Shown here piece by piece: positions 1 to 36,282 of a stretch of 36,282 bases of DNA; positions within the stretch are counted from its first letter, which is position 1; each line of letters opens with the position of its first letter. Origin of the DNA: Chloroflexota bacterium. Lineage in GTDB: Bacteria > Chloroflexota > UBA11872 > UBA12225. The stretch spans positions 1 to 36,282 of the forward strand of contig JACQGX010000404.1 in assembly GCA_016199265.1 (NCBI GenBank), in the 5' to 3' direction. Both the position numbers and the translations under genes were made by a program. The notes beneath the pieces are model-generated. The model did not search any database. It saw only the letters and a list, made by a program, of their open reading frames with translations, and was not told the DNA's origin.

Positions 1-333
1 CTGGGTGGCCCCCAGACGACGCGGGCGACCGCCAAAGCGCCTGCTCACGCTGCCCCGTGCCCCCGCGCCACGAGCCGCACTGGGGCAGCGGCATGATCAC
101 GTTTGAATGGGGTGCTACCGCCGCGGGCGCCCACAGAGGGCAAAGACGCTATTCGGGCCGGTGCCGCCCGCCAACGCCGCCGGGCAGCACCGGCCTACTT
201 GCGCAGGCTGCCTGATCGCGTCCGGCAGCGCCGGCTGGAGGAGATTACTGAGCCAAAGCGCGCCGCTCTCCTGCCGGAAGCCTCTGATCAGACGGCACGT
301 AGCCAGGGGGAGTCGTTGGTTGTGAGGTAGACG
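1..333. other. Upstream region without a recognised gene
   Basis: I see no convincing coding region here. Short open frames exist on both strands but they are arginine-rich and low in complexity, as expected by chance at this GC content. A TGAGGT sequence about 7 bases before the ATG at 334 is a plausible ribosome binding site for the glucoamylase remnant that follows. Confidence 0.5.
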
Positions 334-2039
334 ATGCCTAGTGATGGACACGAGGCTTTCGGAAATCCCGGCTTGCCGGCGCGCTGGGCCACCGGCGCCA
401 AGGAAGGAGCCGGCACAGCTTGCGCGGCCGGGTCGCGCGTTTGGTTCACCCTCGCGAATGGGATCGTCACCGAGGTGTACTACCCGCGCGTGGATGTCGC
501 CAACACGCGCGACCTCCAATTCCTCGTCACCGACGGCCGGACGTTCTTCCACGAGGAGCAGCGGGATCTGCGCCACGTGGTCGAGTACCTGGACCGCCAG
601 GCCCTCGCCTACCGGCTGACGAGCGAGGACCCGGAGGGCCGGTACCAGATCACCAAGCACATCTTCACCGACCCACAGGGGGATGCGCTGGTTGTGCGGG
701 CGCACTTCGAGGCCCTCAAGGGCAGCACCACGGACTACCACCTCTACGTGCTGCTCGCACCCCACGTCGGCAACCAGGGCGACCACAACTTCGGGCGCGT
801 CATCGAGGCGGATGGGAAGACGTGGCTGGCGGCGCGGCGGGAGAGCATCGCCCTCGCCCTGAGGGCCTCGGTCCGCTTCGCCCGCGTCTCCTGCGGCTTC
901 GCCGGCGCGTCCGACGGCTGGACCGACCTCCACGCCGACTATGAGATGGATTGGACTTTCGGTTCTGCCTCGGACGGCAACATCGCTCTCACCGCGGAGC
1001 TCGACCTTTCTCAGGGCGCCGCGTTCACGTTGGCGCTGGGTTTCGGGCAGAGCTGGCAGCAGGCCATCGCGGCGGCTCGCGCCACGCTGAGCAGACCCTG
1101 GGAGGCGGTGGAGCAGGAGTATGTCGACCAGTGGCGGGAGTACTGCGCCAGCCTGAAGGACCTGAGCGCGTACGCCACCGACGGCGGCGAGACCTACTGG
1201 GCCAGCGCCATGGTGCTGAAGGCTCACGAGGACAAGACCTACCCCGGGGCCCTTATCGCGTCGCTGTCGATCCCCTGGGGGGAATCGGTAGGGGATAGCA
1301 ACGTCGGCGGGTATCACCTTTGCTAGCCGCGGGACCTGGTGTACGACGCTCTACTGCGGGCAGACACGCCGAATGGGCCGGCCTGGCGCCGGTACAACCA
1401 CGACGGCTACGGCGAGAAGGAGGACGGCGCCCCGTACGACGGCACCGGCGTGGGGCGAGCGTGGCCACTGCTTACCGGTGAACGGGCCCACTACGAGCTG
1501 GCCATGGGGCACGAAGTGGGGCCGTATGTTCGAGCCATGGAGCGCTTCGGCAGCCAAGGCCGCATGCTCCCCGAACAGGTCTGGGACGCCCAGGACATCC
1601 CGGAGCGGCGGCTATGGAGCGGCCGCGGCACGGGGTCGGCCACGCCGCTGGCCTGGGCGCACGCCGAGTACCTCCGGCTGCTGCGCTCGCGGCGCGACGG
1701 CCAGGTGTTCGACCGCATCCCCGACGTGTACGACCGCTACGTGGCACAGCAGGTCCAGTCCAACCTGGTGATCTGGAAGTTCAACCACAAAGTGCGCGCC
1801 ATGCGGGAGGGGCAGCGCCTGCGCGTCGAGGTGGGGGCCCATGTTTCCTTCACTGGACGCGCGACCATTGGACGACGGTGCACGACGACTCCATGGCGGA
1901 GGTGGCGCCCGACACCGGTATCTACGCGATCGAGTTCCCCCCGGCCGCGTTCACGGTTGGCCGGGCCTTGGCGTTCACCTTCTACTGGCCAGCGACCGAC
2001 CGCTGGGAGGGCCGGGATTTTGTGGTCGCCGTTACCTGA
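334..2039 (+). pseudogene. Decayed GH15 glucoamylase / glucodextranase-type gene
   Basis: The first 330 codons match the N-terminal beta-sandwich of bacterial GH15 glucoamylases (for example WFTLANGIVTEVYYPR near residues 36-51) and run into the start of the catalytic domain, GGYHL. Family members read VWPRDLV here; this copy has TGC-TAG before PRDLV, so a stop codon replaces the conserved Trp at 1324-1326. The same frame then continues with YDALLRADTPNGPAWRRYN, which in intact enzymes lies some 200-250 residues further on, so most of the alpha/alpha-barrel core is missing. Near a G-run at about 1830-1838 the frame changes again: the C-terminal sheet (TFYWPATDRWEGRDF) is read in another frame and ends at 2039. 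Three independent lesions make a functional enzyme very unlikely. An intact enzyme would release glucose or isomaltose units from alpha-glucans. Confidence 0.85.
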
Positions 2040-2302
2040 TGCCGACGGGGGGCCGACGCGCTCCGCCCGCGGCGTGCCCGACACCCATCAGACTCGACCG
2101 AACTCCGGGCGCGGGCGCGGCGGGTGCGGCGGCGACAGTTGTTCGAGCGCGGCCGCGCCGAGGGCCATGGTGCGCGTCACGATCTCAGCCGGCCGTCGCG
2201 TTTTCGATGGCTTGTGCTCGGCGCAGTACGCCAGGAACTCAGGCGTCTACCGGAATCGCCGCTCAGCCTGGTGCGGTGATGCCGAGGCGCCACCGCTACG
2301 AT
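2040..2302. other. Region between glucoamylase remnant and HMA selenoprotein gene
   Basis: No gene is recognised. A minus-strand frame around 2130-2250 reads like part of a protein (TPEFLAYCAEHKPSKTRR) but has no start or domain that I can name; it may be another gene remnant. Confidence 0.35.
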
Positions 2303-2773
2303 CTACCGCGGCTCGATCTTGCTCACCTTGTCCACGCGCGAGGCCTCGATCTCGCGCACGATTGCGCGAGGATCCGTGCGGGAAGGGTCGTAGGTAACGG
2401 TGACCCGCTGCCCGTCCACTTGTACGTTGCTGACGCCAGGCACACGGCCGGCAGAGGCGGCGACCCGCTCCTGTCAGCCGGGTCAGGTGATGGTCGGCAC
2501 GGTGAGCGCCACCCGAGCGCCACCCGAGCGCATGCCGCCAGGCGCGCCGGTCGCGACGTGCTGCTGACCCGCGTCTGGCGCCACCTGTCCCGCGGCCGAA
2601 GGCCCGGCGCTCGAGAAGCGCGCTGTGGCGCTCGTGCCAATCCTGCCGAACGCGCCGACCCCCACGGCCACCACCAAAGCGACGCCGGTGAGCGCGGCCA
2701 GCAGGGCGGTACGATTGCTTCGCCGCGGTTTGGCGCGGCGGCTGATCTGCGTCACGTTCTCTGAGACGTTCAC
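2303..2773 (-). CDS. HMA-domain metal-binding selenoprotein with U-x-x-U motif
   Basis: Read straight through, this frame gives an anchored protein of about 156 residues: a basic N-terminus, one membrane segment (about residues 24-42, LLAALTGVALVVAVGVGAF), a linker, and a C-terminal HMA (MerP/CopZ-like) domain. The domain reads ALTVPTIT-U-P-G-U-QERVAA, then GRVPGVSNVQVDGQRVTVTY and IVREIEAS, the beta-alpha-beta pattern of the family, followed by a TAG stop at 2303-2305. Both Cys of the usual metal-binding T-C-x-x-C are in-frame TGA (2483-2485 and 2474-2476), so selenocysteines 97 and 100 are proposed. The GTG start at 2773 overlaps the CcdA-like stop (GTGA) and has GGGGGA 7 bases upstream; an ATG at 2797 is an alternative. 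It is the last gene of an operon with the CcdA-like and MerT-like genes. Function inferred: soft-metal (mercury or copper) binding outside the membrane. No strong SECIS hairpin is obvious. Confidence 0.82.
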
Positions 2774-3501
2774 ATCGACATCCCCCACAGCGCCCATCGG
2801 GCCGCCTCGGCCAGGAAGTAGAGCGCCGCAAGCAGAAGGAGGACAGCGCTGGCGCGCTCCACCGCCGGCATGTGCCGCGAAACCGCTCTGAGCTGTTTGA
2901 ACGCGCCGGTTGCCCCGCCAATGGCGAGCAGCGGCAGGCCCCGGCCGGCGGCGAAGGCCAGAAAGAGCAGGCCGCCGTACCAGGCGGCACCCGTAAGGGC
3001 CGCGCCGATTGCCACGGGCACCATCAACGGGACGCAGGTGGGGCAGGTCACTAGCCCGTAGGGGAGCCCGAGCGCAAAGGCGCCCAGCCACGAACTGTTC
3101 GCCCCGGCGGGCGCAGCCAGACCGAACAGACCGGACAGACCGGGGAAGGAAAGGGGCAGGACTCCCAGAGCCGCCAGCGCGACGAGCAACGTGAGCAGCC
3201 CGGCCAGCGCGTTCCAGAGAGCCACATTGCCGCCGACGAGTTGCTGGGCCACGGCGCCAGCGGCCCCAAAGAGGGCGCCGACGGCCACATTCACCAGCGA
3301 GATTCCCCCAAGGAACGCCAGCGCGCGACCCCTGGCGGCCGCTCCCGAGCGGGCGCCAGCCCCGACGTAGCCGACAATCACCGGCGTGAGCGCGAAGGTG
3401 GTCGGCGTCAGCGTGGACACGATACCCAGGATAAACGCGAGCGCCACCGCCCACAGAGAGTACTGGGCGAAAACCTCCGTGAGCTGCTGCGGATCGGCCA
3501 T
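2770..3501 (-). CDS. CcdA/DsbD-like membrane thiol-electron transporter
   Basis: The protein has 243 residues and about six hydrophobic segments, matching the CcdA/DsbD transmembrane family that carries reducing equivalents from cytoplasmic thioredoxin to extracytoplasmic partners. Family members normally have one Cys in the first and one in the fourth membrane segment. Here segment 1 reads STLTPTTFALTP with no Cys, while segment 4 has a close pair, VTCPTCVPLM (Cys153, Cys156). That pattern also recalls metal-binding CPxC motifs, so a transport role is possible. The ATG at 3501 has GAGGTAG upstream and lies 7 bases after the MerT-like gene; the 3' end overlaps the HMA selenoprotein start. Inference: it keeps the operon partners reduced or moves their metal. 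Confidence 0.75.
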   Translation of the reverse strand: MADPQQLTEVFAQYSLWAVALAFILGIVSTLTPTTFALTPVIVGYVGAGARSGAAARGRALAFLGGISLVNVAVGALFGAAGAVAQQLVGGNVALWNALAGLLTLLVALAALGVLPLSFPGLSGLFGLAAPAGANSSWLGAFALGLPYGLVTCPTCVPLMVPVAIGAALTGAAWYGGLLFLAFAAGRGLPLLAIGGATGAFKQLRAVSRHMPAVERASAVLLLLAALYFLAEAARWALWGMSM

Positions 3502-3508
3502 GCCCCTA

Positions 3509-4081
3509 CTACCTCGATGCTGCCGGCGCCGCGGCCGCGACGCGTGCCTCCAGCGCCTCGTCCAACAGACGCTCCAGCCGCGCCGCGTCAAGCGCTCCCT
3601 GTGCCCGCAGACGCCCATCGATCACCAGGGCCGGCGTCCGCAGCACACGGTGTCGCTCTGCCACATCGGGCCGCTCGAGCAGATCAATCACCTGCACGTG
3701 GACTCGATCTTCGTACCGCGGCCGAATCGCCTTCCAACTGCGCTCCACCCCCGCGCAACTGGCGCAGCCGGAGGTCTTGAGAATCTGGAGTTGCAGCGGC
3801 TCCACCGCAGGCGCTCCGCGCCCTGGCGCGTGCTGCGGCTCGGCCAGAGCGGGCGGGGCCGCGCTCGCCGGAGCCGCCGGAGCGGCCGCCTGCGCGACGA
3901 ACGTTTGGCGCGACCACAGCCAGAGGCTGCCGGCAAAGAGCAGGCCGAGCGCGACGAAGAGCACGGGGTAAGTCTCAGCGATCAGGCCGCCCAGGGCCGT
4001 CCCGGCCAGGACGGCGCCGAGGATGGGCAGATAACACGGGCACGAGATCGCCGCCACGGCCAGGAGTAGGTGTCGTCGCAT
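3509..4081 (-). CDS. MerT-like membrane domain fused to a thioredoxin-fold domain
   Basis: This 190-residue protein begins with a short membrane domain of two hydrophobic helices (about residues 5-34 and 38-56) whose first helix contains ISCPCYLPILG, resembling the Cys pair in the first helix of MerT-type mercury transporters and in methylamine-utilisation/MauE-like proteins. A flexible Ala/Pro linker follows (63-95), then a glutaredoxin/thioredoxin-fold domain with the pair TSGCASC (Cys106, Cys109), a VIDLLERP strand and RTPALVIDGRL, the cis-Pro loop typical of the fold. It is the first gene of the operon with the CcdA-like and HMA proteins, behind the promoter at 4158-4186. Inference: it passes a soft metal or electrons between the membrane and the HMA partner. 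The MerT assignment rests on motif and length only. Confidence 0.7.
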   Translation of the reverse strand: MRRHLLLAVAAISCPCYLPILGAVLAGTALGGLIAETYPVLFVALGLLFAGSLWLWSRQTFVAQAAAPAAPASAAPPALAEPQHAPGRGAPAVEPLQLQILKTSGCASCAGVERSWKAIRPRYEDRVHVQVIDLLERPDVAERHRVLRTPALVIDGRLRAQGALDAARLERLLDEALEARVAAAAPAASR

Positions 4082-4157
4082 GGTGGGTTCTCCGGAGATC
4101 TTGACCCTGGAGCTTCCAGGCGCCTGCAGCCGACGCCGGTGCCGTTCGTACCAGGAA

Positions 4158-4186
4158 TCTATACGGCTAGCCGTATGTTAGCACAA
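4158..4186 (-). promoter_or_regulatory. Promoter of the MerT-like/CcdA/HMA operon
   Basis: On the minus strand there is a -35-like TTGTGC (4181-4186), a 17-base spacer and a -10-like TATAGA (4158-4163), placing transcription start near 4150, about 70 bases before the ATG at 4081. The spacer and -10 box are covered by a perfect palindrome, so the promoter is probably controlled. Confidence 0.6.
4161..4176. promoter_or_regulatory. 16-bp perfect palindrome, probable operator
   Basis: ATACGGCTAGCCGTAT is a perfect inverted repeat lying between the -35 and -10 boxes and touching the -10. A repressor or MerR/ArsR-type sensor dimer could bind here. It differs from the CTTACG-type sites of the TetR gene nearby, so a second regulator, not encoded in the window, may be involved. 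Confidence 0.6.
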
Positions 4187-4268
4187 ACGGCAGCCGTGCT
4201 GGAGCTGCGGTGCACCGCCTCAGGGTTACTCATGGTTGCTCTGCCCAATGCTCCTACCCCTCGAGCGG

Positions 4269-5288
4269 CTAGCCGGCCACCAGGGTGGCGAGCGCGCCGC
4301 CGGCCACGGCGACGGCCAAGAAGCCGGCCGCGAGGGCGGCGATCACCGGCAGGCGAAAGAATCCCGTGAGCAGGGCCACCTCCGACGCGCTCATCCCCAG
4401 GCCCGTGATCACCAACGCCACGACTGCGCCGATTCCCATGCCCTTGTCCAGGAGCGCCGCGGTGATCGGCAGGAGGATCTCGGCGTTGATGTAGACGGGC
4501 AGGCCGAGCAGGGCCATCAAGGGGATCGCGAAGGGCTGGTCGGGACCGGCGACGGCGACGATCCAGCCGACGGGCATGAACCCCCGGACGAGCGCCCCAA
4601 TCGTCGTGCCGAGCAGGAGGTGCGGCAGCAGGGAGACAAAGGCGCTCCACGACGCGCCCCACGCCTGGCGCACTGCCCTCCAGGCCCCGCGCCGGCCCAG
4701 CGCGGCCGCAGCACCGCGCCCCGCCTCGAGCGCCGGCACTCCCGTCGGGATGGTCCCCGGTGCGGGGCCGCTCTCCCCGTTGCCTTCGAACATGCCGGCG
4801 TGCGGCGTGCGCGGCACATGTGCCACGGGCGCCCGAATCCGGTCCTTCACGTCTCGCTCAAAGCCGAACCGCGCGAACAGGGCGCCAATGCCCATCGACG
4901 CGAGGAAGGTCACCGCGGCGTACAGCACCGTCAGCTTCGGCCCGATCAAGAAGACCAGCACCCCCAGTACAATGCCGTCCAACAGCGGCGAGGAGATGAG
5001 GAACGCCATCGTCGGCCCGAACGGCACGCCGCTCCGCAGCAGCACCGCCAGCACCGGGATGGTCGTCATGGAGCAGAACGGCGTCACGGTGCCGAGCGCG
5101 GCGCCCGCGAGGTAGCTCGTCGAGGCGCGCCGCCGCTGGAACAGCGCGCGAACCCGCGCCTCCGGCAGCCGTACTTGCAGAAGCGCCATCAGGAAAATTA
5201 GTGCCAGGAAGAGCAGCCCCAGCGCCGGGGTCGTGACCAGAAACCAGCGCACGCCCTCCAAGAGATTGCCCGTGAAACTGCCCGTCAT
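4269..5288 (-). CDS. DUF318/YraQ-type permease
   Basis: The 339-residue protein has two blocks of hydrophobic helices separated by a hydrophilic loop (about 145-200). It carries the family repeats FCSMTTIPVLAVLLRSGVPFG with FLISSPLLDG in the first half and PVYINAEILLPITAALLDKG in the second, which identify the DUF318 (UPF0718, YraQ-like) permeases often found beside arsenic, mercury or other metalloid genes. The ATG at 5288 is preceded by GGCGAGA. It has its own strong promoter (5371-5399) divergent from the TetR gene and lies upstream, on the same strand, of the MerT-like operon. Inference: efflux of a metal or organometal, induced through the TetR regulator. Confidence 0.8.
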   Translation of the reverse strand: MTGSFTGNLLEGVRWFLVTTPALGLLFLALIFLMALLQVRLPEARVRALFQRRRASTSYLAGAALGTVTPFCSMTTIPVLAVLLRSGVPFGPTMAFLISSPLLDGIVLGVLVFLIGPKLTVLYAAVTFLASMGIGALFARFGFERDVKDRIRAPVAHVPRTPHAGMFEGNGESGPAPGTIPTGVPALEAGRGAAAALGRRGAWRAVRQAWGASWSAFVSLLPHLLLGTTIGALVRGFMPVGWIVAVAGPDQPFAIPLMALLGLPVYINAEILLPITAALLDKGMGIGAVVALVITGLGMSASEVALLTGFFRLPVIAALAAGFLAVAVAGGALATLVAG

Positions 5289-5346
5289 CGTCTCGCCGCC
5301 GTCCTTGTCTGCCCCACCAAGTGGGTGAGGGCTCGCCTTCGCGAGC

Positions 5347-5392
5347 CTTACGTTGTAACCTTACGTCGTAAGTCTAGCGCCTACGTTGTAAG
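5347..5392. promoter_or_regulatory. Three operator-like 13-bp palindromes
   Basis: Three related sites, CTTACGTTGTAAC (5347-5359), CTTACGTCGTAAG (5360-5372) and CCTACGTTGTAAG (5380-5392), share a dyad core T-T/C-TACG-N-N-GTAA. The first two abut and the third begins 20 bases after the second. They cover the permease promoter and the region upstream of the TetR gene, the usual arrangement for a TetR-family repressor controlling itself and a divergent transporter. Confidence 0.7.
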
Positions 5393-5399
5393 CTGTCAA
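5371..5399 (-). promoter_or_regulatory. Promoter of the permease gene
   Basis: The minus strand has a consensus -35 TTGACA (5394-5399), exactly 17 bases, then TAGACT (5371-5376) as -10. One operator-like palindrome fills the spacer and two more follow the -10. A 7-bp hairpin (GGCTCGC / GCGAGCC, 5330-5347) lies in the leader of this transcript. Confidence 0.7.
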
Positions 5400-5443
5400 T
5401 GGGGCCGAGGCCCGGAGGCTCGCAGGCAAAGGGAGGAAACATC

Positions 5444-6157
5444 GTGACCATTACGCCCGAACGTGCACCTATCGCTGAGCCTGCCTCGGCGGGCCTGCAC
5501 GAGGCGCCACCGCGCGGCCCGCTGAGCCGCCGGCGAGTGCTGGAGGCTGCCCTGCGGCTGGTCGACGCCGAAGGGCTGGAGACCCTCAGCATGCGGCGGC
5601 TGGGAGCCGCGCTGGGTGTGGAGGCGATGTCGCTCTACCGGTATGTCCCGAGCAAGGACGCGCTCCTCGACGGCCTGGCCGAGCGGCTGTGGGCGGAGGT
5701 GTTGCCCTCCGTCGAGGCCGCGCCGGATTGGCAGGCAGCGGTGCGGGCAACGGCCGCATCCTTGCGCCGGCTCGCCCACGCACACCCGAACGCCTATCCG
5801 CTGCTGCTGGCGCGCGAAACCCTGCCGGGGCCGGCGCTCCGCGTGTTCGACGCAATGCTCAGGATGCTCCGCGGCGCCGGATTTGATCCCGAGCTTGCCG
5901 ACCAGGCACTGGGGACCCTCGTTGCCTATGCCGCTGGCTATGCCATGGTCGAGCTCGCGTGCTGCCTCGGGCGGCCCGACTTGGCCGCCCGGCGCTGCGT
6001 CCCCCCAGACACGGGTCGCCGCTTTGCCGACGTCGCCCGCGCACTCGGGGAATGCGACCCCGACGCCCAGTTCGAGTTCGGGCTGGAGGCGATCCTCGGC
6101 GGTCTAGAGGCCAAGAGGCGGGCCCGGCGCTCACTGCGCAACGCGCGGCGCCGATGA
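5444..6157 (+). CDS. TetR-family transcriptional regulator
   Basis: The 237-residue protein has a helix-turn-helix at about residues 30-76 (RRVLEAALRLVDAEGLETLS, then LGAALGVEAMSLYRYVPSK) and a long helical C-terminal domain like that of TetR-class proteins (TetR_C), which binds the ligand. The GTG at 5444 is chosen because GGGAGG (5431-5436) lies 7 bases upstream; an in-frame ATG at 5399 would overlap the permease promoter. It diverges from the permease gene across three operator-like palindromes, so it probably represses that promoter and its own. A Cys pair, ACC at about residues 170-173, could sense metals, but the ligand is unknown. Confidence 0.85.
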   Translation: MTITPERAPIAEPASAGLHEAPPRGPLSRRRVLEAALRLVDAEGLETLSMRRLGAALGVEAMSLYRYVPSKDALLDGLAERLWAEVLPSVEAAPDWQAAVRATAASLRRLAHAHPNAYPLLLARETLPGPALRVFDAMLRMLRGAGFDPELADQALGTLVAYAAGYAMVELACCLGRPDLAARRCVPPDTGRRFADVARALGECDPDAQFEFGLEAILGGLEAKRRARRSLRNARRR

Positions 6158-6201
6158 CGTCCAGGCAGCACCGCAGCAGGCCCCGCGGGGGGTAGCGTCC
6201 G

Positions 6202-6468
6202 CGCTCTCGAAAACAGACCGCCTCGAGCCCTCACGGGCTATTCAAGTTGGTGGCCGACGCCCGGACCGATCGCCTGCTGGGCGCGCACGTCCTGGCCGAG
6301 AACGCCGGCGATGTGATCCACGCGGCGACGCTGGCGATCAAGTTTGGCCTCACGGTGCAGGATCTGACGCAGACGTTCGCGCCGTATCTCACCATGGCCG
6401 AGGGGCTCAAGCTGGCCGCTCAAACGTTTGGCAAAGACGTGAGCAAGCTCTCTTGCTGCGCGGCGTAG
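6202..6468 (+). pseudogene. merA: Remnant of mercuric reductase (MerA) C-terminus
   Basis: From 6241 the frame reads [36 protein letters not shown], then [17 protein letters not shown] and ends VSKLSCCAA. This is the C-terminal dimerisation region of mercuric reductase, including the vicinal Cys pair that delivers Hg(II) to the active site. A trace of the preceding strand (PPRALT) is visible in another frame at about 6213-6233. The FAD and NAD domains are absent: the TetR gene ends at 6157. So it is the last 75 or so codons of a roughly 550-codon gene, cut off and frameshifted at its 5' side. It converges with egtD. It shows that a true mer determinant once lay here. Confidence 0.85.
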
Positions 6469-6481
6469 GCCGGCCGGTGGC

Positions 6482-7531
6482 TTAGGCCGGCACGAACAGG
6501 TTCACGGCGAACCGCTCGCCGCGATCGAGCCACCGCGCCTCGACGGCGAGACCGGCCGCCGCGGACAGCGCGTCGATTTCGGCGAGGGAGTATTTGTACG
6601 AGTTCTCGGTATGGATTGGCTCGCCGGGCTCGAATGACACCGTCAGGTCGAGGTCCCGGATGCGGACCCGCTGGGTGCGCGTGCTGACCAGGTACATCTC
6701 GATCCGGCCCACGACCTCGTCGTAATGTGCCCGGTGTTCGAACGCGTCCAGGTCGAACTCGCCGCCGAGCTCGCGGTTGATGCGCGCCAGGAGGTTGAGG
6801 TTGAAGCGTGCCGTCACGCCCTGCGCGTCGTCGTACGCCGGCTCCAGCACCTCGCGGCTCTTGCGCAGATCGACTCCCATCAACAGGCGGTCGGCAGGCG
6901 TCATCGTCGCCCGCACGCGGCCCAGGAAGCGCGCCGCCTCGGCGCGCTCGAGGTTACCGACGTTCGATCCCAACCAGAGGATGAGCTTGGGGCGTTCGCT
7001 CTCGGCACGGAGAAAGCGCAGGCCGTCGTCGTATTCGGCGGCGATTGCCCTGATCTCGAGTGCGGGATAGTCGTTCAGCAGGGCGTGCGAGCTCTCCTCC
7101 AGCATGCTGCGTGAGATGTCGATCGGCACGTAGCACAGGTGTTGCCGGCGCTGCTGCTGCCGGTGCCGGAAGAACGCGTCGAGCAGGAGCCGCGTTTTTG
7201 CTGCGCTGCCGCTTCCCAGCTCGACCAGCGTCGTCGCCGATGGCACCTGCGCCGCGATCTCGTTGGCGTGGGCTTCGAGGATCTCGCGCTCGGCCCGCGT
7301 CACGTAGTATTCCGGCAGCTCGCAGATCGCTTCGAAGAGCAGCGAGCCCTCCTCGTCGTAGAAGTACCGGCACGGGAGCGACTTCGGCGTCGCGGTCAGC
7401 CCGGCCGCCACGTCCTCGGCAAACGTCGTGCGTTGCGTGCCGGCTCCGGCTTCGATCAGCGTGAGATGTCCCCACGACGGTGCTGCCATGCCTTCAGCGT
7501 CTACGGATGGGGTGCTCGGCGGTGGTGTCAT
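6482..7531 (-). CDS. egtD: L-histidine N-alpha-methyltransferase EgtD
   Basis: The 349-residue protein matches EgtD, the SAM-dependent enzyme that trimethylates histidine to hercynine, the precursor of ergothioneine and selenoneine. Visible family features are the N-terminal LPCRYFYDEEGSLLFEAIC, the SAM-binding TTLVELGSGSAAKTRLLLDA (about 100-119), PIDISRSMLEES, LILWLGSNVGN and the C-terminal ENSYKYSLAEIDALSAAAGL. The length fits the family. The ATG at 7531 lies three bases after the senB stop, with GGAAGGAG upstream inside senB, so the two are translated from one message. There is no egtB/senA in the window. Because it is paired with senB, its hercynine is most likely used for selenoneine. 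Confidence 0.92.
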   Translation of the reverse strand: MTPPPSTPSVDAEGMAAPSWGHLTLIEAGAGTQRTTFAEDVAAGLTATPKSLPCRYFYDEEGSLLFEAICELPEYYVTRAEREILEAHANEIAAQVPSATTLVELGSGSAAKTRLLLDAFFRHRQQQRRQHLCYVPIDISRSMLEESSHALLNDYPALEIRAIAAEYDDGLRFLRAESERPKLILWLGSNVGNLERAEAARFLGRVRATMTPADRLLMGVDLRKSREVLEPAYDDAQGVTARFNLNLLARINRELGGEFDLDAFEHRAHYDEVVGRIEMYLVSTRTQRVRIRDLDLTVSFEPGEPIHTENSYKYSLAEIDALSAAAGLAVEARWLDRGERFAVNLFVPA

Positions 7532-7534
7532 CGA

Positions 7535-8497
7535 CTACTCCTTCCCGGCGGCGAGCTCGCGCAGCAGCGATTCCCAGCTCCGGCGCTCGCGCTCGGCACT
7601 GGCCAGGTCCGCCAGTCCCGCACACCACGTCGCCAGGGATCGGTAAAACGCGGCGTCCGTCTCCGTGCGCTCGAGCAGCTCGGCCAGCGCGCTGGTGTCC
7701 TTGACGGGAAAATAGCCGGGGTAGTCCGCGCCAAGGATGCCGATCGACCCCGAGATACGCGACGAGATGACCGGCACGCCGCACGCCAGCGCCTCGGTGA
7801 CGACGTTCGCACCGCCCTCCATGATCGAGGTAAGCACGAGCAGGCGGCTGCGCGCCAGCACGCGGAGCGCCTTCCAGCGGGGCAGCTCGCCGAGCCAACG
7901 GTAGCGCGGATTTGCCGTCATCTCGGCGCACGCCTGCTCTTCCATGTTGGGTTCGAGCGCGGCGCCGAGGTGGACAACCTGCACACGGGAGGTGGGCGGC
8001 AGCAGCCGGGCGGCGAGCGCGGCGCGAAAGGGATCCTTCACCGGCCGCAGGTGCCCCATGACACACACCTCGAAGACGTCGCGCCGCGGGGTGTGCTCGC
8101 CCGGTGGGCAAATCGCCGATTGGTAGATCACGCGCACCTTGCCGCGCAGGTGCGCCGGCAGCTCCGCGATTCCCGCCGGCTGGAGCGTGACCAACCGCGT
8201 CGCCAGCTCAAGCGAGTGCTGCGCCGCCGCATCGGTGCGGATGTCGCCGTAGAGGTCGGTCCCGGTGAGCGTGACGACCAGCGGCCGATCCGGATGCTCC
8301 TCCCGAAAACGGACGATCGAGTCATAGCTCCGGCGCGCGTGCAACGCCACCAGCACGTCGCACGACTCGCCGCGGTACACTTCTTCGATCGCCACGCGAT
8401 GGCCGAGCGAGCGCAGAATGCGCGCCCATCGCAAGGCGGTGATGCGATTGCCCTTCTGCGACCGCGGCGGCGCAGGGGTGACGACGTGGATCTTCAT
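7535..8497 (-). CDS. senB: SenB-type selenosugar synthase (TIGR04348-like glycosyltransferase)
   Basis: The 320-residue protein is a GT4-fold glycosyltransferase with the hallmarks of the TIGR04348 family, shown to include SenB of selenoneine biosynthesis: an N-terminus VTPAPPRSQKGNRITALRWA, LVALHARRSYDSIVRFR, LVVTLTGTDLYGDI, FEVCVMGHLRPVKDPFRAAL, NPRYRWLGELPRWKALRVLA and EGGANVVTEALACGVPVISS. SenB joins selenophosphate to a UDP-sugar to give a selenosugar, which SenA then couples to hercynine. The ATG at 8497 starts at the conserved N-terminus. It is directly followed by egtD and preceded on the same strand (42 bases) by the cyclase gene. senA and the selD-like senC are not seen here; they may lie elsewhere in the genome. 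Confidence 0.88.
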   Translation of the reverse strand: MKIHVVTPAPPRSQKGNRITALRWARILRSLGHRVAIEEVYRGESCDVLVALHARRSYDSIVRFREEHPDRPLVVTLTGTDLYGDIRTDAAAQHSLELATRLVTLQPAGIAELPAHLRGKVRVIYQSAICPPGEHTPRRDVFEVCVMGHLRPVKDPFRAALAARLLPPTSRVQVVHLGAALEPNMEEQACAEMTANPRYRWLGELPRWKALRVLARSRLLVLTSIMEGGANVVTEALACGVPVISSRISGSIGILGADYPGYFPVKDTSALAELLERTETDAAFYRSLATWCAGLADLASAERERRSWESLLRELAAGKE

Positions 8498-8539
8498 GCT
8501 GCCGCGATTCTAAAGATTGGCGTCAAGGCGCGGCAGGTT

Positions 8540-9838
8540 CTACGGCAGCGGGTGCTGAAACACGGCCGCGTGAGCGTAGACCTCATAGGCCGCGATGAGC
8601 AAGGTCACGACCGACGTGCCGAGCACGAGCCGCGTGCGCCGGCGTTCCCGTGGCGTTGGCACCAGGCACTCCCCGCCGCCGCCATGCAGCCGCGCTTCCT
8701 GGCGGACGTGCCTGGCGTGCCACGCGGTCAGCAGATTGGCCACCGCCCCGCCCGACGCGACGAACAGCAGAGGGAGCCGCAGCCACGGGTTGTCGAGCAG
8801 CCAGAGTGCGCTGGAAGCGCCGAACAGCGCCGTCAGACCCATGCCGACCGCGAGCGGCCCAAACACCGCGGCCGCGGCACACGGCGCACCGAGAATGGCA
8901 AAGAGCACGGCGCCGGTCTGCATGAGCCAGCCTCGCCAGGCCTTTTCGGTGCGCCGCAAGTGCGCTCGTGACGGGCCGGCCGTTCCGTCCGGGAGTGGCA
9001 TCGGCGCTGTGCCATCGGTTGCAGGCCGCTCGACACCGTCGCCGAAAGCGGCTTCGGCTGCACTTGCAGCGGGTCCAAACTGCGCGCCAAGCCGGTACGC
9101 CTCGACCGGCTCGTGGAACCCTTTGACCGAGAGCCACTCGGGACGAAGCGCAGGGAACCGTCCGGCGATCCCGGCGTAGGAGCGTTCGCCGACGACGATT
9201 TCTCCCGGCGACGCCTGCGCTTCGAGCCGGGCAGCCAGGTTGACCACGTCGCCGATCGCGGTGTAGTCGCGGCGGTCGCGCGAGCCTAGCCGGCCGAGGT
9301 GCGCCCAGCCGGAAGCGATGCCCACCCGCGCGCGGAGAGCAAGACCGAACCGCGCGCCGAGTACCGCGACTCCAGCCTGGATCGCCATCGCCGCCTCAGC
9401 TCCCCGCGCCGCGTGATCGTCGCGATGGATCGGCACGTTGAAGAACGCCATCACCGCGTCGCCGACGTATTTGTCGATGAAGCCGTCGTGGAGCACAATG
9501 TCGTTGGTCGCCATCTGGAGAAATGCATCGACCACCTGGTGCGTGCGCTGCGGCCCCAGCTCGTGCGTCAATTCGGTGAACGACGTCAGATCGGCGAACA
9601 GCACGGTGAGCTCGACGACTCGCCCCTCTTCGGCGTGGGTGTTGCAGCGGCTGCAGAGATTAGGATTCCGTGCGCTCCGGCCAATGCCGGCCGCTCGAAA
9701 CAGGTAGGCCAGCGGTCCCTCCAGGGACGTGCCGCAAATCACACAGTGGTCGGCCAGGCTGGGTGCCGGCCCCGGATGGGTGGCTCGCGCCGGCTGAATC
9801 CCATGCGCCCCACGTACCGCGTGCGTCACGACTGCCAT
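8540..9838 (-). CDS. Class III adenylate/guanylate cyclase with Cys-rich head and membrane tail
   Basis: The 432-residue protein has four parts. Residues 32-65 carry two CxxC pairs (HCVICG, Cys32/35; NLCSRCN, Cys62/65), a probable zinc site. Residues 73-250 are a class III nucleotide cyclase catalytic domain: VELTVLFADLTSFTELTHE has the first metal Asp, IDKYVGDAVMAFFNVP the second, and YTAIGDVVNLAARLEAQ the purine/transition-state region. A hydrophilic stretch follows, then three or four membrane helices (about 305-385 and 405-425) including LFAILGAPCAAAAVFGPLAV, loosely like MerC/MerT-type helices. The ATG at 9838 has AAGGAG upstream, better than an in-frame upstream start. It precedes senB. 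Inference: a membrane-bound, metal- or redox-responsive second-messenger enzyme. Confidence 0.8.
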   Translation of the reverse strand: MAVVTHAVRGAHGIQPARATHPGPAPSLADHCVICGTSLEGPLAYLFRAAGIGRSARNPNLCSRCNTHAEEGRVVELTVLFADLTSFTELTHELGPQRTHQVVDAFLQMATNDIVLHDGFIDKYVGDAVMAFFNVPIHRDDHAARGAEAAMAIQAGVAVLGARFGLALRARVGIASGWAHLGRLGSRDRRDYTAIGDVVNLAARLEAQASPGEIVVGERSYAGIAGRFPALRPEWLSVKGFHEPVEAYRLGAQFGPAASAAEAAFGDGVERPATDGTAPMPLPDGTAGPSRAHLRRTEKAWRGWLMQTGAVLFAILGAPCAAAAVFGPLAVGMGLTALFGASSALWLLDNPWLRLPLLFVASGGAVANLLTAWHARHVRQEARLHGGGGECLVPTPRERRRTRLVLGTSVVTLLIAAYEVYAHAAVFQHPLP

Positions 9839-10048
9839 CTCCGCCTCTCCTTCCATCTGCACCGCCGTCTCTGGCAGTTGGGTATCGCGGTCTAACGGCC
9901 CCAAAGCCAGTATGGCACGCCCGCGGATCGAGTGCGGTAAGCTACCTCACCGATACACGACGCAGCCAGACATGGGTCACTCAACCAGAAGGCGTGTGAG
10001 CCGGTACGCAACGTGGACGGACGAAGACGAGTGCCGCCTCGGCTGCGG

Positions 10049-10624
10049 TCACGATGACGACAGGCGCGCAGCCGAGAGCAGGCGCTGCTCAAAGCGTGCG
10101 GGGTTGTTGTCCGGCGGCACGCGGCCCAGCTCCCTCCCCTGCGCGTCGAGCACCACGAAGGTGGGCGTGCCGGATACTCGGAACTTGCGGGCCAGCGCCG
10201 GCTCGCGGTCGATGTCTTTTTCCACGAGCGCGAGCTGCTCCTGGTGCTTCGCCACCGTCGGTGCAACGAACCGTTGCATCATCGCACACGTTGGTCACCA
10301 CGTGGCGCTAAACCAGACGAGCGTGACCTTGCCATCGGCGCGCGGCTGCCCCGGCTCTGGCAGCGGGCGCGTGATGTGATACGGCACGTGAACGCCGCCG
10401 GTCGACGGCTGCACCTCGTCGGGCCGCACGCCCGCCAGCGCGGCGACCTGCCGAATGTCGGCATCGGCGGCCGGGACTCCGGCCCCAGGCTGTTCCATCC
10501 CGTCCGAACGGCCTCTCGACCAGGCGACGGCGAGCACCCCCACGCCCGCGAGTACGGAGGCACCGAGCGCGACGCGCCGCCGGCTGATCTTACCCAGGGT
10601 AGTTTCTTCGGCCACAGAGCCCAT
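10049..10624 (-). CDS. Membrane-anchored thioredoxin-like selenoprotein (U-P-T-C)
   Basis: Two open frames in the same phase are separated only by a TGA at 10295-10297. Read through as selenocysteine they give a 191-residue protein: a membrane anchor at about residues 17-36 (RRRVALGASVLAGVGVLAVA), VHVPYHITRPLPEPGQ, the thioredoxin strand KVTLVWFSATW, then U110-P-T-C113, then ALVEKDIDREPALARKFRV, SGTPTFVVLDAQG (cis-Pro loop) and a helical end. The W-U-P-T-C site is the W-C-x-x-C of thioredoxins with Sec first. A perfect 6-bp hairpin with a GGTTC loop starts 17 bases after the TGA. The ATG at 10624 is chosen because it leads into the anchor; AAGAAG lies upstream. It resembles the thioredoxin-like selenoproteins near mercury-related genes, but the partner is unknown. 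Confidence 0.85.
10262..10278 (-). promoter_or_regulatory. SECIS-like hairpin in the thioredoxin selenoprotein mRNA
   Basis: On the minus strand TGCAAC-GGTTC-GTTGCA forms a perfect 6-bp stem with a 5-base loop, beginning 17 bases after the TGA. Bacterial SECIS elements lie directly 3' of the UGA with a small loop holding exposed G/U, as in the GGUCU loop of E. coli fdhF, so both position and loop fit SelB binding. Confidence 0.72.
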
Positions 10625-10747
10625 CTTCTTCTTGAGGACGACGGTTGAAGGTCGCCGCACGTCCGGCCATGCGGCGCCAGCAGAGCATAGCGCACATGCG
10701 CCGTCAACTCCGTGAGGCAGATTACATAGCCGGCCGGCGGTGAGTCG

Positions 10748-10769
10748 CATGTCCTCGACATGTCCTCGA
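10748..10769. repeat. Tandem 11-bp repeat in an intergenic regulatory region
   Basis: CATGTCCTCGA occurs twice head to tail. The 11-base period puts both copies on one face of the helix, as for OmpR/PhoB-type response regulator sites. It lies between the divergent Sec thioredoxin and cupredoxin genes. A second tandem, CAGACGAACCC(G), occurs at about 10830-10852, just before the cupredoxin ribosome binding site. Confidence 0.5.
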
Positions 10770-10872
10770 AAGGTAAGCGCCCCTACAGACGGGACCGCGC
10801 CAGGCGCCTAGTGTGGGAAGTGGATCCGCCAGACGAACCCGCAGACGAACCCTTATCTGAGGAGGAAATGCT

Positions 10873-11514
10873 GTGACTCGAAGGACACTTGCCCTCCCGT
10901 TGGTCTTCGCCGTCCTGCTGCTGTCGTTTGCCTTCGTCGCCGGTGCCGGCGCGCAGTATGCCGAGCCGGCAGATCCCATCGAGTCCATCTATGAGGCCGC
11001 CGAGCCCGGCACCGAATTCGGCGCGGCGGCGGAGCAGGCCGCCGATAGTGATAGTGAACCCGGCGCCGACACCGGCCCCGCCGCCGAGCCGGCACAGACG
11101 CTTGACCCTCTGGTCGAGATCGTCGAGCCAGATCTAACCAACCCGTTCACGTGGGCGTTTCGACCCCTGACGATCACCGTTCCCGCGGGTACGCCGGTCA
11201 CGTGGTTCAACCGGGGAGTGATTGGCCACACGGTCACGGCGCAGGATCAGAGTTGGGACTCCGATATCCTCCTTGGCGGCGGAGCGTTCCAACGGGCGTT
11301 CGACATCCCCGGCGAGGTGGCCTACTTCTGCCGCATCCACCCATGGGCAACGGGGACGGTGGTCGTGGTGGCCGCGGATGGTGGCGCCGGCCCCGCGCCG
11401 GAACCAGCGCCCATGGGTGAGGCGGCAACGGCCGAAGAGGCAGCGCCCGTCGAAGAAGCGTCCTCGCCGACCGGAGAAGTTCCGGTTGAAGCAGAGATGT
11501 CTGCCGAAGGCTGA
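10873..11514 (+). CDS. Secreted plastocyanin-like cupredoxin with acidic repeats
   Basis: The 213-residue protein has a signal peptide (residues 1-26, LALPLVFAVLLLSFAFVAGA, cleaved near AGAQ), an acidic Ala/Glu/Pro segment (30-75), and a cupredoxin domain (about 85-168): FRPLTITVPAGTPVTWFNRG, IGHTVTAQD with the first His ligand, and VAYFCRIHPWATGTVVV with the Cys-x-x-His pattern of type 1 copper sites. A second acidic, Ala/Glu-rich tail closes the protein. The GTG at 10873 has GGAGGA 6 bases upstream. It ends at a shared terminator with the convergent cupredoxin lipoprotein. Probable role: extracytoplasmic electron carrier or copper binding. Confidence 0.85.
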   Translation: MTRRTLALPLVFAVLLLSFAFVAGAGAQYAEPADPIESIYEAAEPGTEFGAAAEQAADSDSEPGADTGPAAEPAQTLDPLVEIVEPDLTNPFTWAFRPLTITVPAGTPVTWFNRGVIGHTVTAQDQSWDSDILLGGGAFQRAFDIPGEVAYFCRIHPWATGTVVVVAADGGAGPAPEPAPMGEAATAEEAAPVEEASSPTGEVPVEAEMSAEG

Positions 11515-11550
11515 TTGGGCAGGGCATCCCGATACAGACCGTCGCCGGCC

Positions 11551-11579
11551 GGCCATCGCCTCCTCGGCCGGCGATGGCC
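11551..11579. terminator. GC-rich hairpin after the cupredoxin gene
   Basis: GGCCATCGCC (11551-11560) pairs perfectly with GGCGATGGCC (11570-11579) across a 9-base loop. It lacks a T-run on either side, so it is probably an mRNA-stabilising or accessory element before the main terminator. Confidence 0.45.
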
Positions 11580-11596
11580 CTTCCCACACAACGGCG

Positions 11597-11629
11597 AAAG
11601 GGGCGGTGCAATGGCGCACCGCCCCTTTT
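11597..11629. terminator. Bidirectional rho-independent terminator
   Basis: AAAGGGGCGGTGC (11597-11609) pairs with GCACCGCCCCTTT (11616-11628) over a 6-base loop and is flanked by A-run and T-run. It sits between the two convergent cupredoxin genes and can end transcription from both sides. Confidence 0.85.
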
Positions 11630-11665
11630 GTCGGTGGTGGCGATGCGAGCAATGGCCCGCCGGCC

Positions 11666-12112
11666 CTACTCGACGATAATCGTTCCCTTCATGCCGGCTT
11701 GCTCGTGGCCCGGCTGCGCGCAGATGAACTCGTACCGGCCGGGCTTGGCGGCCACGGAAAATGCACCGCTCGCCGTCTGCCCGGCCGCCACTTCGATCTT
11801 TGCGTCGGTCGCTTGGCCGCGCGTCACAAAGTCATGGGCCAGCACGCCGGGGTTGCGCAACTGCACCGTGATCCGTTCGCCGGCTTTCACCCGGATTTCC
11901 GCCGGCGAGAACCGGAACGAGTCGTTGGTCACAAGATCGATCGTCCTCGTCTTGGCCGCGCCGCCGCCGCACCCCGCCAGCAAAGCGAGGGCGGCGAGCG
12001 CCGCCGTGGCCACGAGCACTCTACTGCGCCACCTCGCGCTCGGGTCAGTCTGCACCCCGGCGGCCTGATCGGCCCGCTTGTCCCGCACCCGTCTTGCCGC
12101 CTCGTCGTTCAT
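11666..12112 (-). CDS. Cupredoxin-domain lipoprotein
   Basis: Starting at the ATG at 12112 the protein has 148 residues: a polar N-terminus, a hydrophobic segment with lipobox (LVATAALAALALLAGCGGG; lipid-modified Cys near residue 48), and a cupredoxin domain with the ligands LAHDFVTRG (His) and FICAQPGHEQAGMKGTIIVE (Cys, His, Met), a full type 1 copper set. A longer frame to 12265 is open but is arginine-rich and lacks a better start. It resembles nitrous-oxide-reductase or cytochrome-oxidase-type cupredoxins in size and may shuttle electrons at the outer face of the membrane. It diverges from the Sec redoxin. Confidence 0.82.
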   Translation of the reverse strand: MNDEAARRVRDKRADQAAGVQTDPSARWRSRVLVATAALAALALLAGCGGGAAKTRTIDLVTNDSFRFSPAEIRVKAGERITVQLRNPGVLAHDFVTRGQATDAKIEVAAGQTASGAFSVAAKPGRYEFICAQPGHEQAGMKGTIIVE

Positions 12113-12285
12113 GGTTCGTCGTCTCCACCTGGGTTTTCGTTTGTCGAGCGTCACCGCCCGCAGCCGAGCTGCGGACGGTGACCGCAACGTGCATAGCATC
12201 GCGCACGGTTCGTCCTCCGTCAGTAGCGCCGCATACAGTTCCTCTTGGGCCACAGCAGTTACCATTGCGACGAAGGAGGAATCAG

Positions 12286-13062
12286 ATGACCGCTATCACG
12301 CAGCCGGTACTTGCCGTCGGAGACCGCGTGCCGGACGTCACCTTGCCGACAATCGACGGTGCCACGCTCTCGCTCCGCGCACTCGAAGGCAGACGAGTGC
12401 TGCTCTTCTGCTGGGCTTCGTGGTGAGGCTGCCGCGAGCAACTGCCCGGGTGGCAGCAGTTTTACGCTCAGCACGCGAGCGAGTCGTTTGAGCTCGTCTC
12501 GGTCGCGGTAGAGTTCCAGGGCGCCGACGCCGCACGGCCGTGGCTCGAGCGCGCGGGCACAACCTTTCCGACGATCGTCGACGAATCCAACGTGCTCGGC
12601 GAGTTCTTCGGATACAAAGCAATCCCCAACGGCATCTTTCTCGACGAGCGCGGCGTCGTCCGTTACCTCAAGTTCGGCGGCTTTTCGGTGGGCCGCGCCG
12701 AAGACGTCGCGGCGATCGAGCAGTTGCTGCGGCACGATGAGGCCGCCCAATCTCACGGTGGCGGTCTCCCGGCGCAGCCCGGCGCCCTCAGTGGCGCATC
12801 AGGCAGCCGGCCGGCCGCCGGAACGACGAACGGCAGCGCCGAACCCCACACGCGCGTCCAAGCTCTCGAGGAGGGGCTCGCGCTGCTCCGTCGAGGCGAT
12901 CGCGCCGGTGCGGTGGCCGCCTGGCGCCGCGCGCTCGCGGACGATCCCGACAACTACGTTATCCGCAAGCAGATCTGGGCCGTGGAGCACCCAGAACGGT
13001 TCTATCCGACGATCGATTGGGCCTGGCAGAAAGAGCAGCGCGAGCGCGAGCGCTCAACATGA
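12286..13062 (+). CDS. TlpA/redoxin-like selenoprotein (U-G-C) with TPR-like tail
   Basis: The ATG at 12286 has AAGGAGGA 5-12 bases upstream. The frame meets one TGA (12424-12426) and continues to 13062, giving 258 residues. Residues 1-150 are a TlpA/AhpC-TSA fold: VGDRVPDVTLPTIDGATLSL, RVLLFCWASW, then U47-G-C49-REQLPGWQQFY, FPTIVDESNVLGEFFGYKAI (cis-Pro) and NGIFLDERG. A Gly/Ala linker (about 155-190) leads to a helical, TPR-like end, LALLRRGDRAGAVAAWRRAL and DNYVIRKQIWAVEHPERFY. The W-A-S-W-C site of TlpA proteins is W-A-S-W-U here, but the second Cys follows after one residue, not two, so the motif is UxC. There is no signal peptide. A hairpin follows the TGA. The DUF3179 gene is 103 bases downstream. 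Confidence 0.82.
12442..12456 (+). promoter_or_regulatory. SECIS-like hairpin in the redoxin selenoprotein mRNA
   Basis: CTGCC-CGGGT-GGCAG is a 5-bp stem with a 5-base loop starting 16 bases after the TGA. An alternative pairing, GCTGCC (12428-12433) with GGCAGC (12452-12457), could form a longer structure. Distance and loop size agree with the hairpins of the other two Sec redox genes. Confidence 0.6.
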
Positions 13063-13081
13063 CAATGGGGCGGTTCTCTCG

Positions 13082-13095
13082 GTAAGGGACCTTAC
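13082..13095. repeat. Short inverted repeat before the DUF3179 gene
   Basis: GTAAGG-GA-CCTTAC is a 14-bp dyad 70 bases before the DUF3179 start. It could be an operator or a weak hairpin at the end of the redoxin message; nothing else in the sequence decides between these. Confidence 0.35.
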
Positions 13096-13165
13096 AGGCG
13101 CCGGCCGGCTTGCGTGTCACACTATACGTAAGGCTTGTTGCCCAGTACGAAAGTGTGGCAAAGGT

Positions 13166-14431
13166 ATGGCATCTCTTTCTGAAGGCGCTGTCCGCCGGCG
13201 GCGGGCCGCGCTCACCCTGCTCACCTCCGCCGGCGCCGGTGTGACGCTGGCCACCGCTGCGGGGCTGCTGACGCGAGGCCGCCGGAGCAGCGCGAGCCGC
13301 GCGCCGGCGGCGGCGGAGGGCGACGATCGTTCGGTTGGTGACGACCGGCTGCGCGTCTCGAAACTGGGCTGGAAGACCGACTTCTCGAAGCATACCGTGC
13401 CGCTCAGCGAGATCATGTCGGGCGGCCCCGGCAAAGACGGAATCCCACCGCTCGATACGCCTGCCTACGAGAGCGTGGAGCAGGCCGCGCGCTGGTTGCG
13501 CGATGCCGAGCCAGTGATCGCCCTCGAGGTCGAAGACGAAGCCCGCGCCTACCCGCTGCAGATCCTCATCTGGCACGAGGTCGCCAACGACACGCTCGGC
13601 GGCGTGCCGGTCACCGTCACCTTTTGCCCGCTGTGCAACACGGCGATCGTCTTCGATCGCCGGCTGGACGGTGCCGTCTACGACTTCGGCGTCTCGGGGA
13701 ATCTCCGACACAGTGACTTAGTGATGTGGGACCGGCAGACCGAGAGCTGGTGGCAACAGGCCACCGGCGAGGCGATCGTCGGCACGCTCGCCGGTAAGCG
13801 CCTCACGATGCTCCCGGCGTCGATCGTCTCCTGGAGAGAGTTCCGTACGACGTGGTCCACCGGCCGCGTCCTTTCCCGGGAGACGGGGCACAACCGGCCC
13901 TACGGCAATAACCCCTACGTGGGCTACGACGACGTGAACAAGCCGCCGTTCCTTTTCCGCGGCCCGATCGACGGACGCCTGCCGCCGATGGAGCGCGTCC
14001 TCGTCGTCGAGTTGCCCACCGAATCGGGCGCCGGCACCGCGGTAGCCGTCTACCCATTCAGCACGCTCGGCAAGCAGCGCGTCGTCCACGATACCGTTGC
14101 CGGCCGGCCACTCGTCACTTTCTGGGCGCCGGGCACGACCTCGGCGCTCGACCGGGCCGACATCGCCTCGTCCCGCGACGTCGGCGCGGCGGCGGCGTTC
14201 GTGCCCAGCATCGGCGGCATCGATGGTGACGTCCAGCACCTGACGTTCCGGCCGGACCCGCGGTCTTCCGGGCGCTTCCGTGACGACCAGACGGGCACCA
14301 CCTGGACGATCGCCGGCCTGGCCGTCGCCGGCCCGCTCGAGGGCCGGCAGCTCCCGCCGCTGGTGCACGGCAACCCCTTCTGGTTTGCGGCAGCAGCATT
14401 CCATCCGAACGCCGAGATTCGGGGTGTGTAA
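13166..14431 (+). CDS. DUF3179 domain-containing protein
   Basis: The 421-residue protein has an N-terminal Tat-like or anchor sequence (VRRRRAALTLLTSAGAGVTL, residues 8-27) and then a long DUF3179 domain: ALEVEDEARAYPLQILIWHE, VTVTFCPLCNTAIVFDR, DFGVSGNLRHSDLVMWDR, ESWWQQATGEAIVG and PASIVSWREF, followed by the RETGHNRPYGNNPYVGYDD loop. The FCPLCN pair and LIWHE His are invariant in the family, which suggests a metal or redox centre, but no function is established. The ATG at 13166 has AAAGG just upstream. It may be co-transcribed with the Sec redoxin before it. Confidence 0.85.
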   Translation: MASLSEGAVRRRRAALTLLTSAGAGVTLATAAGLLTRGRRSSASRAPAAAEGDDRSVGDDRLRVSKLGWKTDFSKHTVPLSEIMSGGPGKDGIPPLDTPAYESVEQAARWLRDAEPVIALEVEDEARAYPLQILIWHEVANDTLGGVPVTVTFCPLCNTAIVFDRRLDGAVYDFGVSGNLRHSDLVMWDRQTESWWQQATGEAIVGTLAGKRLTMLPASIVSWREFRTTWSTGRVLSRETGHNRPYGNNPYVGYDDVNKPPFLFRGPIDGRLPPMERVLVVELPTESGAGTAVAVYPFSTLGKQRVVHDTVAGRPLVTFWAPGTTSALDRADIASSRDVGAAAAFVPSIGGIDGDVQHLTFRPDPRSSGRFRDDQTGTTWTIAGLAVAGPLEGRQLPPLVHGNPFWFAAAAFHPNAEIRGV

Positions 14432-14579
14432 GCCGGTGCCTCTGCAAGCTCCGGTGTGTGTCGAGGGGCTTTGACACGGGTAGTGCTTGATCGCGGTGGC
14501 AAACATGAAGTCGGGCACGCCTGGCTACTCGCCGAGGTCGCGGCACCGCGCGAGCCACGCAAAGCAGCGTAGCGGGTTC

Positions 14580-15225
14580 ATGGCTCAGCGCACCGGCGGC
14601 TGCCCGCCCTTGGACTCCTTCTGGGGTGGCGGATTCGATTCGATCAGTCCTCTGGCACGCATCTCGCCCGGACGCGATCAACCTCCCCAAACGCGGCGGG
14701 CCGACCTGGTCGCCGCCACCGAGCACGATCGCCGCGCCGAGCACGACTATGCGCTGCTTGCTCGCATGGGCATCCGCTGGTCTCGGGAGGACGTGCGGTG
14801 GTACCTCTGCGAGCCCGAGCCTGGCCGCTACGACTTCGGGCATCTTGAGCCGCTCATCGCCGCCGCCCACGGCTACGGCATCCGCATCCTGTGGTCGTGG
14901 ATGCACTACGGGTGCCCGACATTTGTCAACCCACTCGACGAGCGCTTCCCCGACCAACTGGCGGAGCTGGGCGCCCACCATCTGGCGTGGCTCCGCCGGC
15001 ACGGCGTCGACGATTTGCTGATCGCGCCGATCAACGAGATCTCGTATTTCACCTGGGTAGTCGAGACGCTTGGCAATTGGTACCCGTTCGCCACAGGTGA
15101 ATGCCGGCGGCTCAAGGCCAACCTGGCGGCGGCCCACCGGCGCTGCTACGACCGGATCAAGTGGGAGGCGCCCGGCGCACCAAAACGGGCATGCATCGCC
15201 TCTTTGACACCAGAATGGCAGGCCG
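14580..15225 (+). pseudogene. Truncated GH1-like glycosidase
   Basis: From the ATG at 14580 the frame reads PPLDSFWGGGFDS, ADLVAATEHDRRAEHDYALL, WSREDVRWYLCEPEPGRYDF, ILWSWMHYGCPTFVN and LLIAPINEISYFTWVVETLG, a pattern of the GH1-like (clan A) family that also includes the intact enzyme at 22708-24048. NEI marks the acid/base Glu strand. After about residue 205 the similarity stops; the second half, with the nucleophile Glu, is missing and the frame drifts into DNA antisense to a sulfatase tail. So it is a 5' half of a gene of roughly 400 codons. Confidence 0.7.
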
Positions 15226-15227
15226 CC

Positions 15228-16219
15228 TCAATACCGAGGAAGCCCGCCTCCAGTCGGCCATGTGTACGTGATTCCTGCGTCCCTACCTCCTTCGCCCACG
15301 GACGCGTGCTCGGGATCGCCGTAGAGGTTCGTGGTCTCCCACGGGTCGGCGATCATGTCGTACAGCTCGCCGATGTCGGGGCCGGCGTCCGCCACCTCGG
15401 GGAGCAGCTCACGCTGGTAGTGGACGAATGACCATCGCTCGGTACGGACGCGCTTCGTCCACACGTTCTCGGTAAAGGCCGCATCCCGTTGTCTTCAAGA
15501 CGGTCATCGGCGTTGGGCGGGAGCGTCAGACGTTCTTCAGGGTAGATGTCCCAGAACTCCTGGCTGGGCGTCGACACCTGGTGCGGCCGGGGAATGCTCA
15601 CCCACAGGAAGAAGGGACGGTCTCTGGGCCGTGTCTGGAGGAAGTGGATGGCCTGCGCCGCCGTCCAGTGGTCGACGCCACGCTCGTACGGGAGGCGCGA
15701 GGGACGCGCGTCGAGGCTCTGGCCCCGGCCGCCGACGGCGGCCCACTCCGGCAGCAGGTCGTCGTCGCGGTCGACCAGCAACCCGGCGCAGCGCAGGTAT
15801 TCGCCGTAATCGCTCGTGCGAAACGGATCGCCGTAAGGGTACGCTTCGCGACGGTAGTCGAGGTGAGGCTCCAACCAGCCACCGGGGCAATGCAGCTTGC
15901 CGACGGCGCCAGTCACGTAGCCGTGGGCACGGAAGTGGGCGAACGCGGGCGGGAGCCACGCTGCGTTGGGGCCGGACAGGCCGAAGTAGCCGTGGTTGTG
16001 CGGGTACAGACCGGTCAGCCACGAGATGCGCGACGGCGTGCAGATGGGGTTCTGCACGTACGCGCGGGTGAAGCGCGTGCCGCTCGCTGCGAGCACATCG
16101 AGCCGCGGCGTCTTCGCCTCGGGATGGCCTTCCACGCCCAGACAGCGGGCGTTGAATTGGTCGGCCATGAGCAGGACGATGTTCTTGGCGCGCGTTCCCT
16201 CGCTCAGAGTGGTGCTCAT
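15228..16219 (-). pseudogene. Arylsulfatase-type gene with internal deletion and frameshift
   Basis: The N-terminal 250 codons are a good sulfatase: NIVLLMADQFNARCLG with metal Asp, the formylglycine motif ICTPSRISWLTG (Cys60), GAVGKLHCPGG and FFLWVSIPRPHQ. Near 15485 the frame is lost. In another frame the DNA continues with WTKRVRTERWSFVHYQREL and LYDMIADPWETTNLYGDPE, the C-terminal end of the same family, which normally lies about 100-150 residues later. An internal segment is therefore deleted at the junction and the tail is out of frame. The tail itself ends abruptly near 15290. The gene is not expected to give an active enzyme. Confidence 0.8.
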
Positions 16220-16226
16220 GATGGTG

Positions 16227-16403
16227 CTACGCTCCTCCTTCGATCACGAGCGCCGCGTGGATGTCGAGGCGCGGCACGCGGACGGTCACGATGCCGTCGT
16301 TCCACGTCCAGGCGCGCTCCGCGAACACGTGTGCATCACCATCGAGGACAAACACGCCGCCGGGCAACTCCAGGATGCTGCACGCTCGCGGCCGGGCTAC
16401 ATG
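16227..16403 (-). pseudogene. C-terminal remnant of a glycosidase-like gene
   Basis: About 58 codons ending at 16227 read LDGDAHVFAERAWTWNDGIV and TVRVPRLDIHAALVIEGGA, the kind of final beta-sandwich found at the end of alpha-fucosidase/beta-galactosidase-type enzymes. There is no matching catalytic domain upstream; the sulfatase remnant at 16397-17005 abuts it. It lies 8 bases before the start of the other sulfatase gene, so it was once the preceding gene of an operon. Confidence 0.55.
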
Positions 16404-17005
16404 TGCCCGAGTTGCCAGTCCAGGAGACGCTCGCGCAGGGATGAAATGACAGTCACGTACTCGGCGCGACCGTACCGGTTGTGGAGCTCCCACGGATCAG
16501 CGGGCAGGTGGTAGAGCTCCTGCACCTCGCGGCCAGGGGTATGGACGTACTTCCACTCCGGCGTCCGGATCATTACCGACAGCTCGGTCTGCCGGCCGCT
16601 GGCCGGCGGCCCATTGGGCACGTTGTTGCCGCGGATAGGGTCTAGCACCGAATCCCGAGAGTGGGCGCCGACTTCCGAGAAGGCGACGTCAAACCCCGGC
16701 ACGTCGTACTCATGGCCCTTCCGGTAGCCGGCATCGCGCAAGAGGTCCTGTACCATCACCTCACGCGCCGGTAGACGGTGCGAGTTATGGTGTACGCCCG
16801 TCGCCTGCGGATAGCGGCCGGTCAGGAAGGCGGCGCGCGACGGGACACAGAACGGGTGGTTCACGTAGAAACGCTCGCAGAGCACACCACGTGACGCCAG
16901 GGCGTCGAGGTGTGGCGACTGCGTGTCTGGGTTGCCATACGCGGGCAAACTGGGCGCCTTCTGCTGATCGGCCATCAAGAAGATGATGTTCGGGCGAGCT
17001 GCCAT
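16397..17005 (-). pseudogene. Second sulfatase with in-frame internal deletion
   Basis: The 202-codon frame begins like a sulfatase (NIIFLMADQQKAPSLPAYGN, HPFCVPSRAAFLTG with Cys53 as formylglycine site, LLRDAGYRKG) and then jumps near residue 97 to a C-terminal end (FSEVGAHSRDSVLDPIRG, RTPEWKYVHTPGREVQELYH, DPWELHNRYGR). Intact family members are 450-500 residues, so more than half is missing although the frame is kept. The substrate-binding and second metal-binding parts are gone. It could still be translated but not as an active sulfatase. Confidence 0.78.
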
Positions 17006-17111
17006 GACGTCTCCATTGCTGGGATCTCGTACGCATTCGCATTCCGGTATGGTTGACAGCGCTCAGGAGAGACGCTGCGTGCGCCGACTCCAGCAAGAGG
17101 ATGGTCGAAAC

Positions 17112-17309
17112 GTGGCTGAGGTTCGGCCGGTTGGCGCGTCCGCCAAGGCGGCCCACCAGGGGAGCAAGAGCCGCCGCGCCCCGACAGAAGCAGATCGGGA
17201 GGCGTTTCTTGCTTCGTTCGGGTCTTGGAAGGGGCTGGTCGACGTCGACCAGCTCAAGCGTGATCCAAAGGCAAGCCGGCAGATGAGCCGGCCTGCCCCG
17301 AAGCTATGA
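17112..17309 (+). CDS. VapB-like antitoxin
   Basis: The proposed 65-residue protein ends with EAFLASFGSWKGLVDVDQLK and SRQMSRPAPKL, the C-terminal pattern of small antitoxins that wrap around a PIN-domain partner. Its stop overlaps the toxin start (ATGA, 17306-17309), the usual arrangement. The GTG at 17112 is chosen because a perfect -35 TTGACA lies at 17053-17058; an in-frame ATG at 17049 would overlap that box. The N-terminal DNA-binding part is short and not clearly recognisable. Confidence 0.5.
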   Translation: MAEVRPVGASAKAAHQGSKSRRAPTEADREAFLASFGSWKGLVDVDQLKRDPKASRQMSRPAPKL

Positions 17310-17530
17310 AGCACTTGGTCGAGAGCGATACGGCCATCGACTGGCTCAACGGCCAGCGCTACGCGCAATCGCTTCTTCGCTCCGTCAGTGCCGATGGCAC
17401 GGAGAAACTTGGCATTAGCCTGGCCACGTATGGCGAGTTGCTGGCCGGCGTGCGCTATGGCCGTGATCCGAAGCGGAGCGAGCAAGCGATTCGTCAGTTT
17501 CTACGGTTGGCGGAGAATCTGCCCGTCACA
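17306..17530 (+). pseudogene. Truncated VapC-like PIN-domain toxin
   Basis: The first 74 codons match VapC ribonucleases: MKHLVESDTAIDWLNGQ with the first acidic metal ligand, and ISLATYGELLAGVRYGRDP with the conserved Glu. After FLRLAENLPVT the similarity ends; the rest of the PIN domain (further Asp ligands) is missing, although the frame stays open to 17824 in unrelated sequence. The toxin is therefore probably inactive. Confidence 0.7.
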
Positions 17531-17999
17531 CACGGTCGTAGCTCGCTCGCTTCGACCTGGCCCGCCACGACTGCCATCCTTTCTTCGCCGTCGTCGGGCT
17601 CGAGGGCGAACCGCGCAAATGCCGACGCCGATCCCGACGAAGCCGAACACCGGGAAGCCGTCGCCCGGCGTGACCCCCTGATGGCTCTCGCGTACCGCCA
17701 GGTGGACCTGGCGGTACGTGCCCGTAACCTCGCCGTCGCAGCAGGGACCGCCGTTCGACTCGGTCCAGAGCGCCCGGCCATCGTCATGCTGCCAGAGTCG
17801 GGGCATCAGGTCCGGCCGGGATGAGGAGGCGATACAGACAATGACCCGGTGGTATGGACAGGACGCCTATGGCAGGAATGCACATCAGCACGGCGTCCAC
17901 TGGGATGGCCAGCGTGTCCACCCACGCTAACCCGCCCGTCTTCATAGAGCCGGTACTGCCAGGTCAATGCCGCTGCCGTCGTGCGGGAGCACCGATCGT
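17531..17999. other. Degraded sequence between the toxin remnant and the SDR gene
   Basis: Both strands show short protein-like stretches, for example PRLWQHDDGRALWTESNGG and LTWQYRLYEDGRVS on the minus strand, in different frames. They look like pieces of one or two decayed minus-strand genes, but I cannot name a family. Confidence 0.4.
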
Positions 18000-18767
18000 C
18001 TACTGCTCTTGGTAGTTCCACGTCAACCCGCCGTCGACGAAATAGGTCGCACCAGTGATGTAGTCGGCCTCCGAAGAAGCGAGGAATGCGGCCAGACCGG
18101 CAACATCCCCAGGCGTGCCCAGGCGGCCCAGCGGGATCTGCTGCAGCAGCGCACCCAGCTTGGCCGAGTCGTGCAAGAGGGCAGCGTTGATCGGCGTCTC
18201 GATGGCTCCCGGCGCGATCGCGTTGACTGTGATCCCCAGCGGCGCTAACTCGATGGCGAGCGTGCGCGTCAGCATCCGGATGCCGCCCTTGCTCGCGCAA
18301 TAGGCGGCGAAGTGCGGAAAGGGCAGCTCCTCGTGTACCGAGCTGATCGTGATGACCTTGCCCGGCCGGGCGACTGCCCGCAAGTGTTGCACGAACGCCT
18401 GCGTCGCAAAAAAGACGCCCTTGAGGTTCACGCCCAACACACGGTCGTAATCCTCCTCGGCGACATCCCAGAATGGGGCATTCTTCTCGATCCCGGCGTT
18501 GTTGACGAGGATGTCGAGCCGGCCGCAGCGGCCGACCGCCTCCTCGACCAACCGCCGGACTTCGGCGACCCGCGAGACATCGGCTTCGACGGCAAACCCA
18601 CGTGCTCCCGTGCCCTCCACCTCGGCGACCGCGGCCAGGGCGCTCTCGGGCGAGCCGACGAAGTCGACCACGACGTCGGCGCCCTCCTGCGCCAGGCGCA
18701 CGGCGATGGCGCGACCAATCCCTTGGCTGGCCCCGGTGACCAATGCCACTTTGCCCTTGAGTCTCAT
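18000..18767 (-). CDS. Short-chain dehydrogenase/reductase (glucose 1-dehydrogenase type)
   Basis: The 255-residue protein has the classical SDR features: VALVTGASQGIGRAIAVRLA (NAD(P)-binding TGxxxGIG), LDILVNNAGIEK (NNAG), ITISSVHE (Ser), AAYCASKGGIRMLTRTLAIE (Tyr-x-x-x-Lys) and the ending ITGATYFVDGGLTWNYQEQ, typical of glucose 1-dehydrogenase/3-oxoacyl-reductase-like members. The ATG at 18767 has GGAGGTG about 10 bases upstream. It lies among carbohydrate genes, so a sugar or polyol is a likely substrate, but the sequence does not fix it. Confidence 0.88.
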   Translation of the reverse strand: MRLKGKVALVTGASQGIGRAIAVRLAQEGADVVVDFVGSPESALAAVAEVEGTGARGFAVEADVSRVAEVRRLVEEAVGRCGRLDILVNNAGIEKNAPFWDVAEEDYDRVLGVNLKGVFFATQAFVQHLRAVARPGKVITISSVHEELPFPHFAAYCASKGGIRMLTRTLAIELAPLGITVNAIAPGAIETPINAALLHDSAKLGALLQQIPLGRLGTPGDVAGLAAFLASSEADYITGATYFVDGGLTWNYQEQ

Positions 18768-18904
18768 ATTCGGATCACACCTCCACTCATATCTCACGAG
18801 TTCCTTGGATCGTGTTTTTCTCCAGGGCCGCGACTTCGTGGACTCCTGTCAAACTACGCCTCGACGTGCGACACCGCACGACGTACGTGCGCGACGAGCT
18901 GGTC

Positions 18905-19027
18905 GACGGGCAGGCACGCGGTGTCGATCCTGCCGCCAGCCTCCTCGCCACCGCGCTCTTGGGCGGCGCGCTGGGAGCGCTCATTGGCTCGCTCGCCGGC
19001 CTGCCGACCCCTGCGCCTCGTGCATAG
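18905..19027 (+). pseudogene. Partial copy of the small glycine-zipper membrane gene
   Basis: This stretch reads QARGVDPAASLLATALLGG, then [16 protein letters not shown], closely matching the last 40 codons of the intact small gene at 22283-22579 (QARSVDPSAMLLAASLLGGA). DNA similarity runs on past the stop. The 5' part is missing. It lies antisense to, and partly overlaps, the last 13-15 codons of the GH63-type gene, so both share the same bases. Confidence 0.65.
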
Positions 19028-21752
19028 CCGAGCGTCGTGCGCCGTGCTCTTGGAGGAGATTGGCGACGAGCGCCGTCCAGCCGGTCTGGTGGCTGGCGCC
19101 CAGCCCCTGGCCGGTGTCGCCGTGGAAGTACTCGTGAAAGAGGACGCGATCGCGGAAGTGGGGGTCGTGCTGGAGGACGTCGTGTTGGCCGTTGAACGGG
19201 CGACGTCCATCTTCGCCCCGCAAGAACAGCCGGGTCAGCCGGCCGCACAGCTCGTCCGCGATCTGATCGAGTGTCAGATACTGTCCGGAGCCGGTGGGGC
19301 ATTCCACGAGGAAGTCGTCGCTGTAGTACTGGTGGAACCGGCGCAGCGCCTCGATCAATAGATAGTTGATGGGGAGCCACACCGGCCCCCGCCAATTGGA
19401 GTTGCCGCCAAAGAGGCCACTGCGTGATTCGGCCGGCTCGTAGCGCACGGTGTGCTTCGTGCCGTCGAGCCACAGCTCGTAGGGCTGGGCGTCGTGATGC
19501 CGGCTGAGCGAGCGGATGCCGTAGTCGCTCAGGAATTCGTCGGGGTCGAGCGCACGCTTGAGCAGGCGCTTCATGCGGTGCCCGCGAGTCAGCGCCAGCA
19601 ACCGGCGCTCGCCCGCGCCGGGCACGTGCCAGCGCGATACCAATCGCGCCAGATCGGGGCGGTGCTCCAGAAACCACTCGAGGCGCGCCTTGAACTGTGG
19701 CAACTCGTCCAGCAGGTCGGGCTCGATGGTCTCTACCGCCAGCAACGGGATCAAGCCGACCAGCGAGCGCACTTTCAGCCGCCGGTGCGTGCCGTTGGAC
19801 AGGTGCAGCACGTCGTAGAAGAACTCGTCGCCGTCATCCCATAGGGCGATGCCTTCGGCGGCGATGTTGTCCATCGCACGAGCGATGTAGAGAAAGTGCT
19901 CGAAAAACTTGGTGGCGATGTCTTCGTAGACCGAATCCTCGCACGCCAGCTCGAGCGCGATGGTCATCAAGTTGAGGCCATACATCGCCATCCAGGCGGT
20001 GCCGTCGCTCTGTTCGAGCGATCCGCCGTCAGGGAGCATCGCACTGCGGTCGAACACGCCGATGTTGTCGAGCCCCAGGAACCCGCCCTCGAAGATGTTG
20101 TTTCCCTCACGGTCCTTGCGGTTGACCCACCAGGTGAAATTGAGCAGGAGCTTATGGAAGATCCGCTCCAGAAACGCGCGATCCGGCGCGCCGCGCTGCG
20201 CCCGGTCGAGCTGGTAGACGCGCGACGCCGCCCAGGCCAGCACAGGGGGATTGACGTCGCCAAAGTCCCACTCGTAGGCGGGAATCTGCCCGTTGGGGTG
20301 CTGGTACCACTCGCGCCCGAGCAACACCAATTGTTCTTTCGCCAGCTCGGCATCGACGAGCGCCAGCGACACGCAATGAAAGGCGTGGTCCCACGAGGCG
20401 AACCACGGATACTCCCACTTGTCCGGCATCACCAGGACGTCGGCGGTATTGAGCGTGCGCCACTGGGAGTTTCGCCCGGACCGGCGCTTCGGCGGTGGCG
20501 GTGGCTGCGCCGGATCACCTTCGAGCCACTGGTCGACGTCGTAGTAGTAGAACTGTTTGCTCCACAACAGCCCGGCCAGCGCCCGACGCTGCACCCGGCG
20601 CTCGTCCTCGTCGAGTGCCGGGTGGTGAACCGCAGCGTAGAACTCGTCGGCCTCCTTCCGGCGCTGCGCGAAGATGGCGTCGAACCGGGCGAACGGCGTA
20701 TCGTGCTCCCACTCGTCTCCCGCCGCTCCAGTCGCTTTGGCTCTTTCGGTCTCTCCGGTCTCTCCGGTCTCTTTGGCCCTACCAGCCGCGGCGCGCGCGG
20801 TGAGTCGCAGCCGGATGGTCGCTGGTTCACCCGGGCCGATTGTCCGCACGTAGTGCGCCGCGACCTTGGTCCCTGCGGCCGCCGGATTGACCGCCGCCGT
20901 GTCGCCGTGGACGACGTACTGGTGGAAGGCATCCTTGACGTAGGGCACCGGATTGGGGACGCCAAACAGCCGGTGCAGGTTCGTCTCGTTTTCGGCGAAC
21001 AAGAGCGCGGCGGCCCCCTCGCAGGCCAGCACGTAGGTGCCGAGCTCCCGATGCTCGGCCTCGACGACGAGCGTGTCCTGGTCGCCGCACGACTCCGCCC
21101 GGCGGAGCAGGGGGCGGTAGGGAGCGCGACCCCACGACCACGTGTTGCGGTACCATAGCGTGGGGAGCAGGTGCAGCGCGGCCGCGTCGGGACCGCGGTT
21201 GACGGCGGTCATGCGGATCAGGATATCGTCGGGCGCCGCCTTGGCGTACTCGACGAAGACGTCGAAGTAACGGCCCTCGCCAAAGATGCCGGTGTCGATT
21301 ACATCATACTCGGGTTGCCCTCTCGCCCGGCGGCGGTTTTCTTCGACCAGCTCGGCATAGGGAAACGCGCCGTGCGGGTACTTGTAAAGCATCCGCAGGT
21401 ACGAGTGCGTCGGGGTGGAGTCGAGGTAGAAATAGCACTCTTTGACGTCCTCGCCATGGTTGCCCTCGGGACCGGCGAGGCCGAAGAGTCGCTCTTTGAG
21501 AATGGGATCGACGCCGTTCCACAGGGCGAGGGCGAAGCACAGGCGCTGCTGATCGTCGCACAGGCCGGCCAGGCCGTCCTCGTTCCAGCGGTAGGCGCGC
21601 GAGCGGGCGTGGTCGTGGGGCAGATAGTCCCAGGCGCTGCCGTCGGGGCTATAGTCCTCGCGCACCGTGCCCCAGGCGCGCTCAGCCAGGTACGGGCCCC
21701 ACCGGCGCCAGGCCGCGCCGCTGGCCATCAGGCGCCGGTGCTCGCTTGACAT
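18981..21752 (-). CDS. GH63/MGH1-type glucosidase-like glycoside hydrolase
   Basis: The 923-residue protein matches large bacterial GH63-like (MGH1-type) enzymes. The N-terminus has [20 protein letters not shown], then [18 protein letters not shown]; a beta-rich N-domain follows; the catalytic alpha/alpha-barrel carries [72 protein letters not shown] and [19 protein letters not shown]. The likely substrate is a glucosylated or mannosylated small molecule or glycan. The ATG at 21752 has GGGAGG 4-9 bases upstream. [14 protein letters not shown] stretch comes from a 9-base repeat at 20740-20775. The C-terminus overlaps the partial duplicate of the small membrane gene and may have been altered by it. 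Confidence 0.88.
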
Positions 21753-22282
21753 GTTTCCTCCCATATCGGCTGCCGCGCTCCCGTTTCTTCCTAACACTCC
21801 CGCGCGCCTGATTATTCCTAGACCAAAGGGGGTGTACCCAGTCATTCCGGATGTTTGACGCTCGCCCCTTCGACAAGCTCAGGGCAGGCTTGGCACGTCG
21901 CACTTGGTGCAGGGCCGCGCTCCTCCGGCGCGAGACACACCCTTTGTAGGCCCGACTACTGCCGCTCACACGCGGCCGGCGCATGCTGTGAAGAAGATAG
22001 CGAACGAAAGGCTGTCCCATGCGAATTACGCCCCCGCGCCTACCTTACCTGGCTCGGACGTCCGCCGGCAGGCGATTCCCGGCTGCAAAGGCGCCCACGG
22101 TGGTGCCGCGCTCAGCCGATCATCTGCAGGTAATCGCTGCTACTGATGGCGCGAATCGTCGAGCGTACAATGGAATTAGGAGCCAACGAAGGCTTCGGGG
22201 AGTGGTAACCTATGGAACCCGTTGACATTGTGCAGTCGTCCCCGTCGACGCTGAAGCGACCGACGAGGCGAGAACAGCCAAT
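21753..22282. other. Intergenic region with a dispersed repeat
   Basis: No gene is recognised. It holds a copy of the dispersed repeat (21866-21907) and the divergent promoters of the GH63-type and small membrane genes; a TTGACA box is present at about 22221-22226. Confidence 0.45.
21866..21907 (-). repeat. Dispersed palindromic repeat, copy A
   Basis: On the minus strand it reads CCAAGTGCGACGTGCCAAGC followed by CTGCCCTGAGCTTGTCGAAGGG. The same order with a few changes occurs in the fused permease gene at 34662-34704. The CCCTGAGCTTGTCGAAGGG core is a widespread type of short intergenic repeat in high-GC bacteria. Confidence 0.75.
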
Positions 22283-22579
22283 GTGGCTCGTGCGATCGAC
22301 CTGCCGGCCGCGGGAACCGCGGCTGCTCCCTCCGGCGCGTCGCCCGACATCTGGGCCAACCGCAGCGCCCAAATCGGCGCCGCTCGGGGAATCGCCGTGG
22401 GGTTGGTGGTGGGGGCAACGATTGGCTGGCTGGCGATTGGCATGCCGGAGCCGCTCGCCGGCCAGGCGCGCAGCGTCGATCCGTCCGCTATGCTCCTCGC
22501 CGCCAGCCTCTTGGGCGGCGCGCTTGGAGCGCTCATTGGCTCGCTTGCCGGATTGTCGACCCCCCAGCCTCGTGTGTAG
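22283..22579 (+). CDS. Small glycine-zipper membrane protein
   Basis: From the GTG at 22283 the 98-residue product has two glycine-rich hydrophobic segments, GIAVGLVVGATIGWLAIG (about 36-53) and [20 protein letters not shown] (about 71-90), separated by a polar loop. Such paired glycine zippers occur in small membrane or outer-layer proteins of unknown function. The start is weakly supported (GAGGCGAG is too far upstream). A partial second copy of its 3' half lies at 18905-19027. A hairpin follows the gene. Confidence 0.5.
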   Translation: MARAIDLPAAGTAAAPSGASPDIWANRSAQIGAARGIAVGLVVGATIGWLAIGMPEPLAGQARSVDPSAMLLAASLLGGALGALIGSLAGLSTPQPRV

Positions 22580-22619
22580 ACGAGCGCCGTTCGCCGTGGT
22601 AGGAGGGGATTCGCGCTTT

Positions 22620-22659
22620 TGCAAGCACCCTTACAGCCTCCCCCTCAGGGGTGCTTGCA
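22620..22659. terminator. Hairpin after the small membrane gene
   Basis: TGCAAGCACCC (22620-22630) pairs with GGGTGCTTGCA (22649-22659) over an 18-base loop: an 11-bp perfect stem. There is no downstream T-run, so it may be a rho-dependent end or an mRNA structure before the GH1-like gene. Confidence 0.5.
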
Positions 22660-22707
22660 TGGCGGCGGCCGGCCGGCGGAACAGTGGCGCAACGGTGTGG
22701 GAGTGAG

Positions 22708-24048
22708 ATGATGCGAATGCTCGCGTGGTTACAGGAACTTGGCAGACAGCGCCCGGACGGCGGCGCCGAACGGATGGGCGGTGCCGCCCAGAAGCCGGCC
22801 GATCACCCCATCCCGCAGGCACCGGGCACTCACGCAGGCACCTTCATGTTCGCCACCGGCATCGAGTGCAGCTACCCTGTCGTCCTCGGCCGGGATGGTC
22901 GCCCGCACCGCCAGGACGAACTCGAGAAATGCGACCACTACCGCTACTGGCGCGACGACCTGCGCCTGGTCCGCGAAGACATGCGGCTGACGTACCTCCG
23001 CTACGGCCCGCCGCTGCACCGCGTCTTCCTGGGCCCGGGACGCTACGACTGGGCCTTTACCGACGACGTCCTCGCCGAGATGCACCGGCTGGGTATCGTG
23101 CCCATCGTCGACCTCTGCCACTTCGGCACGCCGGACTGGCTCGGCAACAGCTTCCAGAACCCCGACTTCCCCCGCTACTTGGGCGAGTACGCCCGCGCCT
23201 TTGCCGAGCGCTTTCCGTGGGTGCGCTACTACACGCCGGTCAACGAGATCTACGTCGGTGCCAAGTTCTCCGGCCTGCTCGGCTGGTGGAACGAGCGCCT
23301 GACCACCGAGCGTGGCTTCGTCACCGCTCTCAAGCACATGTGCCTGGCGAGCCTCTACGCCATGGAGCAGATCCTGGCGGTGCGGCCCGACGCCGTGTTC
23401 GTCCAGAGCGAGTCGTCGGAGTACTACCACCAGTCGTGTACTGACGTCGAGGCCGCGCACGTCGCCGATTTCGAGAACCAGCGGCGCTTCCTCGCCCTCG
23501 ACATGCTCTACGCCCACCCGCTGCGCGCCGACATGGAGCGTTTCGTCCGCGAGCAGGGCGTCACCATCGACGAGCTCGACTACTTCATGAACAACCGCCT
23601 CGGCGCGCGGTGCGTCATGGGCAACGACTACTACGTGACCAACGAGCACATGGTCATGCACGACGGCTCGATCCGCGCGCCCGGCGAGGTGTTCGGCTGG
23701 TACCTCGTCACGCGCGAGTACTACGAGCGCTACCACCGCCCGGTGATGCACACCGAAACCAACATGGCCGACGAGTCGGGCGCGACCGACTGGCTGTGGA
23801 AGCAGTGGCACAACGTCCAGTACATGCGCTACCAGGGCGTCCCCGTGCTGGGGTTCACCTGGTTCTCGCTCACCGACCAGGTCGACTGGGACACCGCGCT
23901 GCGGGAGGACAACGGGCACGTCAACGCGCTGGGCCTCTACGACCTCAACCGCACCATCCGCCCGGTCGGGCGCGAGTACCAGGAGCTCATCCGCGAGTTC
24001 CGGACCGTGCCGGTGGTACCCAACGCCCCCTACTTCGGCGTGCCGTGA
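22708..24048 (+). CDS. GH1-like glycoside hydrolase
   Basis: The 446-residue protein is a clan-A (GH1-like, beta-glucosidase/6-phospho-beta-glucosidase-related) TIM-barrel enzyme: FATGIECSYPVVLGRDG, LRLVREDMRLTYLRYGPPLH, PGRYDWAFTDDVLAEMHRLG, PIVDLCHFGTPDWLG, WVRYYTPVNEIYVGAKFSG with acid/base Glu near residue 180, HRPVMHTETNMADESGATDW with the probable nucleophile Glu near 348, and VPVLGFTWFSLTDQVDWDTA. The ATG at 22708 has GGGAGTGAG just upstream. It resembles the truncated gene at 14580. The substrate cannot be read from sequence; the neighbouring GH63-type and SDR genes suggest a saccharide-use cluster. Confidence 0.85.
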   Translation: MMRMLAWLQELGRQRPDGGAERMGGAAQKPADHPIPQAPGTHAGTFMFATGIECSYPVVLGRDGRPHRQDELEKCDHYRYWRDDLRLVREDMRLTYLRYGPPLHRVFLGPGRYDWAFTDDVLAEMHRLGIVPIVDLCHFGTPDWLGNSFQNPDFPRYLGEYARAFAERFPWVRYYTPVNEIYVGAKFSGLLGWWNERLTTERGFVTALKHMCLASLYAMEQILAVRPDAVFVQSESSEYYHQSCTDVEAAHVADFENQRRFLALDMLYAHPLRADMERFVREQGVTIDELDYFMNNRLGARCVMGNDYYVTNEHMVMHDGSIRAPGEVFGWYLVTREYYERYHRPVMHTETNMADESGATDWLWKQWHNVQYMRYQGVPVLGFTWFSLTDQVDWDTALREDNGHVNALGLYDLNRTIRPVGREYQELIREFRTVPVVPNAPYFGVP

Positions 24049-24062
24049 TCGTTGCGCCGCTG

Positions 24063-24398
24063 CTACGTGACCTGGTGCGCGCCAACGCGCGCTGACGGCA
24101 GCCAGAGCCGCAGCGTCCCGTCTTCGCGGCCGATGCCCAGCGCGAGGTAGTCACCGGGAAGCGAGACCGCCGCGAGATTGGTGCTGATCACTCCTCCGGC
24201 ATCCACCTCCCAGGCGACCTCTGCGCCATCCGGCGTGCGCCGGACACCGGCCAATGTCTGGCGCGGCTGATCTGGGAGCGCCAGCTCTGGACGGCCATCG
24301 GCATCGAAGTCGCCGGTGGCGCCCGGGCGCCGGCCGGCCTGCTGCCAGCGTTTGGCGGCCTCGGCAAAGAGCGCCCGGCGCAGGTCTCCCTTAGGCAC
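24063..24398 (-). CDS. Small hypothetical protein with FG-GAP/VCBS-like motif
   Basis: The 111-codon frame starts with GTG at 24398, overlapping the upstream gene by 8 bases. It contains ATGDFDADGRPELALPDQ, like one blade of an FG-GAP/VCBS repeat, and a beta-rich end (GREDGTLRLWLPSARV). One blade cannot form a propeller alone, so it may be the tail of a larger, frameshifted gene: the upstream bases in the same frame (HHILEART) also look protein-like. No function can be named. Confidence 0.45.
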   Translation of the reverse strand: MPKGDLRRALFAEAAKRWQQAGRRPGATGDFDADGRPELALPDQPRQTLAGVRRTPDGAEVAWEVDAGGVISTNLAAVSLPGDYLALGIGREDGTLRLWLPSARVGAHQVT

Positions 24399-25179
24399 GG
24401 TGCGGGCTTCGAGGATGTGGTGGCGACGCGATGCACGCGAACAACTGCTCCGGATCGGGGTTCCCCCGTGCGATCACGGCGCCGTCGAGCAAGTACGTGG
24501 GCACCGCCACCACGCTCTCCGGCAGTGCCGGTGAGGTACCCGCGTCTGCGGCGGCCTCGATGTCGATCGTGCGCACGTCGAGACCCGGAAACCGTTGCGC
24601 GGCGGCAGCGGCCAGCCGGCGCGCCTCGGCGCAGCCTAGGCAGTGCGAGGCGACGTACACCTCCAGGCGCCGCGCCGCCCGGGCACCTGCCGGCAGCGCG
24701 TGCGCCGCCAGCGCGTGGCACCCCCACAGGGTGGCGCCCGTGACTACGCCGTACGCGAGGTAGCAGGCCAGCCCGGCCACGCTTGTTTCGACATCACCGC
24801 GCCCCACTTCCCCAACCAGGGCGCAGATCTCCGGCCGAAAGGGCGCCAGCACAAACGCCTCCAGCGCCCACCACACCATCCCGAACGCGGCTCCCAGCAC
24901 GGCAACACGCAGGGCGCCGGCCAGACGGACACCGACCAGGTGTCCGAACGCCGCCCCGAGCAGGACGCCCAGCGCCAGACGTACGAGCCAGCGCGGCCCC
25001 GCCGCGGCGAGCAGCACGCCGCCGTCTTGAACCGCAGTGACCGTTAGCGTGGTAGACAGGAGGACGAACGCCACGCCACCGGGGAGGCCGGCGAGCGCGC
25101 CGGCGATTGCCGGCGAGCGCCTGCACCAGGTGCGCAACCGGCCGCCCAGCGGACCGGTGACACCCGCACGCGCTACCAT
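24391..25179 (-). CDS. Membrane protein with C-terminal thioredoxin-fold domain
   Basis: The 262-residue protein has about four hydrophobic segments (28-52, 64-86, 90-112, 134-160) and then a thioredoxin-like domain from about 171: LEVYVASHCLGCAEARRLAA with the pair Cys180-x-x-Cys183, FPGLDVRTIDIEA, VVAVPTYLLDGAVIARGNPD with the cis-Pro loop. A TM-plus-CxxC thioredoxin layout like the MerT-like protein at 3509, but the membrane part is unrelated. The start at 25179 lacks a strong ribosome binding site. Role inferred: thiol exchange at the membrane. Confidence 0.65.
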   Translation of the reverse strand: MVARAGVTGPLGGRLRTWCRRSPAIAGALAGLPGGVAFVLLSTTLTVTAVQDGGVLLAAAGPRWLVRLALGVLLGAAFGHLVGVRLAGALRVAVLGAAFGMVWWALEAFVLAPFRPEICALVGEVGRGDVETSVAGLACYLAYGVVTGATLWGCHALAAHALPAGARAARRLEVYVASHCLGCAEARRLAAAAAQRFPGLDVRTIDIEAAADAGTSPALPESVVAVPTYLLDGAVIARGNPDPEQLFACIASPPHPRSPHRA

Positions 25180-25783
25180 CGCCTGCCATCCATCGCGCTC
25201 ATCTCGCCCACATCGCGTGGGTCACACCACCCATCGACGTCCAGTGTGCCTCGCGGCGACGCACCCCGTCAGTAGTCCAGCCAACACAGCCGGGAGTCCG
25301 GGGCCGGGTGGTATGGGAAGCGCGTTACGCGACCGGATAGTCTGAAACGTGACTCGGTTCCATCCGGTGTTGGTCAGCCGTTTCGGGCCTTGTCTGCAGG
25401 CCACGCTAACCTGGGACGCCAAACCCACGCGACCCCCGAATCAAGTCACCAACACAGCTTGGAACCGAAACGGTAACCTCGCTTACCATACGCGTGCGCG
25501 CTGCACGGGTACGATGCTTTGGGTGCAACTTGCCATGCGCGATCTGTCCACGGCGCGCGCTGGTGAAGACCAGTTGACCGATGGCGCCCGCGACGGACCG
25601 CGCAGAGAGCGCGGGATGACTGAGGTCGCGCGGCACGGACAATGCGACGGCGCGCACCCGTGGTATTCTCCTGCAGTCCGGGGTGGGAACTGGAACTCGC
25701 CCCAGACGCCAAGCCGGCCATGTTTATGCCCCCGCGGTTCGGGGTGGGAATACGGGAACGCCCCGGCGGGTTCTACCTACCGT
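25180..25783. other. Intergenic region with imperfect repeats before the MerA-like gene
   Basis: No conserved gene is seen. An imperfect inverted repeat joins CGGTTCCATCCGGTGTTGGT (25355-25374) and its near-complement at 25448-25467 (about 16 of 20 matches). A direct repeat with core CGGGGTGGGAA occurs at about 25678 and 25738. The frame of the downstream flavoprotein happens to be open from 25349 but is not protein-like. Confidence 0.45.
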
Positions 25784-27301
25784 ATGGAACAGACTGACTT
25801 CGACGTCCTGGTCATCGGCGGCGGCAGCGCGGGCTACGCCGCCGCGCGCATCGCCGGCCAGATGGGCGCATCCGTTGGGCTGGTCGAGCGCGGCCCAGTG
25901 GGTGGCCTGTGCATCCTAGACGGCTGCATGCCGTCCAAGGCGCTCATCCGCCCCGCCGACGTCCTGCATCTGATGCGCACCAGCGGTGACCTGGGCTTGC
26001 ACGCGAACCGAGTGCAGGTGGACTTCGCACGCGTCATGGAGCGCAAGACGCAGCTCGTGGAAGAGTTCGCGGCCTACCGCCGCGAGGAAATCGCGCGCGC
26101 GCCCGGCGTGGAACTGCTCCTCGGCGAGGCGCGCTTCAGGGGGCCACGCGAGGTCGCGCTTCGGCCGACGCGCGAAGACGGCTCGCCCAACGACGGCCGG
26201 CCGGCGCGCACCCTCACCGCACGCAAGATCGTGCTCGCTACGGGCTCCTACGCCTGGGTGCCGCCCTTACCGGAGCTGCACGAGGTCGGGTACATCACCA
26301 GCGAGGAGGTGCTGCGCCTGGAGGCGCCGCCCGAGTCCATGGTCATCCTCGGCGCGGGTGTCATCGCCATCGAGCTGGGGCAGTTCTACGCCCGCATGGG
26401 CACGCGGGTGACCATGCTCCAGCGCAGCGGCCGCATTCTGAGCCACGACGACGCCGAGGTGGGCCAGACGCTGGCAGCGCACCTGCGTGAAGAGGGAATC
26501 CACATCGAGACGCACTCGGTGCTCCGCGGCTGCTTCCGCCGGCCGGACGGGATGCGTGTCATGATCGCGGACATCGCCGGCGAGACCCGTGAGTTCCCGG
26601 GTGCGCTGCTCTTCGTCGCGCTGGGTCGGCGGGCGGCGATCCACGGCCTGGACCTGGAATCTGCCGGCGTCCGGCTGAACGAGGACGGCTGCTTTGTGGC
26701 CGTGGACGACGCGATGCGCACGAGCAACCCCGACGTCTACGCCGCAGGGGACCTGGCCACGATGCGCCAGATGACGCACATTGCCGTGCTGCAGGGCGAG
26801 GTCGCCGGCTTCAATGCAGCGCGCACGCTCGGGTTGGGCGGCCAGGGAGCGGCCGATGCGTTCCTCTCACCGGGAGCGCGGCGGCTGGGCGGCGTGGCGG
26901 ACGAGGGAACGGGTGGCACCCTGCGGATGGACTACTCGGTCGTGCCGCAGGTGATCTTCAGCGATCCGCCGTTCGCGCGCGTGGGGCTGAACGAGCAGGA
27001 GGCGCGCGCGGCGGGCAGGCACTACCTGGCCGCGCGCTACGACTTCGCCGACCTGGGGATGGCGCAGGTGATGGGACAGACGAAGGGGTTCGTCAAGATG
27101 CTAGCCGACCGTCGCGACGGCCGTGTCCTAGGCGTGCAGATCCTTGGCCACCAAGCCGACACGCTGATCCATGAGGCCATTGTCGCCATGGCCTTCGGCG
27201 CCACTGCCGAGCAGTTGGCTCGCATCCCACACTACCATCCCGCGCTCGCGGAGATCCTCACGTATCCCGCCGAGGAGCTCGCGGCGGCCGTACGGCGCTG
27301 A
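25784..27301 (+). CDS. Mercuric reductase-like / dihydrolipoyl dehydrogenase-like flavoprotein
   Basis: The 505-residue protein is a class I pyridine nucleotide-disulfide oxidoreductase: DVLVIGGGSAGYAAARIAGQ (FAD), the redox disulfide GGLCILDGCMPSKALI (Cys43, Cys48), KIVLATGSYAWVPPLP, MVILGAGVIAIELGQFYARM (NAD(P)), NPDVYAAGDLATMRQM (FAD) and the dimer domain VIFSDPPFARVGLNEQEARA with IHEAIVAMAFGATAEQLARI and PHYHPALAEILTYPAEELA, which supplies the catalytic His-Glu. It lacks the MerA vicinal Cys tail and N-terminal HMA domain, so it is MerA-like and not proven to reduce Hg(II). The ATG at 25784 is set by the family N-terminus. The Sec peroxiredoxin follows 58 bases later and may be its electron acceptor. 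Confidence 0.87.
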   Translation: MEQTDFDVLVIGGGSAGYAAARIAGQMGASVGLVERGPVGGLCILDGCMPSKALIRPADVLHLMRTSGDLGLHANRVQVDFARVMERKTQLVEEFAAYRREEIARAPGVELLLGEARFRGPREVALRPTREDGSPNDGRPARTLTARKIVLATGSYAWVPPLPELHEVGYITSEEVLRLEAPPESMVILGAGVIAIELGQFYARMGTRVTMLQRSGRILSHDDAEVGQTLAAHLREEGIHIETHSVLRGCFRRPDGMRVMIADIAGETREFPGALLFVALGRRAAIHGLDLESAGVRLNEDGCFVAVDDAMRTSNPDVYAAGDLATMRQMTHIAVLQGEVAGFNAARTLGLGGQGAADAFLSPGARRLGGVADEGTGGTLRMDYSVVPQVIFSDPPFARVGLNEQEARAAGRHYLAARYDFADLGMAQVMGQTKGFVKMLADRRDGRVLGVQILGHQADTLIHEAIVAMAFGATAEQLARIPHYHPALAEILTYPAEELAAAVRR

Positions 27302-27359
27302 GTGTGTAATGTGGCAAGTCCCGTGACCCGGTTCCCTTGTGTCGTATCAGGAGCATGAC

Positions 27360-27908
27360 ATGGGACTACACGTCGGTAGGCCGGCGCCAGCGTTCCGCCT
27401 GCCGGCGCTCGCACCGAATACCGGCGCGCCGGACGGGGAACTTGCGCTGTCAGATCTGCGCGGACAGCCGGTCATACTGGTGTTCTTGCGCTGGCTAGGT
27501 TGACTGCCGTGCCTCGACCATCTGGCGCAGTTGCGCCAGCGACAGCAGGATCTCGATGCGGCCGGGGCAGCAGTCTACGCCGTCTCGTTCGAACAGCCGT
27601 CGCGTGTCCGCGCCTACATTCGGCATCATCAGGTCACATTTCCGGTGCTCGCCGATCCATCGCGCGCGGTCTACGCGAGATACGGGATGACTCGCGGACC
27701 CTTGTGGCGCATCTACGGCCCGCAGGTAGCGTGGGGCTACCTGCGCTTGTTTTTGCGGGGTAGACGCACGCACATTCGTGGCGACACACTGCAGCAGGGT
27801 GGCGACTTCGTCGTTGACGCCCAGGGCATTCTGCGGTTCGCGCACGCCGGCAAGGACTCGTTTGATCGTCCATCAATTGACGAGCTCATTGGCCGGCTTC
27901 GCCCGTAA
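27360..27908 (+). CDS. Peroxiredoxin-like (PRXL2/AhpC-TSA) selenoprotein, U-x-x-C
   Basis: The ATG at 27360 has AGGAG 6 bases upstream. The frame passes one TGA (27501-27503) and ends at 27908, giving 182 residues. It reads VGRPAPAFRLPALAP, LSDLRGQPVILVFLRWLG, then U48-L-P-C51-LDHLAQLRQRQ, AVYAVSFEQPSRVRAYI, FPVLADPSRAVYARYGM and GDTLQQGGDFVVDAQGILRF, the layout of thioredoxin-fold peroxiredoxin-like (AhpC/TSA, PRXL2-type) proteins whose site is FLRxxxCxxC. Sec takes the place of the first, peroxidatic Cys. A perfect hairpin follows the TGA. It is the second gene after a MerA-like flavoprotein and ends before a strong terminator. Probable role: peroxide or thiol-linked reduction. Confidence 0.87.
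27522..27539 (+). promoter_or_regulatory. SECIS-like hairpin in the peroxiredoxin-like mRNA
   Basis: CTGGCG-CAGTTG-CGCCAG makes a perfect 6-bp stem (extendable by C-G and A-T inside) with a small loop, starting 19 bases after the TGA. Position and size match the other two Sec redox genes. Confidence 0.7.
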
Positions 27909-28070
27909 GGCTACTGCCAATGTATGCCAATATGTGCCAACATATGCTCGACTACTGACGCCGGACGACGGCTTGGGCTAGCTTGCGCTACACAAGCACG
28001 GAGGCGATGCTCGCTGGGAGCGGGAAATACAGGAGCAAGGCGTCACTATCGTCGAGTAAGCGACGAGTAA

Positions 28071-28116
28071 GCGAGCAAACGGAGCAGGGCAGCGGCGCCC
28101 TGCTCCGTTTGCTCGC
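28071..28116. terminator. Strong 20-bp hairpin between convergent genes
   Basis: GCGAGCAAACGGAGCAGGGC (28071-28090) pairs perfectly with 28097-28116 over a 6-base loop. It separates the plus-strand peroxiredoxin-like gene from the minus-strand gene ending at 28140. There is no clear T-run. The bases before it contain a short direct repeat (GAGTAAGCGAC / GAGTAAGCGAG). Confidence 0.75.
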
Positions 28117-28139
28117 CAGGAGGTCGGTGGCGAGAGAGG

Positions 28140-29420
28140 TCAGCGGCGGGTAAGCGACTCGTTGTGCTCCTTTACCCACTGCTCGGCGGCGCGGTCACCC
28201 CAGACGGCCTTGAACATGGCGTACACGTGCGGCCCCTCATCGGGCAGCGCCCGTCCATCGTTGGCCAGCGGGACGCCGGCGACCGAGCCCGGTGTGTACG
28301 TGTTCGGCGCCAGCACCGGCACCGGACAGTTCACGACGAAGCCGTTGGGGTGCGAATCGGGCACGCCGTTGAAGAGCTGTAACTGGCCGCCGTCGATTCG
28401 AGGTGTGATCTCGGCCTCGGTCTTGAGCACGGGTACCTCACCGGTCGTGCGCCACACGACGGTGAGGTGATCCCAGAACGGGCTCCACGCCGGCTGCGTC
28501 GCGACCGAGTCGAATACGCTCGGCTGCCCGCCCATTGGGCCGCTTCCTTTGACGCCGTTGCCGAAGACGTAAATCTTGGCGGTTGCTTCGGCTTGTGCGA
28601 GCTTCTGGGCGGCGGCCGCGGCGCCCACTTGCATCATCGGCGCCATCGGGGCGGCCGACGTGTCGGTCACGATGTAGCGGCTGCTGGGAAAGCACTCGTG
28701 GAGCTTGAAGGTCACCCTCATGCCGGCCGTATCGACCGGATCGAGGAGCTGTCCGCCGCCGAGATACTCGGCCTTCGTGGTGTCGGCCGGCAGCTCGCCG
28801 CCGGGCCACTTGACGACCGGGTAGTTGACGACGATAGTGGTGCTGTCGATCCGGAGCTGGCCGTTCTGCGCGGCGCGGCGCACGGCGTCCGCCGACGTCA
28901 GCGTCTGTGGCTGGCTGCTCCACGTCACGCGATTGGCCCGAAACGCCGGACTAAAGTCTTCCCGATTCGGCACCGAGGAGAGTACCGGTAACTGCCCGGT
29001 GGCCGCAGTGTTGTCGAACAGAAAGATGTCCGAGGTCGACCCGCTCACTTTGACCGCGTTGGCGAGCTTGGGTACGAAGACGGCCCCGATTTCGCGCGCG
29101 AAATCGGGATCTGAAGCGTCGGTGCGGATGAAAAACGCCCGATCGCCGTTGAACAACCCGGCATGGAGCCGGAACGTGACGAAGCCAAAGCGTCCGCGCC
29201 AACGGTCGGAAGAGAGCGCAAAGTCGAGCACGTCACCGATGATCTGCGTTGGACTCGCGGGTGTCGCCTGTGCGCCGGCGAGCCGCGGGAGCAGGTGCGC
29301 GCCGCCCGCGGCGGCAAGCGCCGCCGCGGTTGTTCGGAACCCCGCACGTCGCGTGAACGGATACAGTGCCAACTCCTCAGGATTGGAGTGCTGCCTTCCG
29401 GATGCTCTACTACTTGCCAT
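28140..29420 (-). CDS. Secreted protein of unknown function (DUF7482-like)
   Basis: The 426-residue protein begins with a Tat/Sec-like leader, TRRAGFRTTAAALAAAGGAH (about 24-43) and LPRLAGAQA, cleaved near residue 52. The mature part has RGRFGFVTFRLHAGLFNGDR, FFIRTDASDPDFAREIGAVF, TIVVNYPVVKWPGGELPAD, FKLHECFPSSRYIVTDTSAA, MQVGAAAAAQKLAQAEATAK and NGFVVNCPVPVLAPNTYTPG. I do not know an activity; it recalls the uncharacterised DUF7482 family by memory only. The ATG at 29420 has GGGAGGCG upstream. It lies alone between two convergent or same-strand redox genes, so a redox or metal link is only a guess. Confidence 0.7.
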   Translation of the reverse strand: MASSRASGRQHSNPEELALYPFTRRAGFRTTAAALAAAGGAHLLPRLAGAQATPASPTQIIGDVLDFALSSDRWRGRFGFVTFRLHAGLFNGDRAFFIRTDASDPDFAREIGAVFVPKLANAVKVSGSTSDIFLFDNTAATGQLPVLSSVPNREDFSPAFRANRVTWSSQPQTLTSADAVRRAAQNGQLRIDSTTIVVNYPVVKWPGGELPADTTKAEYLGGGQLLDPVDTAGMRVTFKLHECFPSSRYIVTDTSAAPMAPMMQVGAAAAAQKLAQAEATAKIYVFGNGVKGSGPMGGQPSVFDSVATQPAWSPFWDHLTVVWRTTGEVPVLKTEAEITPRIDGGQLQLFNGVPDSHPNGFVVNCPVPVLAPNTYTPGSVAGVPLANDGRALPDEGPHVYAMFKAVWGDRAAEQWVKEHNESLTRR

Positions 29421-29594
29421 ACAACGCCTCCCTCAGCTTATTCATGAATGCGGCGGCGGCCTCCCCGCCTTGCGCGTGTCCCCCGACCGCCGGCAACTTC
29501 ACTGTACGGAAGGTCTCGACACCCGACAGTAGGCTGGCTTACATTGGAGCGAAGCGGGAAGGGTTGAGACGCGCGAGTGAAAGGTGTGGCGCGG

Positions 29595-31091
29595 TCAACC
29601 GCGGAGAGCCAACCGGCGCAGGAGCGGCAGGACGAGTTGACCAAATGAGGAGTCGGAAAGTCGCCGCCGCGCCGCGCGGTCGGCGACCTGGTGGAGGCCG
29701 TAAGAGTACGACGGATAGACGTGCGCCATCGAGAAGCTGTCCATCGGTAGCCGGTGCTGCATCGCCAGCGCCGCCTGCTGGATGAGCTCGCCGGCCCGCG
29801 GGCCGACGATGTGCGCGCCGACGATTCGCTTGCCAGCGAGCACCAGCTTGATGAAGCCTTCGGTCGCGCCGTCGGCCACTGCCCGATCGACGCGCGAGAG
29901 TGGAACGCTCACGTCTGTCACCCGTGTACCGAAGCGCTCGCCCGCCTGCGCCTCGGTGAGGCCGACGCGGCCCACCTCCGGGTCGGTGAACGTCGCCCAC
30001 GGTATGACACGGTCGTCGAATTTCTGCTTTTTCCAGGGGAACAAGACGTTGCGTAAGATCACGCGCCCCTGCGTTTCGGCGACGTGGGTGAACCGGTACG
30101 GGCCGACGCAGTCGCCAGCGGCCCACACACCAGGCACGCTCGTCTGGAGATACTCGTTGACGGCGACGCCGTTGCCGCCCAAGCGGACACCGACGTTCTC
30201 GAGCCCCAAGCCGGCGGTGCGCGCGCGACGGCCGGTGGCGACGAGCACCGCGTCGACGCGTACTTCCTGGCTGTGGTTCACCCCCTCATTCGGTTGGACA
30301 CTCGCTGGTTGGCCGGCAGCTTCGAGCACGAGGGTCGCGCCGCGGCCATTATTGCCGGCGGCAGGCTCCGGTGTCACGCGGCTGATGCGGGCGCCGGTGT
30401 AGACGGTCACGCCGTCGCGCTCGAGCGCGGCCTGCACCCGAGGACCGACCGATTCGTCCTCGTTGGCGAGCAGGCGTGGCAGCGCCTCGAGCAGGATCAC
30501 GCGACTGCCGAGCCGGGCGAACGCCTGAGCGAGCTCGCAGCCGATCGGCCCGCCGCCGACGACCGCCAAGCGGGCCGGCAGCGCATCGAGCTCGTCGAAG
30601 AGCGTCTCGTTGGTCAGGTAGCGCACGTCTGACAGGCCCGCAATTGACGGGACGGCGGGATCGGAACCGGTGGCGATCACGACGTGGCGGGCGCGCACCA
30701 TGTGCCCGTCGACGTCGACGAGGCCGTCGCCGCGCAGGTGCGCGGTGCCCAAGAGAACGGCGATGCCGCGCCGCTCGAGCGCCGCGGGTGACTCTTCGTC
30801 GCCGATCGACTTCCGAACGCGGCGGACATGGGCGATGGCCTTGGCGAAGTCGACCGGCGGCGGGCAGGCGTCGCCGGCAGAGAGCGCCGCCGCCGCGCGC
30901 GCGGCGGCGGCCAGACCGGCGACGTGAAGCAGCGCTTTGCTCGGCACACACCCCGTCCAGGTACACTCGCCGCCGGTGCGATGGCGCTCGACGAGTGCGA
31001 CGCGGAGCCCAAGGCCCGCTCCACCGATGGCGATCGTCAGTCCGGCGGCGCCGCCGCCGATGACGACCACGTCATAGTCGAATGTACTCAC
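29595..31091 (-). CDS. Second mercuric reductase-like FAD/NAD(P) oxidoreductase
   Basis: The 498-residue protein has DVVVIGGGAAGLTIAIGGAG (FAD), the disulfide GGECTWTGCVPSKALLHVAG (Cys43, Cys48), HVVIATGSDPAVPSIAGL, LAVVGGGPIGCELAQAFARL (NAD(P)), SVPGVWAAGDCVGPYRFTHV and the dimer domain ATFTDPEVGRVGLTEAQAGE with IQQAALAMQHRLPMDSFSMA and HVYPSYSYGLHQVADRAAR, like mercuric reductase-like members of the family. In place of the usual HPTxxE it has YPSYSYG, so the catalytic base region is altered. The GTG at 31091 has GGGAGGTGA upstream; the frame stays open far upstream by chance. It diverges from the ABC transporter operon over a long inverted repeat. Confidence 0.85.
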   Translation of the reverse strand: MSTFDYDVVVIGGGAAGLTIAIGGAGLGLRVALVERHRTGGECTWTGCVPSKALLHVAGLAAAARAAAALSAGDACPPPVDFAKAIAHVRRVRKSIGDEESPAALERRGIAVLLGTAHLRGDGLVDVDGHMVRARHVVIATGSDPAVPSIAGLSDVRYLTNETLFDELDALPARLAVVGGGPIGCELAQAFARLGSRVILLEALPRLLANEDESVGPRVQAALERDGVTVYTGARISRVTPEPAAGNNGRGATLVLEAAGQPASVQPNEGVNHSQEVRVDAVLVATGRRARTAGLGLENVGVRLGGNGVAVNEYLQTSVPGVWAAGDCVGPYRFTHVAETQGRVILRNVLFPWKKQKFDDRVIPWATFTDPEVGRVGLTEAQAGERFGTRVTDVSVPLSRVDRAVADGATEGFIKLVLAGKRIVGAHIVGPRAGELIQQAALAMQHRLPMDSFSMAHVYPSYSYGLHQVADRAARRRLSDSSFGQLVLPLLRRLALRG

Positions 31092-31111
31092 ACGCTCTTC
31101 ACCTCCCCATG

Positions 31112-31150
31112 GGGCCGGCCGGCACTGTGAGGGTACCTGCCGGCCGGCCC
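31112..31150. repeat. 13-bp inverted repeat between divergent genes
   Basis: GGGCCGGCCGGCA (31112-31124) pairs with TGCCGGCCGGCCC (31138-31150) over a 13-base loop. It lies just upstream of the flavoprotein ribosome binding site and may act as an operator or leader hairpin. A strong AAGGAGG (31160-31166) follows with no start codon close by. Confidence 0.5.
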
Positions 31151-31262
31151 AGAGGCGGTAAGGAGGATTACAGACGCTCGACGGTCGCACCTGGTTCACT
31201 GAGTCGCGATCGACGTCTGTGTCGTCGTGGTCCCTTGGAACTTGGGTACGAGGTCGTTTGTT

Positions 31263-32435
31263 GTGAGAGAGAGCAATCGTCTTGCCGGCCAGATGCGGCG
31301 ACGCCGAGGGCTGTTCGCGGCCGCGGGCGTGGCGGCATTGGGTGTGGCCGGCGGCGCGGTGGCGTGCGGTGACGCAGCACGCACGAGCATCGGTGGCGGC
31401 GGAAAGAGACCGTTCGAAGGCCGAGCATTGACGATCTTCGTCTACGCCGGCATCTGGGAAAAGTGGTATCGAGAGCTGTTCGCGCCGGCGTTCGAGGCCG
31501 AGACCGGCGCAAAGGTGATCATCGACGCCGGCTGGTGGGACGCGCTGCCGAAGCTCAAGCTCGCACCGCCCGACCAGCCGCCGTTCGACCTCATGTTGAC
31601 CGATCCGACGCAGGGCTTTCCCGCCATCCGTGACGGCCTGGCGGCGAAGCTCAATCTGGCCAACATCCCAAACGCAAAGCAGTTCGCGCCCAAAGTGCTC
31701 GACACGTGGATCTACAAAGACGGGTGGGGCATACCGCACATCTCGTCGCCGATGACCTTGGCGTGGCACCAGGAGTTGCTGCCGGACGGGCTCCGCGATT
31801 GGGGGGAGTTACTCGAGCCGCCGGCGCGCGGCCGCTTCACGGTGTATAGCTCGTACTACATGGGGTTGTTCACGTTTGCGGCGATCAAGGCGGCGCGTGA
31901 GGGGCGAGCCGGCCAGGCACACCGGATGATTCAAGACGATCTCGACGGCGTGCTGAACTACGCCAGGGAACACCGCGATGCGGTCAGGTACTGGTGGTCG
32001 GCGACGACCGACGCGGTGCAGGCATTGCTCGGCAAGAACGTCGCGGCGGGCGCGCTGCACGGCAACGGTCTCTTGGCGCCGGTGCGTGATAACAAGCCGC
32101 TGGCGTTCACCATCCCGGCGAAGGATCGCGCGTACGTGCAGCTCTTTTTTCTCGTGACCAAAGGATCGAAGAACAAGGACGTAGCTGAGGCGGCGCTCGA
32201 CTACATTGCCGGTAGTACGTTTCAGTGGAACCTGGCGAGTAAGAGCGGCGAGCTGGCGGCGCATATTCCGGCGGCCGCCGAGCAAATCGGCGCGCGCGAC
32301 CGCCTGTGGGGCCGCATCTATCCATCGACCGCGGCCGACTGGGCGGCCATGACCTACTATCCGTACGAGTTCTACGATCGGTATGACAAGAAGATTGCCG
32401 ATTTCTGGAATCGCGAAGTGCTGCGCAAACCATGA
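31263..32435 (+). CDS. ABC transporter substrate-binding protein (PotD/AfuA type)
   Basis: The protein has an arginine-rich, Tat-like leader with lipobox (RRRRGLFAAAGVAALGVAGG then AVACGD) and a periplasmic-binding fold of family 1: LTIFVYAGIWEKWYRELFAP, DLMLTDPTQGFPAIRDGLAA, WIYKDGWGIPHISSPMTLAW, RGRFTVYSSYYMGLFTFAAI and a helical C-terminal lobe. Such proteins bind polyamines, ferric iron or small organic ions; the ligand is not clear. I use the GTG at 31263 with GAGG 9 bases upstream; the ATG at 31293, directly before RRRRGLF, is an equally good alternative. Its stop overlaps the ATPase start (ATGA). Confidence 0.82.
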   Translation: MRESNRLAGQMRRRRGLFAAAGVAALGVAGGAVACGDAARTSIGGGGKRPFEGRALTIFVYAGIWEKWYRELFAPAFEAETGAKVIIDAGWWDALPKLKLAPPDQPPFDLMLTDPTQGFPAIRDGLAAKLNLANIPNAKQFAPKVLDTWIYKDGWGIPHISSPMTLAWHQELLPDGLRDWGELLEPPARGRFTVYSSYYMGLFTFAAIKAAREGRAGQAHRMIQDDLDGVLNYAREHRDAVRYWWSATTDAVQALLGKNVAAGALHGNGLLAPVRDNKPLAFTIPAKDRAYVQLFFLVTKGSKNKDVAEAALDYIAGSTFQWNLASKSGELAAHIPAAAEQIGARDRLWGRIYPSTAADWAAMTYYPYEFYDRYDKKIADFWNREVLRKP

Positions 32436-33676
32436 GGGCGGCAGCGGCGGCGCCGGAGAGCGGACCGGCTGCTCCCGGTGGACACGGAAACGTCGCCGCC
32501 GGCTTACGGGGTGTGACGATGCGGTACCCGTCGCAGGCCGAGCCGGCGCTGCGCCACGTCACCCTCGAAGTGGCCGAGGGTGAGTTTGTGTGTCTGCTGG
32601 GGCCAAGCGGCTCCGGCAAAACAACCGCGCTGCGCCTGATTGCCGGCCACGAACAGCCCCAGAGCGGCACGGTCGTACTCGGCGGCTGCAGCGCAAACGG
32701 CGTCCCGGCGCACCGGCGCAACGTGGGCATGGTCTATCAGAGCCATGCGCTGTTTCCCCACCTTACGGTGGCGCACAACGTCGCCTTTGGCCTGCGCATG
32801 CGCGGCGTGGCGCGCGCCGCGCAGTACGAGCGCGTGGCGTGGGCGCTCGATCTCGTCCGCCTTGGTCAGGCGGGCGAGCGGTACCCCGACGAGCTATCCG
32901 GCGGCCAGCAGCAGCGTGTCGCGCTGGCGCGGGCGCTCGCCATCGAGCCGTCAGTTCTGCTGCTCGATGAGCCGTTCGCCAACCTCGACCGGCACCTGCG
33001 CGATGACATGCGTCTCGAGCTCAAGGCGCTGCAACGTCGCTTGGGCATCACGACGATCTTCGTGACTCACGATCAAGAAGAAGCCCTCGCGCTCGCCGAC
33101 CGCATTGCCATCCTGAGCGGCGGCCGGCTCGAGCAAACCGGCCCGCCCGAGCTCGTGTACCACCGGCCGCAGAACGCGTTCGTCGCCCGTTTCCTGGGCG
33201 AGATGAACCTCTTGCCGGCGGCATTGGGCCAGCCGGTTCCCGGCAGCGGCGAGGATCTGCGCCTCGCGCTCGTCGCGCGCGTCCCGCTCGCCGTCAGACC
33301 CCCATCCGGGGCACGGCGGGGCGATATCGTCGCCGTTTGCCTGCGAGGGGAGCACCTACGCCTCGCGCCGCTGTCCGAGGTTTCACTTGGCGCGGGTGAA
33401 GGCGGTGCACGCCACTGGTCGGGCACGATCGAGCTGGCGACGTACCGAGGCGCGGCGACGCACTACGCCGTCACGCTCGAGGGCGGACACACGGTGCGGG
33501 TCGTCGAGCCGGCGGCTGCGCCTGCGCGCTGGCGTGTGGGTGACCGCGTGGCCGTCGTCTGGATCGCCGGTGTCGCTCACAGCGTCTGGCCGAACGGCGA
33601 TACCCCGCGCGACGTGATCGTGGCTGGGAGGCAGCGATCCACAGCCGGCGAGGCCGGCGCAGGGGGCGCGGCATGA
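32432..33676 (+). CDS. ABC transporter ATP-binding protein (PotA/FbpC type)
   Basis: The 414-residue protein contains all ABC ATPase motifs: Walker A LLGPSGSGKTTALRLIAG (about 58-75), Q-loop MVYQSHALFPHLTVAHNVAF, signature ELSGGQQQRVALARALAIEP, Walker B VLLLDEPFANLDRHLRDDMR and the switch His in TTIFVTHDQEEALALADRIA. A C-terminal TOBE-like domain (from about 265) with RPPSGARRGDIVAVCLRGEH is typical of polyamine/iron/sulfate importers. Both ends overlap neighbours by ATGA, so translation is coupled to the binding protein and permease. Confidence 0.93.
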   Translation: MRAAAAAPESGPAAPGGHGNVAAGLRGVTMRYPSQAEPALRHVTLEVAEGEFVCLLGPSGSGKTTALRLIAGHEQPQSGTVVLGGCSANGVPAHRRNVGMVYQSHALFPHLTVAHNVAFGLRMRGVARAAQYERVAWALDLVRLGQAGERYPDELSGGQQQRVALARALAIEPSVLLLDEPFANLDRHLRDDMRLELKALQRRLGITTIFVTHDQEEALALADRIAILSGGRLEQTGPPELVYHRPQNAFVARFLGEMNLLPAALGQPVPGSGEDLRLALVARVPLAVRPPSGARRGDIVAVCLRGEHLRLAPLSEVSLGAGEGGARHWSGTIELATYRGAATHYAVTLEGGHTVRVVEPAAAPARWRVGDRVAVVWIAGVAHSVWPNGDTPRDVIVAGRQRSTAGEAGAGGAA

Positions 33677-35802
33677 TCGCCGGCCAAGAAGCACCGGTGC
33701 AGAGGCCGGCGGCTTCCCCCTTGGCGCGACCGCTGCGTCTGGCCCTGCCGCCGCTCCGGCCGCCGGTGGGAGGCACGGCGACGTGGGCGCTGCTCGCGCC
33801 GGCACTCGCCTTGACCGTCATGCTGCTGATAGTGCCGACTCTGTGGCTGGTGCGACTGAGCCTTCTCGAAAGCGGCGCCGGCGACGCAGCGCGTTTCTAC
33901 GTACCCAGCTCGTTCACCCTGGCTCAGTACCGGCAGGTGCTGACCGATCCCTATTTCGGTGCGGTCGTCTGGAGTACGGTGCGGCTCGCCCTGGTGACCG
34001 GCGCCGTGTGCCTGGCGGTCGCCTACCCGTTGGCGGTGTGGATCACACGGGCGCGGCGACCTGTGGGCGGCGTGGCGCTGTGGCTGGTGAGTCTGCCAAA
34101 GCTGACCAACGCGCTGGTCGTGCTGTATGGCGTGCTCCTCCTGCTGGGCAACGCCGGGCTGCTCAACCGCGCGTTGCTCGCCCTGGGAGTCATCCGCACG
34201 CCATTACCGTTGTTCGCCAACCTGTTCGCGGTCGTCACCGGTGAGGTGCTGCTCGTGGTGCCGTACCCGGTGATGATGGTGGCGGGCGCGCTGTGGGCAG
34301 GCGGTCGAGAGCTGCGCGAGATGGAGGAGGCAGCCCGCGGTCTTGGCGCATCGCCGCTTCGGGCGTTTCTCGAGACGACGTTTCGTCTGACATTGCCCGG
34401 CGCCGCGCTGGCGTTGCTGGTCACGCTCGTGTGGGCCGCCGGCGCGTTCGCAGCGCCACTGGTGCTGGGCAACCCCGCGCTCTATACCGCGGCGGTGGAG
34501 ATCCACACGCAGACGTTCGAGCGGTTGAACTGGCCGCTGGCGGCCGCACTGGCCATCGTCCACCTCGCGATCGTCGCCGCGCTCGCCGCCGCAGCGCTGA
34601 CGCTGCACGGCCGGCGCGCGACCCGACGACGAACGTCACCGCCGGCCCTTTCTGGGCTAAGCCAAGTGCAACGTGCAAAGCCTGCCCTGAGCACAGCCGA
34701 AGGGTGCAACGGCCGCCCTGAGCTTGTCGAAGGGATGCAAAGTGCGCACAACTGGGGGGTCCGCGATGGCTCGACTATCGGTACTTCGTCTGGAACGCGT
34801 ACCCCTCTGAGTCGGGAACGAAATGGCGTAAGGGCAGCCGCCGCTGAGGCCGTCGATCGCCGCGTGTGGGATCGTACGCTGTTGCGAATGTCGGTGGCGG
34901 CTCGGGGCTGGAGTTTCCGTGACCGGATGACCGGCTGGTTTGGCCGCAGCATGTTCCATGCCTTCGCGCTGCTGACCCTCGCCGTTCTGCTCTGTCCACT
35001 GGTGTTCAGCCTGCTCGTGTCGCTCACACCGGAAGAGACGATCGGTCTCCCCGCCCCGGAGCGCGGGCTATCGCTGCGCTGGTACGTTGCGCTCGGCCGC
35101 GACCCGTTGTGGCTCCGCGCGTTTGCGCACAGCCTGCTCACGGCGGCGGTGGCAACGGGGCTGGCGGTGCCTGCGGGCGCGCTGGCCGCCGCCGGGATCG
35201 ACCGCCTGCCGGACGGCGCACGGCGGGGCGTGACCCTGCTACTCATCGCGCCACTCTTTGTCCCGGGCGCGGTGCTGGGCCTCCAGGCGCTGGCGCTCTC
35301 TTACCGGCTCGGCCTCTGGGGAACGCCGTACAGCACGGGGCTGGCGCACGCGATGTGGACGGCGCCGCTGGCGTTTCTGGTGGTACGCGCGGCGCTGCGG
35401 GTAACCGACCGCCGCCTGGAAGAAGTCGCACGCGGCCTCGGCGCCCCGCCGGTGGCGGCATTTTGTTTGATCACGCTGCCTCGTCTCTGGCCGGCGCTGG
35501 CGGCGGCGGCCTTTCTGTGCGCCGTAATGTCGCTCAACGAGCTGCCGATGGCGCTGTTTCTGGCCACCGCGTCGAACCGTACGCTGCCGACGCTGATCTG
35601 GCCCCAGCTCCGGTACAACCTGACGCCGATCGTCGCCGCGGCGTCGAGCGTGTTGCTGCTGTTGACGATCGCCGGTTTGCTCGTCGCCGCCGTCCTCGCC
35701 GGGCGCCTGGTACGCCGATCAGAGCGACCGGCCGGCGCGCCTGACACGAGGGGGGACGCCACCGGCATACCATCTGCGGGAGTGCTGTATGCCCACGGGT
35801 GA
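33673..35802 (+). CDS. Fused two-domain ABC permease (PotB-PotC type)
   Basis: The 709-residue product contains two complete permeases that are normally separate. The first (about 30-320) has an EAA loop EEAARGLGASPLRAFLETTF near residue 217; the second (about 415-690) has EEVARGLGAPPVAAFCLITL near 582. Each has six or so membrane helices. The linker (about 325-415) is not protein-like: residues 328-354 (LSQVQRAKPALSTAEGCNGR, PELVEG) are encoded by dispersed repeats at 34662-34734. The simplest reading is that repeat insertion between two adjacent genes removed the first stop and joined the frames. The ATG at 33673 overlaps the ATPase stop. Alternative: an internal start (for example ATG at 34890) yields the second permease alone. 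Confidence 0.85.
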   Translation: MIAGQEAPVQRPAASPLARPLRLALPPLRPPVGGTATWALLAPALALTVMLLIVPTLWLVRLSLLESGAGDAARFYVPSSFTLAQYRQVLTDPYFGAVVWSTVRLALVTGAVCLAVAYPLAVWITRARRPVGGVALWLVSLPKLTNALVVLYGVLLLLGNAGLLNRALLALGVIRTPLPLFANLFAVVTGEVLLVVPYPVMMVAGALWAGGRELREMEEAARGLGASPLRAFLETTFRLTLPGAALALLVTLVWAAGAFAAPLVLGNPALYTAAVEIHTQTFERLNWPLAAALAIVHLAIVAALAAAALTLHGRRATRRRTSPPALSGLSQVQRAKPALSTAEGCNGRPELVEGMQSAHNWGVRDGSTIGTSSGTRTPLSRERNGVRAAAAEAVDRRVWDRTLLRMSVAARGWSFRDRMTGWFGRSMFHAFALLTLAVLLCPLVFSLLVSLTPEETIGLPAPERGLSLRWYVALGRDPLWLRAFAHSLLTAAVATGLAVPAGALAAAGIDRLPDGARRGVTLLLIAPLFVPGAVLGLQALALSYRLGLWGTPYSTGLAHAMWTAPLAFLVVRAALRVTDRRLEEVARGLGAPPVAAFCLITLPRLWPALAAAAFLCAVMSLNELPMALFLATASNRTLPTLIWPQLRYNLTPIVAAASSVLLLLTIAGLLVAAVLAGRLVRRSERPAGAPDTRGDATGIPSAGVLYAHG
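34662..34734 (+). repeat. Dispersed palindromic repeats, copies B and C, inside the permease gene
   Basis: 34662-34704 reads CCAAGTGCAACGTGCAAAGC followed by CTGCCCTGAGCACAGCCGAAGGG, the same element as 21866-21907 with a few changes. A second, shorter core CCCTGAGCTTGTCGAAGGG follows at 34716-34734. They encode the linker of the fused permease. Confidence 0.8.
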
Positions 35803-35961
35803 GTACTCGTTCGCGCGGCGGCGCCGCGGGCCACAACAGTCGCCGTGTGTACCGGGCCAGCGTGACTCACCTCACTTGCGTTACGCACGCTACTATTCTG
35901 CGGGATGCAGTTGTAAGCTGCCTTACCGTTCGCTCTCGGTAGACTTGATGCAGCAAGCGCA

Positions 35962-36216
35962 ATGCAAGATCCGTATCGAGGGCAAGTAGCGCGGTTGCGT
36001 GCAGCGGTGCTGACAGGACCGGGCGCGCTCGACCCGGCGCTTCGCCAGGCAGCCGCCTCGGGCGCCGGCGTGCCCGCCGAGCTGCGAACGTACGTCGACA
36101 AAGTCCACCGGCACGCGTACCGGGTGGCCGACGCACTGGACTTCGCCGTGCCGCCGGAGGCGGTGTTCGACCGGGGTGCACGCCTGATGCTCAAGCGGCG
36201 CAGGCTGCAGCCATGA
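35962..36216 (+). CDS. Small hypothetical protein
   Basis: The 84-residue protein reads LRAAVLTGPGALDPALRQAA, GVPAELRTYVDKVHRHAYRV and ADALDFAVPPEAVFDRGARL. This layout recalls small proteins paired with or derived from carboxymuconolactone decarboxylase/AhpD-like families but lacks their CxxC. The ATG at 35962 has no good ribosome binding site. Its stop overlaps the next start (ATGA, 36213-36216), so the two are coupled. About 150 non-coding bases separate it from the permease gene. Confidence 0.55.
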   Translation: MQDPYRGQVARLRAAVLTGPGALDPALRQAAASGAGVPAELRTYVDKVHRHAYRVADALDFAVPPEAVFDRGARLMLKRRRLQP

Positions 36217-36282
36217 GGTCAGCGTCGGACGAAGTCGAGCTCGCGCCGCCGGCCGCCCTCGTGGCGCGCGTCGCCGCCGGCC
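36213..36282 (+). CDS. Start of a gene that runs off the window
   Basis: From the ATG at 36213, overlapping the previous stop, 23 codons read RSASDEVELAPPAALVARVA. The rest is outside the window and no family can be named. Confidence 0.45.
   Translation, partial: MRSASDEVELAPPAALVARVAAG

Follow-up and report, generated by a model that had tools for sequence, protein, structure and literature searches.

A divergent HMA-domain gene with two in-frame TGA codons, encoding a probable selenoprotein, in a mercury-type gene setting of a Chloroflexota bacterium

We analyzed a stretch of 36,282 nucleotides, hereafter the window, from the genome of a Chloroflexota bacterium (assembly GCA_016199265.1, contig JACQGX010000404.1). 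The same strand carries a gene for a fusion of a MerE-like protein and a thioredoxin-like domain, a CcdA-like gene and a gene for a protein with a heavy-metal-associated (HMA) domain (Table 1). The minus-strand frame of the HMA gene, 2303-2797(-), reads VPTITUPGUQERV across two TGA codons (UGA1 and UGA2), ends at a TAG and holds no other stop along its whole length. We consider the GTG at 2773 to be its most likely start, because this codon gives a 4-base overlap with the TGA stop of the upstream CcdA-like gene; an ATG at 2797 is possible. The overlap also suggests that the HMA gene is probably translationally coupled to the CcdA-like gene.

The initial annotation of this DNA had proposed an HMA frame running through both TGA codons to the TAG, and the domain analysis bore this out. 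With U read as C, the protein matched PF00403 at 43.2 bits (cut-off 24.8), and an AlphaFold2 model of the domain, built from a three-sequence input (mean pLDDT 80.9), had the complete order of elements, strand-helix-strand-strand-helix-strand. Among the 50 PDB matches listed, MerP (1osd_A) came first by query TM-score (0.77 at 1.2 A) and third by E-value, after two copper-type domains. A hydrophobic segment, recognized by eye behind a basic stretch, is likely a membrane anchor, and the HMA protein is probably extracytoplasmic.

Table 1 Features of the window discussed in the text
Feature	Position	Strand	Basis or remark
Gene of the HMA protein, two TGA codons in frame	2303..2773	-	Likely GTG start at 2773, TAG stop
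HMA domain, residues 96-152	2342..2512	-	PF00403, AlphaFold2 model and match to MerP 1osd_A
Candidate SECIS hairpin for UGA1	2446..2479	-	Apical loop GUCG, 18 nt after UGA1; weak
UGA2, second HMA cysteine, residue 108	2474..2476	-	TGA in the window sequence only; the seven others inspected have Cys
UGA1, first HMA cysteine, residue 105	2483..2485	-	TGA at the equivalent place in four other proteins
Hydrophobic segment following a basic stretch	2648..2707	-	By eye; likely membrane anchor
CcdA/DsbD-like membrane protein	2770..3501	-	PF02683, 55.5 bits; two cysteines, TCPTC
Fusion of a MerE-like N-terminal part with a thioredoxin-like domain (GCASC)	3509..4081	-	PF05052, 36.3 bits; PF13192, 37.1 bits
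Perfect 16-bp palindrome ahead of the MerE-thioredoxin gene	4161..4176	.	Sequence; possible operator
ArsP_1 (formerly DUF318) permease	4269..5288	-	PF03773, 140.7 bits
merA C-terminal remnant, model positions 393-464 of 465	6247..6468	+	TIGR02053, 109.1 bits (cut-off 454.45)

The CcdA-like protein has an unusual complement of cysteines. In thiol relays of the CcdA/DsbD type, two transmembrane segments typically carry a cysteine each. Such a split pair is absent both from the window protein and from its counterpart in genome G162 (L118:3091-3777(-)), which is identical to it in 174 of 236 alignment columns; each has only two cysteines, both within TCPTC. The CcdA-like protein may carry metal rather than electrons. 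The MerE-thioredoxin protein, whose gene is preceded by the palindrome, also matched NF010310 at 37.1 bits, below the cut-off of 80. Further upstream, the ArsP-type permease is paired with a divergent TetR-type regulator, and its membership of the same system is uncertain. Between these two genes we observed three near-identical 12-bp copies, CYTACGTYGTAA (5347-5391), which overlap a promoter-like site and found no match in 100 shuffles. Downstream of the TetR-type gene only the end of merA is left, the rest of the gene being missing.

These results change part of the description given by the initial annotation. The neighbour that it had called MerT-like resembles MerE instead and has a thioredoxin-like domain fused to it. 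Its CcdA-like label holds for the family match, though not for the cysteines. The link that it had drawn to Sao-named gene sets was not upheld for the HMA gene: the Sao families are separate NCBIfam models, and only the ArsP-type permease weakly fits one of them (SaoE, 47.8 bits against a cut-off of 325). Elsewhere in the window, the gene at 334-2039(+), which we take to be glucoamylase (GH15)-like, is broken by a TAG at 1324-1326 and by a frameshift near 1841-1860. Two open frames, 10873-11514(+) and 11666-12265(-), look cupredoxin-like by eye, and that stretch may hold further copper-related genes.

Homologues were sought in three rounds. The window protein was compared with 151 genomes, 58 of which gave a match, weak hits included. 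A five-row profile was then run against 400 genomes of the phylum, where at least 209 matched at 1e-8, mostly with ordinary HMA domains, and a seven-row profile against 399 genomes around G162, which largely overlap the previous set and of which 35 matched at 1e-14. Among the matches listed for the five-row profile, the proteins of G162 (89.5) and G278 (74.8), both outside the profile, stood above the next score of 60.0. The seven-row profile gave four members at 104-118 and the next match at 62, a gap that is partly built in, the members being in the profile, and it found no further TGA-bearing members in the 399 genomes. In plasmid records, tblastn with the window protein matched only two Haladaptatus P-type ATPases and blastn of 2303-4100 matched nothing; ten pattern matches in viral contigs included no relatives.

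We inspected ten loci with stops or TGA codons inside the match (L001, L002, L030, L031, L035, L040, L042, L044, L045 and L015). In six of them (L035, L040, L042, L044, L045 and L015) the stop within the match falls outside the metal motif. Eight proteins were inspected at the metal motif itself, and five of these carry TGA at the first HMA cysteine: the window protein, a second protein of the same genome on contig C93, and those of G162 (TITUPGC), G148 (TVTUVSC) and G150 (LLUPAC), three genomes from other families than the window genome. The remaining three, two proteins at locus L029 and one in G278, have Cys at this position as well as opposite UGA2 of the window. The G162 protein is the closest relative, at 74% identity to the window protein; in a tree of 13 HMA domains, which had no starred fork, it was likewise the nearest, and the order of the others did not resolve. 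The C93 gene (about 24465-24925(+)) has its TGA at 24737-24739, in GMTUTSC, and its product is 33% identical to the window protein over residues 30-143.

Downstream of UGA2, comparison with the G162 relative gave a dN of 0.19 and a dS of 0.73, values that point to purifying selection acting past both TGA codons. Because homology continues in frame over both TGA codons, because this selection is seen downstream of them and because the first cysteine is a TGA in four more proteins, the read-through frame is real, beyond chance. We also considered that the host might read TGA as Trp, and rejected this: its CcdA-like and TetR genes stop at TGA, and the relatives carry Cys, not Trp, at both sites. 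The initial annotation had placed selenocysteine on both metal ligands and had looked to homologues with U or Cys across the two TGA codons. Such homologues exist, with U or Cys at position 1, and the claim for the first ligand stands. Judged from these alignments, decoding of UGA1 as selenocysteine is well supported and very probable.

Part of the machinery for selenocysteine is present in the genome. The assembly (5.59 Mb in 430 contigs, 77% complete, 5% contaminated) holds a tRNA-Sec with anticodon UCA (73.9 bits, cut-off 47) and selD (364.9 bits, cut-off 125). The selD gene (contig C145, 5862-6803(+)) has an in-frame TGA in SSCAGUASK, and SelD itself looks like a selenoprotein. In this assembly, neither selA nor selB was found over cut-off. 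The best selB candidate of the genome, on C162, reads to us as initiation factor 2, and a contig-end piece on C141 as the start of EF-Tu. Among the selB-search matches, EF-Tu of this assembly appears solely as that contig-end start, which illustrates that a gene of this type can be lost in assembly gaps. We found selB over cut-off in at least 48 of the 61 genomes searched (the own genome being a miss, and weak hits being part of the list) and in at least seven of eight genomes of the same family. In three neighbourhoods viewed, selB adjoins topA in G002 and G004 and does so not in G009. Thus, the absence of selA, selB, selC and selD, which had been named as evidence against selenocysteine, was found for selA and selB alone, in an incomplete assembly. 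Among the relatives, tRNA-Sec is over cut-off in G150 and G162 and also in G278 and the genome of L029, the two with the Cys form. G148, which has the U form and is 86% complete, scored 43.9, under the cut-off of 47.

We next compared the RNA after each UGA with a bacterial SECIS model, whose constraints were taken from PMC13188914. The candidate hairpin at UGA1 satisfies the published model and folds at -10.2 kcal/mol. No fitting hairpin was found for UGA2 or for the HMA genes of G162 and G148. Hairpins fitting the model also occur in G150, in the C93 gene, in the selD gene of the window genome and in a MerT/MerC-like gene of G148 (loop GGUCU, 27 nt downstream of its TGA). The model discriminates weakly, as 385 of 1567 in-frame positions in six window genes pass it, 200 of them at -10 or lower. 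The region suggested by the initial annotation for a SECIS element yields, in sum, a weak fit at UGA1 and a misfit at UGA2.

Folding was also compared with 3000 synonymous shuffles. The 42 nt from UGA1 fold more strongly than 99.2% of them (z -2.6) and the 48 nt more strongly than 97.3%, and lengths of 36 and 54 nt are unremarkable, so that the surplus at UGA1 is clear at one length of the four; a folding surplus over synonymous shuffles was seen neither at UGA2 nor in G162. Identical codons at conserved residues make up 11 of 15 just past UGA2 against 14 of 25 further downstream, which is suggestive only. A G(A/G)UC sequence at +17 after the first UGA, shared by the window, G162, C93 and G150, was considered as a SECIS loop and rejected, since its bases belong to the codons of conserved residues, (Arg or Ala)-(Val or Ile), and an L029 Cys homologue has it too; protein-coding constraint explains it. 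A search of the window with Rfam produced nothing that reached the gathering score.

For the second metal ligand, the claim of selenocysteine is upheld in part only, as one of the eight proteins inspected, that of the window, has TGA there and UGA2 does not fit the SECIS model. One explanation is a UxxC protein in which UGA1 encodes selenocysteine, as in the relatives, with UGA2 arising from an error in sequencing or assembly or from a nonsense mutation that recently struck a decaying allele. This would agree with the Cys found in all seven other proteins, with the lack of both a model fit and a folding surplus at UGA2, and with decay close by, in the merA remnant and the gene at 334-2039. The frame is otherwise undamaged, however, and 26 other single changes in it could have created a stop, only three of them a TGA; a random mutation striking precisely this cysteine codon is unlikely, yet possible. 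Moreover, among HMA-type metal-binding proteins UxxU is already an established prediction (NF041115; table of PMC13188914). We regard the UxxC explanation as rather unlikely and consider that UGA2 is probably also selenocysteine, giving a predicted UxxU site; this grading is a judgement and was not computed.

Proteins of this kind have precedents in print. Two-selenocysteine metal-binding and MerP-type selenoproteins are entered in tables of PMC13188914 and PMC9312934 and in a row of the selenoprotein table of PMC2398784, 'Mercuric transport protein MerP'. The table of PMC13188914 includes NF041115 (UxxU_metal_bind), a 'putative mercuric reductase' family with UxxU and two selenocysteines. The window protein resembles it as a small metal-binding domain with two selenocysteines at the CxxC positions (UPGU in frame, if UGA2 is selenocysteine). 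It differs in its score of 28.4 bits (domain 29.4, cut-off 95), in its N-terminal hydrophobic segment and linker, and in having UxxC or CxxC relatives. The same table holds a putative mercuric transport selenoprotein of PF02411 with C/SxxU. G148 offers a parallel, as its MerT/MerC-like gene carries a TGA and adjoins the HMA gene; PF02411 is, however, a membrane carrier rather than an HMA protein, and the G148 protein stays under both Pfam cut-offs and has the motif CU.

Two further models were compared by score. MerT_CopZ_Se (NF045683), which is MerT/CopZ fusion-like, shares with the window protein an HMA-type domain with selenocysteine and a metal transport setting, yet the window protein reaches only 15.3 bits, in the HMA part alone, against a cut-off of 375, and has no fused transporter. 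MerP (TIGR02052) shares the HMA domain and the mer setting and ranks first among the NCBIfam models for the window protein, although the score is 33.4 bits (domain 34.9) against a cut-off of 92.55. MerP is free in the periplasm, whereas the window protein appears, by eye, to be membrane-anchored, and its motif is TITUPGU in place of the GMTCxxC that is usual in MerP. All seven aligned members, a set without the C93 protein, match the MerP model below its cut-off. With its scores far under the cut-offs of NF041115, TIGR02052 and NF045683, we left the window protein outside all three; it is apparently a divergent, membrane-anchored branch far below the known family cut-offs, and it is predicted to work like a MerP. 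In the open-licence literature, a scope outside which most subscription papers fall, our searches turned up no publication about HMA selenoproteins belonging to this group.

The neighbourhoods of the relatives bear on the metal. merA or a part of it is present in five of six loci: the window, G162, G148, G278 and L029. In G162, a one-strand cluster contains the merA end (the C-terminal part, located where the contig ends; TIGR02053, 238.7 bits, positions 291-464), arsR, the CcdA-like gene, the HMA gene, merE, one gene of the TlpA/AhpC-TSA type and one membrane gene that matched no Pfam family. G148 has the HMA gene, the MerT/MerC-like gene and MerA (579.9 bits, cut-off 454.45), and G278 has MerA (545.1 bits), the HMA gene and a MerT-like gene (21 bits, under cut-off). 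At L029, two HMA genes lie about 2.4 kb from a MerA with its own HMA domain (569.4 bits) on the opposite strand. In G150, MerA was not found within 16 kb, and a nearby reductase best fits lipoamide dehydrogenase. The MerT/MerC-like protein of G148 (L030:352-663(+)), encoded between the HMA gene and merA, has its TGA in ICU and scores 20-21 bits.

The soft-metal setting proposed by the initial annotation can accordingly be narrowed to a mercury setting, given the MerE-like neighbours and the merA genes or pieces. That the selenocysteine-containing HMA protein serves a soft metal other than mercury, namely copper or arsenic-type compounds, appears quite unlikely, although several observations agree with it. 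The fold and the nearest solved relatives by sequence are those of copper-ATPase domains and chaperones; the C93 HMA selenoprotein gene (L060 10465-10930) lies downstream of a heavy-metal P-type ATPase (TIGR01525, 548 bits); and the window has a permease of the ArsP type and a CcdA-like protein that weakly matches ArsG (32.3 bits, cut-off 200). Against these stand the MerE-like neighbours in both the window and G162, the presence of MerA or a piece of it at every locus except G150, and MerP as the top model. Finally, a plain pseudogene or read errors at both TGA codons, with no selenocysteine at all, would be in line with the damage elsewhere in the window and the unfound selA and selB, but is very improbable: four further proteins, one of them encoded in the same genome, carry a TGA at this first cysteine, the genome has a tRNA-Sec and a TGA-bearing selD, and purifying selection acts beyond the TGA codons.

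On balance, we favour reading the window protein as a membrane-anchored, probably extracytoplasmic, MerP-like HMA selenoprotein with a UxxU soft-metal site in a mercury setting. In our model, its selenolates, on the outer side of the membrane, would capture Hg(II) or organomercury, and selenium should make the hold on mercury unusually strong. Ligand exchange would then move the metal on to the MerE-like and CcdA-like carriers, a direction of transport that we infer from the gene content, and the thioredoxin domain would keep the selenolate site reduced. Where relatives retain an intact merA, reduction of the metal in the cytoplasm would follow.

More tentatively, these genes may represent a selenium-based mercury branch, probably of Chloroflexota, in which an anchored UxxU or UxxC HMA scavenger would pass the metal to a CcdA-like TCPTC carrier and a MerE-thioredoxin fusion, a route distinct from MerP/MerT, with two UGA codons decoded and a hairpin fitting the SECIS model at the first only. 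Ordinary gene calling stops at the first TGA, and members of the branch are easily missed. Two UGA codons nine bases apart, the second without an evident SECIS, would offer a test case for SelB-dependent decoding of clustered UGA codons. The occurrence of CxxC, UxxC and UxxU in one small group would provide a natural series for testing the effect of selenolates on the capture and release of mercury.
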